Source of the DNA: Sulfuriflexus mobilis
Lineage (GTDB): Bacteria; Pseudomonadota; Gammaproteobacteria; AKS1
NCBI RefSeq assembly: GCF_003967195.1
Contig: NZ_AP018725.1
Location: 992,001 to 1,056,000, forward strand
Direction of reading: 5' to 3'
Length of the DNA: 64,000 nt
The first letter of the stretch is position 1. The number at the start of each line of letters is the position of its first letter. The notes beneath the pieces are model-generated. The model did no database searches. It worked only from the letters and a program-made list of their open reading frames with translations, and was not told where the DNA came from. The translations under genes were made by a program, and so were the position numbers. Shown piece by piece: positions 1 to 64,000 of the stretch.

Positions 1-91
1 GAGGGGAGAGTCTTCAACGCCAGCCCATCCAGGGCCGTTATTTGGCCGCAAATGGGCACAAGATCGTTGCAAATTTCATGAAACAGAGAAG

Positions 92-178
92 TGGTACCGA
101 GGGTCGGACTCGAACCGACAAGGTGTTGCCACCGGGGGATTTTGAATCCCCTGCGTCTACCAATTTCGCCACCCCGGC
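92..178 (-). tRNA. tRNA-Leu (anticodon CAA)
   Basis: On the minus strand the sequence folds as a class II tRNA: acceptor arm GCCGGGG paired with CCTCGGT (G1-U72 wobble), a D-arm containing TGGCGAAATTGGTAGAC, an anticodon stem GGGGA/TCCCC around loop TTCAAAA giving anticodon CAA, a long variable arm, a GGTTCGAGTCC T-arm and an encoded CCA at positions 94-92. It closely resembles E. coli tRNA-Leu(CAA). It stands alone and is divergent from queA. Confidence 0.96.
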
Positions 179-259
179 ATGGGTCAGGTCGGGTAGTGTA
201 TAGCATTTCTCGCCGGGCTCAAGCCCCGTTTCGGCCAAGGGTCTGTTAGAATCCCGCGC

Positions 260-1291
260 ATGCAGCGTAGTGATTTTTACTTTGAACTCCCCCCGGAACT
301 GATCGCCCAGCAACCCGCCCCCGAACGTGGCGCGAGTCGCCTGTTGTGCGTGGATGTCGCCAACGCCGCGCTGACAGATCGCCAGTTTAGTGACCTACCC
401 AGTTTGTTACGCGCCGGTGACCTGCTGGTGTTTAATGATACGCGTGTGATCCCGGCGCGCCTGCACGGTCACAAGGCCAGTGGTGGCAAGGTCGAGGTGC
501 TGATTGAGCGGGTCCTCGATACTAAACATGTGCTGGCTCACGTGCGGGCCAGCAAGACGCCAAGGCCGGGTAATCCATTGCGCCTCGAAGGCTGTATCGA
601 TGCCGAGGTGCTGGGGCGGGAAGGGGAACTGTTCAAGCTCCGTTTCAATGACCCACGTGACGTGCTTGAGATACTGGATGCCCACGGGCATATGCCCCTG
701 CCACCCTATATCGAACGCGAGGATGCCGAGCAGGACCGCGAGCGTTATCAGACGGTGTATGCACAACACCCGGGTGCCGTGGCCGCACCGACCGCGGGTC
801 TGCATTTTGATGAGGCGATGCTGGAAACGTTGAAGGCAAAAGGTGTGAACACCACCCAGGTGACCCTGCATGTGGGGGCAGGCACCTTCCAGCCGGTGCG
901 CGTCGATGATATTCGTGAACATCACATGCACAGTGAGACCATCGAGGTCAGTGCCGAAACCGTGGCCGCGATTGAAAAGACCCGTGCCGCTGGCGGGCGT
1001 GTCATCGCGGTCGGCACCACCAGTGTCCGTGCCCTGGAGAGTGCCGCGCAGGCGAATAATGGGGTATTGGCGCCGTTCAGTGGCGAGACCGAGATATTCA
1101 TGTACCCCGGCTATGAGTTTCTGACTATCGATGCGATATTGACCAACTTCCACCTGCCCGAGTCGACCTTGATCATGCTGGTCAGTGCCTTTGCCGGGCA
1201 TAAGCTTATAATGCAGGCTTATGAGCACGCCGTTGCTGAACGCTATCGTTTTTTCAGTTATGGCGATGCGATGTTTATTAGCCGGGTTTGA
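260..1291 (+). CDS. queA: S-adenosylmethionine:tRNA ribosyltransferase-isomerase QueA
   Basis: QueA transfers and isomerises the ribose of S-adenosylmethionine onto 7-aminomethyl-7-deazaguanine in tRNA, the penultimate step of queuosine synthesis. The 343-residue protein is family length. It starts with the characteristic [16 protein letters not shown] segment and carries APTAGLHF near residue 175, [12 protein letters not shown] about 25 residues later, and [18 protein letters not shown] near the C-terminus. It is separated from tgt, the other queuosine gene here, by a 266-bp stretch holding an inverted-repeat element, so the two are probably adjacent in function but may not be co-transcribed without interruption. 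Confidence 0.97.
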
Positions 1292-1302
1292 GTTGGGAGT
1301 TG

Positions 1303-1529
1303 TGAACGCAGAGGTCGCGAAGGCGCAGAGGGCGCAAAGGGTTATTAATACTATTTATATGGTATGAATAATGGCGAAGCGAATGATTGAGCGCGACACG
1401 ACGTTCGATAAGTATAAAGCGGTGGTGTATTTTTGCTGTTAGTAAGGGGTGGAGACATTACTCAGAGTAATAACAGGTTTTATTTTTATTTACTTTGCGG
1501 CCTCTGCGTCTTTGCGCACTTTGCGTTTC
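1303..1529. repeat. miniature element with terminal inverted repeats (queA-tgt gap)
   Basis: Two purine-rich arms face each other: 1303-1341 (with GAACGCAGAGG and GCGCAGAGGGCGC) and 1491-1529 (with ACTTTGCGGCCTCTGCG). The reverse complement of the right arm matches the left arm at about 30 of 39 positions. The roughly 150-bp interior has no open reading frame of note. Size, non-coding interior and terminal inverted repeats suggest a non-autonomous mobile element or REP-like sequence. Another element of similar design, with a related CGCAAAG-type end, lies at 50371-50612. Confidence 0.55.
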
Positions 1530-1542
1530 TGACTCGGAATAA

Positions 1543-2673
<1,131 letters not shown>

Positions 2674-2718
2674 TAGCGCCAGTTTTTACCAAGAATTAAC
2701 GAGAGAAGGTGTTATTCC

Positions 2719-3054
2719 ATGAGTTTTTTCATTTCTGAAGCCCTCGCCGAGGGTAGTGCTACGACCTCCGGACAAGGCGACCCGATGACCAGCCTGATTT
2801 TTATGGTGGTGATCTTTGCGGTGTTCTATTTCCTCTTGATCCGTCCGCAGTCCAAGCGTGCCAAGGAACACAAACAATTGGTCGCGGCCCTGAGCAAGGG
2901 CGATGAGGTGGTCACCTCCGGTGGCATTTACGGTAAGTTGAGCGGTGTCTCGGATGACTATGTTGAAGTCGACATTGCTGAGGGCATCACCGTTAAAATG
3001 CAACGTCAGGCCGTGGCCTCGGTATTACCGAAGGGCACCATTAAGAGTCTGTAA
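2719..3054 (+). CDS. yajC: Preprotein translocase subunit YajC
   Basis: This 111-residue protein has one membrane helix at about residues 22-43 (SLIFMVVIFAVFYFLLIRPQ), followed directly by the family signature RPQSKRAKEH and a basic cytosolic domain with GDEVVTSGGIYG. YajC associates with SecDF in the inner membrane and supports protein export. It lies between tgt and secD, as in E. coli. A short tandem duplication overlaps its stop codon. Confidence 0.97.
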   Translation: MSFFISEALAEGSATTSGQGDPMTSLIFMVVIFAVFYFLLIRPQSKRAKEHKQLVAALSKGDEVVTSGGIYGKLSGVSDDYVEVDIAEGITVKMQRQAVASVLPKGTIKSL

Positions 3055-3115
3055 ACGTAAGAGTCTGTAAACAGACATTGGTAAGGACACGCCACGCCCG
3101 GCGCAAGGCCGGGCG
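3042..3115 (+). repeat. 16-bp tandem duplication at the yajC stop plus GC-rich hairpin
   Basis: AAGAGTCTGTAAACG is followed 16 bases later by AAGAGTCTGTAAACA, so the yajC stop codon TAA sits in the first copy. Downstream, CGCCCGGC (3095-3102) pairs with GCCGGGCG (3108-3115) around a 5-base loop. No T-run follows, so this looks like an mRNA stem between yajC and secD rather than a terminator. Confidence 0.6.
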
Positions 3116-3139
3116 CGCACAACATACGCGATAGATAAT

Positions 3140-5014
3140 ATGAACCAGTACCCGCTCTGGAAATACCTGTTAATCCTCTTTGTCATTGCCATCGGTGCAC
3201 TCTATGCCGTGCCAAACCTGTATCCCGGCGAGCCGGCCGTACAGGTGTCGCCGTCGTTACGTGGCGCCAAGCTTGATCCGGGCCTCGCTGACAGGGTCAA
3301 GAGCATCCTTGATGACAAGGCCATAGTCTATCGTCGGATTGAAAGCGAGGCCGATAAACTGGTGGTGCGCTTTGATGACACCGAGCTGCAACTCAAGGCA
3401 AAGGACATCGTCAAAGAGGAACTGGGTCGTGATTTCGCTGTTGCCCTGAATCTGGTCCCCACCACACCGGAATGGTTGCGCTCACTGAATGCCCTGCCGA
3501 TGTATCTCGGTCTGGACCTGCGCGGTGGGGTGTATTTTCTCATGGAAGTGGATATGGACGCCGCCGAGCGCCTCGGTGAGGAGCGTTATGTCAGTGACAT
3601 CCGCTCATCCCTGCGTGAAGAGAAGGTCCGTTACCTGAGCATAAATCGTGTTGCCGGCACTGATACGCGTAATGGAGGTGTCGAGGTCAAGTTCCGTGAT
3701 GCTGAGAGGCGTGAGCAGGCCCGTGTCGTCATCGCCAAGGAATTCCGCACGCTGGACCTGAACGAAGATGAACGTGACGGGGCCTTCTATCTGCGTGCCA
3801 GCCTGAACCGCGATGAGGTCATTGAGACCAAGCGTGTGGCCCTGCAGCAGAATCTTTCCACCCTGCGAAACCGTGTCAACGAACTGGGTGTTGCTGAACC
3901 GATTATCCAGCAGCAGGGTGAGTCCCGTATCGTTGTACAACTGCCCGGTGTGCAGGACCCGGTTTACGCCCGCGATATTCTCGGCGCTACCGCCACACTG
4001 GAATATCACGCGGTCGATACCGAGAACGATGTGCAGGAGGCCCTGCGTGGACGCGTGCCGCCAGGTTCCCGTTTATACAAGGAACGTAACGGCAACCCGG
4101 TGCTGTTGAAGAAACGCCTGATCGTTACGGGTGATATGGTCGTGAATGCCGCCTCCGGTCTGGATCAGCGTGGTGGTAGCCCGATGGTGAGCGTGACACT
4201 CGACGATGCCGGCGCCAAGCGCATGCTCAAGTTCACCAAGGAAAACGTAGGCAAACCGATGGCCGTGGTGTATATAGAAACCAAGACCATCGTCCGTAAT
4301 ATTGATGGCAAGGAAGTGCGTCAGCGCAAGAAGATTGAAGAGGTTATCAGCGTTGCCAATATCCTTGAACCCTTCAGTAAGCGCTTCCAGACCACCGGTC
4401 TGGATAGCGCGGACGAGGCACGCCAGCTGGCGCTGTTACTGCGTGCGGGTTCTCTGGCGACACCGGTCGATATCGTCGAAGAACGTACCATTGGCCCATC
4501 ACTGGGACAGGACAATATCGACAAGGGTACACGCTCAGTGATCATCGGTTTCATGCTGGTGTTGGTGTTCATGGCGGTGTGGTACCGTGGTTTTGGTCTG
4601 GTCGCCAACCTCGCGCTGACCGCGAACCTGGTCCTGATCATCGCCGTATTGTCCATGCTGCAGGCGACCCTGACCCTGCCGGGTATTGCCGGTATCGTCC
4701 TGACCGTGGGTATGGCCGTAGATGCCAACGTGCTGATTTTTGAACGTATCCGGGAAGAGTTACGCATTGGAAACTCGCCACAGGCGAGTATCTCGGCCGG
4801 TTATGACAAGGCCATCTCGACGATTGCCGATGCCAATGTCACCACCTTGATCGCCGCGGTTGTCCTGTTCGTGTTTGGTACCGGGCCGATTAAAGGTTTT
4901 GCGATCACCCTGTCTATCGGCATCGTTACCTCCATGTTTACCGCCATCATGGGTACCCGTGCAGTAGTCAACCTGGCTTGGGGCAAGCGTCGCCTGAGCA
5001 AGCTGTCGATATAG
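3140..5014 (+). CDS. secD: Protein translocase subunit SecD
   Basis: SecD works with SecF, using the proton-motive force to pull exported proteins out of SecYEG on the periplasmic side. The 624-residue protein has an N-terminal membrane helix (about residues 8-26), the LGLDLRGGVYFLMEVD motif of the large periplasmic domain at about residues 122-137, and a C-terminal block of membrane helices starting near residue 455 that contains TVGMAVDANVLIFERIREE. Length and order fit the gammaproteobacterial family. secF follows after 10 bp. Confidence 0.98.
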   Translation: MNQYPLWKYLLILFVIAIGALYAVPNLYPGEPAVQVSPSLRGAKLDPGLADRVKSILDDKAIVYRRIESEADKLVVRFDDTELQLKAKDIVKEELGRDFAVALNLVPTTPEWLRSLNALPMYLGLDLRGGVYFLMEVDMDAAERLGEERYVSDIRSSLREEKVRYLSINRVAGTDTRNGGVEVKFRDAERREQARVVIAKEFRTLDLNEDERDGAFYLRASLNRDEVIETKRVALQQNLSTLRNRVNELGVAEPIIQQQGESRIVVQLPGVQDPVYARDILGATATLEYHAVDTENDVQEALRGRVPPGSRLYKERNGNPVLLKKRLIVTGDMVVNAASGLDQRGGSPMVSVTLDDAGAKRMLKFTKENVGKPMAVVYIETKTIVRNIDGKEVRQRKKIEEVISVANILEPFSKRFQTTGLDSADEARQLALLLRAGSLATPVDIVEERTIGPSLGQDNIDKGTRSVIIGFMLVLVFMAVWYRGFGLVANLALTANLVLIIAVLSMLQATLTLPGIAGIVLTVGMAVDANVLIFERIREELRIGNSPQASISAGYDKAISTIADANVTTLIAAVVLFVFGTGPIKGFAITLSIGIVTSMFTAIMGTRAVVNLAWGKRRLSKLSI

Positions 5015-5024
5015 GAATAAGACC

Positions 5025-5963
5025 ATGCAAATTTTCAAGCAAGTCAGCAAATTTAATTTCATGGGCAAACGCCGTCTGGCGATGATATTGTCGTTACTCC
5101 TGATGGCCGCCTCAGTCGCATCATTGGCCACCAGGGGACTGAACCTTGGTGTCGATTTTACCGGCGGTGCCGTGATCGAGGTGGGTTATAGCCAGCCCAC
5201 CGAACTGGCAGGTGTGCGTGCAGCCTTGTCAAAAGACTATGGTGATGCCCAGGTGCAACACTTCGGGGCCTCGACCGATGTGCTGATCCGCATGGCACCG
5301 CGTGAAGGCATCAGCAGCGTCGACCTGAGCAAGAAAGTCCTCGATACCTTGCGAGCGGCGACAAAAGACACGGTGGAAATACGCCGTGTCGAATATGTCG
5401 GTCCGCAGGTGGGTGAGGAACTGACCGAGCAGGGTGCCCTTGCCATTCTCTATGCCCTGTTTGGTATCTTTGTGTATGTATTTCTGCGTTTCCAGTGGCA
5501 GTTCTCGGTGGGTGCGGTCGCGGCATTATTCCATGATGTGTTAGTGACGCTAGGCTTTTTCTCGTTGTTGCAACTCGAGTTCGACCTGACCGTGCTGGCG
5601 GCGGTGCTGGCGGTGATCGGTTACTCACTCAACGATACCATCGTGGTGTTTGACCGTATTCGTGAAAATTTCCGTCGCATGCGCACCGAAGCGCCGCTTG
5701 ATGTGTTCAATGTTTCGATTAATGAAACCCTGTCACGTACCCTGATCACCTCACTGACCACCATGCTGGTATTGCTGGCCCTGTTCTTCCTCGGTGGCGA
5801 GTTGATCCACAGCTTTGCTGCCGCTCTGCTTGTCGGTATCTTCGTTGGTACCTACTCATCCATTTATGTGGCTAGTACCGCATCGTTGGCTCTGGGCGTG
5901 AGCAAGGCGGACCTGGTGCAGGTGAAACCGGAGAATGTGAATCCCGACGGCTCTCAAGTCTGA
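5025..5963 (+). CDS. secF: Protein translocase subunit SecF
   Basis: This 312-residue partner of SecD has a first membrane helix at about residues 19-36, then LNLGVDFTGGAVIEV, a periplasmic domain, and a five-helix C-terminal half with VIGYSLNDTIVVFDRIREN and NETLSRTLITSLTTMLVLL. These are hallmark SecF sequences. It ends the cluster and is followed by a strong intrinsic terminator. Confidence 0.98.
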   Translation: MQIFKQVSKFNFMGKRRLAMILSLLLMAASVASLATRGLNLGVDFTGGAVIEVGYSQPTELAGVRAALSKDYGDAQVQHFGASTDVLIRMAPREGISSVDLSKKVLDTLRAATKDTVEIRRVEYVGPQVGEELTEQGALAILYALFGIFVYVFLRFQWQFSVGAVAALFHDVLVTLGFFSLLQLEFDLTVLAAVLAVIGYSLNDTIVVFDRIRENFRRMRTEAPLDVFNVSINETLSRTLITSLTTMLVLLALFFLGGELIHSFAAALLVGIFVGTYSSIYVASTASLALGVSKADLVQVKPENVNPDGSQV

Positions 5964-5998
5964 TTGAACCACTGGAACCCGGTTTAAGCGGACAAAAC

Positions 5999-6034
5999 AA
6001 AAACGGCGACTGGTTTCAGTCGCCGTTTTTGTTT
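5999..6034 (+). terminator. Intrinsic terminator of the secDF cluster
   Basis: AAAAACGGCGACTG pairs with CAGTCGCCGTTTTT around a short GTTT loop and runs into a T-rich tail. It is 35 bp after the secF stop. The A-rich left arm means it could also serve the opposite strand, where a small gene ends at 6111. Confidence 0.9.
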
Positions 6035-6110
6035 CTATCCATCCTGATTTATGCACATTGCTTCAGCCCAGCTGCCGTAATACAAACGGGCTATAAAACT
6101 ATTCCTGTTA

Positions 6111-6389
6111 TCAGGCAGCAGCCCGCTTTTTACCCTTGAGCGGGATGACGACAGCACTGTCTTGTTTGCTCTGAGTGCGACTGGCCACAGGTACTGGCGC
6201 GTCGACAAAGTTTTCCGGTGAATCGATACCGAGGATCTCAAAACATTGACTGACCTTGGGCGCGAAGCCACTCATATTGGCCAGTTCCTCCATGCCATCA
6301 ATGACATCGCGCATGATCAACTCAAGGGCCTTGCTGTTCTGAAGGTGTTTCGAGTTACTGAATTTTTCGAGGTTATACCGTTTCGGCAT
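6111..6389 (-). CDS. Small uncharacterised protein, 92 residues
   Basis: I do not recognise this protein. It starts MPKRYNLEKFSNSKHLQ, has a mid-section rich in Met and Leu suggestive of a helix (ELIMRDVIDGMEELANMSG), one cysteine (KVSQCFEILGI), and a basic tail KGKKRAAA. There is no signal peptide or membrane segment. It is transcribed convergently to secF and has its own upstream region of about 130 bp before suhB. The even codon use and lack of any better frame support a real gene, but function is unknown. Confidence 0.6.
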   Translation of the reverse strand: MPKRYNLEKFSNSKHLQNSKALELIMRDVIDGMEELANMSGFAPKVSQCFEILGIDSPENFVDAPVPVASRTQSKQDSAVVIPLKGKKRAAA

Positions 6390-6523
6390 TCCGATACCCC
6401 AGTTTTGTTGTGTGTGTACTCTATGTCGGACGGCAGAGTAAAAACTTGAGGACCTGCGTCACACTATGCAGTGCCAGGCAGGCCCTCAGGCACACTATAT
6501 AGTGGCTACGGGCAATACCGGTT

Positions 6524-7324
6524 TTAAGGCGCAATGAATTCCGGTTTCAGATGCGGATGAATCGTCGAGAGGATCGCTTTAAACATCTTCGGGTTACCGG
6601 CGACTATATGTCCCTTTTCGAGATACTGGTGTCCCCCGGAAAAATCACCAACGATGCCACCGGCCTCGAGGATGAGCAGTGCACCAGCAGCCATATCCCA
6701 CTGGCTCAGACCGAGTTCCCAGAAACCATCCAGGCGACCGGCAGCGACATAGGCGAGGTCCAGCGCGGCGGACCCCGGGCGACGGATGCCACTGGTGTTC
6801 GGGAACAGGGCCTTGAAGGTCTCCAGATACATATCGAGGTGTTCCTGCTGGCGGAAAGGGAAACCGGTGCCAAGCAGGGCGCCATCCAGGCCGCGGGCAT
6901 TACTGACGCGGATGCGACGATCATTCAGGTTCGCACCCCCGCCACGTGAGGCGGTAAACAGGTCCTGGCTAACGGGGTCGTAGACGACGCCCTGGGTCAG
7001 GCGCCCCTTGTGACGCAGGGCGATCGAGACCGCAAACTGGGGGAAACCATGTAGGAAGTTGGTGGTGCCATCCAAGGGGTCGATGACCCACTCGAATTCA
7101 TTGTCGCCCTGGGCCCCGCTCTCCTCGGCCAAAATGGCGTGGTCCGGATAGGCCTTGTGGATAGTCTGGATGATCGCCTGCTCGGCCTTGAAGTCGACCT
7201 CGCTGACAAAGTCATTTTTGGCCTTGCTACTGACCGTCAGGGTATCAAGTCGTTGGAAATGATACATAATGATCTTGCCAGCCTCGCGCGCGGCGCGCAC
7301 GGCGATATTCAGCATCGGTTGCAT
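6524..7324 (-). CDS. suhB: Inositol-1-monophosphatase family protein SuhB
   Basis: The 266-residue protein has the full metal-dependent phosphatase signature: EVDFKAEQAI, the glutamate in LAEESGAQGD, DPLDGTTNFLHGFP, and the C-terminal LSQWDMAAGALLILEAGG. In E. coli SuhB hydrolyses inositol monophosphates in vitro and also joins rRNA antitermination complexes. It is divergent from trmJ with about 140 bp between the starts, an arrangement frequently seen near the isc operon in this class. Confidence 0.96.
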   Translation of the reverse strand: MQPMLNIAVRAAREAGKIIMYHFQRLDTLTVSSKAKNDFVSEVDFKAEQAIIQTIHKAYPDHAILAEESGAQGDNEFEWVIDPLDGTTNFLHGFPQFAVSIALRHKGRLTQGVVYDPVSQDLFTASRGGGANLNDRRIRVSNARGLDGALLGTGFPFRQQEHLDMYLETFKALFPNTSGIRRPGSAALDLAYVAAGRLDGFWELGLSQWDMAAGALLILEAGGIVGDFSGGHQYLEKGHIVAGNPKMFKAILSTIHPHLKPEFIAP

Positions 7325-7462
7325 GCGTAGGTTCCTGCTATCCAGTGGTTAAATAAGAGCGTGCAGGCAGGGGCCTGCGAATGGACGCAAGTGTATAGTC
7401 GGGAAGGGAAAATCACAAGTCGCGGCTGGACTTGCGCGGTGGTTATCGGTAGCGTGCACGCC

Positions 7463-8188
7463 ATGTACGAGAATATACGCATTGTGCTGGTTAGCACGAG
7501 TCATCCCGGCAACATCGGTGCGACAGCCAGGGCCATGAAAAACATGGGCTTGAGTGAGCTTTACCTGGTTAATCCACACGTATTTCCGCATGCCGATGCC
7601 AGCGCGCGTGCCTCTGGGGCAGATGACCTGCTGGCCAAAGCTACAGTTTGCGCAAGCCTCGAAGAGGCCGTGGCTGGTTGTAGTCTGGTTTTTGGGGCCA
7701 GTGCCCGGCTACGGAGTTTGCCCTGGCCGCTGGCTGAGCCGCGCGAGGCGGCTGTGCAGATTATCAATGCACACCAACAGGCCCCGGTGGCCGTGGTGTT
7801 TGGCCGTGAACACTCGGGTCTGACCAATGATGAACTACTGTGCTGCAATGCCCTTGTGCATATTCCCTGCAATGAAACATTCAGTTCGCTGAACGTGGCG
7901 GCGGCGGTGCAGGTGCTCAGTTACGAAATACATATGGCCGGTCGGCAAGGGATAACCGAGGTGGCGACTGATAGCCCGCTCGCCACAGCGGACGAGATCG
8001 AACGTTTCTTCCAGCATCTGGAGGAAACCCTGGTAGAGATTGAATTTCTCGATCCGGACAAACCACGCCAACTCATGCGCCGCCTGCGCAGACTCTATAA
8101 TAGGGCCCGGCTTGAAGAGACCGAGGTGAATATCCTGCGCGGTATTCTCACAGCGGCACAAAAACAGGCACGGAATCGTTTACAATAG
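7463..8188 (+). CDS. trmJ: tRNA (cytidine/uridine-2'-O-)-methyltransferase TrmJ
   Basis: TrmJ methylates the 2'-OH of position 32 in the tRNA anticodon loop. The start was placed at [20 protein letters not shown], which aligns with the known E. coli N-terminus; the frame is open 102 bases further upstream, but that extension looks unrelated to the family. SPOUT-knot motifs are present: [15 protein letters not shown] and [22 protein letters not shown]. The resulting 241 residues match the family. No clear Shine-Dalgarno is seen before the chosen ATG. Confidence 0.93.
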
Positions 8189-8223
8189 TTACGTTAACCA
8201 CTTTTAGAAGAATCAGGACGCTT

Positions 8224-9054
8224 ATGTTTGGCCGTATCCGCGAAGACCTCATTTGTGTATTCGACCGCGATCCCGCGGCGCGGAGCGTGTTCGATATTCT
8301 GACGAACTACCCGGGCTTTCATGCCTTACTGGCCCACCGTATCAGTCACCGCCTGTGGTTGTGGAAGCTGCGCTGGCTGGCACGCTGGTTATCAACGATT
8401 GCGCGCTGGTTTACCGGGGTGGAGATCCATCCAGGTGCCTGTATCGGTCGGCGTTTTTTCATCGACCACGGTATGGGCGTGGTGATCGGTGAGACCGCTG
8501 AAATCGGCGATGACTGCACGCTTTATCATGGTGTCACCCTCGGTGGTACCAGCTGGAAAAAGGGCAAACGCCACCCGACCCTGGGCAATAACGTCGTCGT
8601 CGGGGCCGGGGCCAAGGTGTTAGGGCCCATAACCATTGGCACCAATGGTCGTGTGGGCTCTAATGCCGTGGTAGTGAAGGACGTACCGGCGAATGCCACC
8701 GTGGTCGGGATCCCCGGACACATCGTCAAAAGGGTACCCCGCAGTAAAGACCATGAAAAACGCAAGGCATTTGCCGAGAAGATCGGTTTCGACGCCTACG
8801 GCACCTCGCATGGCGATATGCCTGACCCGGTCGCCAACGCCGTCAATAGCATGCTCGACCATATCCATGCCATGGATAATAAGATGGAGACCATGTGCCA
8901 GGCCCTGAAGAGTTTAGGTGGTGAAATCAATGACTTATCTCTGCCTGACCTGGGGCCCTGCAAGATCCAGTCAGCCGATGAGCCGGAGCCTATCAGTGAT
9001 GGTGGCCTGGACGAGCAAAAAGCGGCCAACGATGATGCCCAGACAAAGCCCTGA
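8224..9054 (+). CDS. cysE: Serine O-acetyltransferase CysE
   Basis: CysE makes O-acetylserine from serine and acetyl-CoA, the carbon acceptor for sulfide in cysteine synthesis. The 276-residue protein has an alpha-helical N-terminus and a left-handed beta-helix with hexapeptide repeats around [18 protein letters not shown] and [19 protein letters not shown] hydrophilic tail of about 90 residues follows the catalytic domain. It sits directly before iscR, linking cysteine supply to Fe-S cluster assembly. Confidence 0.95.
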
Positions 9055-9136
9055 ACCCCCTGTAATGTCCCTGTAGATTATCGTAGAATGTGCCGCCTCT
9101 TCAGTGTGGCGGTGGGCTGTGCCGGATGAGGACAAA

Positions 9137-9168
9137 GTACTTGACTAAATTAGTCAGGTATGTAAAAT
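9137..9168 (+). promoter_or_regulatory. iscR promoter with type 1 IscR operator
   Basis: Bases 9137-9161 match the published type 1 IscR consensus ATASYYGACTRWWWYAGTCRRSTAT at 24 of 25 positions; only the first base differs. The operator overlaps a plausible sigma-70 promoter, TTGACT (9141-9146), a 16-bp spacer and TAAAAT (9163-9168), about 40 bp before the iscR start. This predicts repression by the Fe-S form of IscR, as in E. coli. Confidence 0.85.
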
Positions 9169-9208
9169 AAGCACAGGCTTATATTATGATCCCAGGAAGG
9201 TATTTGCA

Positions 9209-9682
9209 ATGAGACTAACGACGAAAGGCCGTTACGCTGTAACCGCAATGCTCGACCTCGCCCTGCACTATGAAGAGGGTCCTATTACCCTGGCCGACAT
9301 CTCACGCCGTCAGGGCATATCGCTGTCATACCTCGAGCAATTGTTCTCGCGTCTGCGCAAAAAAGAACTTGTGATTAGTGCCCGTGGCCCGGGGGGCGGC
9401 TACCGCCTGAGCCGTGATTCCAGCGAAATTGCTGTGGCCGACGTGGTCACTGCGATTGATGAAAAAGTCGATGCCACCCGTTGTGGCGGACTGGCCAATT
9501 GCCAGGATGACGAGCCCTGTCTTACCCACGAACTGTGGACAGACCTGAGTGAGCGTATATACGACTTTTTGAGTGGTATTACCCTGGCTGACCTGGTGAA
9601 CCGCAGGGAAGTGCAGGAAGTGGCCCAGCGCCAGAAGGGTATCACTGTGAATGAAATCGACGGCAAGAGTGTTGCTGTTTAA
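9209..9682 (+). CDS. iscR: Fe-S cluster assembly transcription factor IscR
   Basis: This Rrf2-family regulator has 157 residues. The N-terminal winged helix starts [18 protein letters not shown]. The cluster ligands appear in order in [23 protein letters not shown]: three cysteines spaced by 5 residues, then a histidine. It senses the cell's [2Fe-2S] status and represses isc when its own cluster is loaded. It is the first gene of the isc operon and has a near-perfect operator of its own upstream. Confidence 0.98.
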
Positions 9683-9734
9683 TGTTATTTGATTGCTCGT
9701 GACAAACGGGCAATGACCACGGAGCCTGATGTAA

Positions 9735-10949
9735 ATGAAGCTACCGATTTATTTTGATTACTCTGCGACAACCCCGGTAGACCCGCGTGTTGCCGAGAAG
9801 ATGATGGCGTGTCTGACGCCAGACGGTAATTTTGGTAATCCGGCCTCGCGCTCTCACGCCTTTGGCTGGGAGGCTGAAGCCGCTATTGAAACGGCGCGTA
9901 AGCAGGTTGCCGATCTCGTCAACTGTGACCCGAAGGAAATCATCTGGACCTCAGGTGCGACCGAGTCGGATAATCTGGCGATCAAGGGTGTGGCACACTT
10001 CTATAAGAAGAAGGGCAAGCACATCATCACCAGCAAGACCGAACATAAGGCCGTGCTGGATAGTTGTCGCCAGCTGGAACGCGAAGGTTTTGAGGTGACG
10101 TATCTCGATCCGGAGACAAATGGCCTAATCGACCTTGGCAAGCTTGAGGCGGCCATGCGTGAGGACACCATACTGGTTTCGATTATGCACGTAAATAATG
10201 AAATCGGCGTGATTCAGGATATCGAAGCTATCGGTGAACTGACGCGTCCTCGTGGCATTATCTTCCATGTCGATGCCGCACAGAGTCCCGGCAAGGTTGA
10301 TATCGACTTGCAAAAGGCCAAGGTTGACCTGATGTCATTCTCGGCACACAAGATTTATGGTCCGAAGGGTGTGGGTGCGCTTTTTGTGCGTCGTAAACCA
10401 CGCGTTCGTCTTGAGGCACAGATGCATGGTGGTGGTCATGAACGTGGTCTGCGTTCCGGTACGCTGCCAACTCACCAGATTGTTGGTATGGGTGAGGCCT
10501 TCCGCATTGCCAAGGAAGAAATGGCTGAAGAGAATGCGCGTATTCTGAAGCTGCGCCAGCGCCTGCTTGATGGCATGAAAGGTATTGAAGAAGTATATAT
10601 CAATGGTGATATGGAACATCGTGTCGCCGGTAATATCAACATCAGTTATAACTATGTTGAAGGCGAGTCATTGATCATGGCGTTGAAAGACCTGGCTGTT
10701 TCATCCGGCTCGGCCTGTACATCGTCCAGCCTGGAACCGTCGTACGTATTGCGCGCCATTGGTCGTAATGATGAGCTGGCACATAGCTCGATTCGTTTCA
10801 CTATTGGCCGTTTCACAACGGAAGAAGAAATTGATTACGCGATTGCACTGATTCACAAGAGTATCGATAAGCTTCGGGCACTGTCTCCACTATGGGATAT
10901 GTTCAAGGAAGGTATCGACCTGGATTCAGTGAAGTGGGCAGCGCATTAA
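9735..10949 (+). CDS. iscS: Cysteine desulfurase IscS
   Basis: IscS is a PLP enzyme that removes sulfur from cysteine and passes it as persulfide to IscU, TusA and others. The 404-residue protein has the PLP lysine at position 206 ([12 protein letters not shown]) and the persulfide cysteine at position 328 ([14 protein letters not shown]), the same numbers as in E. coli. It begins [18 protein letters not shown]. It lies 52 bp after iscR and is followed by iscU. Confidence 0.99.
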
Positions 10950-11008
10950 TCTGCGCCTTAGTGAGTAAATAATTTAAAGATAGCGTTTATCTTTGGAGGT
11001 ATAGCAAG

Positions 11009-11392
11009 ATGGCATACAGTGACAAGGTAATGGACCACTACGAGAACCCGCGTAACGTTGGTACTTTTGGCAACGATGATACCGATGTTGGTACCGGCAT
11101 GGTCGGTGCGCCGGCCTGTGGTGACGTTATGCGCCTGCAGATCAAGGTAAATGATAGTGGCGTGATTGAAGATGCGCGTTTCAAGACCTATGGTTGCGGT
11201 TCAGCGATTGCATCAAGCTCGTTGCTTACCGAGTGGGTAAAAGGCAAGACCCTGGACGAAGCGGGTGAGATCAAAAATTCCCAGATCGCCGAAGAACTGG
11301 CACTGCCACCTGTAAAGGTACATTGTTCAGTGCTCGCCGAAGATGCCATCAAGGCCGCGATCACGGATTACAAGAGCAAGCAAGGCAAATAA
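11009..11392 (+). CDS. iscU: Fe-S cluster scaffold IscU
   Basis: IscU is the scaffold on which [2Fe-2S] clusters are built. All three ligand cysteines are visible: Cys37 in GAPACGDVM, Cys63 in [12 protein letters not shown], and Cys106 in [12 protein letters not shown]. The LPPVK motif bound by HscA precedes the last one. The length of 127 residues is standard. A clear GGAGG Shine-Dalgarno stands before the start. Confidence 0.99.
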
Positions 11393-11411
11393 ACGACCGG
11401 GGTTTTTTATC

Positions 11412-11735
11412 ATGGCGGTTACGCTAACCGACAAGGCAGCTGAACGCATTCGCCACTTTCTTGACTCTCGTGGTTCAGGGCTGGGGCTGCGTCTTGCTGT
11501 AAAGACGACGGGCTGTTCGGGTATGGCCTATGTGGTTGAGTTTGTGGATGAAGCAAACCCTGAAGACACAAGCTTTGAGGCCCATGGCATCAAGATCTTC
11601 GTTGATCCAAAAAGTCTTATCTACCTGGATGGCACTGAGCTTGATTATGCCAAGGAAGGTCTGAACGAGGGCTTCCAGTTCAATAATCCTAACGTCAAGG
11701 ATACCTGCGGCTGCGGCGAGAGCTTTACCGTATAA
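11412..11735 (+). CDS. iscA: Fe-S assembly A-type carrier IscA
   Basis: The start was set at [17 protein letters not shown], 19 bp after the iscU stop; a longer open frame overlaps iscU but has no family similarity. The 107-residue protein has Cys35 ([10 protein letters not shown]) and the C-terminal CGCGESF pair, the metal-binding cysteines of A-type carriers. IscA carries clusters or iron to apo-proteins. Confidence 0.97.
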
Positions 11736-11771
11736 CGGCAGTGTTCAGTTATTGAGCACTGGAGCAGTGAT

Positions 11772-12311
11772 ATGCAGGTAGACCTTGGTAAAAATTACTT
11801 CGAATTATTCGGCCTCCCGGTTTCTTTCGAGCTTGATACCTCCAGCCTGACTGAGCGTTACCGTGACCTGCAGCGCAGTGTACATCCGGACCGCTTTGCC
11901 AATGCATCGGATCGGGAGAGACGACTATCCATGCAGCAGGCCTCATTGGTCAACGAAGCTCATCGTGCACTTAAAGACCCCCTGCAGCGTGCACGTTATA
12001 TGTTGAGCCTGCAGGGTATCGATATCCATGATGAATCAAATACTGTCATGGACGGTATGTTTCTGATGGAGCAAATGGAGTTGCGCGAAGAACTCGATGC
12101 CATTACCGGCAAGGATGATCCACTTGCTGCGCTGGCCGAATTTATTGCCGGTATTGAGTCACGCATTGCTGAGCGGGTACAGAAACTGACCGGCCTGTTT
12201 GCTAATGTGAACGACGAAAACCTGCAACAGGCACATGGCCTGAGTTTACAGTTACAATTTTTATACCGCTTACGCGAAGAGGCAGAGTCTCGAGAAGAGA
12301 GCCTGCTCTAG
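11772..12311 (+). CDS. hscB: Fe-S co-chaperone HscB
   Basis: HscB is a J-domain protein that delivers IscU to HscA and stimulates its ATPase. The 179-residue protein starts with a J domain containing the HPD triad in [11 protein letters not shown], and ends with a helical IscU-binding domain ([13 protein letters not shown]). It precedes hscA by 14 bp. Confidence 0.97.
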
Positions 12312-12325
12312 GGAAATTATTTAGT

Positions 12326-14185
12326 ATGGCATTGCTGCAAATTTCAGAACCGGGTCAGTCTACCGCGCCACACCAGCACCGCCTGGCCGCAGGTATAGAC
12401 CTGGGTACCACGAATTCACTGGTTGCCAGTGTCCTCAGTGGTGAAGCCGTTACCCTGGCCGATGCCGGGGGCGATCACCTGCTGCCGTCGGTGGTGCGTT
12501 ATTTGGCCGATGCCCAACCGGTAATCGGTGAAGCTGCGCGTATGGCAGCCAGTCAGGACCCGCAGAATACCATTGTTTCCGTAAAGCGTTTCATGGGGCG
12601 TGGCTTCGCAGACGTGCAGGCCGATAACAGTGGTTATCAGTTTATAGAAACCGACTCTGTGCCACGTCTGAAAACGGTTGCCGGTGATGTCAGTGCCATT
12701 GAGGTCTCGGCCGAGATACTCAAGTCACTCAAGCAACGTGCCGAACAAAGCCTCGGCGGTGAACTGAGCGGTGTCGTGATCACGGTGCCGGCATATTTTG
12801 ATGATGCGCAGCGCCAGGCCACCAAGGATGCGGCGCGTTTTGCCGGTCTGAATGTATTGCGCCTGTTAAATGAACCCACGGCAGCTGCCGTCGCCTATGG
12901 CCTGGACCGTGGTTCGGAGGGTGTGCACGCCATCTATGACCTGGGCGGTGGTACCTTTGATATCTCCATCCTGCGGCTGAACAAAGGGGTATTTGAAGTC
13001 ATGGCCACGGCCGGGGATTCGTCGCTTGGTGGCGATGACATGGACCGTGCGATTGTCGAATGGATCGCCAGAGAGTCGGGTGTTAATAGTCATGACCCGG
13101 CAACGTTTCGCCAACTCATGTACGAGGCGCGTGCGGCTAAAGAGGCCCTGACGGATAATGATGTCGTCACTATTAATATTAATGTGGCGGGTAATGCCTG
13201 GCAGGCTGAACTGAGTCGCGAACAGTTTAATACCCTGGTTGAAAGTCTGATCCGCAAGACCCTGATCCCGTGCCGCCGCGCCTTACGCGATGCCGGCATA
13301 GAACTGGACGAGATTGAAGACGTCGTCATGGTGGGTGGTTCGACCCGTGTGCCGCGTGTGCGAGAACTGGTTGGTGAGTTTTTCAAATGTGAACCACTGG
13401 TAAATATTGACCCTGACAAGGTAGTGGCAGTCGGCGCTGCGATCCAGGCAGATATCCTTGCCGGTAACAAGCCTGACGATGAAATGTTGTTACTCGATGT
13501 GATCCCACTATCACTCGGTATCGAGACCATGGGTGGCCTGGTGGAAAAGATCATTCCGCGTAATACGACCATACCGGTTGCCCGTGCACAGGAATTTACG
13601 ACCTTCAAGGATGGTCAGACCGCGATGGCCGTACATGTGCTGCAAGGTGAACGTGAACTGGTCGATGACTGTCGCTCCCTGGCACGTTTTGAATTACGAG
13701 GTATTCCACCGATGGTGGCGGGTGCCGGGCGCATACTGGTGACCTTCCAGGTCGATGCCGATGGTCTACTGGAGGTGACGGCCCGCGAGCAGAACAGTGG
13801 TGTCGAGAGCAGCGTGCAGGTGAAGCCCTCATATGGTTTGTCGGATAATGAAATTGAACGTATGCTGCGCGAGAACTTTGAGCACGCCAATGACGATGTC
13901 GAGGCACGTAAGCTGCGCGAGCAGCAGGTCGAGGCCGATCGTGTATTGGAGGCCATTGGCGCCGCGCTGGCCGAAGACGGCGAGGCCTTGCTGAATGCGG
14001 ATGAACGCGCCGTGATCGATGCCGCCATGGGTGCCCTGCGCCAGGCCCGTGAAAACGGCGCGGCCGAAGATATCAAACAGGCGATCGATGCCGCTGATAA
14101 GGCCACCGCTGATTTTGCCGCCCGCCGCATGGATGCCTCCATCAACAAGGCCCTCAGTGGTCACACCCTTGAAGAATTTGAGTAA
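12326..14185 (+). CDS. hscA: Fe-S chaperone ATPase HscA
   Basis: This is the specialised Hsp70 that acts on IscU. The 619-residue protein shows [16 protein letters not shown] near residue 22, [17 protein letters not shown], the [13 protein letters not shown] phosphate-binding motif, [14 protein letters not shown], and a substrate-binding domain from about residue 390. Length and N-terminus fit HscA rather than DnaK, and the isc context settles it. Confidence 0.98.
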
Positions 14186-14205
14186 GTAACGGAACGGAAG
14201 AGACC

Positions 14206-14544
14206 ATGCCACAGATTATTGTCCTGCCCCATGAAGAAATTTGCCCGGAAGGTGCCGTGGTTGAGGCCGAGTCAGGTCTGACTATTATCGATGCCGTGCA
14301 GGCCGGTGGGATAGAGATTGAACACGCCTGTGAGAAGTCCTGTGCCTGTACCACCTGCCATGTCATTGTGCGTGAGGGTGGGGAGTCACTGAACGAGGCC
14401 GAGGAGACCGAGGAAGATATGCTCGACAAGGCCTGGGGCCTCGAACCGGATTCGCGCCTGAGCTGTCAGGCTATCGTCGGTGATAAAGACCTGGTCATTG
14501 AGATCCCCAAGTATACCATCAATATGGTCAGTGAAAATCACTAA
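14206..14544 (+). CDS. fdx: ISC-type [2Fe-2S] ferredoxin Fdx
   Basis: The 112-residue ferredoxin has the adrenodoxin-type ligand pattern in HACEKSCACTTCHVIV plus a fourth cysteine in SRLSCQAIVGD. Fdx supplies electrons for cluster assembly on IscU. It lies 20 bp after hscA and 34 bp before iscX. Confidence 0.98.
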   Translation: MPQIIVLPHEEICPEGAVVEAESGLTIIDAVQAGGIEIEHACEKSCACTTCHVIVREGGESLNEAEETEEDMLDKAWGLEPDSRLSCQAIVGDKDLVIEIPKYTINMVSENH

Positions 14545-14578
14545 GTCATTGTTATAAATGACAAATATGGAGGTGGAT

Positions 14579-14779
14579 ATGGGCCTGAAATGGACCGATA
14601 CTCTGGATATCGCAATCGAACTGGATGATACACACCCCGAGGTAGACCCAAAGGTGATTCGTTTTACGGACTTGCACGCCTGGGTCTGTGAACTGGAGGA
14701 TTTTGACGACGATCCGGATCGTTCCGGCGAGAAGATCCTTGAGGCCATCCAGATGGCCTGGATAGATGAGCGTGAATAG
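14579..14779 (+). CDS. iscX: Fe-S assembly protein IscX
   Basis: The start was placed at [17 protein letters not shown], behind a GGAGGT Shine-Dalgarno at 14569-14574; an in-frame ATG seven codons upstream lacks this support. The 66-residue product matches E. coli IscX in length and in [18 protein letters not shown]. IscX binds IscS and iron and modulates desulfurase activity. It is the last gene of the operon. Confidence 0.95.
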
Positions 14780-14869
14780 TGTCGTGCTCAAAAAATAGAC
14801 AAAAATATCCCTGGCGGGCATTGTTACTGCCGCCTTCTGCGGCTAGAATAACACCCCGTTTTTCCCCGT

Positions 14870-14896
14870 AAACCCACGTATCTGCGTGGGTTTTTA
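14870..14896 (+). terminator. Intrinsic terminator after iscX
   Basis: AAACCCACG (14870-14878) pairs with CGTGGGTTT (14885-14893) around a short loop and continues into a T-run. It lies about 90 bp after iscX and 40 bp before ndk, so it probably ends the isc operon and lets ndk be transcribed separately. Confidence 0.85.
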
Positions 14897-14934
14897 TGTT
14901 ATTGTTATATCTTAAATTTGGAGTTTCCCGAATA

Positions 14935-15363
14935 ATGGCAATTGAACGCACCCTCTCAATTATCAAGCCCGATGCCGTAGCTAAGAATGTGATCGGTGAG
15001 ATTTACAGCCGCTTTGAAAAGGCCGGTCTGCGCATCGTCGCGGCGCGCATGATGCAGCTGAACCGTGAACAGGCAGAAGGCTTCTATGCCGTGCACAAGG
15101 AGCGCCCGTTCTTCAAGGACCTGGTAGATTTCATGCTCTCTGGCCCGGTCATGGTGCAGTGCCTGGAAGGTGAAGCTGCCATTAACAAGAATCGTGAACT
15201 TATGGGTGCCACCAACCCGGCCGAGGCCGCTGCCGGTACCATCCGTGCGGACTTCGCTGAAACCGTGGATGAAAATGCCGTGCACGGTTCCGATAGCCCG
15301 GAAACGGCCGCCCAGGAAATCGCCTTCTTCTTTGAAGACGGTGTCTGTGAGCGTACCCGCTAA
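14935..15363 (+). CDS. ndk: Nucleoside diphosphate kinase Ndk
   Basis: Ndk balances NTP pools by phosphate transfer through an active-site histidine. The start [21 protein letters not shown] follows GGAG 12 bases upstream; a longer frame would run through the terminator and is rejected. The 142-residue protein has the [15 protein letters not shown] region and the catalytic His in [17 protein letters not shown]. Confidence 0.98.
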
Positions 15364-15395
15364 CGGTACGCGATGCGTAACTGGAAGCATGCGGC

Positions 15396-16508
15396 ATGTC
15401 TGAACAGGCAAGCAAAATAAACCTGCTCGATTTTAATCGGGCTGACATGGAGGCCTTCTTCGTCGAACATGGCGAGAAGGCCTTTCGTGCTTCCCAGGTT
15501 ATGCAATGGATTCATCAGCACGGGGTCACCGATTTCGAGCAGATGTCCAACATCAGCAAGGCATTGCGAGCGCGACTTACCGAGATTGCCGAGATCCGCT
15601 TGCCCGAGGTCATCGTCGATCAGGCCTCTGCAGATGGCACACACAAGTGGTTGTTGCGCCTGGACTCCGGTAACAGCATTGAAACCGTTTTTATCCCTGA
15701 AGGTTCACGCGGTACCCTATGTGTGTCTTCGCAGATTGGTTGTGCGCTGGATTGCAGCTTTTGCTCAACCGGCAAGCAGGGTTTTAACCGTAACCTGAGT
15801 ACTGGTGAGATCATTAGCCAGGTACTGGTGGCAAACAAGGCCATGGGTGTCGATAAAGACGGTGAACGTGTCGTCACCAATGTTGTCATGATGGGCATGG
15901 GCGAGCCGCTGCTGAATTTCAATAATGTTGTACGCGCTATGGACATTATGCAGGATGACTTTGCCTACAGTATATCCAAGCGACGGATCACACTGAGTAC
16001 CGCTGGTGTGGTGCCGGCACTGGATCGTCTACGCGAAGTCAGTGACGTCAGCCTGGCCCTGTCATTGCACGCACCGAATAATTCCTTGCGCGATGAGTTG
16101 GTGCCGCTGAATAAAAAATATCCAATTAAGGACGTCCTTGCAGCCTGTAAGCGTTATATTGAAGGTCACAAGCGTCGTCGTATTACTATCGAATATGTCA
16201 TGCTTGATGGTATTAACGACAGTAATGCCCATGCGCGCGAACTCGCGCGATTGTTAAAAGGGGTGCCCTCGAAGGTGAATTTGATCCCATTTAACCCGTT
16301 TCCACAGTCAGGCTATAAGCGCTCACCGGCAAAACGGGTTGCCCGTTTTGCCGACATACTGATTCAGGCGGGACTGGTGACGATGACGCGCAAGACCCGT
16401 GGTGACGATATTGATGCAGCCTGCGGTCAGCTGGCCGGAAAGGTAAAAGATAAAACCAAACGTACCGTACAAGGTGTGCAGTTACGTAAAAGGGCGGGAG
16501 CAGCATGA
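15396..16508 (+). CDS. rlmN: Dual-specificity 23S rRNA/tRNA m2A methyltransferase RlmN
   Basis: This radical SAM enzyme methylates C2 of A2503 in 23S rRNA and A37 in some tRNAs. The 370-residue protein has the CxxxCxxC cluster motif in [16 protein letters not shown], the [12 protein letters not shown] motif, and the downstream [15 protein letters not shown]. Its stop overlaps the pilW start by four bases (ATGA), so translation is probably coupled. Confidence 0.98.
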
Positions 16509-17296
16509 AAATAATAACATCTCTATTCTTTTATATACTGATTGTGTTGAGCGGGGCGGGCCTGGTTGCCTGTAGTACCACCACGGGTGGTGGTGATGCA
16601 GAGGGTGAGCTGCGGGTCGCGCCGGAAGGTGACAAGCTGGCGGCGACCAATGTCAAACTCGGTGTCGGTTACATGCAAAAGGGCAGCTACGAGTATGCCC
16701 TGGCCAAGTTTCGTCGTGCGATCGAGATTGATAGCAGTTATCCGGATGCTCATTATGCAATAGCCCTGCTTTATGACAGGCTCGGTCGTCCCGAGGCGGC
16801 AAAGGAACACTTCGAGAAGGCCATTAGCCTGAACCCGAGTTATTCCGATGCCTATAATGCCTATGCGGCATTCCTGTGTCGCAAAGAGGATTACGAGGCC
16901 GCCGATGCAAACTTTCAAAAGGCCCTGACAAACCCCCTCTACCGCACACCACAACTGGTCTTGATCAACGCCGGCATCTGTTCGGTGAATGCTAAAAATT
17001 ATGATCGCGCAGACGGTTATTTTCGCAAGGTTCTGCAGGCCGACTCACGGCAGCCGGTGGCCCTGTATCAAATGGCCAAACTCAATTATGAGAGCGGCCG
17101 TTACCTGCAGGCTCGTGCCTATATCCAGCGCTTTTCATCCGTTAGTCGTCCGACACCGCAAAGCCTGTGGTTGGGCGTGCGCATTGAACGCAGTTTAGGC
17201 GATAAAGGGGCGGCGGCCAGTTACGCCCTGACATTGCGTAAGCAGTTTCCGGATTCAGACGAGACACGTTTGCTACGTGAGTCAGGTGGGCGATGA
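16505..17296 (+). CDS. pilW: Type IV pilus biogenesis/stability lipoprotein PilW (PilF)
   Basis: This 263-residue protein has a lipoprotein signal ending at LVACS near residue 24 and then tandem TPR repeats (for example [20 protein letters not shown], then [19 protein letters not shown]). PilW/PilF is the outer-membrane pilotin that supports secretin assembly. The family and the location between rlmN and rodZ agree. It overlaps both neighbours by four bases. No other pilus genes are in the window. Confidence 0.92.
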
Positions 17297-18255
17297 GCGA
17301 TACCTATAGTCCAGAATTGAAAGCCGGGAGTGAAGCGAGTTTTTCCTTCGGCCAGCGCTTGTCCTCCGCGCGGCGTGCCTTAAACCTGTCACAGGAGCAA
17401 GTGGCCGCCAGCCTGCGCCTGAATGTCAGCCTGATCAAGGCCATTGAGGAAGAAAACTACGCCAACCTGCCTGCGCCGATGTATATCGCCGGTTACCTGC
17501 GCAATTATGCCCGACTGTTAAAGATCCCGGTAGAGCCCTTACTGGCGGCCCTGGATATGGAACGGCTGGATTCGCCACCATTAATTGCCAAGGCCCATCA
17601 CCGCCGTCGGGTATCACGGAGTGGTCTATGGGTGAAACTGTTTGCCCTGATCCTGCTGCTGGTCCTTGCGGCGGGTCTCTTTAACTGGTTTCAGTCTCAG
17701 GACTTTAACTGGCAGGTACTGTCTCAGCCGGATGACGGCAACGCACGCAGCGAGGCCGAGCTGCCCCCGATTATAGAAGAAACTATCGAACAACCCATCA
17801 AACACCCCGTCGAGCCGCTGACAGAGACTGCAGAGGTGGAGAAGGTGCAAGCCCTGTCCAGTGACGCGCTTGAGGCAGCGGTGCCACAGGTCGAGGCGAT
17901 AACTGATCTCACCCAGAGCCCGAATATCGAGCCACGCCCTCAAAACATTCCTGCACCGGTGGTGTTAGCAGAAGGTGTAGCGGGTACCGGGGTCAGTCTG
18001 ATACTGAAATTCAATGAAGATTGCTGGATAGAAATCAAGGACGCAAAAGGTAAGACGCTGGCCTATGACCTGTATCGCGAAGGACAGGTCAAGCAGATAC
18101 GCGGTATCGCGCCTTTCAATGTCTTCCTGGGTAATGCCCGCGCGGTCGAGATTGAATATAACGGTGAGGCCTATGATGCCAGTGCATTTATACAGGGTAA
18201 TCTGGCGCGCTTCCAACTGGGCAGCGTTGACGATAATGAAGGCACTATAGAATGA
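17293..18255 (+). CDS. rodZ: Cytoskeleton protein RodZ
   Basis: The 320-residue protein has an N-terminal helix-turn-helix of the HTH_25 type ([20 protein letters not shown] and [14 protein letters not shown]), a basic linker, one membrane helix at about residues 115-135 ([19 protein letters not shown]), a low-complexity periplasmic stretch, and a C-terminal DUF4115 beta domain ([20 protein letters not shown]). RodZ links MreB filaments to the membrane and helps set rod shape. It overlaps pilW and ispG by four bases each. Confidence 0.93.
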
Positions 18256-19367
18256 GTTTCAGGCAGGAGATCAAACGCCGGGCATCCCGGCAAATCCATG
18301 TTGGCCGTGTTGCCGTAGGGGGAAATGCCCCGATATCGGTACAAAGCATGACCAATACGGAAACCTGTGATGTGGATGCCACGGTTGCACAGCTTGAGGC
18401 CCTGCAACGTGCCGGCGCCGATATCGTGCGCATCTCTGTGCCGAGCATGGAGGCCGCCGAGGCCTTTGCCAGAATTCGTAAACGTACCGACCTGCCCTTG
18501 ATCACCGATATTCACTTTGATTACAAGATCGCCCTGCGTGTTGCCGAACTCGGGGCCGATTGTCTGCGTATCAACCCGGGTAATATCGGTCGTGAAGACC
18601 GTGTGCGTGCCGTCGTCGATAGCGCCCGTGATAACGGTATCCCGATTCGTATCGGAGTAAATGCGGGCTCACTGGAAAAAGACCTGCAAAAGAAATATGG
18701 CGAACCCACCCCTGCGGCCTTGGTAGAGTCTGCCTTGCGCCATATCGACATCCTCGATCGACTCGACTTTCAGGATTTCAAGGTCAGCCTCAAGGCCTCG
18801 GATGTGCATACTACGGTGGCCGCCTATCGCCAACTGGCCGACCAGATTGAACAGCCCCTGCATCTCGGGATCACTGAGGCGGGCGGGGCACGTGCCGGTG
18901 CGGTAAAATCGGCGATCGGCCTGGGCATGTTATTGAATGACGGGATCGGCGACACGATACGTGTGTCTCTGGCCGCCGACCCGGTTCAGGAGATCAAGGT
19001 CGGTTTTGATATCCTCAAGAGTCTGCACATTCGCAGCAAGGGCGTGAATCTGATCGCCTGTCCGTCCTGTTCGCGTCAGCAGTTTGATGTCATCAAGACC
19101 GTGAATGCACTCGAAGAACGACTTGAGGACATCCTTGAGCCGATTGATGTTGCCGTGATCGGTTGCGTGGTGAATGGCCCGGGTGAGGCACGCGAGGCCG
19201 ACATCGGCCTGGCCGGTGGTTCACCGAACCTGCTCTATATTAATGGCAAGCCGGACCACAAGGTTGATGACGAGCAATTAGTAGACGAATTGGAACGCGT
19301 AGTACGTGAATTTATCGCCAACCGCGCGGCTGACAAGCATACATTAAAAGTTTCCATACCGGTCTGA
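18252..19367 (+). CDS. ispG: 4-hydroxy-3-methylbut-2-en-1-yl diphosphate synthase IspG (GcpE)
   Basis: IspG is the [4Fe-4S] enzyme that makes HMBPP in the non-mevalonate isoprenoid pathway. The 371-residue protein contains [19 protein letters not shown], the [17 protein letters not shown] segment, and the cluster cysteines in [10 protein letters not shown] and [14 protein letters not shown]. Its dependence on an Fe-S cluster matches the nearby isc operon. Overlap with rodZ suggests one transcript. Confidence 0.98.
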
Positions 19368-19401
19368 AGCGGACGGTTGTAGTTTTTTAGGGGTACGTCA
19401 C

Positions 19402-20697
19402 TTGGCTAAGAACATTCAGGCGATTCGCGGTATGCATGACATATTGCCGGAGCAATCGCCGCGTTGGCAGCAGCTGGAACAGACCGTGAAATCGCTCCTT
19501 GCCGGTTACGGTTACAGCGAAATTCGCATGCCGATACTGGAGAAGACCGACCTGTTTTGTCGTTCTATCGGCGAAGTGACTGACATCGTAGAAAAAGAGA
19601 TGTACAGCTTTGCAGATCGTAATGGTGACAGCCTGACCCTGCGTCCGGAAGGGACGGCCAGTTGTGTGCGTGCCTGTCTGGAGAACGGCTTATTACACAA
19701 TCAGACACAGAAGCTCTGGTATGCCGGGCCGATGTTCCGTCACGAACGCCCGCAAAAGGGCCGTTACCGTCAATTTCACCAGATTGGTGTTGAGACCTTC
19801 GGCCTCGCCGGGCCGGATATTGATGCTGAGTTGATCTTTATAACCGCACGTCTGTGGAAGGCTCTGGGTCTGGAGGGCATTCGTCTCGAGATTAATTCCC
19901 TGGGAAGTAGTGAGGCGCGTGCGGCCTATCGTGAGCAACTGGTTGAGTATCTGTCCGCACATGAAGAACTGCTTGATGAAGACAGTAAACGTCGTCTGCA
20001 CAGCAACCCCCTGCGTATCCTGGATAGCAAGAACCCTGACATGCAGGCCATGATCGAAAAGGCACCGCGCCTGCTTGAGCACCTCGACGAGGATTCACGC
20101 CAGCACTTTGAACGCCTCAAGGCCCTGCTCGATGCCGCCGGCATTGAATACCGCATTAATACCCGTCTCGTGCGAGGCCTGGACTATTACTGCAAGACCG
20201 TGTTTGAGTGGATCACCGATCGCCTCGGTGCCCAGGGTACGGTTTGTGCCGGTGGTCGTTTCGATGGCCTGGTCGAACAACTTGGTGGACGTGCCACGCC
20301 GGCCTCAGGTTTTGCCATGGGCATCGAGCGCCTGATCGCCCTGCTTGAGGAAGCCGGGGCCGAAACCCCGATCCCCCGGCCGCATGCCTACCTGGTCATG
20401 TTTGGTGATCAGGCTGAATTACGGGGTATGCAGCTGGCCGAACAGTGCCGAAACGCGGTGCCAGGCCTGCAACTTGTGGTAAATTGTGGCGCGGGCAGCT
20501 TCAAGAGCCAGTTCAAGCGCGCCGACAAGAGCGGTGCGGCATGGGCCCTGATCCTCGGCGAGGATGAAATGATGACGAATACGATCGCGGTCAAAGACCT
20601 GCGAGGCGACAGTGAGCAGCAGAATATTGACCAGGCTGAACTGGAAAATTGGTTACACACGGTTGTCGACAAACAACTTGAGAATTTTGGGGAGTAA
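19402..20697 (+). CDS. hisS: Histidine--tRNA ligase HisS
   Basis: This 431-residue class II synthetase begins [18 protein letters not shown] and uses a TTG start codon. Motif 2 is seen in [19 protein letters not shown], the histidine-binding [15 protein letters not shown], and motif 3 in [15 protein letters not shown]. It charges tRNA-His. It follows ispG, the typical order in this class. Confidence 0.98.
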
Positions 20698-20700
20698 GAC

Positions 20701-21363
20701 GTGGCGGAACATATAACAGAAGAACAGCAAGTCGAGGCAATCAAGACTTGGTGGAAGGAAAACGGCGTGGCCGTGATTGCCGGCCTGCTGATCGGTTTTG
20801 GCGCCCTGTTTGGCTGGCGCTATTACAACGATTACAAGGACCAGCAGGCCGCCGAGGCCTCCAGTCTGTATGAGACGATGCAGCAACAACTGGCCCTGAA
20901 CAAGGCCGATGCGGCAAAGGCTGGGGCCGACAAGTTGATGACGGAATACAAAGGCACTGCCTATGCCGCGATGGCCGCATTGGCTACAGCAAAACAGGCA
21001 GCCAAGTCGAATAATATGGATGAGGCCCGCGTGTCCTTACAGTGGGTACTGGATAACGGTAGTCAGACACAATTTCAACACATGGCGCGTCTGCAATTAG
21101 CAGCGATCATGCTCAATGTAAAAGAATATGATGCCGTCCTGAGTCTATTGGCTGCCGCCAAGGCGGGTGGTTTTGTTGCTGCCTATGAAGAAACCAAGGG
21201 TGATGCATTACTGGCCAAGGGCGATAGTGAGGCTGCGCACCAGGCCTATGACAAAGCACTGCAAGCAGAGGGGCTGGCTGCGCAACAACGTAAAATCGTA
21301 CAGGCGAAGTTCGATAATACAACGCCTGTTATGTCAGGTTCAGATTCTGGGGTGACCAAATGA
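20701..21363 (+). CDS. yfgM: YfgM family membrane protein (SecYEG ancillary subunit)
   Basis: The 220-residue protein uses a GTG start just three bases after the hisS stop. It has a cytosolic N-terminus with EEQQVEAIKTWWKENGV, one membrane helix at about residues 22-38 (VAVIAGLLIGFGALFGWRYY), and a periplasmic TPR-like domain rich in Ala and Gln. E. coli YfgM associates with SecYEG and PpiD and helps pass exported proteins to periplasmic chaperones. It overlaps bamB by four bases. Confidence 0.94.
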   Translation: MAEHITEEQQVEAIKTWWKENGVAVIAGLLIGFGALFGWRYYNDYKDQQAAEASSLYETMQQQLALNKADAAKAGADKLMTEYKGTAYAAMAALATAKQAAKSNNMDEARVSLQWVLDNGSQTQFQHMARLQLAAIMLNVKEYDAVLSLLAAAKAGGFVAAYEETKGDALLAKGDSEAAHQAYDKALQAEGLAAQQRKIVQAKFDNTTPVMSGSDSGVTK

Positions 21364-22541
21364 TTTATCGTTTGATTATGGTTTCTTTATTTATCGCCCT
21401 GAGCGGCTGTAGTTCTGTTCGCGAGTCCATGACCGATTCTGTCACGGGGTGGTTCTCTGATAAGGACAACGCCGAGCCGCCTGCCAAGCTGGTGGATTTC
21501 AAGGCAAGCATTTCTGTTTCCCAGCGCTGGTCAGCGAGTGTTGGCAGTAACAGCAGGAAACTCTATGTGCGCCTGCAACCCAAGGTCGACGGTGATCGCA
21601 TTTATGCCGCCGGTGCCAAGGGTCGTGTCAGTGCCTTTGAAGTGACTAGCGGCCAGTTATTATGGCGAGTGGATACCGAGCTGCCAATACGCGGGGGCCC
21701 CGGTAGTGGTGATGGACTGGTGCTGCTCGGTACTGCCGATGCTGAGGTCATCGCCCTGGATCGTAACAGTGGTGCAGAGCGCTGGCGTGCCAAGGTCTCC
21801 AGTGAGGTACTGGCCTCACCCGCTGCCGCAGAGGGCGTGACGGTTGTGCGCAGTATCGATGGTCGCATCTATGGGCTGTCGTCAGAGGATGGTAAACGTA
21901 TCTGGACCTATGATAGCAGTGTGCCGGTATTGACCCTGCGCGGTACCAGTGCCCCGGTGATCATTAATGGCGGGGTCATCGCCGGTTTATCTAACGGTAA
22001 GTTGGTGGCCTTGTTATTAAAGAATGGTGCCCCGCTATGGGAGAGTCGTATCGCCATCCCGAGCGGTCGTTCTGAACTTGAACGTATTGTCGATATCGAT
22101 GCCGATCCTATCGTTGCCAATGGGGTGGTGCATGTTGCCACCTATCAGGGGAATATAGCCACGGTTGCGCTGGAAAATGGGCGGGGTCTGTGGAATCGCA
22201 AGATGTCATCGCATGCCGGTATCGGTGCAGACAGCAACATTCTTTACGTAACGGATGCAAACAGCGAGGTTTGGGCACTCGACCGCCGTAGTGGCTCATC
22301 CTACTGGAAGCTCGATCAGCTGCGAGCTCGCAAGCTGTCGGCACCGGTTGCCTATGGGGATTATGTGGTCGTCGCAGACTTTGAAGGTTATGTACACTTC
22401 ATTAACCGCAATAACGGTGCCTTTGCCGCACGTGTGCGTGTTGGCAGTAGCCCGATCGTTGCCGCGCCGATCGTTGCCGGTGACACCGTCTTCATCAGTA
22501 GTAGTGCAGGCGAACTGACCGCACTGCGCATTGGTGGTTAA
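21360..22541 (+). CDS. bamB: Outer membrane protein assembly factor BamB
   Basis: BamB is a lipoprotein of the BAM complex that inserts beta-barrel proteins. The 393-residue product has a lipobox at LSGCSS near residue 18 and eight-bladed PQQ-like repeats with the GRVSAFEVTSGQLLWR, NSGAERWRAKV and NGRGLWNRKM type of motif. It sits between yfgM and der as in E. coli. Confidence 0.97.
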   Translation: MIYRLIMVSLFIALSGCSSVRESMTDSVTGWFSDKDNAEPPAKLVDFKASISVSQRWSASVGSNSRKLYVRLQPKVDGDRIYAAGAKGRVSAFEVTSGQLLWRVDTELPIRGGPGSGDGLVLLGTADAEVIALDRNSGAERWRAKVSSEVLASPAAAEGVTVVRSIDGRIYGLSSEDGKRIWTYDSSVPVLTLRGTSAPVIINGGVIAGLSNGKLVALLLKNGAPLWESRIAIPSGRSELERIVDIDADPIVANGVVHVATYQGNIATVALENGRGLWNRKMSSHAGIGADSNILYVTDANSEVWALDRRSGSSYWKLDQLRARKLSAPVAYGDYVVVADFEGYVHFINRNNGAFAARVRVGSSPIVAAPIVAGDTVFISSSAGELTALRIGG

Positions 22542-22582
22542 ACCACACCGCAGCAGTTAAAAACTGGCATTGAGTTAAGATT

Positions 22583-23971
22583 ATGAAACCCGTTATCGCC
22601 CTGGTCGGCCGCCCCAATGTCGGCAAGTCGACATTGTTTAATCGCCTGACCCGCACGCGGGATGCCATTGTGGTGGACCAGCCCGGCATGACGCGTGACC
22701 GCCAGTATGGCACGGCAAAATTTGGCGAAAGGGATACGATTGTCATTGATACGGGTGGTCTCAGTGGCGAAGACGGTATTGATGAACTCATGGAAGGCCA
22801 GACCCTGCTGGCTATTAAAGAGGCCGACCTGGTGCTGTTTCTCGTTGATGCCCGTGACGGCCTTAACGGTGGTGACGAGATCATCGCCGCCCGCCTGCGC
22901 CAGCTTGGCAAAAAGATCCTCTTGATTATGAACAAGAGCGACGGTGTCAATACTGACTTTCTCGCTGCCGATTTTTATGTGCTTGGCCTGGGTGAGCCGA
23001 TCCCGATCTCTGCCGTGCATGGCCGTGGCCCTGGTGGCCTCGAAGAGGTAGTGCTCGATGCCTTGCCAATAGCGGAAGGTGAAGACGAAGACGTCGACGA
23101 AGGCATACGTATTGCCGTGATCGGTCGTCCGAATGCCGGCAAATCAACACTGGTGAATCGTATCCTCGGTGAAGAACGTGTGCTGGTTTACGACATGCCG
23201 GGTACCACGCGTGACAGTATTAGTATCCCCTTTGAACGACGTGGCACGCACTACACCCTGATCGATACTGCCGGTGTCCGGCGTCGTGGCAAGGTGCATG
23301 AGACCGTCGAGAAGTTCAGTGTTATTAAGACCCTGCAGGCGATTGGTGAGGCAAATGTTGTCATCGTCGTATTTGACGCCCACCGTGGCGTCACTGATCA
23401 GGATGTAACCTTGCTTGGTTTTGCCCTTGAGCAGGGACGTGCGTTGGTTATCGCCATTAATAAATGGGATGGTCTGACAAAGGATGAGCGTGCGCGCATC
23501 AAAGATGAACTCGACCGTCGGCTGAACTTTATCGATTATGCCGATGAGTTTTTCATTTCGGCCCTGCACGGTACCGGTGTCGGCGACTTGTTTGCCGCCG
23601 TCGACAAGGCCTATGCCTCGGCCATGATCAAGGTTAGTACCTCGAGATTGACCGAAATACTGGAAGATGCCGTGGCAGCCCATGCGCCACCACTGGTTCG
23701 CGGTCGTCGCATCAAGCTGCGTTATGCCCACCAGGGTGGACAGAATCCGCCGATTATCGTTATTCATGGTAATCAGACACAGAACGTGCCTGAAAGTTAT
23801 CAGCGTTACCTGACCAATACCTATCGCAAGGTGCTGGACCTGCATGGTACCCCGGTGCGTATCGAGTTCAAGACCGGCACTAACCCCTTTGAGGGCCGGC
23901 GTAACAAACTGACACCCAGGCAGCAATACAAGAAAAAGCGCCTGATGAAGCACGTGCGCAAGAGCAAGTAA
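22583..23971 (+). CDS. der: Ribosome-associated GTPase Der (EngA)
   Basis: Der assists 50S subunit assembly. The 462-residue protein has its two tandem G domains: [14 protein letters not shown] near residue 8 with DTGG and NKSD, and [14 protein letters not shown] near residue 180 with [10 protein letters not shown] and NKWD. A KH-like C-terminal domain ends RKLTP-like with basic residues ([19 protein letters not shown]). It is the last gene of the hisS-der run. Confidence 0.99.
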
Positions 23972-24127
23972 ATTTTCCACGAGAGACGTTGCAGCAATGT
24001 TGCTAGCGTCAGCGGGCCTTGTTCAGACCCCTGGGTTCTCGATATTCCTTTATTGTTGTCGGGTATATTTTCAGCAGATTCGATACCATAATAAAGACAG
24101 TTCTAGTCCCCGGGTTACTTTGCCAGC

Positions 24128-24820
24128 GTGATATTAACAACCAGTCCTGCTATTGCCCGTTATACCCCGGCTGCGCGTGGATACTCGCCTGCCGAGGCCA
24201 ATATTGGGCAAGCTGCCACCCCGCAGCCCCCTGCACAACTCGAACGTACCATGCCGCCCCAGGGAGTGGTGGAGAGCCCGCGCACAACCCGTGTCCTTCA
24301 GCCGCAAAATCAGGGTCTCAACGAGGATGCCCGACGTGTCCTGGAGCAACTCAAGGCACGCGATCGCGAGGTACGTAGCCACGAGGCGGCGCATCTGGCC
24401 GCGGCCGGCAGTTACGCCACCAGCGGTGCCAGTTTCACCTACCAGCGAGGCCCGGACGGTCAATTTTATGCTATCGGTGGCGAGGTCGGGGTGGATATAG
24501 CCAAGGTGGCGGGTGACCCACAGGCCAGCCTTGAAAAGGCGGAGCAGGTACGTGCCGCGGCACTGGCCCCCGCCAGCCCGTCCTCGCAAGACCGGGCGAT
24601 TGCCGCCCGTGCCAGCCAGTTGGCGGCCGAGGCACGCCGCGAGATCGCCTCGGCGGGCGAGGCCGGTGCACCGGGGGCAGACAGGTTAGCGGCTGTCGAG
24701 GTCGCCGAGGAATCTGCTACGGCAACGGCTTCGTCAAGCGGTTCGGCCGTGCAGGCCTATGAGGCGGTGTCGACCACTTTGGCCGTGCAATCACCGCGGT
24801 TACTGGATATACAGATATAA
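24128..24820 (+). CDS. Putative metalloprotease, SprA-related family
   Basis: The 230-residue protein has a Pro- and Gln-rich N-terminus, then a region that includes VRSHEAAHLAAAG near residue 80 and FYAIGGEVGVDIAKVAGDP, and an Ala-rich C-terminal tail. The HExxH-type HEAAH and the IGGEVGVD block are typical of the SprA-related (putative metalloprotease, CJM1_0395-like) family, whose function is unknown. No signal peptide is evident. It stands alone after der. Confidence 0.75.
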   Translation: MILTTSPAIARYTPAARGYSPAEANIGQAATPQPPAQLERTMPPQGVVESPRTTRVLQPQNQGLNEDARRVLEQLKARDREVRSHEAAHLAAAGSYATSGASFTYQRGPDGQFYAIGGEVGVDIAKVAGDPQASLEKAEQVRAAALAPASPSSQDRAIAARASQLAAEARREIASAGEAGAPGADRLAAVEVAEESATATASSSGSAVQAYEAVSTTLAVQSPRLLDIQI

Positions 24821-24858
24821 AAGTGTGAAAGTATACAAGTGTAATGGGGGAGCAGGGA

Positions 24859-25053
24859 ATGAAGACCTTGGTAATCATAGTTGTGTCAGTGTTGATTGTT
24901 GGCTGTTCTGAAGAGGAGCCAGCGAAAGTCGGCGACGATGCGAGCTTCTCCGCTATGGTCGATAGTCAGGCGCAAGCCATGCAAAAGGCCAAGGCCCTTG
25001 AAGGGGTAATGCGGGATGCAGAGAAAAAGCGTCGTGAGCAGATGGGGCAATAG
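24859..25053 (+). CDS. Small predicted lipoprotein, 64 residues
   Basis: The start at MKTLVIIVVSVLIVGCSEEE has GGGAG/AGGGA just upstream; an in-frame ATG five codons earlier is less likely. A short hydrophobic signal ends with LIVGC, a clean lipobox, giving a mature protein of about 50 residues that is charged and probably helical (AMQKAKALEGVMRDAEKKRREQ). Function is not recognised. It may be co-transcribed with the next two genes. Confidence 0.7.
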   Translation: MKTLVIIVVSVLIVGCSEEEPAKVGDDASFSAMVDSQAQAMQKAKALEGVMRDAEKKRREQMGQ

Positions 25054-25127
25054 CCGGGCAAGCTGGCTTGTTGCAGTCTGCCAGGAACATAGTAAGCTGT
25101 AATGGTATTAATGAACGATATACCCCG

Positions 25128-25508
25128 ATGCCGACACCGCTATTATTTTCCATTATTGAATCGCCTACTCACCCGCCCCTGTCGGAGTATTATCGGGAGC
25201 GGGGTATTAAGGAATTACGCCTGACGTCTACGCGTAAGGCGATTAGTGCCCTGAAGGCGAACAAGCCGGATTTTGTAGTGGCAGAGTTTATTTATGGCTA
25301 CGGTAATAATTACGCAGGGGTGAATATTTGTAACCTGGATGTGTTTTTATACAGTCTGCAAAAGTATGCGCCGCAGGCAAAGGTGATCATCTTTGTCGAT
25401 AAGGAAGAAAAGAAGTTTACTGCCAGGCTGGCCGAGCTATTTCCCCTGCATGGTATCCTACAGTACCCGATTCGCGAGCCTGAATTCAGGGCTTTATTGG
25501 AGAGTTAA
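25128..25508 (+). CDS. Hypothetical protein with receiver-like pattern, 126 residues
   Basis: The protein starts MPTPLLFSIIESPTHPPLSEYY; upstream codons in the same frame are not convincing. Alternating beta-like and helical stretches (KPDFVVAEFIYGYGNNY, APQAKVIIFVDKEEKKF, LHGILQYPIREPEFRALLE) suggest a CheY-like alpha/beta fold, but I see no canonical phospho-acceptor pocket. Function is unknown. The stop overlaps the next start by one base (TAATG). Confidence 0.6.
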   Translation: MPTPLLFSIIESPTHPPLSEYYRERGIKELRLTSTRKAISALKANKPDFVVAEFIYGYGNNYAGVNICNLDVFLYSLQKYAPQAKVIIFVDKEEKKFTARLAELFPLHGILQYPIREPEFRALLES

Positions 25509-26284
25509 TGGTACGTACGAAGTTTGGACAAGTGGTCATTATGGCCTTATCACTGACGGTAGCGACAGGCACGGCGCAGGCTGGCTGGTCTGACTTTTTG
25601 GGTGATGTACTCGGTGATCTGGTGAAACCGGCCACCAGCGAAGATGCGGTGAAGGCCGGTAGTAGTGCGTTGGGGAAACAGGAAATGATCCAGGCCGTAC
25701 TTGAGGCCCTCGAAGTAGGGGCAAAACGTGCCATTGCGTTATTGGCAAAGGATGGTGGTTATCTGAACGACAAGGCCGTGAAGATACTGATGCCCGAGAG
25801 CCTGCAAAAGCTTGATGATGTATTGCGCAAGGTCGGGCAGGAAAAATATGCCGACCGGTTTATCGCCAGTATGAACAGCGCAGCCGAACGGGCAGTGCCA
25901 AAGACCACCACAATTGTCATTGATGCGATTAAGAAAATGAGCCTGAGTGATGCCCAGGCCATCTTGCGGGGAAATGATGATGCGGCTACGCAATATCTTC
26001 GTGAGCACACCTCGACGGCCCTGCAAGAGGCGATTCAACCTATCGTCACCGCGACGATGGACGAAGTCGGTGTAACGGCAGCGTATAAAAAGATGGTGCG
26101 CAAGGCCGACTTCCTGTCTTCATTCGTGGATAAAGACTCACTGGATATTGATCGCTACGTCACGGCGAAGACCCTCGATGGCCTGTTCCTCAAACTGGCC
26201 GATGAAGAGGCGCGTATCCGCAAGGACCCGCTGGCACGTTCCAGTGATTTGCTGAAGAAGGTCTTTGCCGAGTTTACCAAGTAA
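25508..26284 (+). CDS. DUF4197 domain-containing exported protein
   Basis: The 258-residue protein has a signal peptide ending near ATGTAQAGWS (residues 1-25). The rest matches DUF4197: LVKPATSEDAVKAGSSALGKQ, LMPESLQKLDDVLRKVGQEKYADRF, MNSAAERAVPKT, and DAQAILRGNDDAATQYLREHT. Members are predicted periplasmic helical proteins of unknown function. It overlaps the preceding gene by one base and is convergent to the M23 peptidase gene. Confidence 0.85.
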   Translation: MVRTKFGQVVIMALSLTVATGTAQAGWSDFLGDVLGDLVKPATSEDAVKAGSSALGKQEMIQAVLEALEVGAKRAIALLAKDGGYLNDKAVKILMPESLQKLDDVLRKVGQEKYADRFIASMNSAAERAVPKTTTIVIDAIKKMSLSDAQAILRGNDDAATQYLREHTSTALQEAIQPIVTATMDEVGVTAAYKKMVRKADFLSSFVDKDSLDIDRYVTAKTLDGLFLKLADEEARIRKDPLARSSDLLKKVFAEFTK

Positions 26285-26287
26285 CGA

Positions 26288-27139
26288 CTAGGGCCGACTG
26301 GCCTGTTCGGGCTCGAGAAACAACATCGGGTCGACGCGAGTATTGTTGAGACTCACGCCCCAGTGCAGGTGAGCACCGGTCACACGGCCGGTCTTGCCGA
26401 CTGCACCAATGGTCTCACCACGCGCGACCGTTTGCCCGGGCATTACATCAATGCGACTCATGTGACAATACATGGTCACCAGGCCTTGACCGTGATCAAT
26501 GAGAACCGTGTTGCCATTAAAAAAATAATCGCCGGTATCAATGACGACGCCCGATGATGGATTGTAGATTGCCACGCCCTCGGCCGCGGCGATATCCAGG
26601 CCGCTGTGCGGGTTGCGTGCCTGTTTGTTGAAAAAACGCCGCAGACCGAACGGACTGCTGAACGGACCCTCGACCGGCTTGAGGAAATTCGTCTCAACGT
26701 GCTCCTGCCGACTCCATTTTTTCAGGGCGGCGAGGATGATCTTCTTCTCCGCACGGATACGTTTCAGGTCAGCCGCATTCGGGTTGACCTTGCGCTTGTT
26801 CTTTATTGTCAGATGCTGGCTGGCATAGGTTTTGTTTTTTACCGCAAAGCCGACCTTGTACGCGGCTGTGGTAGGTTCCTCGATACGTATATGGTGTTTG
26901 CCTGGCTTGGCCGTCAGCGGGATACCGATCACGGCATACCAGCGACCACCTTCCCTGATGACCATGACGCGATTATTGCCATAGTGCACCGTTGGCGCCT
27001 GCTCGACGCGGGTCTCGAGTTGGAGCACAGCCACCCCACCGGGCACGGCATTGTGTTGTGGCAGGGCCTGCGCCAGGAGTGGCAGCATGCACAGCGCCAG
27101 CAACAGGCTTATTTGTTGTGTGAAGATTCGACGCGACAT
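26288..27139 (-). CDS. M23 family metallopeptidase (LytM-type, exported)
   Basis: The 283-residue protein has a signal peptide (about residues 1-25, LLLALCMLPLLAQA), a beta-rich middle domain, and a LytM peptidase domain. The zinc ligands are visible in NPHSGLDIAA (His, Asp) and GAHLHWGVSL (HxH), so it should be an active endopeptidase on peptidoglycan crosslinks. The start overlaps the end of xseA by 31 bases, so the two genes are probably co-transcribed. Confidence 0.93.
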   Translation of the reverse strand: MSRRIFTQQISLLLALCMLPLLAQALPQHNAVPGGVAVLQLETRVEQAPTVHYGNNRVMVIREGGRWYAVIGIPLTAKPGKHHIRIEEPTTAAYKVGFAVKNKTYASQHLTIKNKRKVNPNAADLKRIRAEKKIILAALKKWSRQEHVETNFLKPVEGPFSSPFGLRRFFNKQARNPHSGLDIAAAEGVAIYNPSSGVVIDTGDYFFNGNTVLIDHGQGLVTMYCHMSRIDVMPGQTVARGETIGAVGKTGRVTGAHLHWGVSLNNTRVDPMLFLEPEQASRP

Positions 27140-28461
27140 AAAAGGCTTCCCCTGGCCAGACGGGTTTCGATTTGTTCACCGATGGCTACTTTACTCGCAT
27201 CACGCAGTAATTCGCCATCGCTGACACGCTGGGCCAGGGCATAACCACGCCCGAGGGTGGCGAGTGGACTGACCGCATCAAGGGCCCGGCCCAGCGAGGT
27301 GAGTTTTTGCGCAGTGTGTCGCAGGCGTTCCTGCATCGCCTTGTGCAAACGTGCCTGCAGGTTAGTCTGCCGCCCCTGCAAGATCGCCACGCGCTGCGCC
27401 GGGCTGTGTTGCAGCAGGCGGGCATGCAGGGCGGCGAGCTTGTCCTGACGCCGATGCTGGTAGTGTTGCAGGGCCATGCCCTGGCGTTGCTGCAACTCGC
27501 GGATACGGGTCTGAGCCCTGGCCAGGCGTTGTGCGGGTGATTGCAGGCGGCGGCTCAGCCAATCGAGGCGCTGGCTGGTCTGGCGCAGGCGGTTTTGCAT
27601 ACTGGCAGACAGGCGGCGTTGCAGGCTGACGAGCCGGGCCGACCACTCCTGACGGTCCGGGCTGAGCAATTCGGCGGCCGCCGAGGGGGTGGGGGCACGC
27701 ACATCGGCGACAAAATCGGCAATCGTGAAGTCCACCTCGTGGCCGACCGCGCTGACCAACGGGATCCGGCTCTGGAAGATGGTGCGGGCCAGCACCTCCT
27801 CGTTGAAGGCCCACAGGTCCTCCAGTGAGCCACCACCACGACTCAGCAGCAGGACGTCACATTCACGACGAATATTCGCTAATTCAATGGCTTGGGCGAT
27901 TTTTTCAGCCGCCCCCTGGCCCTGAACCGGGATCGGGTAGATGAGGACCGGGATGGCCGGGAAACGTCGCTTCAGCACAGTAAGAATGTCGCGGATCGCC
28001 GCGCCACTGGGCGAGGTGAGCACGCCAATCTGACGGGGGATGGAAGGTAGGGGTTGTTTGTGGGCGGCCTCAAACAGGCCCTCGTTGCGCAGGCGGCGCT
28101 TCATGGCCTCGTATTCACGCCGCAGGGCGCCATCGCCTGCCTCTTCCATGTGTTCAATGATGAGCTGAAAGTCACCACGGGCCTCGTAGAGGCTGACCTT
28201 GGCCCGCACCCGCACCTGCTGGCCGTTTTCCGGCGTGAAGTCGAGCAGGCGACAGCGCATGCGGAACATGGCGCAGCGGAGCTGGGACGAGGCGTCTTTC
28301 AGGGAGAAATAGATATGCCCGGAGGCAGGTTGGGCGAGGTTGGAGATCTCACCCTCGACCCAGATCAGGGAAAAATTGTCCTCCAGCAACTCGCGGGCGG
28401 CGTGGCTAAGTTCAGAGACACTGAATATCTCGCGTTGGGCTGTATCGGCAAAATCCTCCAT
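27109..28461 (-). CDS. xseA: Exodeoxyribonuclease VII large subunit XseA
   Basis: The 450-residue protein starts with an OB-fold (SLIWVEGEISNLAQPASGH-type sequence at about residues 32-50), continues with the catalytic region (GVLTSPSGAAIRDIL, RGGGSLEDLWAFNEE, SAVGHEVDFTIADFVADVRA), and ends in a long coiled coil. With XseB it degrades single-stranded DNA to oligonucleotides. xseB is not in the window. Confidence 0.97.
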   Translation of the reverse strand: MEDFADTAQREIFSVSELSHAARELLEDNFSLIWVEGEISNLAQPASGHIYFSLKDASSQLRCAMFRMRCRLLDFTPENGQQVRVRAKVSLYEARGDFQLIIEHMEEAGDGALRREYEAMKRRLRNEGLFEAAHKQPLPSIPRQIGVLTSPSGAAIRDILTVLKRRFPAIPVLIYPIPVQGQGAAEKIAQAIELANIRRECDVLLLSRGGGSLEDLWAFNEEVLARTIFQSRIPLVSAVGHEVDFTIADFVADVRAPTPSAAAELLSPDRQEWSARLVSLQRRLSASMQNRLRQTSQRLDWLSRRLQSPAQRLARAQTRIRELQQRQGMALQHYQHRRQDKLAALHARLLQHSPAQRVAILQGRQTNLQARLHKAMQERLRHTAQKLTSLGRALDAVSPLATLGRGYALAQRVSDGELLRDASKVAIGEQIETRLARGSLLCRVESSHNK

Positions 28462-28768
28462 AGGGGAATGATAACGGGGTGGCTGGCCGATGCCTAATAA
28501 ATTGCCAAAACCACAAGCCGTTCCCGGCCTGTCTCATAGATACCCTGACGACACTGGAAGCGGTGTAGGGTACTCATGATGATGCCTGAAAGGCATCTAT
28601 GAGCCACTAACCACCTCCCGAGTCCGGGCGCAAAGAACCTCTTCGAGGTTCAGGGCAATCTCCGATATCGGTGGTTCTTATGGTTCTTCCGCTTAAACCA
28701 GCTTTCTAGGTTGCCAAATTCACCACTCACAGAATCCCTTCGGGCTTCATTGTGCTCCGGAGTCAGGG
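28462..28768. other. Intergenic region between xseA and the SoxXA-binding-like gene
   Basis: No gene is seen. It holds a compact palindromic structure at 28533-28603 (listed separately). It also has a 20-mer at 28732-28751 (GAATCCCTTCGGGCTTCATT) that recurs with two changes at 42225-42244 downstream of the second tRNA-Ser, and a small hairpin at CCTCTTCGAGG near 28640. Confidence 0.6.
28533..28603. repeat. 71-nt palindromic structure, three-way-junction fold
   Basis: Three stems nest without conflict. The outer stem is CTCATAGA (28533-28540) with TCTATGAG (28596-28603). Inside, TACCCT pairs with AGGGTA (28541-28546/28567-28572), extended by ACAC/GTGT. Then ATGCCT pairs with AGGCAT (28582-28587/28591-28596). 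The fold is equally possible on either strand. It could be a REP-like repeat or a small structured RNA; I do not recognise a family. Confidence 0.6.
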
Positions 28769-28800
28769 CAAAAAAAGGCCGGCGAGGACGCCGGCCTTTC
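28769..28800 (-). terminator. Intrinsic terminator for the minus-strand small secreted protein gene
   Basis: AAAGGCCGGCG (28774-28784) pairs perfectly with CGCCGGCCTTT (28789-28799) around a 4-base loop. Read on the minus strand it is followed by a run of seven T. It lies about 25 bp after the stop of the 103-residue gene. Confidence 0.92.
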
Positions 28801-28822
28801 GGGATACCCCTGGGGCAGGGTT

Positions 28823-29134
28823 TTAGCGGATATCCTTACCCATGGTGGCGTGGGCCTCGGCCATGGCCTGCGACATACCCAGCTGGCCCTGGCGATCAGC
28901 TTGGCCGGCCAGTTTCATGGCCGTGGCGAAATCACCCTTTTTATAGGCTTGTTTGGCCTTGCCGAGGATCTTGTAGCTGTCTCGCCATTCACCCCTTACA
29001 CTCTTGGCAGATTCGATAGAGTTCACGGCATTGCCGATAGCGGTTGCGGCATCTTTTTTGGACGGGCCTTCAGCAAAGGCGCTGGTCCCAGCGAGCATAC
29101 AGGTAGCGGCTGCAAGAATAGCGATTTTTTTCAT
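28823..29134 (-). CDS. SoxXA-binding-protein-like small periplasmic protein
   Basis: The 103-residue protein has a signal peptide cleaved after TSAFA (residue 21). The mature part is helical with SAKSVRGEWRDSYKILGKA, AYKKGDFATAMKLAGQADRQG and LGMSQAMAEA. This GEWRD-GDF-A.KLA..A..QG pattern resembles the SoxXA-binding proteins (SAXB/SoxK) of sulfur oxidisers, which stimulate thiosulfate oxidation. No sox genes are in the window, so the link is by similarity only. A strong terminator follows it. Confidence 0.6.
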   Translation of the reverse strand: MKKIAILAAATCMLAGTSAFAEGPSKKDAATAIGNAVNSIESAKSVRGEWRDSYKILGKAKQAYKKGDFATAMKLAGQADRQGQLGMSQAMAEAHATMGKDIR

Positions 29135-29337
29135 TTTTTCGTTCCTCCTCCGGAGAGTGTTATTTAGGGTCTTTTTTTGGTGTTTATTGCTGGTTTTTTA
29201 TCATTATGGCCAACGCCAGCACGCGTCTATTCGGTCAATAACCCTAGGCTACCGAGTTTACCCAGCCCCCGTCAAACTCTATAATTATCCGCTAATTAAT
29301 CGGCCACCGTGGCCACCGACCCAAATGGGAAACCCGC

Positions 29338-30798
29338 ATGCGGATAATCGAAGAAGCTCTTACTTTTGATGATGTTATGCTCATCCCGGCGCACTCTACC
29401 GTGCTGCCCAAGGAAGTGAGCCTGGCGACACGTCTGACTCGAGACATCACTCTGAACATGCCATTGCTCTCCGCGGCCATGGATACGGTGACGGAGTCCC
29501 GTCTCGCCATCGCCATGGCGCAGGAGGGGGGCATCGGTATTATTCACAAGAACCTGACCATTGAACGGCAGGCCGAAGAAGTCCTCCGGGTGAAAAAGTT
29601 TGAGAGCGGGGTGGTGAAAGACCCGATCACGGTGCCGCCTTCAACGACGATTGGTGACCTGCTCGCGCTGACGCGTAAGTACAACATCTCGGGTGTGCCG
29701 GTGGTCGACAATAACGAGCTGGTCGGTATCGTTACCGGCCGTGACATGCGTTTTGAAACCCGCTTTGGTGCGCCGATTTCTGAAATCATGACACCCAAGG
29801 ATCGCCTGGTGACCGTGATGGAAGGCGCCGGCCGTGAAGAAGTCGTGGCCCTGCTGCATAAGCACCGCATTGAAAAAGTGCTGGTGGTAAACAAGAACTT
29901 TGAACTGCGTGGCCTGATCACCGCAAAGGATATTCAGAAGGCCACCGACAAACCACTGGCCTGTAAGGATGACCTCGGTCACCTGCGTGTCGGGGCGGCG
30001 GTCGGTGCAGCGCAGAACGATGACCGCGTCGTCGCACTGGCCGAGGCCGGCGTTGATGTGATCATTGTCGATACCGCACACGGTCATTCGCAAGGTGTGC
30101 TCGACAAGGTACGTTGGGTAAAACAAAACTTCCCGGACATCCAGGTCATCGGTGGTAATATTGCCACCGCCGCCGCCGCCCTGGCACTGCGTGATGCCGG
30201 TGCGGATGCCGTCAAGGTAGGTATTGGTCCGGGTTCAATCTGTACCACGCGTATCGTCGCAGGTATCGGGGTGCCGCAAATATCTGCCGTTTCGAATGTG
30301 GCTAAAGCCCTGGCGAAAGATGGCATCCCGCTGATCGCCGATGGCGGTATTCGCTTCTCCGGTGATGTCGCCAAGGCGCTGGCCGCGGGTGCACATAGCG
30401 TCATGATGGGTAGCATGTTCGCAGGTACCGATGAGTCACCGGGTGAAATTGAGTTGTACCAGGGACGTTCCTACAAATCTTACCGTGGCATGGGTTCCAT
30501 CGGTGCCATGGGTCAGAAGGAAGGTTCCAGTGACCGTTACTTCCAGGAAAGCTCGGACCAGGACAAGCTGGTGCCGGAAGGTATCGAGGGACGCGTCCCA
30601 TACAAGGGTACCCTGCTGAATATCATTCACCAGATCCTCGGTGGTGTCCGTGCCAGTATGGGTTATACCGGTTGTGCCAATCTTGAGGAAATGCGTACCA
30701 AGCCGGAATTTGTGCGTGTGACCAATGCCGGTGTACAGGAAAGTCATGTACATGACGTGCAGATAACCAAAGAAGCGCCGAACTATCGCAGTAACTAA
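29338..30798 (+). CDS. guaB: IMP dehydrogenase GuaB
   Basis: GuaB oxidises IMP to XMP, the committed step to GMP. The 486-residue protein has the N-terminal TIM-barrel part ([19 protein letters not shown]), tandem CBS domains between about residues 95 and 200, the catalytic loop cysteine in [13 protein letters not shown], and the flap region. guaA follows 60 bp later. Confidence 0.99.
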
Positions 30799-30857
30799 TC
30801 ATGGATGGCGGGCGTAAGCCCGCCATTTTGTTTAACCCCCAGTTTGCAGGCTTATCG

Positions 30858-32435
30858 ATGTCCAATAACATTCACGCCGACCGTATTCTTATTCTCGATT
30901 TTGGTTCGCAGTACACACAATTGATTGCACGGCGCGTACGCGAGGCCGGTGTCTATTGTGAACTTTATGCCTGGGACATAAGCGATGAGGATGTCAGAAA
31001 CTTTAAGCCGTCAGGCATTATTTTGTCGGGTGGCCCGGAAAGCACCATCGGCGCAGGGGCACCGGTCGCGCCACAGGCCGTGTTTGAACTTGGCATCCCG
31101 GTGCTGGGGATTTGTTATGGCATGCAGACCATGGCCGCGCAGCTGGGTGGCAAGGTCGAGAATGCAGACCATCATGAATATGGTTTTGCCAAGGTCCGTG
31201 CTCGTGGACATACGGCCTTATTAAAAGACATTGAAGATGACGTCAGCGAAGAAGGTTACGGCCTGCTGGACGTCTGGATGAGTCATGGTGACCGGGTTGT
31301 TGAAATGCCAGAAGGTTTTACATTAATGGCATCAACGGATTCAGCACCGATTGCGGGTATTGCCAATGAAGAGAAAAATTTCTACGGCCTGCAGTTCCAT
31401 CCGGAGGTCACCCATACGCAGCAGGGCCAGCGCATAATTGAAAGATTTGTGCACAGCATCTGTGGTTGTGAGGCCCTCTGGAACCCGGGTAATATTGTTA
31501 ACGATGCGATTACCACCGTACGTAATAACGTTGGCAGTGACGAAGTGGTGCTGGGCCTGTCAGGTGGTGTCGATTCATCTGTGGTTGCGGCCTTGTTGCA
31601 TAAGGCGATTGGTGATCAGCTGACCTGTGTGTTTGTTGATAATGGCCTGCTGCGTTACAAGGAAGGTGACCAGGTCATGGCCACCTTTGCCAAGAACATG
31701 GGTGTTAAAGTCATCCGCATTGATGCCGAGGAGCGTTTTCTGGATGCGCTTAAGGGTGAAAACGATCCGGAGAAGAAGCGCAAGAGCATCGGTAACCTGT
31801 TTGTGGATATCTTCGAAGAAGAGTCAAATAAACTGAAGAATGCCAAGTGGCTGGCGCAGGGCACGATATATCCGGATGTGATTGAATCAGCCGGTGCCAA
31901 AACCGGCAAGGCGCACCTGATCAAGTCACATCATAATGTTGGTGGTCTGCCAGATTACATGAAGCTGGAACTCTGCGAACCTTTGCGTGAATTGTTTAAA
32001 GACGAGGTGCGCAAGCTGGGTGTCGAACTCGGCCTGCCGCATGACATGGTCTATCGTCACCCGTTCCCCGGCCCGGGGCTCGGCGTACGTATTCTGGGCG
32101 AGGTTAAAAAAGAATATGCGGATCTGTTGCGCCTGGCAGACCATATTTTTATCGAAGAATTATTCAGGCATGATTTATATCACGGTGTATCACAGGCCTT
32201 CACCGTGTTTCTGCCGGTCAAGTCTGTTGGCGTGACCGGTGATGGGCGTCGTTATCAATACGTGGTTGCCTTACGTGCAGTTGAGACGATTGATTTCATG
32301 ACTGCGCGCTGGGCACACCTGCCGTATGATTTCCTCGATTTGGTCTCGCGTCGTATTGTCAACGAAATTGATGGTATTTCACGCGTGGTGTATGACATCA
32401 CAGGCAAGCCACCAGGCACTATTGAGTGGGAATAA
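30858..32435 (+). CDS. guaA: GMP synthase (glutamine-hydrolysing) GuaA
   Basis: GuaA aminates XMP to GMP. The start at [21 protein letters not shown] gives 525 residues, the E. coli length; a longer in-frame ORF upstream is not conserved. The class I amidotransferase cysteine is in [15 protein letters not shown], with FHPEVTHT for the His/Glu pair. The PP-loop [15 protein letters not shown] marks the ATP pyrophosphatase domain. Confidence 0.99.
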
Positions 32436-32450
32436 TCAGATTGATGATCG

Positions 32451-32924
32451 ATGAATGCTGATTGCGGATTGAAAAATCAAGACGAGCAATTTATGCAGCA
32501 TGCGCTGGAGCTGGCGCGGCGTGCAGAGCAAGAGGGTGAGGTACCAGTTGGTGCCGTGCTGGTTAAGGATAACGCGATCGTTGCTGAGGGCTGGAACCGA
32601 CCGATTTCAGGCTGTGACCCTACGGCGCATGCTGAAATACAGGCCTTGCGCGCTGCCGGGCAGACATTGGGGAATTACCGTCTAGTTGATACCACGCTCT
32701 ATGTGACACTGGAGCCGTGCATTATGTGTATTGGGGCGATTATGCATGCAAGGGTCCGGCGTCTTGTCTATGCGAGCAGTGATCCACGTGCTGGCGCCAT
32801 ACATAGTGCCTATACCATTCCCGATGATGCTAAGTTGAATCACGCTATAGAGGTAGAGAGTGGGGTGTTGGCGGATGAATGCTCAAGTTTGTTAACAAAT
32901 TTTTTTCGCGCACGACGATCATAA
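32451..32924 (+). CDS. tadA: tRNA-specific adenosine deaminase TadA
   Basis: TadA converts A34 to inosine in tRNA-Arg(ACG). The 157-residue protein has the zinc and catalytic residues in PTAHAEIQALR (His, Glu) and LEPCIMCIGAI (two Cys), and VPVGAVLVKDNAIVAEGWN near the N-terminus. The gene lies 15 bp after guaA, and the first dozen codons may be an extension. Confidence 0.96.
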   Translation: MNADCGLKNQDEQFMQHALELARRAEQEGEVPVGAVLVKDNAIVAEGWNRPISGCDPTAHAEIQALRAAGQTLGNYRLVDTTLYVTLEPCIMCIGAIMHARVRRLVYASSDPRAGAIHSAYTIPDDAKLNHAIEVESGVLADECSSLLTNFFRARRS

Positions 32925-32934
32925 AGGAACTGTA

Positions 32935-33897
32935 ATGCGAGTTTTTCTAAAAGGATTTTTGTTGTCGATGATAATGCTGTTTACAGGCAATGCTTTTGCC
33001 GCCAGCTACGCACCTTCATCGGTAAAGATGGAACTTAAGCAGGTCTCCAGGCATGCCTGGTATGTGCAGGGCGAGGCAGGGGTGGCCACGGATAATGAGG
33101 GTTTTATTTCCAATGCGGGCGTAGTGATCACCGATGACGGCGTGGTGGTCTTTGATGCACTTGGCACACCCTCACTGGCATACAAGTTGTTGCAGGAAAT
33201 CCGCAAACTGACCGACAAGCCGATCAAGCGGGTGATTGTCAGCCATTACCATGCCGATCATATTTATGGACTGCAGGTGTTCAAGGAGGAGGGAGCTGAA
33301 ATCTATGCACCAAGCGGCGCGAGTGATTATCTGGCCTCGCCGGCAGCCGAGGAACGCATTGAGGAACGTCGGTTTTCCCTGTCACCGTGGGTAAATGAGA
33401 AGACGCGTATTGTGCCACCGGATCATTATCTGGATAAGGGCTTTTCCTTTACCATGGGTGGCGTGAAGATGACGGTGTCTGTTGTGGGTGCCGCACACTC
33501 CGACGGCGACCTAACCCTGTATGTGGAAGGTGATCGCGTGCTGTTCTCAGGCGACATTATCTTTGAAGGGCGTGTCGCCTTTCTCGGTGATGCCGATACA
33601 AAACACTGGCTGAATACCTTGCAACGAATGGAAACCGACGGTCTCGCCGTATTGGTGCCAGGACATGGGCCGGTGGCCGATCAGCCAAACCAGTCGATTA
33701 CCCAAACCCGTCGTTATCTCTCCTTCCTGCGCGATACCATGAAGGTCGCCGTGGATGAGCTGCAGAGCTTTGATGAGGTCTATGCCGCCACAGACTGGTC
33801 CGAGTTTGAAAACCTCCCGGCCTTCAAAGAGGCAAACCGACGCAATGCCTACCAGGTCTTCTTATCTATAGAAAGGGAAGCCCTGGCGAACAATTAA
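32935..33897 (+). CDS. Exported metallo-beta-lactamase-fold hydrolase
   Basis: The 320-residue protein has a signal peptide (residues 1-22, ending GNAFAAS). The MBL zinc motif is VSHYHADHIYG near residue 103, with further ligands in VGAAHSDGDLTLY, FSGDIIFEG and LVPGHGPVAD. It resembles the SoxH / quinoprotein-relay type of periplasmic MBL proteins, but the substrate is not known. Its end overlaps the convergent mltF by four bases. Confidence 0.85.
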   Translation: MRVFLKGFLLSMIMLFTGNAFAASYAPSSVKMELKQVSRHAWYVQGEAGVATDNEGFISNAGVVITDDGVVVFDALGTPSLAYKLLQEIRKLTDKPIKRVIVSHYHADHIYGLQVFKEEGAEIYAPSGASDYLASPAAEERIEERRFSLSPWVNEKTRIVPPDHYLDKGFSFTMGGVKMTVSVVGAAHSDGDLTLYVEGDRVLFSGDIIFEGRVAFLGDADTKHWLNTLQRMETDGLAVLVPGHGPVADQPNQSITQTRRYLSFLRDTMKVAVDELQSFDEVYAATDWSEFENLPAFKEANRRNAYQVFLSIEREALANN

Positions 33898-35333
33898 AGT
33901 GCCGGTGAAAAGGACAGGTTTAATACCTTGCTGGTTTCTTTCAGGTCAGGATAGGCAATAACGCTGTCATTCTGTTCGCTGAACCAGACAAGAATGTCAT
34001 AATAACTGCGTATGTTCTCGACATAGTGTACCGGCTCTCGGCCACGCGCATAGCCATGCTTGGTTTTCTGGTACCACTTACGGCGACTTAACAACGGCAG
34101 ACTTTCCTTAACATCGGACCATAAATCAGGGTTGCCACCACGGATTTCGGTAATGATGCGCGCATCTTCAAGATGCCCCAGACCGACGTTGTAAGCGGCA
34201 AGCGCAAACCAGGTGCGATCCGGTTCCTGAATCTGTTCAGGCAGCCGATCAATCAGGTTGGCGATGTAAGTCGAGCCCCCCTGAATACTTTGTGCCGGAT
34301 CAATACGATTTTTTACGCCCAGATATTCGGCGGTAGGCAGTGTTAACATCATAATGCCGCGCACCCCGGTTGGTGAACGCGCGTTTGGGTCCCAATGTGA
34401 TTCCTGATAACCGATTGCCGCCAGCAGGCGCCAGTCGAGTTCATGTTTGTCTGCCGCCAGTTCAAACGTTGGCTGATACCTGGGCAAACGCAGCTGTATA
34501 TGCTTTAGATAGGTACGGGTACCAACATAATTGAATTTTTCAAGATGGCCATAGTAGCGCTCAATCAAGGTATTTAGTTCACCACTGTCTTTCATGCGTC
34601 GAACAAAGTCACTGGCGGCCTGGTAAAGGCTGTTATCTTCTGATTTGGGTAAGGCCCAGGCCAATGGCTGGGGCTCACTGATGTCAAAGGCGACACGTAA
34701 CTCGGGATAGAAACGCTGGTTCAAGGTGACCTCATTTGAATCGGCGATACTGAAATCGATAATTTGTTCCCACACCAGGTTTAATAACTCATCACTGTCG
34801 AGCTCAGCATTTTCCATCCATTTCAGATCGGGGTGGGCCGCCTGCAGGTCTTCCAGTTGGTCGACATGACTGCTGTTGGCCACCACCTCAAGGTGTCTGC
34901 CCTGCAGGTCTTTGATAGTACGAGGCCGTTTGCTGCCCATGCGATAGACCAGTTGCTGGGTGATCTCCTGGTAAGGCGGGGTGAAGCGGACCCAGTGCTG
35001 TCGCGGCTCGGTGATGGTGAGGCCCGCGGCGGCCAGGTGCACCTCATTACGACTGACCATTGATATGATATCGGCGAGATTGGAGGGGGTAATAAATTTA
35101 ACCTCGACATCCAGTTCATCGGCAAAACTACTGACCAGGTCATATTCGAAACCGGTCTTGCCCTCCGGTCCCTCGTAATAGGTCGTTGCACTGTTACGGG
35201 TGGCGACATACAACACACCGTCCTGCTTGATCTGCTCAAGCAGGTTGAGGGGTTCGCCACAGCCGGCTAGTAGCGGGCCGAGGAGGCTGATGTAGAGGCT
35301 TCGTAACATGTGCTGTATAGCTCGTGATGACAT
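33894..35333 (-). CDS. mltF: Membrane-bound lytic murein transglycosylase MltF
   Basis: The 479-residue protein has a lipoprotein-like N-terminus (SLLGPLLAGCGEP), a periplasmic solute-binding (SBP_bac_3) domain from about residue 30 to 270, and a C-terminal SLT lysozyme domain with the catalytic glutamate in AIGYQESHWDPNARSPTG and RGIMMLTLPTAEYLGV. MltF cleaves peptidoglycan glycan strands. It is transcribed alone. Confidence 0.95.
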   Translation of the reverse strand: MSSRAIQHMLRSLYISLLGPLLAGCGEPLNLLEQIKQDGVLYVATRNSATTYYEGPEGKTGFEYDLVSSFADELDVEVKFITPSNLADIISMVSRNEVHLAAAGLTITEPRQHWVRFTPPYQEITQQLVYRMGSKRPRTIKDLQGRHLEVVANSSHVDQLEDLQAAHPDLKWMENAELDSDELLNLVWEQIIDFSIADSNEVTLNQRFYPELRVAFDISEPQPLAWALPKSEDNSLYQAASDFVRRMKDSGELNTLIERYYGHLEKFNYVGTRTYLKHIQLRLPRYQPTFELAADKHELDWRLLAAIGYQESHWDPNARSPTGVRGIMMLTLPTAEYLGVKNRIDPAQSIQGGSTYIANLIDRLPEQIQEPDRTWFALAAYNVGLGHLEDARIITEIRGGNPDLWSDVKESLPLLSRRKWYQKTKHGYARGREPVHYVENIRSYYDILVWFSEQNDSVIAYPDLKETSKVLNLSFSPAL

Positions 35334-35534
35334 GGTTTATCTGACAACAAAATGTGGTTTATTTTACCAAGTCTGTAAAAAAAAGTGCTTAAAGCATGCA
35401 TGGCTATTGTCGAGGCATGTTTTTTAATGCTTATAACTGATTGAAATTTAAAGTTTAAGGGATTAATCTTAGCGTATTCATGATGACATAGAATATTGTC
35501 AGGCAAGGGGGATAGTTCCCTAAGTCATTGATTC

Positions 35535-35716
<182 letters not shown>

Positions 35717-35773
35717 GCTCAACCGGCGTTCGGTTCGCGCAAAGCGGTGCTTTGCATAAAACGCTTACCTCAC

Positions 35774-35877
35774 CCCTCTCCGCCAAATATATCGGCCTGA
35801 AACAGGTTTTTAGACGGCTCGGTCGGGGTGAGGAATGCTACGCATGCTAAGGGCTTCCCGTCAGCCAGTTGAGCATA
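35774..35877 (+). repeat. tRNA-Ser 3'-end repeat unit, copy 2
   Basis: This is the second copy of the unit described at 35614-35716. It includes CCTCTCCGCCA at 35775-35785, but no tRNA body precedes it, so it cannot make a tRNA. Similarity stops after GAGCATA. The 57 bp between copies are unique. Confidence 0.9.
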
Positions 35878-36055
35878 ACTTAGCTGTAGTCGCGCAAGAC
35901 GGTACGTTGCATAGAAGCATCTTGCCCTGAAGAATGGGTTGCCGAGATTCTCCGCCGCGCACGTCCCTGTGTCCGTCGCCGTCTAATAAAAAGCCCTGAA
36001 AAGGGGGCGGCATGCGATAGCCTTTAATAAGGTGTTGTTTATCAAGGTGGTTTAC

Positions 36056-36370
36056 ATGGCGGGAAAGTATCCAGATAAAATCAAGACGCTACCTATCTAT
36101 GATGGTCGCTTTGATGCATACAAATTAACAGCGCAAGGCTGTGATGTATTGTTTGCCTCCTATCCGGCAGGAACATGCATTCCTCCTCATACACATGACA
36201 CGGATAATCATGGTGTCATCACCCGGGGCGAATTAAAACTTACTATGAATGGAGAGGTTACAATCATTCATGTGGGTGAGTGGTATCACGTTCCTGCGAA
36301 TACTGAGCATGCCGCCGAATTCGACGTTGATACGGACGAGGTGGAATTTTGGTTTCAGGAAGACACATAA
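36056..36370 (+). CDS. Cupin domain protein
   Basis: The start MAGKYPDKIKTLPIYDGRF is preceded by AAGGTGG; a GTG eight codons earlier is possible but unsupported. The 104-residue protein is a single cupin: CIPPHTHDTDNHGVITRGEL carries the first metal motif (two His, one more His) and WYHVPANTEHAAEF the second. It is probably cytosolic. Substrate is not predictable, and it appears to be a single-gene unit. Confidence 0.8.
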   Translation: MAGKYPDKIKTLPIYDGRFDAYKLTAQGCDVLFASYPAGTCIPPHTHDTDNHGVITRGELKLTMNGEVTIIHVGEWYHVPANTEHAAEFDVDTDEVEFWFQEDT

Positions 36371-36470
36371 GAAACTAATTCAACCCGTACGCCGAAAAAA
36401 CAAAGCGTTTCTTAGGCCTGGTGTCAGGCAAATAACATAAACTCTATAGTGATATTGGGGGCCAGGAATC

Positions 36471-36827
36471 ATGGACTTTAAAGAACTCATCTCAGTGGCG
36501 GGTTACGGAATTGAGACGGTCGGCGTGCTTGTCATCATTGTCGGTTCTGCAGTGTCTTCATTTCGATTCTTATCGCATGTCAGGAAAGAACCAGAAGAGT
36601 TTGTATACCGTATATACCGGCGCCAGTTAGGGCGTTCAATCATTCTCGGTTTGGAGTTTCTCATTGCCGGAGACATCATTCGGACAGTGGTTGTCGCAGA
36701 CACCCTAACCAACATCACAATTTTAGGATTTATAATCCTTATTCGAACATTTCTAAGTTTCACACTTTATCTTGAGGTGGAGGGCCATTGGCCTTGGTCA
36801 CAAGGCAAAGACGATGAAACGAATTAG
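36471..36827 (+). CDS. DUF1622 family inner-membrane protein
   Basis: The 118-residue protein has three hydrophobic segments: IETVGVLVIIVGSAVSSFRF, SIILGLEFLIAGDIIRTVVV and ITILGFIILIRTFLSFTLYL. The RxxLGRSIILGLEFLIAGDIIRT pattern and length match DUF1622, membrane proteins of unknown function. A GGGGGCCAGGA Shine-Dalgarno region precedes the ATG. Confidence 0.85.
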   Translation: MDFKELISVAGYGIETVGVLVIIVGSAVSSFRFLSHVRKEPEEFVYRIYRRQLGRSIILGLEFLIAGDIIRTVVVADTLTNITILGFIILIRTFLSFTLYLEVEGHWPWSQGKDDETN

Positions 36828-36874
36828 GCCTTATACCGGATAATTGACCCGGCCACCGCGAGGGACTAACCGGG

Positions 36875-37816
36875 TTATTTCTTGCCCTTTCGTGCGGTGG
36901 CCTTTAGAGCGGTGACCGTATTCGGCAGCTGCGCCAACAGCACCTCGATAAAGGCCTCCAGTGCCTTTCGACGCGGGTAACTGTGACGAAAGACAAGCGA
37001 GACCCGTCGGTAGGCATCCTTGAATTCGAGCTTGCGGGCGACGATACCGCTGCCACTGGTCCAGGAACCACGCATCGCCAAGGCCGGGACGAGGGTTGAA
37101 CCAAAGCCGGCACCGACCAGTTGCAGCAGGGTTTCCAGGCTGGCCGCGCGCAAGTCGGCCATGACGCCTTGTTCCTGGCGCCCCTTGAGATGGCAGATAT
37201 CCATGGCCTGTTTGGCCAGGCAGTGGCCTTCCGATAACAGGAGTAACTCGGTGTTTTCGAGGTCCGCGCGGGTGATCGTCTCTTTGTTGTAGAACGCATG
37301 GTCACGCGGGTGCGCCAGCCAGAAGGGTTCATCAAACAAGGGGATCGTCTCGAGGTCAGGCTCGTCCACCGCTGTTGCGAGCAGGGCGGCATCTATCTCA
37401 TGGTTGTGGAGTCTGTCTAGCAGCCTGTCGGTCATTTCTTCTGATAACACGAGCTTGAGCTGCGGGTGCTGTTGTTTTAATGGCAGCAGGATTAATGGCA
37501 TCAGGTAGGGGCTTAAGGTCGGGATCGCACCGATACGCAGTGGCCCGGCCAGGGGATCCTGGTGGGCGAGGGCCAGCTGTTCGATAACATCGGCCTGTTC
37601 CATGATCAGGCGGGCATGTTCGAGAATGGCATTGCCAATAGGTGTGACGGCCACGGAACGATTGGTGCGTTCAAAAATGGCGACGCCGAGCCCTTCCTCG
37701 AGTTTCTTGATTTGACCGCTCAGGGTCGGCTGACTGACAAAACATCGCTCGGCGGCCTTGCCGAAGTGCCGGGTCTCGGCGACAGCGATGATGTATTTCA
37801 AGTCCCGCAGGTTCAT
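36875..37816 (-). CDS. oxyR: Hydrogen peroxide-responsive regulator OxyR
   Basis: The start at MNLRDLKYIIAVAETRHFG gives 313 residues; nine upstream codons in frame are not conserved. The LysR-type helix-turn-helix has CFVSQPTLSGQIKKLEEGLG. Both redox cysteines are present, in EGHCLAKQAMDIC, nine residues apart as Cys199 and Cys208 of E. coli OxyR. This identifies it as a functional peroxide sensor rather than a generic LysR protein. No catalase or peroxidase gene is next to it. Confidence 0.94.
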   Translation of the reverse strand: MNLRDLKYIIAVAETRHFGKAAERCFVSQPTLSGQIKKLEEGLGVAIFERTNRSVAVTPIGNAILEHARLIMEQADVIEQLALAHQDPLAGPLRIGAIPTLSPYLMPLILLPLKQQHPQLKLVLSEEMTDRLLDRLHNHEIDAALLATAVDEPDLETIPLFDEPFWLAHPRDHAFYNKETITRADLENTELLLLSEGHCLAKQAMDICHLKGRQEQGVMADLRAASLETLLQLVGAGFGSTLVPALAMRGSWTSGSGIVARKLEFKDAYRRVSLVFRHSYPRRKALEAFIEVLLAQLPNTVTALKATARKGKK

Positions 37817-37971
37817 GCCACACCTTTTTACTAATAGAGACAACCAATGGATAAAGTATCAATAAAAGATATTGTTAATCAATTCCGCTGTTCGGCACGG
37901 GCTAGATAAAGCAGTAGGGGCCAGCGGCGATGCCAACAGGCCGTGACGGAGGCTGTCGACAAGGGCCTGTT

Positions 37972-39210
37972 CTAACGACCACGTGGCAGCTGGCTGGGGT
38001 CGATAATCGAGGGTAACTGGATCCGGGATGGGGAGGGCGCTACCACGGGTGTCATGGCAGGTGGTGGGGCCTGTTCATTATGCGGCGACGGCGACGGGGT
38101 CCCAGCCGGGGCATTCAGGTTTTGCAGATCGCGTAAGGCATCATTTAGATCATTACCGACTTCAGGTGTGGGGCTTGCCGGCATCGGTTGCTCAGAGAAC
38201 GGGATGGGTTCCAGCATGGGTTGTGGATTAATGGTCTTTGGTTCGCCGTCTTCCTCTGGCAGTGGGGTCTCTGTCTCCACCACCGGGACGGCGTTAAGGC
38301 TATCACCACCCTCGCCCTCGAACATGGCCTGCTCGGTCTTCTTGTTCATGACAATAATACTGATACGGCGGTTCACGGGACCTTCCGGGTGCGCCTTGTC
38401 GAACAGGGTCGAGGAGGCAAGACCGACGACACGACCGAGTTTATCCTCATCGAGCCCGCCTTCAACCAGGGCGCGGCGTGCGGCATTGGCGCGGTCGGAA
38501 GAGAGCTCCCAGTTGCTGTAGTCCTCACGACCGGCAAACGGCAGGGCATCAGTATGACCACTGATACTGATGTGATTCGGTACGCTGTTAATAAAGCCGG
38601 CGATCTCGTGCAGGATATCGATCATGTGACCTTTTAGCGTTGCCTTTCCGCTGTCAAACATGGAGCGGTTTTCCTTGTCGAGGATCTGGATGCGCAGGCC
38701 TTCCGGGGTAATGTCGAGTTTGAGCTGATCCTTAAAGGGTTTCAGGGCTTGGCTGTCGTTAATGGCTTTTTTCAGATCCTGCATCAGACTGTCGAGTTTT
38801 TCCTTCTCGACACGCTCGGCAGCCTCATCCTGTACCTGTTTTTCATCGATCTTGGTCTGCTCTGCCTCACCGGGGACTTCCTGCTGTTGTTGATTGATCT
38901 TCTCGCCTTCACCCTTGGTGATGTTTTGCGAGCCACCGAGGTCGATCATGCTGGTGCTGGCGCCACCGGGACCATTCATACCTGGGGCCGCAACGGTGGC
39001 GACGCCTTCGGTGAGACTGACGTTCTCAAAGAACTCAGAGACCCCGGCGAGTTTATCCTGAGGCACGGAACCGAGTAACCAGAGCAGCATGAAGAAGGCC
39101 ATCATCGCCGTGGCAAAATCGGCAAAGGCTACCTTCCATGAGCCACCATGATGGCCGTGGCCGCCCTTATTGATGCGCTTGACGATAATCGGTTGTTTTT
39201 TCTCTTCCAT
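37972..39210 (-). CDS. motB: Flagellar motor stator protein MotB
   Basis: The 412-residue protein has the single N-terminal membrane helix with the proton-carrying aspartate (VAFADFATAMMAFFMLLWLL), a linker with a Gln/Glu-rich segment, and an OmpA-like peptidoglycan-binding domain (ISGHTDALPFAGREDYSNWE, then LSSDRANAARRALVEGG). A long Pro-rich tail of about 100 residues is longer than in E. coli. motA lies 15 bp upstream in the same operon. Confidence 0.96.
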   Translation of the reverse strand: MEEKKQPIIVKRINKGGHGHHGGSWKVAFADFATAMMAFFMLLWLLGSVPQDKLAGVSEFFENVSLTEGVATVAAPGMNGPGGASTSMIDLGGSQNITKGEGEKINQQQQEVPGEAEQTKIDEKQVQDEAAERVEKEKLDSLMQDLKKAINDSQALKPFKDQLKLDITPEGLRIQILDKENRSMFDSGKATLKGHMIDILHEIAGFINSVPNHISISGHTDALPFAGREDYSNWELSSDRANAARRALVEGGLDEDKLGRVVGLASSTLFDKAHPEGPVNRRISIIVMNKKTEQAMFEGEGGDSLNAVPVVETETPLPEEDGEPKTINPQPMLEPIPFSEQPMPASPTPEVGNDLNDALRDLQNLNAPAGTPSPSPHNEQAPPPAMTPVVAPSPSRIQLPSIIDPSQLPRGR

Positions 39211-39225
39211 CGTCTGGCAGCCAGA

Positions 39226-40086
39226 TTATGCGGCCTTGTTTTCCTTGAGGAATTCTTCAAGTTCCGAAAAGCTGGGGCGTTCTGAGCTAAACAGGCTCTT
39301 ACGGCCAAATTCAACGGCGATCTGCGGGCTGTAACCATTGAGGGTGGCGAGCATGCAGACCTTGATACATTGCAGGTATTTGGCCTCATCGGCCACCTTG
39401 TGCTCAATAGCCGTCGCTGCGGGCCCAACAAACCCATAGGCGAACAGGATACCGAGGAAGGTCCCCACCAGCGCGGCGGCAACATGGGAACCGATGACAT
39501 CGGGTGGCTGGTCGAGTGAACCCATGGTGATCACAATACCCAGCACCGCAGCGACGATACCGAAACCGGGCAAGGCATCGGAGACGCGGGTAATGGCCTG
39601 GGCAGGTTGTTCGGCCTCGTGATGGTGGGTTTCCAACTCCACATCCATGAGGTTTTCCAGCTCAAACGGGTTCATGTTGCCGCCGACGATAATGCGCAAG
39701 TAATCACAGATGAAGTCTATCGCGTGGTGGTCTTTGACGATTTTCGGGTATTTGCTAAACAGGGTACTGGCGTGCGTGTCCTCGATATGTTCTTCAATCG
39801 ACATCATGCCTTCCTTGCGGGCCTTGGCGAAGATGTCGAACATCAGGCCAAGTAGCTCCAGATAGTCTTTTTTGGCGTATTTGGCACCTTTTAGCAGGCC
39901 CAGCAGGCTGCCGAAGGCGGCCTTGATGACCTTGCCGGGGTTCGAAATCACAAAGGCGCCAAAGGCGGCACCACAGATGATTAGGACCTCATAAGGTTGC
40001 CAAATGGTGGCAAGATTACCGTGCGACAGCACGAATCCACCTGCAACACAGGCGATCACGATAATGGCCCCGATGATAAATAGCAT
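39226..40086 (-). CDS. motA: Flagellar motor stator protein MotA
   Basis: The start at MLFIIGAIIVIACVAGGFVL is spaced 5 bases from CAGGAG; the frame allows two more residues. The 286-residue protein has four membrane segments and SDALPGFGIVAAVLGIVITMG, which contains the conserved proline near the ion path. The cytoplasmic loop has ARKEGMMSIEEHIED for FliG contact. With MotB it forms the proton-driven stator. Confidence 0.97.
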   Translation of the reverse strand: MLFIIGAIIVIACVAGGFVLSHGNLATIWQPYEVLIICGAAFGAFVISNPGKVIKAAFGSLLGLLKGAKYAKKDYLELLGLMFDIFAKARKEGMMSIEEHIEDTHASTLFSKYPKIVKDHHAIDFICDYLRIIVGGNMNPFELENLMDVELETHHHEAEQPAQAITRVSDALPGFGIVAAVLGIVITMGSLDQPPDVIGSHVAAALVGTFLGILFAYGFVGPAATAIEHKVADEAKYLQCIKVCMLATLNGYSPQIAVEFGRKSLFSSERPSFSELEEFLKENKAA

Positions 40087-40122
40087 GTGCACTCCTGAGG
40101 ATGTATGTTGGCCTCGCAGATC

Positions 40123-40149
40123 GTATCGGCGAGGCGGCGGGTTTCTTTA
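40123..40149 (-). promoter_or_regulatory. Candidate sigma-28 (FliA) promoter for motAB
   Basis: On the minus strand TAAAGAAA (40149-40142) is followed by GCCGATAC (40130-40123), with exactly 15 bases between TAAA and GCCG. The flagellar consensus is TAAA-N15-GCCGATAA, so only the last -10 base differs. It lies about 37 bp before the motA start. Confidence 0.6.
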
Positions 40150-40209
40150 GTTTAGGGTTTTATTCAAGGGGCTCATGCGTGGTCGGTGCGTGATTTGTCA
40201 CAGTAAAGC

Positions 40210-40237
40210 TAAAGTTTTATATAAACCTGTCCGAAAA
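40210..40237 (+). promoter_or_regulatory. Candidate sigma-28 (FliA) promoter for the HDOD gene
   Basis: TAAAGTTT (40210-40217) is a perfect -35 for sigma-28. The -10 candidate TCCGAAAA (40230-40237) matches GCCGATAA at six of eight bases, with a spacer one base longer than usual. It lies about 40 bp before the ATG at 40278 and is divergent from the motAB candidate. Confidence 0.4.
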
Positions 40238-40277
40238 CCATTAAGAATGCCTATTTGTATAGAATGTTTTACAATTT

Positions 40278-41738
40278 ATGACCACAAACACACATCAGCA
40301 GAAACATGACAAACCACGTGGTTTAGAGGCGTGGGCGGACCTGCTGATGCTGAAAGGCTTCCCGCTGATGTTGCCGACCGCCTCTGGGATGCAGGAAATC
40401 AAAGAGTCAGAGGGAGGCTCGATCGACCGCCTCTGTGACAGCATGTTGCATGACCCCGGGGCCATTCTGAATATCCTGCGTAAGGTGGGGGGTATGGCAC
40501 GTGGCCGACTATCCTCTGACGTGACCTCATTGGAAAGTGCCGCGATGCTGATCGGCTTTGACGCCGTGAAAAAGATGCCATCATCAATGGCGGTGATTGA
40601 CCCGGCAGATGCCTCGCTACGTATTCGCGGTTATATGCAGGTGACCAGCCGCGCCTTCCATGCCGCCTACCAGGCCTATGACTGGGCGGTACGCCGTGCC
40701 GACATGCTACCGAAAGAGGCCTTTGTAGCCGCCTTTATGCATGAAATCGGCAAAATGGCCATGTGGTTGCATGGTGGCGATGAGATGCAGCAGATCAAGG
40801 AACTGCACATTGAAGAAAGGATGCCATTTGACGAGGCACAGTATGTGGTCCTGGGCTTTAGTCTGGAACAGCTGAGCCTGGAACTGGCCAGGCGCTGGAA
40901 GCTCTCAGAAATGATTATTGATGCACTGAGTCCGGATATGGCCGCGAATACACGTATCTATGGGGTCATGCTGGCTTGCCAGCTGTCGCGACTGGCCGAG
41001 GAAAACTGGTATTCCACCGAAATGGAAGAATGCATTCAGCATGTCGGGGGTTTCCTGAACATGGAGTTTTCAGCGGCCGTACATCTGATACACCAGAACG
41101 CCGTTGAAGCGGCGCGTGAAACGGCATTTTATGAGGCTATCCCGGCGGCCAGTTTATTACCGCTGATCCCGGTGCCTGAAACCGAAGACGATGATGAGGC
41201 GCCGGTACATTTTTGTCTGACACGACAAGAGGCGGTCTTCAGTGAAGTCGTCGCAGAGATCCAGCAAAATGGTGAGAATATTGATCTGAACGCGCTGATG
41301 ACACTGGTGATGAGGGGCTTGCATGATGGTCTTGGCCTGAACCGGAGTGTATTCGCGATGCTGGGGCTGGATCGAACCAGTCTCAAGGCGCGATACCTGT
41401 CAGGGACAGATAATGACCCGGAGTTCAGTAAGTTCACGCTCTCCCTGGAACCGGCCAACCTGTTTACCCATTTGATGAAAAAGCCACAGAGTGTCTGGAT
41501 TAATGATGACAACCGGGAAAAATTCTGGAAGCTGTTGCCGGAGAGTTTCCGCAACCTGATCCGCACAGACAGTTTTTACGCCAGTTCGGTTTTTATTGAT
41601 GAAAAGCCCATTGGCTTATTTTACTCCGACCGACATATTGAAGACTGCTATCTGGATGAGGACAGTTATAAACGTTTTAAGTCACTGATTCATCTGGCGG
41701 CCGGGACCATGCAGAAACAGCGGGCTAAAAAGGGATAA
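40278..41738 (+). CDS. HDOD domain protein
   Basis: The 486-residue protein has an N-terminal HDOD domain (about residues 20-220: FPLMLPTASGMQEIKESEGG, LCDSMLHDPGAILNILRKVGG, and FVAAFMHEIGKMAMWLHGG) and a C-terminal region from about residue 300 that looks like a GAF-type domain (FCLTRQEAVFSEVVAEIQQN, GLGLNRSVFAMLGLDRTSL). HDOD proteins act in bacterial signalling and motility regulation, with no single known reaction. The divergent position from motAB and a possible FliA promoter suggest a motility role. Confidence 0.85.
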   Translation: MTTNTHQQKHDKPRGLEAWADLLMLKGFPLMLPTASGMQEIKESEGGSIDRLCDSMLHDPGAILNILRKVGGMARGRLSSDVTSLESAAMLIGFDAVKKMPSSMAVIDPADASLRIRGYMQVTSRAFHAAYQAYDWAVRRADMLPKEAFVAAFMHEIGKMAMWLHGGDEMQQIKELHIEERMPFDEAQYVVLGFSLEQLSLELARRWKLSEMIIDALSPDMAANTRIYGVMLACQLSRLAEENWYSTEMEECIQHVGGFLNMEFSAAVHLIHQNAVEAARETAFYEAIPAASLLPLIPVPETEDDDEAPVHFCLTRQEAVFSEVVAEIQQNGENIDLNALMTLVMRGLHDGLGLNRSVFAMLGLDRTSLKARYLSGTDNDPEFSKFTLSLEPANLFTHLMKKPQSVWINDDNREKFWKLLPESFRNLIRTDSFYASSVFIDEKPIGLFYSDRHIEDCYLDEDSYKRFKSLIHLAAGTMQKQRAKKG

Positions 41739-41848
41739 AATGCACATACAGGCGCGCGGCAGCTGAAATTTTATTGAACCCGTGTCCCATATGGTTTACT
41801 CTTCGCGCCTGATTTCTGGCTATTATTACCGGTAAATCAGCAAAACCT

Positions 41849-41939
41849 GGAGAAGTGTCCGAGTGGCTGAAGGAGCACGCCTGGAAAGTGTGTATACGTT
41901 CATAGCGTATCGAGGGTTCGAATCCCTCCTTCTCCGCCA
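41849..41939 (+). tRNA. tRNA-Ser (anticodon GGA)
   Basis: Acceptor GGAGAAG pairs with CTTCTCC (41929-41935), then discriminator G and encoded CCA at 41937-41939. Anticodon stem CACGC/GTGTG encloses CTGGAAA, giving anticodon GGA. A long variable arm with GTATACGTTCATAGCGTATC and the GGTTCGAATCC T-loop are seen. Its 3' end recurs 173 bp downstream. Confidence 0.97.
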
Positions 41940-42018
41940 AACAATAAAGGCCCCCGAATGGGGGCCTTTATTGTTTGGCCCAGTGGGGCTTCGAACCCTC
42001 GATATATAAAGTTGGTTC
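41921..42018 (+). repeat. tRNA-Ser(GGA) 3'-end repeat unit, copy 1
   Basis: The unit has two conserved blocks. Block 1 (41921-41952) is the tRNA 3' end plus the start of the terminator, starting AATCCCTCCTTCTCCGCCA. Block 2 (41987-42018) starts GGCTTCGAACCCTCGATATA. Both blocks recur in copy 2. Block 2 contains TTCGAACCCTCGATA, the reverse complement of the tRNA T-arm. Confidence 0.9.
41939..41976 (+). terminator. Intrinsic terminator of tRNA-Ser(GGA)
   Basis: AAACAATAAAGGCCCCC (41939-41955) pairs perfectly over 17 bases with GGGGGCCTTTATTGTTT (41960-41976), loop GAAT. The stem begins at the last base of the tRNA CCA. Confidence 0.92.
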
Positions 42019-42093
42019 GACAAGCAGCAGCGCCGCGCAGAACGCCGCAGCGATAGCGGAGGCGGCCCGAAGGGCGAGGGCGTTAGCCCGAGT

Positions 42094-42193
42094 AATCCCT
42101 CCTTCTCCGCCAAACAATAAAGGCCGCCCCTTGTGGGCGGCTTTTTTATTTGGTCTAGTCAGGCTTCGAACCCTCGATATATAAAGTTAGTTC
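42094..42193 (+). repeat. tRNA-Ser(GGA) 3'-end repeat unit, copy 2
   Basis: Block 1 at 42094-42125 is identical to copy 1 over 32 bases; block 2 at 42162-42193 matches in 31 of 32. The terminator between them has diverged (GCCGCCC/GGGCGGC with a T-run at 42142-42147) yet keeps its form. The period is about 173-175 bp, similar to the 160 bp at the CGA tRNA. Confidence 0.9.
42112..42151 (+). terminator. Second intrinsic terminator after tRNA-Ser(GGA)
   Basis: GCCGCCC (42123-42129) pairs with GGGCGGC (42135-42141), followed by TTTTTT. It belongs to repeat copy 2 and would stop transcripts that pass the first terminator. Confidence 0.85.
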
Positions 42194-42327
42194 ACACCTC
42201 AGAACCCTTTCAGGTTTCTCCCTGGAATCTCTTCGAGCTTCATTAGGGATTCCTTGCTCTTGCTCCGATAACAAGCGGTAGCGCCTGACTTACAGCCTCT
42301 GGAAAGGGGCTGATGAAAATCTAGCCG

Positions 42328-44940
42328 TCACGTATCCAGTAACTCACGTATCCTGTTTAGCAAAGTTTGTGACTGGAACGGTTTACGGAGGATGTTTTGA
42401 TGCAAGTCATCATTAACCATTTCTATATTGCGATCATCACTAAAACCGCTCGCCAGTTGAATTTTTATTTTGGGGTATTTTTTTTGTACGATCGCGGTTA
42501 GTTCATAACCATTCATCTCCGGCATAATGACATCGGAAAGCAACAGGTCGACGGCTTCAGTCTTAAGGATTTCAAGTGCCTGCCGGGCACTTTCGGCAGA
42601 AAGGGTTCGGTAACCTTGCTGGCGGAGTATTTCAGTCATTAGGTTGAGCAGGGCGGGTTCGTCGTCCACCAGCAGAATTGTTTCATGGCCGCCTACATCC
42701 AGGTTTAGTTGAACGACAGCAGGTCGTTCTGCCTCGTTAGCATGATGATGACGGGGAAAATACAGCGATAATCTCGTGCCGTGGCCTGGCTCGGAATAAA
42801 CCTTAATCGTGCCACCACTGCGTTCCACGAAGCCATATACCTGACTCAGGCCGAGCCCGGTGCCTTTGTCCTTTTTGGTGGTAAAGAAAGGGTCAAAGAT
42901 TCTTTCTACTGTGGCTTTATCCATGCCACAGCCGGTATCGGTGATGTTAAGTGCAACATAATCACCTGGCTCTATATTGAGTAGTTGGGCATTCATGGAA
43001 TCGATTGATTCGTTGCCTGTCTGGATAGTTAACTGGCCATTGCCTTCTATTGCGTGCATGGCGTTAATGCTGATATTGATAATGGCATCTTCCAGTTCGC
43101 CGCTGTCCAGCCAGACGGGCCACAAATCATCCGCCAGGTCGAGCACCAATTTAATGCGTGCAGTCAGGGTTTTTTCAAGCAGATTCTGCACATCCCGTAT
43201 CAGTGTATTGATATCCAGGCTCGATGTGTCAGCAGGCTTTTTCCGTGAGAAGGCCAATAACTTCAGGGTCAGTTCGGCACCGCGCTCACCGGCATGACGT
43301 ATCTCATGAGCATAATTTTGCAGTTTGGGCTGGTTACCCAGCATGCCTTCAAGTAATTCGGCATAACCCAGAATGACCCCAAGCATGTTGTTGTAGTCAT
43401 GTGCAATACCGCCGGTGAGTTTGCCAAGGGCATCCATTTTCTGGCTGTGACGGAGTTGTACTTCCTGTTGTTTACGGTCGGTAATATTGGTAAAGATGCC
43501 ACAAACAGAATAAGTGTTGCCGCCAGCATCCACCAGGGGGAATTTAATAGCTATATAGGTGTGCCGTCCTGTATCAGCCGGGATGGACACTTCTGATTCC
43601 AGTGTGTGGCCGGTTTCCAGCACAAGCTTATCATTGAATTGCAGCTTGTCAGCGAGGTCTTTGGGCAAGACGTCATGTGGTTTCTTGCCGATGACATCGC
43701 CACGTTCACAATGGAACATTTCCTCAAAGCGCCGATTAACAAAAGTAAAGACTCCATTGGTGTCTTTAACGTAGACCACTGCTGGTGAGTTATCCATAAT
43801 GGCTTGCAGGTCACGTTGATTCTTGGCCGCGAGCTCGCGTAATCGATATTGTTCGGTAATATCATTAAAGACCAGCACCACCCCCTGGATATAGCCATCG
43901 TTACCACGAATAGGTGCGGCGGAGTCGGCGATCTGGTGTTCCGTACCATCCCTGGCAACCAGTGTAGTATGATTGCTGAGATAGATAATTTCACCCGTGG
44001 CAATGACTTTTGAAACCGGATTTTCAATAGACTGGCGACTGGTGGCATTTATGATTGGAAAAATGGTTTTTAATGACTGTCCTTGCGCCTCCTCTAAAGA
44101 CCAGCCGGTGAGTTGCTCGGCCACGAAGTTCATGCGTGTGACATAACCTTCTGCGTCAGTGGCGATGACGGCATCACCGATGCTATTAAGCGTAATGGCA
44201 AGGTCCTGTTCACGTTCTTCTAATATTGTGAGTGCCTGATGACGTTCCTCTGCTGCAGTTTGAAAAGAAAGGGCGAGATGACGAATGTCAGGATCGGGGC
44301 TATTCAGCGCAGTGAAATTGACCGTGTCCCCCGAGCCAAAACGCCTGACCTGTTCGGCGAATATTGCCAAAGGCGCGGTTAATTTATGCCCCCAGATGAT
44401 GGCGATCAGCAGTGCCAAAAATGTTGTTGCAATCGTTATTTGCAGGGAATTTAGGGTGTTGGTGCGCAGCGTTGCTGCAATTTCGGATTGGTTGATGCCT
44501 ATGTGCAAGGCGGCATCCAGCCCTGGAATCAACTGTTCACTGTATTCATATATAAGACCGCGTTGAGTCTGGAATTTATTCTCCAGGTGAATGCCGGCCT
44601 TGTCTGAATGATGGTCATTTCCATGTAAAAGATAACGCGGGAATCCTTGCTGAAAAGAATGCGCAAAGACTTTATGTCGATTATCGGTCACATAAAGGAA
44701 TTCAATAGGATTGTCGTGCGATTCCAGGCTTTTTAGCAGGTTGCCTACTCGCAGCCTGTTGCCATCGATGACGTCCTGTACCAGGGCGTCGCGCAAAGAG
44801 CGAACAACAGTACGGGCGAGAATTTTTTCCGAATCGGTGTGCAGGGCTCGTTGCTGGTATTGAGCCAGCAGAAAATTGGCTGTGCTGCTGATCGAGATAG
44901 CAACCAGTATTAATAAAAATATACGCCAGCTTAGTTTCAT
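42328..44940 (-). CDS. Hybrid sensor histidine kinase with PAS domains and receiver
   Basis: The 870-residue protein has two membrane helices (about residues 7-27 and 170-192) flanking a periplasmic sensor region, a HAMP-like linker, two PAS domains (LNSIGDAVIATDAEGYVTRMN and IMDNSPAVVYVKDTNGVFTF), a histidine kinase core with GGIAHDYNNMLGVILGYAEL, an HATPase with DTGCGMDKATVERIFDPFF, and a C-terminal receiver with LLLSDVIMPEMNGYEL. It is an inner-membrane sensor. It overlaps the PhnD-like gene by four bases, so the periplasmic binding protein is its likely input. Confidence 0.92.
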   Translation of the reverse strand: MKLSWRIFLLILVAISISSTANFLLAQYQQRALHTDSEKILARTVVRSLRDALVQDVIDGNRLRVGNLLKSLESHDNPIEFLYVTDNRHKVFAHSFQQGFPRYLLHGNDHHSDKAGIHLENKFQTQRGLIYEYSEQLIPGLDAALHIGINQSEIAATLRTNTLNSLQITIATTFLALLIAIIWGHKLTAPLAIFAEQVRRFGSGDTVNFTALNSPDPDIRHLALSFQTAAEERHQALTILEEREQDLAITLNSIGDAVIATDAEGYVTRMNFVAEQLTGWSLEEAQGQSLKTIFPIINATSRQSIENPVSKVIATGEIIYLSNHTTLVARDGTEHQIADSAAPIRGNDGYIQGVVLVFNDITEQYRLRELAAKNQRDLQAIMDNSPAVVYVKDTNGVFTFVNRRFEEMFHCERGDVIGKKPHDVLPKDLADKLQFNDKLVLETGHTLESEVSIPADTGRHTYIAIKFPLVDAGGNTYSVCGIFTNITDRKQQEVQLRHSQKMDALGKLTGGIAHDYNNMLGVILGYAELLEGMLGNQPKLQNYAHEIRHAGERGAELTLKLLAFSRKKPADTSSLDINTLIRDVQNLLEKTLTARIKLVLDLADDLWPVWLDSGELEDAIINISINAMHAIEGNGQLTIQTGNESIDSMNAQLLNIEPGDYVALNITDTGCGMDKATVERIFDPFFTTKKDKGTGLGLSQVYGFVERSGGTIKVYSEPGHGTRLSLYFPRHHHANEAERPAVVQLNLDVGGHETILLVDDEPALLNLMTEILRQQGYRTLSAESARQALEILKTEAVDLLLSDVIMPEMNGYELTAIVQKKYPKIKIQLASGFSDDRNIEMVNDDLHQNILRKPFQSQTLLNRIRELLDT

Positions 44941-45932
44941 TGCGCAGGGCCCGGACCGTGATTATCCTGCATAAAACCTAGCCTGATCGACCATTGGCGC
45001 AAATCGACATAATCACCCTCCATGGCCTCGACGAAGCCTTTGGGCATCTCTGTTTTATCCCAGTGATAGAGGTTCTGTCGATGTTTGCCCTGTGGATCGA
45101 AATCCAGCAGTGCCTGCCTGACCCGTGCTATGACCTCTGCAGGAAGTAAGCCGCTGGCGACGATGCCGCTGGAAGGGTAGTCACGGGAGCGATGAATAAT
45201 TTTCACATATCCTCCTGCAGCCAGTTCTTCCGCCAGTTTGTCTTGCATGCCACAAATATCAAATCTTCCAGCCACTACGGCCTCCGCACAGTTTTGATGC
45301 GAGCCCATATAGGCATAAGAGGATAAATCCTTGAGCGAAATCCCGTTTTCGGTGAGCATGATGCGTGGAATGAGGTGACCCTGGGTAGAATCCCGGCTAC
45401 CAAAGGCCAGTCCCCGGCCTTTGAAATCGGATATGTCGCGAATACGACTATTCGGCTTAACAACAAAAACAGACTGGTATACTGCCTTGCCCTGATGATT
45501 GAGACCGCGCACTAATGAAATCGCGCCATACATGGACTGGGCGTCAAGGAAACTGCTGGCGCCCATGGCCGCAAATTGGGTTTTGTTCTGGCCGAGTTCT
45601 TCAACAGTCGTGCTGCTCTTCGGTGTAAAGTGCAGTTTGAATTGGTAGCCGGTAGCGGCCTCAAGGTATTTTAAGAAGGGTAGGTATTGTGCGGCGTCTT
45701 CTTGTGGTGACCGGCGTAAATCAAAACCAAAGTAGAAAATCTTGTCCTGGGCCTGTCGTATGTCTTTGTCTTGTTGTGCTTGTTCTTTCTGTAATGCCGT
45801 ATCAGGCAGTCGTTCCTGACTGTCAACGTGTATGACCGGGAGATTATCAGATGTATCGCAGGATATTAATGCGAGAGAGAGTAGTAGCAGTGCGAGGGGG
45901 ATATGGCGGATAGTTTTTGGAAGTGAATACAT
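44937..45932 (-). CDS. PhnD-like periplasmic substrate-binding lipoprotein
   Basis: The 331-residue protein has a lipobox in LALISCDTSDN (residue 25), then the PhnD/phosphate-phosphonate binding fold: KIFYFGFDLRRSPQEDAAQYL, LKYLEAATGYQFKLHFTPKS, FAAMGASSFLDAQSMYG, FGSRDSTQGHLIPRIML and RSRDYPSSGIVAS. No ABC permease or ATPase is nearby; instead it sits between a REC-EAL gene and a hybrid kinase. A sensory role as a ligand-presenting partner of the kinase is inferred. Confidence 0.85.
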   Translation of the reverse strand: MYSLPKTIRHIPLALLLLSLALISCDTSDNLPVIHVDSQERLPDTALQKEQAQQDKDIRQAQDKIFYFGFDLRRSPQEDAAQYLPFLKYLEAATGYQFKLHFTPKSSTTVEELGQNKTQFAAMGASSFLDAQSMYGAISLVRGLNHQGKAVYQSVFVVKPNSRIRDISDFKGRGLAFGSRDSTQGHLIPRIMLTENGISLKDLSSYAYMGSHQNCAEAVVAGRFDICGMQDKLAEELAAGGYVKIIHRSRDYPSSGIVASGLLPAEVIARVRQALLDFDPQGKHRQNLYHWDKTEMPKGFVEAMEGDYVDLRQWSIRLGFMQDNHGPGPAQ

Positions 45933-45961
45933 AATTATTAGATAAGATATATTGGCTTACA

Positions 45962-47149
45962 TTAAGAGGCCGTTTTTTCTCGACTTCTCTCCCACTCAAT
46001 AATCGCTTCTGCCGGCATGGGTCTTGCTATGAAATAACCCTGGGCAATATCGCAACCCAGTTCCCGTAATTTATCCCATACCTCACGGGTTTCAACGCCT
46101 TCTGCCACCAGCCTCATGCCCAGCATTTTACCAAGCATAATGCATATTTTTACGATCACCAGGGCGGCTGTATCGTCAACCATACGCATAACAAAACTCT
46201 GGTCTATTTTTAGTTCAGTAAAAGGTGCCTGATATAATTGCGACAGCGATGAATAGCCTGTGCCAAAATCATCAATTGATAGTGAGAAACCCTTCATCCT
46301 TAAACGATTAAGCACATCCAGCGATGAGGTAAGTTCTCCCATGACAGCACTCTCAGTAATTTCCAGCATGATCTTTTCCGGGTTAATGGCATGTTTATCA
46401 GTTTTTGTTATTAACTGTTCCGGTAAACTCAGGCTGGTAATATTTTCTGCCGAGACATTGACTGAAATAACAACATCCAGCCCCGCTGTCTTCCAGTGCC
46501 GGCTCTGCTTAATCGCTAATTCAATCACCTCTTCGGTCAATAAACCGATCACCCCATTTTTTTCCGCGAGGTCGATAAACTGATCCGGGAAAATCATGCC
46601 CCGTTCCGGGTGTTGCCAGCGTACCAGGGCTTCGACACCCCGCAAGGCCCCTGTTTCAATATCGACTTGTGGCTGATAGTGTAAAACCAGTTGATGTTGC
46701 TGTATGGCCTGTTCGAGTTCGGCTACGGATACCGGGTCTTTCGGGTTTATTATTGTTTTATCCACGGCAATGTTGGGTTTGATAAGATCCAGGACCTGGG
46801 TAAAATCATCTATACGTACCGGCTTGGTCAGGGTCGCCAGTACCTTTATATTGTGTGCCTCTGCCAATTGTTGTGCCGAGTGTAATACTCGGGCATCGAA
46901 GCCGCTGATCAAGATCAGTAACAGGTCGGAGTGTTTTTCTGCCAGGGCGCGGATGACCTCAATACCATCCATTTCCGGCATATTCAGATCCAATATGAGT
47001 ACGCAGTGTTGTTGTAAGTCATAGGTAAGAAATTTGGCGGGGCTTTGTTCTGATACAGCTAACCAGCCTGCACTTGTCGCAATTTCTACAAGCAGGTTTG
47101 CATATTGCGCATCATCATCGAGTACATAGAGTCTTGGTCGTGGAATCAT
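45962..47149 (-). CDS. Response regulator with EAL phosphodiesterase domain
   Basis: The 395-residue protein has an N-terminal receiver (YVLDDDAQYANLLVEI, LILDLNMPEMDGIEV) and an EAL domain from about residue 145. The catalytic signature is intact: GVEALVRWQHP, SVNVSAENI, LEITESAVM, IDDFGTGYSSLSQL, LKIDQSFV, VAEGVET, QGYFIARPMP. It should hydrolyse c-di-GMP when activated by phosphorylation, probably by the kinase encoded two genes downstream. Confidence 0.94.
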   Translation of the reverse strand: MIPRPRLYVLDDDAQYANLLVEIATSAGWLAVSEQSPAKFLTYDLQQHCVLILDLNMPEMDGIEVIRALAEKHSDLLLILISGFDARVLHSAQQLAEAHNIKVLATLTKPVRIDDFTQVLDLIKPNIAVDKTIINPKDPVSVAELEQAIQQHQLVLHYQPQVDIETGALRGVEALVRWQHPERGMIFPDQFIDLAEKNGVIGLLTEEVIELAIKQSRHWKTAGLDVVISVNVSAENITSLSLPEQLITKTDKHAINPEKIMLEITESAVMGELTSSLDVLNRLRMKGFSLSIDDFGTGYSSLSQLYQAPFTELKIDQSFVMRMVDDTAALVIVKICIMLGKMLGMRLVAEGVETREVWDKLRELGCDIAQGYFIARPMPAEAIIEWERSREKTAS

Positions 47150-47476
47150 TATATTTATACTATTACCTAATATAATATTTCATATTTGGATATAGGGATT
47201 TAACGGGTAACAGGAAAGACTATACCATTTCGATTCTAGTAAGCTTTGTTTGCCAAGTCTATGAAGCCACAGAAGACAAAGGGTTTATCAGTAGCGGCAT
47301 GGGACGGTCAGACTATGCTGGGCAATTGACTAACATAAGAAATTTTTCACGGTTTTACTGTTTCGTGCGGGGGATGCCGCAGCACGACTGACAGTGGCCC
47401 TGAAAGCGTTGATATATAAGGTATGTCCGCTAAAGCACCCAAACGGGGCAATTTCTGGTACTATCTCTCGCCCAAT
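47150..47476. other. Intergenic region upstream of the 4.5S RNA
   Basis: No gene is seen. A possible -10 TACTAT at 47459-47464 is placed to start transcription just before the 4.5S RNA at about 47471-47477, but the -35 is weak. The stretch from 47150 to 47340 is AT-rich and probably holds the promoter of the minus-strand EAL operon. Confidence 0.4.
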
Positions 47477-47591
47477 GGTGGCCCGCATCGGTCCCCCCGC
47501 AACACTATGCTGTGAACCCGGCCAGGCCTGGAAGGGAGCAACCGCAGCAGCAGACGTGTGTGCCGGGGTGTGGCTGGTGCGGGTCGCCACC
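47477..47591 (+). ncRNA. ffs: Signal recognition particle 4.5S RNA
   Basis: The ends GGTGGC (47477-47482) and GCCACC (47586-47591) pair, and the molecule forms a long hairpin. The conserved Ffh-binding loop region is recognisable in CCAGGCCTGGAAGGGAGCAACC, with the SRP hallmark GGAAGG-AGCA and opposing GCAGCAGCAGACG, close to E. coli 4.5S RNA. It lies before dnaX, a common place in proteobacteria. Length is about 115 nt. Confidence 0.93.
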
Positions 47592-47734
47592 CTAAATTCC
47601 TTTATATATAAATCAGTTAGCTAGTGCCCGCCCGGCGACCGTGCCGGGGATGCCGAGGGACACTAACTGCGGTATGCTAGCGGCTCACAGTCCGGATATC
47701 GGGCAAATGAGTCAAAAATTGTCGGATGGTTTGA

Positions 47735-49384
47735 ATGAGTTATCAGGTGTTGGCGCGCAAGTGGCGCCCCCGCAAATTCGAGGAAATGGTTGGTCAGCAG
47801 CATGTGCTGCGGGCACTCATTAATGCCCTCGACAATGATCGTCTGCACCATGCCTACTTGTTTACCGGTACCCGCGGGGTGGGCAAGACCACCATCGCCC
47901 GCATCCTCGCCAAGTCCCTGAACTGCGAACAGGGGGTGAGTTCCAGTCCCTGTGGTGAGTGCGCGACCTGCCGTGAGGTCGATGAAGGACGCTTTGTGGA
48001 CCTGATCGAGGTCGATGCCGCCTCGCGGACCAAGGTCGATGAGACTCGCGAGCTGCTCGATAATGTGCAATACGCGCCGACACGTGGCCGTTACAAGGTC
48101 TACCTCATCGATGAGGTACACATGTTCTCCAACCACAGCTTCAACGCCCTGCTGAAGACGCTGGAGGAACCCCCGCCGCACGTAAAGTTTCTGCTCGCCA
48201 CCACCGACCCGCAAAAGCTGCCGGTGACCATCCTCTCGCGTTGTCTGCAATTCAACCTGAAGAGCCTGGCCCAGGAACCCATCCGTGACCACCTGGCCCA
48301 TATTATAGGTGAGGAAGGGGTGCCGTTTGAGCCGGCAGCCTTGCAGCAACTGGCCCGTGCCGCACAGGGTAGTATGCGTGATGCCCTGAGCCTGCTCGAC
48401 CAGGCGATTGCCTATGGCGGTGGTGATCTCAAAGATGATGATGTGTGTACCATGCTCGGCGTGATCGGCCAGCACTATGTCGTCGATCTGCTCGATGCCC
48501 TGGCGGTGGACGATGCCACCGCACTGCTGGAGTGTGTGCAGCGGATGTCAGAGCAGACCGTGAACTATGAGGCCGCGCTGGCCGATGTGCTGAGCATGTT
48601 ACAACGCATGGCCATTGCCCAGGTTGTGCCGGAGGCGGTCGATGACACGATGGGTGATAAGGACACGGTATTACGCCTTGCCGGGCAGTTTAGTGCTGAA
48701 GATATACAGCTTTATTACCAGGTTGCTTTACTGGGCCGACGAGACTTGAACTTGTCACCGGATCTGCGTGGTGGTTTTGAGATGCTCATGTTGCGTATGC
48801 TGGCCTTCCGGCCGGTTGAGGAAGGTGAGTCAGCACCGGCGAGACAGGCTGAAAAAAAAATTATTAAACCCGTCTTGAAGCGTCCTGCAGCTGCGGCTGC
48901 CGCCGTTGAAACAATAGCAACGAGTGAGGCGGTTGTCGATGTTAGCCCACCGGTTTCCCAGGTGAGTGAAGCTGCGGCGAGGCCGGCATACTCAGTGCCT
49001 GCCGACACCGGGGATTGGGCAAGTATCGTTGAATCCCTGAACCTGGGTGGCTTTGAACATCAGTTGGCGGTGAATTGTTGTTTGCGCAGTCGTAAGGCGA
49101 ACTGTTTTAATCTCAGTTTGAGTAGTGAACACGCGCAATTGCACAACGACAAGTTTGAATCACGCATACAAGAGGCGCTGCAGGCAGTGTTTGGCAAGCA
49201 AACACGTCTGACTATCGAGGTGGGTGTGCAAGTACAGGATACCCCGGCACAACAACAAGCACGGGCCAGGGATGAACGTCAGCAACAGGCTGAAACGACT
49301 ATCGCCGGTGACAGTATCGTGCAGTCCCTGCAGGAACGTTTCGGTGCCAGCGTGCAGACAGGCTCGGTAAAACCGATTGATTAA
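47735..49384 (+). CDS. dnaX: DNA polymerase III subunits gamma/tau DnaX
   Basis: The clamp-loader ATPase has 549 residues. Domain I shows Walker A in GTRGVGKTTIAR, a zinc module (CEQGVSSSPCGECATC), Walker B in YLIDEVHMFS, and the sensor region LEEPPPHVKFLLATTDPQK. Domain III ends near residue 365. A linker rich in Ala and Val follows, then a C-terminal domain for tau. A run of nine A at the end of domain III may produce a shorter gamma form (see separate entry). ybaB and recR follow, the conserved order. Confidence 0.97.
   Translation: MSYQVLARKWRPRKFEEMVGQQHVLRALINALDNDRLHHAYLFTGTRGVGKTTIARILAKSLNCEQGVSSSPCGECATCREVDEGRFVDLIEVDAASRTKVDETRELLDNVQYAPTRGRYKVYLIDEVHMFSNHSFNALLKTLEEPPPHVKFLLATTDPQKLPVTILSRCLQFNLKSLAQEPIRDHLAHIIGEEGVPFEPAALQQLARAAQGSMRDALSLLDQAIAYGGGDLKDDDVCTMLGVIGQHYVVDLLDALAVDDATALLECVQRMSEQTVNYEAALADVLSMLQRMAIAQVVPEAVDDTMGDKDTVLRLAGQFSAEDIQLYYQVALLGRRDLNLSPDLRGGFEMLMLRMLAFRPVEEGESAPARQAEKKIIKPVLKRPAAAAAAVETIATSEAVVDVSPPVSQVSEAAARPAYSVPADTGDWASIVESLNLGGFEHQLAVNCCLRSRKANCFNLSLSSEHAQLHNDKFESRIQEALQAVFGKQTRLTIEVGVQVQDTPAQQQARARDERQQQAETTIAGDSIVQSLQERFGASVQTGSVKPID
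48852..48860 (+). other. A9 slippery run in dnaX, possible gamma-subunit site
   Basis: Codons 373-376 read GAA AAA AAA ATT. A shift of one base backwards gives GAA AAA AAA AAT TAT TAA, a stop two codons after the run and a product of about 377 residues; the other frame stops at TGA six codons on. A GCAGC-TGCG-GCTGC stem lies at 48887-48900, rather far downstream to be a classical frameshift stimulator. Similar A-runs make gamma in Thermus (transcript slippage) and E. coli (frameshift). Confidence 0.6.
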
Positions 49385-49417
49385 ATTAAGCTAAATAAAT
49401 TTCGAAGAGGTAGTGAG

Positions 49418-49741
49418 ATGAAAGGCGGAATCGGCAATATGATGAAGCAGGCGCAGAAGATGCAGGAAAACATGCAAAAGGCGCAGGCAGAACTGGCGGA
49501 GATGGAAGTCACCGGTAAAGCCGGTGGCGGCATGGTTAGTGTGATCATGAACGGTCGTCACGACGTTAAGCGCGTCAGTATTGATGACAGCCTGCTGACT
49601 GAAGACAAGGATATGCTTGAAGACCTGGTTGCGGCGGCAGTGAATGATGCCGTACAACAAGTGGAAAAGACCTCACAGGAAAAAATGGCCGGTATGATGG
49701 GCGGTATGCAGTTGCCACCGGGTATGAAGTTACCTTTCTAA
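49418..49741 (+). CDS. ybaB: Nucleoid-associated protein YbaB/EbfC
   Basis: The 107-residue protein begins [23 protein letters not shown], has a central [22 protein letters not shown] and ends in a Met/Gly-rich tail, all typical of the YbaB/EbfC family. It binds DNA as a dimer. It lies between dnaX and recR, the conserved gene order. Confidence 0.97.
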
Positions 49742-49753
49742 ATACCTGCCATC

Positions 49754-50350
49754 GTGTCACATAGCCCCCTTATCCAGCAACTAATTGAGGCACTGCGTTG
49801 TCTGCCGAGCGTTGGGCCAAAGAGTGCCCAGCGCATGGCTTATCATTTGCTGGAGCGCGACCGTGAGGGGGCTAGGCACTTGGCCGTGTCACTGCAAAGG
49901 GCCGCAGAGGAAGTAGGCCATTGCCAGTCCTGTCATACTTTTAGTGAAACAACATTGTGCCGCTTGTGTGCCGATGAACGTCGCGATCATGCCGTTGTCT
50001 GTATTGTGGAAAGTCCGGCCGATGCCCACGCCATTGAACAGGTAGCGAGTTACAAGGGGCTGTATTTTGTCTTAATGGGGCACTTGTCACCACTGGACGG
50101 AATAGGCCCGGAGGACATTGGTCTGGATGAACTGGCCCTGCGTCTTGATAAGGGTGAGATCAGTGAACTGATTATTGCCACTAACTCCACTGTCGAGGGT
50201 GAAGCGACTGCCCACTATATTGCCGATATGGCACAGGCCAGGCATATCGCCGCCAGCCGTATTGCCCATGGTGTGCCACTAGGTGGCGAGCTTGAATATG
50301 TCGATGGCCAGACCCTGTTTCATGCCTTCTCAGGCCGTCAACGCATCTAG
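49754..50350 (+). CDS. recR: Recombination mediator RecR
   Basis: RecR works with RecO (and RecF) to load RecA on gapped DNA. The 198-residue protein uses a GTG start. It has an N-terminal helix-hairpin-helix ([20 protein letters not shown]), a C4 zinc finger ([16 protein letters not shown]) and a Toprim domain ([16 protein letters not shown]). Confidence 0.97.
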
Positions 50351-50370
50351 GCCAGGTTCAGAAAAGACTG

Positions 50371-50612
50371 TTAACCGCAAAGTTCACGAAGTAACGCTAA
50401 GCTTAAGACCTACTCCGTCATTCCGGCGCAGGTCGGAATCCAGACTACCCGGCTTGCTAACATCTCTGGATACTGGCCTTCACTTAGATCATCTTCGATG
50501 ATCATCAAGTACTTACTGAACGATGTTCTGGTCGCGCCAGTATGACAAGGGGTTTTTACGTATATAAAGGCTTTTGTTTTCCTTAGCGTTACTTCGCGTC
50601 CTTTGCGGTAAG
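50371..50612. repeat. Miniature element with terminal inverted repeats (recR-rsgA gap)
   Basis: The arms are 50371-50402 and 50581-50612. They share ACCGCAAAG and CGAAGTAACGCTAAG when one is reverse-complemented, about 26 of 32 bases. The 180-bp interior includes TCATTCCGGCGCAGGTCGGA, a motif often seen in dispersed intergenic repeats, and ATCATCTTCGATGATCATC, a small palindrome. No ORF is inside. The design resembles the element between queA and tgt. Confidence 0.6.
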
Positions 50613-50655
50613 AATATTTTTTAAAAACTTGTTAGACGCAAAAGTTACGAATGTA

Positions 50656-51618
50656 CTAACCAGCCAGCGACGCCAGTATACGCCGGTAGCTTTCAAAACG
50701 CTGTCTGCTGATTTTCCCCTCGTCGATTGCCTGTTGTATGGCACATCCCGGTTGGCCTTCGTGCTGGCAGTCATTGAACTTGCACCGACCTAGGTAGGGT
50801 CGAAACTCGATAAAACCCTCGGCCAGTTCCTCGGGGCTGACTTCCCATAGACCAAACTCCCTCACCCCGGGAGAATCGATGAGATCACCACCATTGGGTA
50901 AGTGATAAAGGCGCGAGGCGCTGGTGGTATGCATGCCCTTACCAGTGGACTCTGATATTTCTTTAACTTCGGCATTGACTTCAGGTAGCAGGGCATTAAT
51001 CAATGATGATTTGCCGACACCGGACTGCCCGACGAGAATACTGGCGTGGTCTTTTAAAGTATCGAGTAACTCGTCAAGCCCATGTTCCTGTCTGGCGCTG
51101 GTATAGATAACGGTATAGCCGAGTTGTTCATAGATGCGCATGCGTGCCCGGAGTATCGGCTGCGTCTTGGCATTGGCCAGGTCGATCTTGTTGAGGACAA
51201 TAATTGGCGTAATGTCGAGCGACTCGGCGGCGACCAGGTAGCGGTCTATCAGGCCTTCATTCAGTTCCGGCTTAATGGCGGTAATGATGAAAATGCGATC
51301 GAGGTTGGCGGCAATGGCCTTCTGTCGGCCACGGTTGTCGGGGCGGGCCAGCAGACTTTGCCGGGGTTCGACGGCAACGATGACACTGTTGTCATTATGC
51401 TCGCCGGTAAAGCGAATGCGATCACCGGGCACGATCGGGCCAAGGTTTTTACGTTGCTTGCAGCGCCTGTGCTCAGCGGCGTGGGTCTCTATTTCGAGTG
51501 TTTGCCCATACTGGCTGATGACTATGCCGGACTGTTCCTGGTTTTTCTCATCCAGTACATCCTGTTGCTTTTTCTGGATACGACGTGCCTGTTGTTGGCT
51601 GAGGGTTTTTTTTGCCAT
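50656..51618 (-). CDS. rsgA: Small ribosomal subunit biogenesis GTPase RsgA
   Basis: The 320-residue circularly permuted GTPase has an OB-fold N-terminus, then G motifs in permuted order: LNKIDLA (G4), GQSGVGKSSLINALL (G1), IDSPGVREFGLW (G3). A zinc domain with CKFNDCQHEGQPGCAIQQA follows. RsgA checks 30S maturation. On the minus strand it follows phhB by 17 bp. Confidence 0.97.
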   Translation of the reverse strand: MAKKTLSQQQARRIQKKQQDVLDEKNQEQSGIVISQYGQTLEIETHAAEHRRCKQRKNLGPIVPGDRIRFTGEHNDNSVIVAVEPRQSLLARPDNRGRQKAIAANLDRIFIITAIKPELNEGLIDRYLVAAESLDITPIIVLNKIDLANAKTQPILRARMRIYEQLGYTVIYTSARQEHGLDELLDTLKDHASILVGQSGVGKSSLINALLPEVNAEVKEISESTGKGMHTTSASRLYHLPNGGDLIDSPGVREFGLWEVSPEELAEGFIEFRPYLGRCKFNDCQHEGQPGCAIQQAIDEGKISRQRFESYRRILASLAG

Positions 51619-51635
51619 ACGTAAAGCAATAAAGA

Positions 51636-51965
51636 CTATGTGTTAGCGGACAGCGCATCAATTCTCGCCGCGCAAATAAAATCGTTTTCAGACAAGCCAC
51701 CAACCGAATGCGTGCTGTAATGGACCTCGCAGTAATTATAACCGAAGCAGATATCCGGGTGATGGTCCTGTGTGTCGGCGATTTTTGCCACGGCCTTCAC
51801 AAAGGCCAGGGTTTGTTCGTAATTTTTGAATCGGTAGCGGCGATGAATGGATTTGCCAGCGTCGGCCACTTGCCAGTCGTGAACTTGCAGCAGGTAATCT
51901 TGCACCTGCTCTGTAGCCAGGAGTGTGGTGGCATGGCTGCAATGCCGTTGCTCAAGTCTGGGCAT
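51636..51965 (-). CDS. phhB: 4a-hydroxytetrahydrobiopterin dehydratase (PhhB-like)
   Basis: The 109-residue protein has the active-site histidines in DTQDHHPDICFGYNYCEVHY and a downstream THSVGGLSENDFICA, both diagnostic of pterin-4a-carbinolamine dehydratase. It recycles the pterin cofactor of aromatic amino-acid hydroxylases, or may act in molybdopterin metabolism. Its start touches the stop of the M48 protease gene. Confidence 0.93.
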   Translation of the reverse strand: MPRLEQRHCSHATTLLATEQVQDYLLQVHDWQVADAGKSIHRRYRFKNYEQTLAFVKAVAKIADTQDHHPDICFGYNYCEVHYSTHSVGGLSENDFICAARIDALSANT

Positions 51966-53218
51966 TAGACGGTCACCTTGCTATTAAGGTGGGCGACACG
52001 GATCGGTGCCGGTGGGTGACTGTCATGGAAGGCGGAATACAGCGGGTCAGGGGTCAGGGTGTTGGCATTTTCTTCATAAAGTTTGACCAGTGCCTTGACC
52101 AGTTCCTCGGCGCTACTGACCGTGGCGGCGAAGGCATCCGCCTCGAACTCGTGTTTGCGCGATGACCAGGCCATGAGCGGATGCAGGAAGAAGGTGAATA
52201 CCGGGATCACCATGAGGAACAGGGCCAGCGCACCGTGCAGGCTGGACTGCTGCATGCCGAGTGCGGTGAAGAACCAGGGTTGCTCGATGAGCCAGCCGAG
52301 CAGGGCCAGCCCGGCGAGGCTGAACAGGGTCATGGTGACAATGCGCTTGAGGATATGCCTGTGATGGAAATGGCCGAGTTCATGAGCGAGCACGGCCTCG
52401 ATTTCCGTGGGACTGAGGCTGTCGAGCAGGGTATCAAAGAAGACAATGCGCTTGTTCCGGCCCAGGCCGGTGAAGTAGGCGTTGCCGTGTCCGGAACGGC
52501 GTGAACCATCGACGACAAAGATACCATTACTGGTAAAGCCACAACGACGGAGCAGGCTCTGGATACGTTCGCGCAATGCCTCGTTGTCGAGCGGTTTGAA
52601 TTTGTTAAACAGTGGCGCGATAAAGGCCGGGTAGGCCCACATCATGAGCAGGCCAAAACCGGTCCAGACCGCCCAGACCCACAGCCACCAGTACTGGCCC
52701 ATGTTTTCCATCAGCCAGAGGACCAGCATGGCCAGTGGCAGACCGATAAGCAATAACAGTAAAAATTGCTTGGCTTGATCAGAAACGAAGGTTGCAGGCG
52801 TGGTGCGGTTAAAGCCGAACTTCGCCTCAAGGATGAAAGTACGATACAGGCCCATGGGGATATCGAGTATGGCCATCAGCACAAACAGGCTGATAAGGAA
52901 GCCGGTCCCTGTCCATAAGTGCGACAGGCCGAAGGAGGCCCACAACCCATCCAGTGCATTAAGTCCGCCACCGAGTGTCCAGGCCAGTAACAGGACTACT
53001 CCAATGACGATTTCGATACGTTCAAGGACAGTCTTGGCGAGGGTGTAATCAGCGGCCTTTTCATGCGCCGACAGTGGGATACGCGCAGCAAAGGCCTCGG
53101 GGACCTTGCCGCGGTGTGTAGCCACGAAGCGGCTGTGACGCAGACTCAGCCACCACTGGACGAGGGTCGACAGGCCGAGGACGATGAGGAAGAGGCTAAG
53201 AAAGCTGGTTTCATTCAT
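51965..53218 (-). CDS. M48 family metalloprotease (Ste24-like)
   Basis: The 417-residue membrane protein has an N-terminal helix (FLSLFLIVLGLSTLVQWWLSL), several more hydrophobic segments, and the zinc motif AVLAHELGHFHHRHILKR with the third ligand in HEFEADAFAATVSS. This is the CAAX-protease-1/Ste24 family. In bacteria such proteins act in membrane protein quality control; the exact substrate is not known. phhB and rsgA follow on the same strand. Confidence 0.92.
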   Translation of the reverse strand: MNETSFLSLFLIVLGLSTLVQWWLSLRHSRFVATHRGKVPEAFAARIPLSAHEKAADYTLAKTVLERIEIVIGVVLLLAWTLGGGLNALDGLWASFGLSHLWTGTGFLISLFVLMAILDIPMGLYRTFILEAKFGFNRTTPATFVSDQAKQFLLLLLIGLPLAMLVLWLMENMGQYWWLWVWAVWTGFGLLMMWAYPAFIAPLFNKFKPLDNEALRERIQSLLRRCGFTSNGIFVVDGSRRSGHGNAYFTGLGRNKRIVFFDTLLDSLSPTEIEAVLAHELGHFHHRHILKRIVTMTLFSLAGLALLGWLIEQPWFFTALGMQQSSLHGALALFLMVIPVFTFFLHPLMAWSSRKHEFEADAFAATVSSAEELVKALVKLYEENANTLTPDPLYSAFHDSHPPAPIRVAHLNSKVTV

Positions 53219-53308
53219 GGATTCTGGTTCCGGAATTTGCGCAAACTGTGCAGGCAGGGTAGCCTTAACGCTTAATTAAAACAAGCCGTTAACTGCCCGG
53301 AGTATTGC

Positions 53309-53854
53309 ATGCCGCAAGACGTGAATAACCTTATCTGGATCGACCTGGAAATGACCGGGCTGGATACCTTCAATGACCTCATTATCGAGATCGCCACTAT
53401 CGTCACCGATAAAGATCTGAATACACTCGCGGAAGGTCCGATTTGCGCCATCCACGTCGATGACACAGTGCTGGCAGGCATGGATGACTGGAATACACGG
53501 CAACATGGCCAGTCCGGCCTGACTGAGCGGGTTAAAAACAGCCAGCTGAGCGCGGCTGACGCCGAACGTGAGACGCTGGAATTTATCGGCCAGTATGTGC
53601 CGAAAGGGGCGTCACCGATGTGTGGTAATAGCATCTGCCAGGACCGCCGTTTTATGGCACGCCTGATGCCGGAGCTGGAGGCCTATTTTCACTACCGCAA
53701 TCTCGATGTAAGCTCCCTCAAGGAACTGGCTCGACGCTGGGCACCCGAGGTTTACAAGGGACACTCAAAGACGTCTTCCCACCTGGCGATGGACGATGTT
53801 CGGGATTCGATCGCGGAGTTACAGTATTACCGGGAGCACTTCCTGAAGGTTTGA
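53309..53854 (+). CDS. orn: Oligoribonuclease Orn
   Basis: Orn degrades the final 2-5 nt RNA fragments and pGpG, the product of EAL phosphodiesterases. The 181-residue protein has the DEDDh residues: [28 protein letters not shown], and the final [15 protein letters not shown] link to c-di-GMP turnover by the EAL protein in this window is natural. Confidence 0.98.
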
Positions 53855-53855
53855 C

Positions 53856-54185
53856 TCAGGCATCCTGTTCGAGGTTATCTTCAAGGAGAATACTGTCATC
53901 GGCAGGCAGTAGCAGGTTGGTCGTGCAGCTCATGTCAAAGCCGTAGAATTCCTTTATATAGCGAAATATACGCTTATTGTGATAGTCCATATGCTGCTCG
54001 ATGTTTTCAATAACATCACGGGCCAGTTGGCAGGCCTCAACCTCATCTCGGCGGATGGTAAAAATTCTGCCATCACAGCGGAATCCAGCCTCCATCATAC
54101 GTAGTCGAATTTCCTGCCAGAGTGCCTTGCAGCTCTCCTCAGGGTAACTGGCGTAATCCAGGTTAATGACAATGGCGTAGTGCAT
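53856..54185 (-). CDS. Hypothetical protein, 109 residues
   Basis: I do not recognise a family with confidence. The pattern is strand YAIVINLDY, helix CKALWQEIRLRMMEAGF, strand RIFTIRRDEV, helix LARDVIENIEQHM, then KRIFRYIKEFYGFDMS. The order and aspartate in the first strand vaguely recall Cas2/VapD-like ferredoxin folds, but the resemblance is weak. It lies three bases after the FliL-like gene on the same strand, so the two are probably co-transcribed. Confidence 0.6.
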   Translation of the reverse strand: MHYAIVINLDYASYPEESCKALWQEIRLRMMEAGFRCDGRIFTIRRDEVEACQLARDVIENIEQHMDYHNKRIFRYIKEFYGFDMSCTTNLLLPADDSILLEDNLEQDA

Positions 54186-54188
54186 GGC

Positions 54189-54590
54189 TTATTGGATAAT
54201 GAAACTGGTAAAAAAGATATCTTCAATCTGTACGTGATTAGCATGTTCCTTTATGGCTTTTTTTATTTCCTGCAAAGCCGATTTACGCAGCGCTTCTTTT
54301 CCGGCTACCGAGTAGAGCTTACTGGCTTCCTGGTCGCTGAGTAACATAATCAGATAGTGCCGCAGTGCATGTTCATGGGCAAGTAATTCTGCACCCTGAT
54401 TCGGGTCGGCCAGTTTGAGCTGAACAGCCACCTGTAAAAACCGCATACGACCTTTATCTGTGATATTTACAACAAACGGTGCCTGGAATGACAGGTACGG
54501 TGACGCCGAGCTTGAAGAGCCGCCGCTTGAGGCATAGAGCGGTGTTGTGAATAGAAATAATAGGAACAGGGCGAGAAGGTTTCTGTACAT
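54189..54590 (-). CDS. FliL-like flagellar basal body-associated protein
   Basis: The start at MYRNLLALFLLFLFTTPLYAS gives 133 residues with a signal-peptide-like or membrane segment; in-frame ATGs at 54596-54605 are alternatives. The remainder has FVVNITDKGRMRFLQVAVQL, ALRHYLIMLLSDQEASKLYS, and ends VQIEDIFFTSFIIQ, a FliL pattern. FliL stabilises stators; the motAB genes are also in the window. It differs from canonical FliL by its cleavable-looking N-terminus. Confidence 0.8.
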   Translation of the reverse strand: MYRNLLALFLLFLFTTPLYASSGGSSSSASPYLSFQAPFVVNITDKGRMRFLQVAVQLKLADPNQGAELLAHEHALRHYLIMLLSDQEASKLYSVAGKEALRKSALQEIKKAIKEHANHVQIEDIFFTSFIIQ

Positions 54591-54605
54591 AATCATTATC
54601 ATCAT

Positions 54606-55146
54606 TCGGACGTTATCATTGTTATTGTATCGGCAGCCAAAAGGCAAGCCTTAAGGCTTTTCCCGGATAGGTGGCCTAAATGTATCTATCACGAGTAAGG
54701 AATAGAGCATGCCACCTTGATAAACATAATAATAGCATGGCAAAACGCTGTTCAGACAGACGGCAAAAATACAGACAATTATTGCATAAATAACAATAAG
54801 TTGGGATAAGCCGGGAATGCAAATAATAACAATTTAAGGTATCACAGTGTAAGGACGATATCATCGGTGAACAGTGAGTGTTCAGGGTATTTCATTTCCC
54901 CATTATTCTGTGAGAGACACCGAAAATATAACCCGCCCTCAGCCGGGGTTTTTTTACTCCATTCCGCAAAATTACTGAATGTAAACATTCAATAAATATG
55001 TATGTATTGCCTTTATCGGGGCAAACAACTGGTCTAGTGTAAAATTGAGACTAAAGAGCAAAAAAATATAATGTGGTGAACATTCATCAGACGGCATGCA
55101 TGTGTAAGGGGTTTATTAGATTGAGAGTATATGGATAAGGTTTCCT
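54606..55146. other. AT-rich intergenic region before the signalling island
   Basis: No gene is seen. A weak hairpin AACCC/GGGTT followed by T5 at 54930-54955 could end transcription on the plus strand. The region marks the change to lower-GC sequence that continues to about 61 kb. Confidence 0.5.
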
Positions 55147-56316
55147 ATGGATGATATCGCCCTGATGAAGATCGCACTTGATTATGCAACAGATGGCGTT
55201 TTACTGCTATCCAGAAACAGTATGAGAATTGTTAGTGCGAGTAAATCTGCGTATGAGACGCTGGGTTATAGTGAGGCTGAACTCTGTGAGTTAGGCTTAT
55301 GTGATATACAAAAAAAATTATCAAAGGAGGATGTTAAAAACTACCTGTCATGCAATGCTGAGGATAACAAGCTTGACAAGGTAATTGAGGTGTTAATAAA
55401 AAAGAAGGACGGGGAGGTGTTTCTTGCCGAGATATCGATACGTGTTGCTAATGATGAGTATGCAACGGCTGTTATACATAATATTGAAGAAAGAAAGAAA
55501 ATTGAAATCGAGTTGGAGTCTTACAAAGATCATCTCGAAATGATGATAAGGGTTCAGACAGAAGACCTGGTGACTGCGCGAGATACGGCACTGTCTGCCG
55601 AAAAGGCCATGTCCAGCTTTCTGGCCAACATGTCTCATGAGTTAAGGACACCCCTGCATGGGGTGCTGAGTTTTTCGTCTATTGCGCTAAAGAAGATAGA
55701 TGTCTTGCCACAAGAAAAGATAAAAAGCTTCCTTTCGGAGATCCATGAGAGCGCAGAAACGCTGCTAAAGATATTAAATGACCTACTCGATTTATCAAAG
55801 TTGAAATCGGGGAAGATGGCATATTCCTATGGCGAAAAGAACATTGTGGATATTTTGGGACGGGTTATAAGAGAGATGGAGATAATTTGCGGATACAAAA
55901 ATATTTGTACAAATATACATATTACGGGAAATGAAAAGAAGATATCAATAGATGCGAACAGGATTCTACAGGTTTTCAGGAATATTTATTCAAATGCGAT
56001 AAAGTTTTCTGGCGAAAATGGAAACGTGGATTTTTATATTGATTATTCCGGGAGAGCAGGAGTTGGAATTGAGATTTGTGATGAGGGTGAAGGTGTTCCA
56101 GAAGACGATCTGGTGAGGATATTTGATCCGTTTATTCAGAGTGATGCGAATAGCAAAACACCGGGTGGGACCGGGCTGGGCCTGCCTATCTGCAAGGAAA
56201 TAATAGAGGTCGGGCATGGCGGAAGACTTGAAATGAATAACCGTGAAGGTGGAGGCGCCTGTGTATGTGTATTTATACCCACGGAGAGATTAAATAAACA
56301 TGCGCATGTGGAATAG
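55147..56316 (+). CDS. PAS sensor histidine kinase, cytosolic
   Basis: The 389-residue protein has a PAS domain (residues about 5-115: LDYATDGVLLLSRNSMRIVSA), a short coiled coil, the H-box FLANMSHELRTPLHGVLSFS, the N-box in RNIYSNAIKFSGENGNVDFY and G-boxes EICDEGEGVPEDD and GGTGLGLPICKEI. No membrane helices are seen, so the signal is cytosolic. The next gene encodes a response regulator fused to a kinase domain and is the likely partner. Confidence 0.9.
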   Translation: MDDIALMKIALDYATDGVLLLSRNSMRIVSASKSAYETLGYSEAELCELGLCDIQKKLSKEDVKNYLSCNAEDNKLDKVIEVLIKKKDGEVFLAEISIRVANDEYATAVIHNIEERKKIEIELESYKDHLEMMIRVQTEDLVTARDTALSAEKAMSSFLANMSHELRTPLHGVLSFSSIALKKIDVLPQEKIKSFLSEIHESAETLLKILNDLLDLSKLKSGKMAYSYGEKNIVDILGRVIREMEIICGYKNICTNIHITGNEKKISIDANRILQVFRNIYSNAIKFSGENGNVDFYIDYSGRAGVGIEICDEGEGVPEDDLVRIFDPFIQSDANSKTPGGTGLGLPICKEIIEVGHGGRLEMNNREGGGACVCVFIPTERLNKHAHVE

Positions 56317-56354
56317 AAATCGTTTTATGGATGGTATTTGAGGCGCTTAATTAT

Positions 56355-57407
56355 ATGACAAAAGTATTGATAGTCGATGATGATGAAAGGAATGTCAGGA
56401 TCCTTAGGGAGATACTTGGGGACGAATTTGATTTGTCCTATGCCATCGATGGCGAGCATGCCTTGTCAGTGGTCGAGGTGTTCAGACCGGATATTATCCT
56501 GCTTGACATTATGATGCCGGGGATTAGTGGTATAGAAGTTTGTAAAAAAATTAAATCAAGTTTAGCTAACAAAAATATTAAAGTGATTCTGGTTTCCGGT
56601 ATGTCAATGATTGAGGACCGTATCATTGGTTATGAGTCTGGTGCTGATGACTATGTTGTCAAGCCGTTTGATGATGGGGAGTTGCTGGCAAAAGTTCGTG
56701 TTTATGCAAGGCTAAAGTTTGCTGAAGAAGTTGATGAATTAAAAACAGCCTTTATCTCCTTGATTACACACGAAACAAGGACTCCGTTTAATATCATCAT
56801 GGGTAATGCGTCGATGCTGGTGAAAATGGAAGAAGATGAAGATAAGCGGTCAGGCTTGCAGGATATCTATATCGCAGCAGATATGCTGCATAAAAAAATT
56901 GAGAAAATCCTGTTTTTTTCAGGGCTGGTAACACAGGAGGATATCGACAAGAGACCCTGCAGTATTTTTGAGGCATATGAAACTGCTCTGGCCAGCCTCG
57001 GCCTTAATGAAAGCCAACTAAAGAGAGTAACACTTTCAGATGATTGTGATGATGTGATTAAAGCCGACCCTGTGATGTTGCAAAAATTGCTTGAATATCT
57101 AATCGATAATGCATTGCGTTATACAGATGCTGAAGTAAGTGTTTGTGTACTACCGGATGAGCAGAATTCAGACTATTGCCTAATACAGGTTAAAGACCAA
57201 GGCAAAGGCCTGCCAGAACACGAACTTATTAATTTATTTAGTGCCTTCCACAAGGAAGACCTGTTGAGTCATACGGAGGGACTGGGAATAAGTCTGGCAT
57301 TATGTAAAAGAATTGTTGAATTGCATGATGGAGCGATCTCGGCAAGGAATCTTGAAGATGGCGGTTTCATCATAAATGTACACTTGCCTGTGGAACATAT
57401 CCAATAA
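56355..57407 (+). CDS. Response regulator fused to histidine kinase domain
   Basis: The start at MTKVLIVDDDERNVRILREI (350 residues) is preferred to an ATG eight codons earlier. The receiver has the phospho-acceptor in DIILLDIMMPGISGIEV and the lysine in YVVKPFDDGELL. A HisKA-like segment follows (FISLITHETRTPFNIIMGNA) and an HATPase with LIDNALRYTDAEVSV and GLGISLALCKRIVE. It can both receive and pass a phosphate. It has no input domain of its own. Confidence 0.88.
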   Translation: MTKVLIVDDDERNVRILREILGDEFDLSYAIDGEHALSVVEVFRPDIILLDIMMPGISGIEVCKKIKSSLANKNIKVILVSGMSMIEDRIIGYESGADDYVVKPFDDGELLAKVRVYARLKFAEEVDELKTAFISLITHETRTPFNIIMGNASMLVKMEEDEDKRSGLQDIYIAADMLHKKIEKILFFSGLVTQEDIDKRPCSIFEAYETALASLGLNESQLKRVTLSDDCDDVIKADPVMLQKLLEYLIDNALRYTDAEVSVCVLPDEQNSDYCLIQVKDQGKGLPEHELINLFSAFHKEDLLSHTEGLGISLALCKRIVELHDGAISARNLEDGGFIINVHLPVEHIQ

Positions 57408-57433
57408 GACTAATATGCAGGTAAACATGAGGG

Positions 57434-57460
57434 TAATGTTGCCGGGCAGTGTGTCGATAT
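57434..57460 (+). promoter_or_regulatory. Candidate sigma-28 promoter for the chemoreceptor-like gene
   Basis: TAATGTTG (57434-57441) and GTCGATAT (57453-57460) match TAAAGTTT and GCCGATAA at six of eight bases each, with the correct 15-base spacing between TAA(A) and the -10. The start codon is 44 bp downstream. It is weaker than the motAB candidate. Confidence 0.3.
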
Positions 57461-57503
57461 ATCGCAGGATAGAAGGAAAAATCAGCTAAAGACCCTATTT
57501 TTT

Positions 57504-58715
57504 ATGAAGACACGTAACGGAAATACATTATTTGAGAAACGCTGGCGGCTGCGAAGGCTAATGCTGGTGTTTTTGCTATTGGTATTAACGTTGCTGTCGG
57601 TGTATTTCCTGGAAAAATCGGGGTATTTGCTGTCATCAATTCTGATTATAAGCGTTCTCGTCTTTATCTATGAGAGAGGTCTGACTAAGGCAAAGGTGGA
57701 AAATGAGCATCTGACCGGGGAGAGGGCGAATATTGAAGGTATGGTCATACAGGTTAAAGAAGATATGGCACTGCTGTCTGCAACAATAGCATCTGATAGC
57801 AATAATATTGATGCTGATATCGCCAGGATGATTATCTTAATTCAGGATGCATCAAATCTCCTTTCAGAAAGTTTCACTGAGCTAAGTAGCCACACTGCAC
57901 AGCAGCAAACAATCATGAACAGCCTTATGGGCAATGACGATAGCAGTCAATCTCTATCTATGCATGCATTCATAGAAGAGACACAGACTGTGATGAGATA
58001 TTTTATTGATATTGTGGTTGAAACAGGTAAGGAGAGTATGCGTCTTGTTTACAATCTTGACGATATATGTGAAAGCGTCAGTTCAATTGAAGGCTTGCTT
58101 GGGGACCTGAAAAATATTTCTGATCAGACAAATTTACTCGCTTTAAATGCAAGTATTGAGGCCGCACGTGCCGGAGAGGGAGGCCGGGGCTTTGCGGTTG
58201 TTGCGGATGAAGTGCGGAATTTATCTAGAACTTCAGAAAAATTTAGCAGCCAGATTAACGATGTGGTAAAAGAAACATCAATAGGTATAAAGTCTGCCAG
58301 GGATGCCATTAGTGAAATTTCATCCAGAGACATGAAAAAGGTGCTTGATTCCAAGCGCCGTGTTGAAGGTCTCACTGAAAAGGTGCTTACACTGCAAGCG
58401 GCATCAAGTGCGCATATACAGGATGTGTCGAAGATAGCTGGGGACATCGATGTTTCTGTGTCTAATGCAATTAGATCATTGCAGTTTGAGGATATCGTTG
58501 TGCAGTTATCACAATTTATCACCGATAGGATTAGGCTTATCAAGTCGGTTTGCGAAGGTTTTGAGGGTGCCTGTTCCGGCGATTTCACTGATCTAGAGCA
58601 AATAGCAGAAAGGATAAACAGCGCCAGCTCGGAAGGCATACAGCAAATTAAGCAGGCAAAAGGTCCAGACGTACCTCAGAAAAAAATGACGTCTGGTGAT
58701 GTTGACTTATTTTAA
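57504..58715 (+). CDS. Methyl-accepting chemotaxis-like signalling protein
   Basis: The 403-residue protein has two closely spaced membrane helices ([18 protein letters not shown] and [18 protein letters not shown], about residues 15-55) with only a few residues between them, so no periplasmic sensor domain. The signalling hairpin tip is intact: [20 protein letters not shown] and [15 protein letters not shown]. The coiled coil is short. A later segment, [20 protein letters not shown], resembles that of sensor-less MCPs. No CheR/CheB-binding pentapeptide ends it. Confidence 0.88.
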
Positions 58716-58735
58716 ACACATAGAAAGCTATTAAT

Positions 58736-59041
58736 ATGACAATTTCAGTTAATTACAATCAATCCGATGATAAGGCTTCCATAATTATTGGCGGCGATTT
58801 TAATTTCGATCAAAGTGCTGAATTCAGAACGATATTGCATGAGCTGTCAAACAAATCCGCTGAAATTATTATTGATATGGCAATGGTGACAAATATAGAC
58901 AGTTCGGCATTAGGTATGCTCCTGTTACTCAGGGAGAAATGCGGGGCCGGCGGAGCACCAATAAAAATAATTAAGACTACTCCTGAAATATTTGATGTTA
59001 TGAAAATGGCAAATTTTCACACCCTGTTTGATCTTGAATAA
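58736..59041 (+). CDS. STAS domain anti-sigma factor antagonist
   Basis: The 101-residue protein is one STAS domain. The phosphorylatable serine is in TNIDSSALGMLLLLRE (Ser56/Ser57), at the position of the SpoIIAA site. The DSSALGMLLLLRE sequence resembles HsbA-type antagonists of the Pseudomonas HsbR/HsbA system. It is 10 bp before the REC-PP2C-HATPase gene, the natural partner switching pair. Confidence 0.93.
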   Translation: MTISVNYNQSDDKASIIIGGDFNFDQSAEFRTILHELSNKSAEIIIDMAMVTNIDSSALGMLLLLREKCGAGGAPIKIIKTTPEIFDVMKMANFHTLFDLE

Positions 59042-59051
59042 AGATGTATCA

Positions 59052-60725
59052 ATGAAAAGAATCCTGATTGTAGAGGACTCTGATTCATCCAGGCATTTGC
59101 TGAAAAAGCTTTTGGTTAGATTTGGGTATGAGGTTATAGAGGCCGAGAATGGCAAGGCCGCTATATTGGCCTACACGGATAGCTCTCCAGACCTGATACT
59201 AATGGATATTATGATGCCAGTCATGGATGGTTATACCGCCACGAAGACTATAAAGCAGCTGTGCGGTGATGCATTCACTCCCATTATCATGCTGACCGCA
59301 ATGACCGATACCGAGTCGCTGGTGAAGGCAATTGAAGCGGGGGCAGATGATTACCTTACCAAACCTTACAATGAGGCAGAAATCAATGCAAAAATATTGG
59401 CGCTGGATAGGATACGCATACTGCATGACACCATTAATAATAATAACCGGGAATTATCTTTAAATAAGCAGCGCATTGAAACAGATCTTTCTATAGCAAG
59501 GCATATCTATAACAGTGTCCTCAGTCTTGGGGGTGAACAACATGGGTTTGTTAACAGTTATAGTAGTAATGATGCGTCATTTAACGGTGAGGTATTTATG
59601 GCGGCTCACACGCCGTCAGGTGGTGTGCATATAGTCATGGCAAGTTTTAATGGCGAAGGATTGTCTGCTGCAATCGGCGCGATCCCAACATCCGAGCTCT
59701 TTTGGAGTATGACAAGTAAAGGTTTTTCTGTTGCTGATATTGCTGATGAACTCAATAACAAGCTTAAGACGGTTATTCCGGACGAGATTAATTATAATTT
59801 CTGCTTTATCGAAATAGATAAACAAAGATCATCGCTGGGCGTATGGAATTCAGGTATGCCAAGTGTCGTAATGCGATCGCCTGATTCGGAAGGGGTTGTG
59901 CCTATTGGTTATTCTGCACCGTTTCTGGGGAAAGAGGAAATGCATCGGCGGCTGGATATCCATCAGATCAGTGGCAAAGAAAAAATATATATTTATAATC
60001 CTCCCTTTATTGGTCGTAATGAAGATAATAAAATTAACGAGCGAGTGTTTCATGAGGTAATTGCAGGTATTGAATTTTCAGAACTTGATATAAATAAGAT
60101 AAAACAGAAGCTTGATGAGGATGGCCGACTCCCCGTCGACAAGAGTTGTTTCTTGATGGTTGAAGTAGACCTGGATAAGGCCAAAGATACGTGGTCTATG
60201 GATAGTGGCCAGGTTTTAAAGCCAGGTATTGAGCCGGCCGACTGGCAGTCTTCTGTAACATTGGGTGCCCATTCCCTGCGTTCAGTTAATCCCGTACCGG
60301 TCTTACTGAACCTGATTATGGGTATGCAGGCGCCATTGGGCCACAAGGAAAGAATCTTTACCGTAATCAGTGAACTTTTTAATAATGCTCTCGATCATGG
60401 ACTGTTAAAGATAGATTCGTCCTTGAAGCTGACTCCGGCAGGCTTTGGTGAGTATTATTTGCAGCGCGAACTTCGTCTGAAGTCTCTCGAAGAGGGGAGT
60501 ATTTATATTGACATAAAGCATTGCAAGACTGCTGATGGCGGCAGATTTGAAGTAAAAATTGAAGATTCTGGCGATGGCTTTGATATTTCATCTGTATCTG
60601 AAGATATGGCAAGCAATATGTCACCATCAGGCCGGGGTGTGCCACTACTGAAAAATATGTGCTCAAACCTATTTTATAATGATAAGGGAAATATGGCCAC
60701 TGCTGTTTATGAGTGGTCATATTAA
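59052..60725 (+). CDS. Response regulator / degenerate PP2C / HATPase fusion (HsbR-like)
   Basis: The start at MKRILIVEDSDSSRHLL gives 557 residues. The receiver (residues 1-120) has Asp52 in DLILMDIMMPVMDG. Residues about 165-375 align with a PP2C/SpoIIE phosphatase (AAIGAIPTSELFWSM, ADELNNKLKTVIPDE, WNSGMPSVVM), but the metal-binding acids are replaced: NGE180 for GGD, ASFNGEG (198-203) for GDFTGHG, and YNPP (316-318) for the SDG. The C-terminal HATPase has an intact N-box ELFNNALDHG (441 on). The kinase is likely active; the phosphatase probably is not. Confidence 0.87.
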   Translation: MKRILIVEDSDSSRHLLKKLLVRFGYEVIEAENGKAAILAYTDSSPDLILMDIMMPVMDGYTATKTIKQLCGDAFTPIIMLTAMTDTESLVKAIEAGADDYLTKPYNEAEINAKILALDRIRILHDTINNNNRELSLNKQRIETDLSIARHIYNSVLSLGGEQHGFVNSYSSNDASFNGEVFMAAHTPSGGVHIVMASFNGEGLSAAIGAIPTSELFWSMTSKGFSVADIADELNNKLKTVIPDEINYNFCFIEIDKQRSSLGVWNSGMPSVVMRSPDSEGVVPIGYSAPFLGKEEMHRRLDIHQISGKEKIYIYNPPFIGRNEDNKINERVFHEVIAGIEFSELDINKIKQKLDEDGRLPVDKSCFLMVEVDLDKAKDTWSMDSGQVLKPGIEPADWQSSVTLGAHSLRSVNPVPVLLNLIMGMQAPLGHKERIFTVISELFNNALDHGLLKIDSSLKLTPAGFGEYYLQRELRLKSLEEGSIYIDIKHCKTADGGRFEVKIEDSGDGFDISSVSEDMASNMSPSGRGVPLLKNMCSNLFYNDKGNMATAVYEWSY

Positions 60726-60959
60726 ATAATAAAAATATGGGTAAAAATATTTGTTACAAACATGGCTAATGGGCATAGAGTTCATGTCTATATCCAGATT
60801 GATAAAATGCTTCTGCGGAGTTGTTTTCTTGCCGAGTTAAATCAAACCAATCCTCAATAGAGGTTTTTTACTGGAATATGCAGGCTGGTCAGGAAATTAC
60901 CAGGTGCCTGTAAACAGCCGGGTGGCCAGGGTGATGGGAAGATGTATTCAATCCTGGCT

Positions 60960-61333
60960 TTATGCTCTATATTTTCCAATCCCAAGCACTTCATTAATGC
61001 TGGTCATGAGTAGATTAACATTGATGGGTTTTGTTAAATAGTAGCTAAAACCGGCGTTGATGCCCTTTTCAATATCCGACTCTCTGGCATTTGCGCTGAT
61101 TGCAATCACCGGAATATTGTTGGTGTCAGGGTTGGCCTGTAGCCTCTGAAGGACCTCAAAGCCGTTAATTCCCGGAAGGTTGATATCCAGTAATACCAGA
61201 TCAGGTTTATTAGCCTCGATGAGTTGCATGCCAAGAAATAGAGTTCTTCGAGTCGTTGTGGCAGACCAGCATAGAACTTGTCCCGTATATAACGCAGTTT
61301 TTTATTGGTTTTGTTTTTATCAACTGTGTTCAT
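60960..61333 (-). pseudogene. Remnant: Hpt-like N-terminus joined to receiver C-terminus
   Basis: On the minus strand a start at 61333 gives MNTVDKNKTNKKLRYIRDKF and YAGLPQRLEEL, which resembles the first helix of an Hpt domain. About 30 residues later the frame is lost, and in another frame, from 61229, the second half of a receiver appears: KPDLVLLDINLPGINGFEVL, AISANARESD, SYYLTKPINVN. The receiver lacks its first strand and acidic pocket. The join near 61232 looks like a deletion scar from a larger phosphorelay gene. Confidence 0.6.
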
Positions 61334-61662
61334 AGCTACGTGACGATGTCCCCAGTTCTTGCTAATAACCATTCTCACCGCACAGGATCTAGGTTTCCTA
61401 GTTACTGATAGTTGTTAATATTAACTTGGCTTGAGGTTAAATACTGTGAATTATCGAATTAGCAGCATAAATTCTTACAGATTGTGCCAGACTTCATCTA
61501 GGCCACTCGAGGCCATGACTTTAATTAACATGCGAGTTGAAAGGTTATTATTGTATGACGAAGCCCCGGTGTGGATATGTGCCCCGATCTGCGGCAACAA
61601 GGGTAAGCGAGCGCGCTGACCTGATAGCTTGCCGTTTCAGCAGTTTATATAAAGAGTGCTAG
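61334..61662. other. Intergenic region before the PilZ gene
   Basis: Nothing convincing is seen. A 62-codon frame at 61431-61619 has no family features or ribosome-binding site and is not called. The stretch probably holds the PilZ gene promoter. Confidence 0.4.
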
Positions 61663-62205
61663 ATGGTAGACGAACGACGTAAGGAAATACGCTACCCCAG
61701 TATCTTACATAGTAAACTGTTTTCTCCCTGTCTTGGTGGCAAGATGGACATGATTGGAGAACATTATCTGGAGGCAGTATGTAATGATATCAGCCTGTCC
61801 GGTATGTCATTTGATGTGACTGAGTCTATTAAACCAGAACAGCGCCTGTATATTATTATCCCTGACGATGAACAGGGTGATGAAAAACTTCAGGCGACGG
61901 TGTGTTGGTGCAGGCAGATAGACAAGGGGCATTACCGTATTGGTCTCAGTCTCGACCAGGCACACGGCGTTGAGAAACTCTCAGCTACAGAAAATTTCTC
62001 TTCTGTTACACGTGAACCGGCAGTGCCCATGGAGGCAAAAATGATCTGCCCTGCCTGTTGCGAAAACGCGATTTTTATTTACAAGGGCATACAAGCGCAC
62101 GGGGGGCCGGAGGGGATATTGCCTTTGTATAATTGTACTGCCTGTGGGACGACACGGACCATCCCGAGTCTGCTACGTTTTAATCGAGACTTGATCAGGA
62201 AATAG
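61663..62205 (+). CDS. PilZ domain protein with C-terminal zinc ribbon
   Basis: The 180-residue protein starts with the c-di-GMP-binding pattern: the RxxxR motif in ERRKEIRYPS and NDISLSGMSFDV (DxSxxG). The PilZ barrel runs to about residue 110. A second domain has two cysteine pairs, ICPACCENA near residue 125 and YNCTACGTTRT near residue 160, typical of a zinc ribbon. It probably reads c-di-GMP, matching the EAL and Orn genes in the window. Its end overlaps the convergent batD by 11 bases. Confidence 0.85.
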   Translation: MVDERRKEIRYPSILHSKLFSPCLGGKMDMIGEHYLEAVCNDISLSGMSFDVTESIKPEQRLYIIIPDDEQGDEKLQATVCWCRQIDKGHYRIGLSLDQAHGVEKLSATENFSSVTREPAVPMEAKMICPACCENAIFIYKGIQAHGGPEGILPLYNCTACGTTRTIPSLLRFNRDLIRK

Positions 62206-63637
62206 GTTTCTTGCGTCGCAATACCTCGACAAGTGCGTCCCTGGCTTCCATACAGTCCGCTAATGGACGCCTGGCATAGCAGGCCTCTGAGAGCTTATTG
62301 ATACTAGCCATGCAAGAGGGCTGGTAACGTCGATTCCAGTAGCCTGCCCAGGCAAGCAGACTGCTATTACCAGGCCAACCTTCCACCTCTGCAATGCGTT
62401 TCAATGTCTGACGGATCTGTTGGCAATTTTCAGATAACTCGAGTTGCGTGATTGCTTGCTGAAATTGTTGCCTGCGTCGTCTGAATGCGGCGAGCCTGCT
62501 GAAACTAAAACTGCCAAGCCGATACAGGGCATACAGGGCAATAGTGAATAACAACACTTGCCAGTACCAGGCCAGTACCCATCGTGCAGGGGGCTGATGT
62601 TCAAGCGTATGAATCTTGCCACTTTCCGGGTCAAAGTATTGAATGCGGATGACCGGTAATGGCAGCCGCCCGGATCGTTTCACGCTGAATGGGACCTTGT
62701 GCAAGGCCTCGGCATATATTTGGTCGGCGGTCGCGTGATCGCGTCGCTGTGTCTCGACACGATGGAAAGAGACATGCCCGTTTGTCGTGATTTGACGCAA
62801 CACGGCCGGTAAGGAAGAAGCCCGGAGGACCTGGCTACCCAGATGGATATTCCAGAAATACATACTGTCCGTAGTCAGCAGCAGGTCAGCATCGAGACTC
62901 GATTCGATATCGACCTTGCCGACGGGCATCAGCGGCGGGATGTATTCGGGAAGTGGCTTCACGCGCAAGGGGATTTCGGGTAGATAAAAGCGCCGTTTAA
63001 CGACCCCCTGCGAACGATAAAGGATGGCGGGCAGGTGCAGACGCCGCTCACCGCTGTTCAGTGGGTAGAGCAGCCAACCGGTCTTTAACAGACTGTGGCC
63101 GGCTTGTTGTGTCTTGGTCTGGGTAAGGGGAAAGACATCCAGACCGGGTATCCGTATGTCATCGAGTTCAAGCCGGGAGAATTTATCCGGGCTGCGCAGG
63201 CTCGCCGTTATCTGCACCTGCTGGCGTTGCCAGGGACTGGGATTCGAAACGTGATACTGAAGTTCAAGGGGCTTGCCCTGAATCATCGCGGGCGTGACCT
63301 CAATGCTTGCCGGTGTCGTGGTGAAGGTGGCGAGAGACAAGACAGGTAAGGTGAACTGGCCCACGGCACGCGGATAAAGTTCTAATAATAGTTGCTGCTG
63401 ACTGTCGCGGTTTTCTTTGTCGTGGGAGTATTCCCTGACGATCACACCGAATTGCTCAGACAGCGGCGACAGGTCCAGCGTAGAGAGGTTTTGCGCAATA
63501 CCCTTGCCGTGCAGCCTGGCTTCCAGGGCATGACCGAGTTGCACCTGTGTCTTGTCAATAAGGAGTTCCAGCCCCGGTGCAGCCATGCAAACAGTGGGCA
63601 GTTGGCAAATGAGAATAAACAGCCAGCGCCTCACCAT
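62195..63637 (-). CDS. BatD family protein
   Basis: The 480-residue protein has a signal peptide (residues 1-19, CQLPTVCMAAPG), Ig-like beta domains (LELLIDKTQVQLGHALEARL; GKPLELQYHVSNPSPWQRQQ), and a C-terminal membrane helix (VLAWYWQVLLFTIALYALYRL) followed by a basic cytosolic tail. This is the BatD (aerotolerance/Bat operon) layout. The function is unclear but Bat proteins are linked to envelope stress tolerance. It overlaps the upstream gene by seven bases. Confidence 0.85.
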   Translation of the reverse strand: MVRRWLFILICQLPTVCMAAPGLELLIDKTQVQLGHALEARLHGKGIAQNLSTLDLSPLSEQFGVIVREYSHDKENRDSQQQLLLELYPRAVGQFTLPVLSLATFTTTPASIEVTPAMIQGKPLELQYHVSNPSPWQRQQVQITASLRSPDKFSRLELDDIRIPGLDVFPLTQTKTQQAGHSLLKTGWLLYPLNSGERRLHLPAILYRSQGVVKRRFYLPEIPLRVKPLPEYIPPLMPVGKVDIESSLDADLLLTTDSMYFWNIHLGSQVLRASSLPAVLRQITTNGHVSFHRVETQRRDHATADQIYAEALHKVPFSVKRSGRLPLPVIRIQYFDPESGKIHTLEHQPPARWVLAWYWQVLLFTIALYALYRLGSFSFSRLAAFRRRRQQFQQAITQLELSENCQQIRQTLKRIAEVEGWPGNSSLLAWAGYWNRRYQPSCMASINKLSEACYARRPLADCMEARDALVEVLRRKKPIS

Positions 63638-64000
63638 GCCTGAATCCCCCGTATGCTGACCGGTTGTTGCAGGGGGGCAGGAAAACCCTCCTCGACCTCA
63701 AGCAGGCGATTCCATAGTTCGCCCTGTTTGTCCTGAATTGTATCCAGCTGTACTGACTGAATGTCGATGTCGTCATAGTTAGTTGCGCCTTCACTGTCTT
63801 CACGCTGACGTTTATCGACCAGTTGCGCATAAGCCAGTCCCCGACGGAGCAGGGTCTCCGGTATTGCCACTTCAGTGAGGTTGAGCATCTGTTCGCCATC
63901 GGCCTCGAGGGCATCATTGCTCTCGTCTACAGAGAGGGCCGCGTTATCACCCGTGGCCGTATCGGGCTGTGGCTGCGCCTGTTTCGGTCCGCGCCCCGGG
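63631..64000 (-). CDS. Bat operon protein, C-terminal part (BatB/BatC-like), cut by window edge
   Basis: The frame is open to the end of the window with no start, so only the last 122 codons are seen. They are acidic and Gln/Pro-rich (PKQAQPQPDTATGD, ALSVDESNDALEADGEQM), then LTEVAIPETLLRRGLAYAQL and QGELWNRLLEVEEGFPAPLQ. The position directly before batD suggests the VWA/TPR protein BatB or BatC, whose C-terminal end this could be; the diagnostic domains lie outside. Confidence 0.65.
   Translation of the reverse strand, partial: PGRGPKQAQPQPDTATGDNAALSVDESNDALEADGEQMLNLTEVAIPETLLRRGLAYAQLVDKRQREDSEGATNYDDIDIQSVQLDTIQDKQGELWNRLLEVEEGFPAPLQQPVSIRGIQAW

Follow-up and report, generated by a model that had tools for sequence, protein, structure and literature searches.

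A receiver-kinase protein of Sulfuriflexus mobilis whose PP2C domain has lost its metal-binding acids and may persist as a regulatory pseudophosphatase

Organization of the Operon and Domains of the Focus Protein

The window analysed here, a stretch of 64,000 nucleotides from Sulfuriflexus mobilis, contains a run of five genes on the same strand: a sensor kinase, a receiver-histidine kinase, a chemoreceptor, a STAS protein and, in last place, the focus gene. Their features are the following (positions are those of the window; G001 and G002 are two other genomes of the genus):

55147-56316, + strand: PAS-HisKA-HATPase sensor histidine kinase, first gene of the operon (Pfam); same order in G002, with L039:1262-2908 as partner
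56331-57407, + strand: receiver-HisKA-HATPase hybrid protein (Pfam); orthologs in G001 and G002 43-46% identical and in the same place
57504-58715, + strand: MCP-type chemoreceptor with two N-terminal hydrophobic stretches (MCPsignal, 3e-27; syntenic orthologs)
58736-59041, + strand: single-domain STAS protein (Pfam STAS; alignment with relatives)
59052-60725, + strand: focus protein of 557 aa, receiver, predicted pseudo-PP2C and GHKL kinase
59052-59411, + strand: receiver domain of the focus protein, residues 1-120 (Pfam Response_reg, 1e-28)
59547-60179, + strand: PP2C/SpoIIE domain, residues 166-376, without the metal acids (Pfam, alignments and model fold)
59661-59774, + strand: switch helices alpha1-alpha2, residues 204-223 and 227-241 (helices from the model)
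60234-60719, + strand: GHKL domain of the serine-kinase/anti-sigma type, residues 395-556 (Pfam HATPase_c_2)

The focus gene is open throughout, from a methionine codon at 59052 to the stop codon at 60723-60725. The Pfam receiver match spans residues 4-115 of its product, the SpoIIE match covers residues 189-296 only, that is, the first part of the PP2C domain, and the HATPase_c_2 score of the kinase domain lies slightly below the family cut-off; no NCBIfam match was obtained for the PP2C part. A sequence-only reading of this locus had described a retained receiver and a retained kinase N-box, and both descriptions were borne out: the phosphorylation site D52, T82 and K104 are intact in the receiver, the N-box ELFNNALDHG is found at residues 441-450, and the GHKL catalytic residues are preserved (E441, N445, H449, D505, G507, G509 and G527-R528-G529). 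The alignment of the adjacent STAS protein with its relatives showed that its phosphoacceptor, Ser56, is also retained within the motif D55-S56-S57-ALG.

The same gene order occurs in the two other genomes of the genus, being complete in G002 and matching in G001 from the receiver-kinase onward, where the contig ends. The operon (55147-60725) is AT-rich, with a GC content of about 41% and GC3 values of 0.36-0.42 in surroundings of 52-55% GC, and is close in composition to the orthologous regions of G001 and G002 (37-38%); within the focus gene, GC3 is higher in the receiver-coding part (0.53) than in the remainder. The operon was possibly acquired from elsewhere.

Loss of the Metal-Binding Acids in the PP2C Domain

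Every metal position of the PP2C domain is altered in the focus protein. The motifs read FNGE (177-180), ASFNGEG (197-203) and YNPP (315-318), which correspond to the replacements D to E180, D to S198 and D to P317, and the aspartate pair near the end of the domain, a fourth metal motif, has become S365-C366. The first three losses had been recognized in the sequence-only reading, with the second and third motifs numbered from 198 and 316, and the fourth had been missed. In an alignment of 78 fused proteins (see below), aspartate occupies positions 180, 198, 317, 365 and 366 in 75, 75, 75, 77 and 76 rows, respectively, where the focus protein has E, S, P, S and C. Residue 202 in the catalytic loop, a histidine in the family, is also replaced, by glutamate. 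Three side chains of SpoIIE, D628, D746 and D795, have been described as putative metal ligands (PMC5468089), and these correspond by motif to S198, P317 and S365 of the focus protein.

Several trivial explanations were considered. A loss common to the genus, and with it the idea that close relatives might share the substitutions, was rejected, as the orthologs of G001 and G002, one of them encoded at L039:5663-7354, retain all four motifs (FNGD, GDFTGHG, SDG and DD). A scan of genome contigs yielded only these two known orthologs, and the remaining genome of the genus, G003 (80% complete), gave no match to the focus protein. A compensated frameshift or a sequencing error was rejected as well: relatives match the C-terminal half of the PP2C domain in the annotated frame only, the other frames of this half are full of stops, and its base composition by codon position is still coding-like. 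Displacement of the acids to neighbouring positions, an alternative that the earlier reading had itself raised, did not hold, either. E180 is a conservative replacement, there is no acid within two residues of S198 or P317, and the only acid close enough to be considered is D363, which precedes S365 by two residues and stands where relatives mostly have glutamine; one glutamate and one doubtful aspartate cannot rebuild a two-metal site. On these residues we infer that the focus protein has lost its phosphatase activity.

It could still be argued that the domain remains an active phosphatase, using a different, incomplete metal site built from E180, D363 and their neighbours, or no metal site at all. 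The conservative nature of E180 and the closeness of D363 to the lost DD pair speak for it. Against it, S198, P317 and S365 stand, by motif, where SpoIIE has its putative ligands (PMC5468089), the confidence of the full-length structural model reaches its minimum at residues 320-323, the former metal loop, and the domain outside the switch helices is less conserved than in every intact relative. We regard this explanation as highly improbable.

Distribution of Degenerate PP2C Domains in the Family

Matches were obtained in 147 of the 369 genomes of the class (Gammaproteobacteria) that were searched. From the fetched loci 79 fused proteins were extracted and 78 of them aligned, one short fragment being left out. 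All metal acids are kept in 74 of the 78 proteins and some are lost in the other four, among which only the focus protein has lost every one. The other three are:

L049:4763-6478: candidate independent pseudophosphatase of the same architecture, from another family
L124:3492-5312: partial loss
L125:3501-5165: partial loss

The motifs of L049 are FNNQ, GHINAQG, NSIS and DN, and no STAS gene lies directly upstream of it; the losses of PP2C metal acids in L124 (HGN, SRG) and L125 (GNVSERG) are partial. A quick tree without bootstrap was built on the receiver and kinase columns, in which some placements are unsure, above all that of L124, which sits on a long branch. The four degenerate proteins were placed apart, the focus protein being sister to the two intact orthologs of its genus (SH-aLRT 97). 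A single origin of the four losses was rejected: the tree requires four changes, at least three of which are forced by well-supported branches. Since the orthologs in the same operon of the two other genomes are intact, the ancestor of the focus protein was probably a bifunctional kinase-phosphatase.

Conservation of the Switch Helices and the Kinase

No close relative has the loss of the focus protein, and selective conservation was gauged against the intact orthologs and the family consensus. On a fixed topology, the length of the focus tip relative to the median tip was 1.04 for the receiver and 1.53 for the kinase, and rose to 3.67 and 6.47 for the N- and C-terminal halves of the PP2C domain, the last being the longest of 28 tips. 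These ratios indicate that constraint has been lifted from catalysis and not from the entire gene. The corresponding values for L049 were 2.16, 1.41, 5.13 and 5.53. In the C-terminal half of the PP2C domain the focus protein is 16-21% identical to its orthologs, which are 70% identical to each other.

Within the PP2C domain the divergence is uneven. Among the positions fixed in the orthologs, the focus protein keeps 20 of 25 (80%) in the switch helices versus 38 of 126 (30%) in the rest of the domain (Fisher P 6e-6), and L049 keeps 17 of 20 versus 27 of 76 (P 9e-5). Part of this contrast is ordinary and not peculiar to the focus protein, because in intact relatives, too, the switch is better preserved than other parts of the PP2C domain: active, more distant controls for the focus protein keep 72-80% in the switch versus 44-60% elsewhere, and those for L049 75-90% versus 67-76%. 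A comparison with the family consensus, from which the metal motifs were excluded, was also made. The switch of the focus protein keeps 0.88 of the consensus (intact median 0.82), above 40 of the 74 intact proteins, the rest of its PP2C domain keeps 0.41, below all 74, and its kinase keeps 0.84, equal to the intact median. Since the domain outside the metal motifs falls below all intact proteins while the kinase stays at the median, its divergence exceeds the ordinary one.

In L049 the retention of the consensus was 0.76 for the switch, 0.38 for the rest of the PP2C domain and 0.86 for the kinase; at a 50% consensus cut its switch falls to 0.65, below average, and the case for switch retention is weaker than in the focus protein. 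In L124 and L125 the switch is less well retained, with a kinase that is ordinary or better. In every one of the four degenerate proteins the kinase reaches, exceeds or comes close to the conservation of the intact median; it is thus conserved throughout this group, whereas clear conservation of the switch is seen in the focus protein. The earlier suggestion of a regulatory pseudophosphatase gains support from this selective retention of the switch helices, and we consider it the best-supported reading.

A Paralogous Cassette Without a PP2C Domain

The same genome (G000; loci L004 and L037) contains a paralogous MCP-STAS-regulator cassette at C1:1089433-1092906, some 38 kb downstream of the focus gene. 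It adjoins CheB and CheD genes, and genes for CheW, CheA and a CheY-like protein follow at a greater distance. The 309-aa regulator of this cassette carries a kinase domain and lacks a PP2C domain, and Pfam did not score its N-terminal part as a receiver. No counterpart of the cassette was found in G001-G003. Judging by their residues and domains, both regulators of this type in the genome would then lack a working phosphatase domain.

This cassette bears on a second explanation, namely that the PP2C domain of the focus protein is simply decaying: the protein would be a kinase with no need of a phosphatase, and the domain an inert linker in the course of being lost. In agreement with this, the entire domain outside the switch diverges fast and the island is AT-rich and possibly acquired, and the paralogous regulator, a kinase domain devoid of PP2C, would be the end point. 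On the other hand, the frame is still open despite the low identity of the C-terminal half, the codon-position pattern of this half is still that of coding DNA, and the switch is kept at the level of active enzymes in the focus protein and to a good degree in L049. Decay is the less likely account, and the paralogous cassette itself fits a domain retained as a relay and a domain in decay alike.

A third small STAS protein (C1:1103151-1103402, in L152), in which D-T-A replaces D-S-S, is encoded upstream of CheY-CheA-CheW genes, in a che cluster that also encodes a chemoreceptor with globin, several PAS, HAMP and MCP signalling domains (L152:180-3107). Among solved structures, a response regulator of about 300 aa from Leptospira, LvrC/SenB (PDB 9qih), matches the focus kinase domain and may perhaps serve as a model for the PP2C-less paralog.

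Structure Models and Comparison With Known Systems

The full-length model of the focus protein had a mean pLDDT of 87.5. A Foldseek search with it ranked RssB of P. aeruginosa and E. coli at the top, followed by Rv1364c, and a VIA-align search returned receiver matches only; a separate model of the PP2C domain was therefore built and used as the query. This model (AlphaFold2, pLDDT 87) matched Rv1364c, RssB, SiaA and SpoIIE at Z 19-22, the best match being Rv1364c (PDB 3ke6; Z 21.6, rmsd 2.9, 223 residues), and TAB1 structures at Z 14.4. The focus sequence is thus compatible with a PP2C fold, as modelled, although this is weak proof that the diverged C-terminal half folds, because the input alignments were full of active relatives. 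Compared with active PP2C/PPM phosphatases of the SpoIIE/RsbU branch, the focus protein shares the fold in the model and lacks the equivalents of the aspartates D628, D746 and D795.

The closest known systems are CrsR-CrsA and HsbR-HsbA. The che1 locus of Shewanella oneidensis encodes CrsR and CrsA, which control RpoS (PMC9855816); they share with the focus system the receiver-PP2C-kinase/anti-sigma order, a single-domain STAS partner and linkage to an MCP gene, and the crsRA genes resemble the paralogous cassette in lying in a che cluster (PMC9855816). CrsR differs in that its PP2C domain is described as removing phosphate from CrsA (PMC6482189), whereas this domain lacks the metal acids in the focus protein, and the focus cassette has two histidine kinases of its own in place of a che cluster. 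HsbR and HsbA, from the HptB pathway of Pseudomonas aeruginosa, agree with the focus system in domain order and in the number of the phosphorylated STAS residue, Ser56 (PMC6482189, PMC5085249). The HsbR receiver is described as switching the protein between kinase and phosphatase states towards HsbA (PMC5085249, PMC6482189); the active phosphatase state and the HptB input set HsbR apart from the focus protein, which has lost the phosphatase residues and has two histidine kinases in its operon. The label HsbR-type given in the sequence-only reading suits the architecture, and gene order and the che-linked paralog place the focus system closer to CrsR in context. Domain order, an adjacent STAS gene with its phosphoacceptor serine and the GHKL boxes are those of this type of switch, whereas the PP2C metal acids are missing, so that the focus protein would work as part of such a switch at most and not as a full bifunctional member.

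Other relatives share parts of this design. Rv1364c of Mycobacterium tuberculosis, an RsbU-RsbW fusion, also carries PP2C and then kinase in one chain, although the matched chain has no receiver and its title gives RsbU and RsbW domains. The eukaryotic pseudophosphatases TAB1 (PMC5468089) and PHLPP2 (PMC12002173) have a PP2C fold without a working active site, but belong to unrelated pathways and have neither a receiver nor a GHKL kinase. The alpha1-alpha2 switch couples regulation to metal binding in SpoIIE and RsbU (PMC5468089, PMC11418112), and in RssB it has been proposed to serve a non-catalytic output (PMC5468089). In E. coli RssB, a PP2C domain devoid of active-site residues has been described (PMC7226468); this domain follows a receiver, and its switch is used for regulation (PMC5468089, PMC7226468). 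The focus protein has the receiver, the apparent pseudo-PP2C and the switch helices of this type, and differs in having a kinase domain; RssB has none and is an adaptor for RpoS proteolysis.

A change of output of the RssB kind was weighed, in which the surface of the dead PP2C domain would bind a new partner (a sigma factor, an anti-adaptor or the STAS protein in its phosphorylated form), and binding rather than control of the kinase would be under selection. E. coli RssB has such a design with a receiver (PMC7226468, PMC5468089), RssB structures head the Foldseek ranking, and the genome encodes RpoS and FlgM, partners in the CrsR and HsbR systems. However, the absence of a kinase from RssB weakens the parallel, the structural rank mirrors domain order and fold and not common partners, and the focus sequence points to no partner. 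This explanation seems to us quite unlikely.

Proposed Mechanism

We favour, with a probability of roughly 0.6, a receiver-controlled kinase of the adjacent STAS protein in which the pseudophosphatase survives as a coupling module. D52 of the receiver would be phosphorylated or spared by a histidine kinase of the operon, the receiver and the helical linker would shift the switch helices of the dead PP2C domain, and their movement would decide whether the kinase domain acts on Ser56 of the STAS protein. Phosphate would be removed from the STAS protein by other means, either by another PP2C or by dilution and turnover; with dephosphorylation coming from elsewhere, the local switch would be one-way. 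The STAS protein as substrate, the signal path via the switch and the external reset are all put forward here as presumed steps. As a more general and tentative proposal, the PP2C domain of partner-switch regulators may have become a non-catalytic relay more than once, with the switch kept under selection for conveying the receiver signal to the serine-kinase domain, giving rise to one-way kinases whose reset has moved to another enzyme.

In the literature that we consulted on HsbR/CrsR-type proteins we found no settled account of how the receiver balances two opposed activities. The focus protein offers a natural case in which one activity has apparently been removed and the lever left in place; if its kinase still answers the receiver, a direct action of the switch helices on the kinase would follow, and the PP2C switch model would extend beyond phosphatases and RssB. 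The principle is known from RssB. Within the open-licence literature searched, its occurrence in a partner switch whose regulator carries a kinase and has selectively retained the switch helices appears to be novel; we found there no bacterial SpoIIE-type pseudophosphatase in a partner switch, nor was a class of one-way kinases found in the literature searched on HsbR/CrsR systems. The Pfam label of phosphatase is not always safe for such proteins, 4 of 78 being without some or all of the ligands.

Other PP2C Proteins

An external phosphatase resetting the switch is only a possibility. The genome encodes one intact SpoIIE-type receiver-PP2C protein (C1:2644219-2644926), whose gene adjoins a hybrid kinase and not a STAS gene, and no close ortholog of it was found in G001 or G002. 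It was discarded as an obvious replacement phosphatase: nothing ties it to the focus STAS protein, and its presence is not discriminating because genomes with intact fused proteins (G002, G036 and G037) also carry receiver-PP2C proteins. In another genome, G307, adjacent frames encode a receiver-PP2C protein and a kinase, which suggests that phosphatase and kinase can be separate proteins. Two paralogous fusions of a PP2C domain to a Ser/Thr protein kinase were also observed (L154:8578-10302 and L156:3062-4783), each near an apparent membrane-transporter gene.
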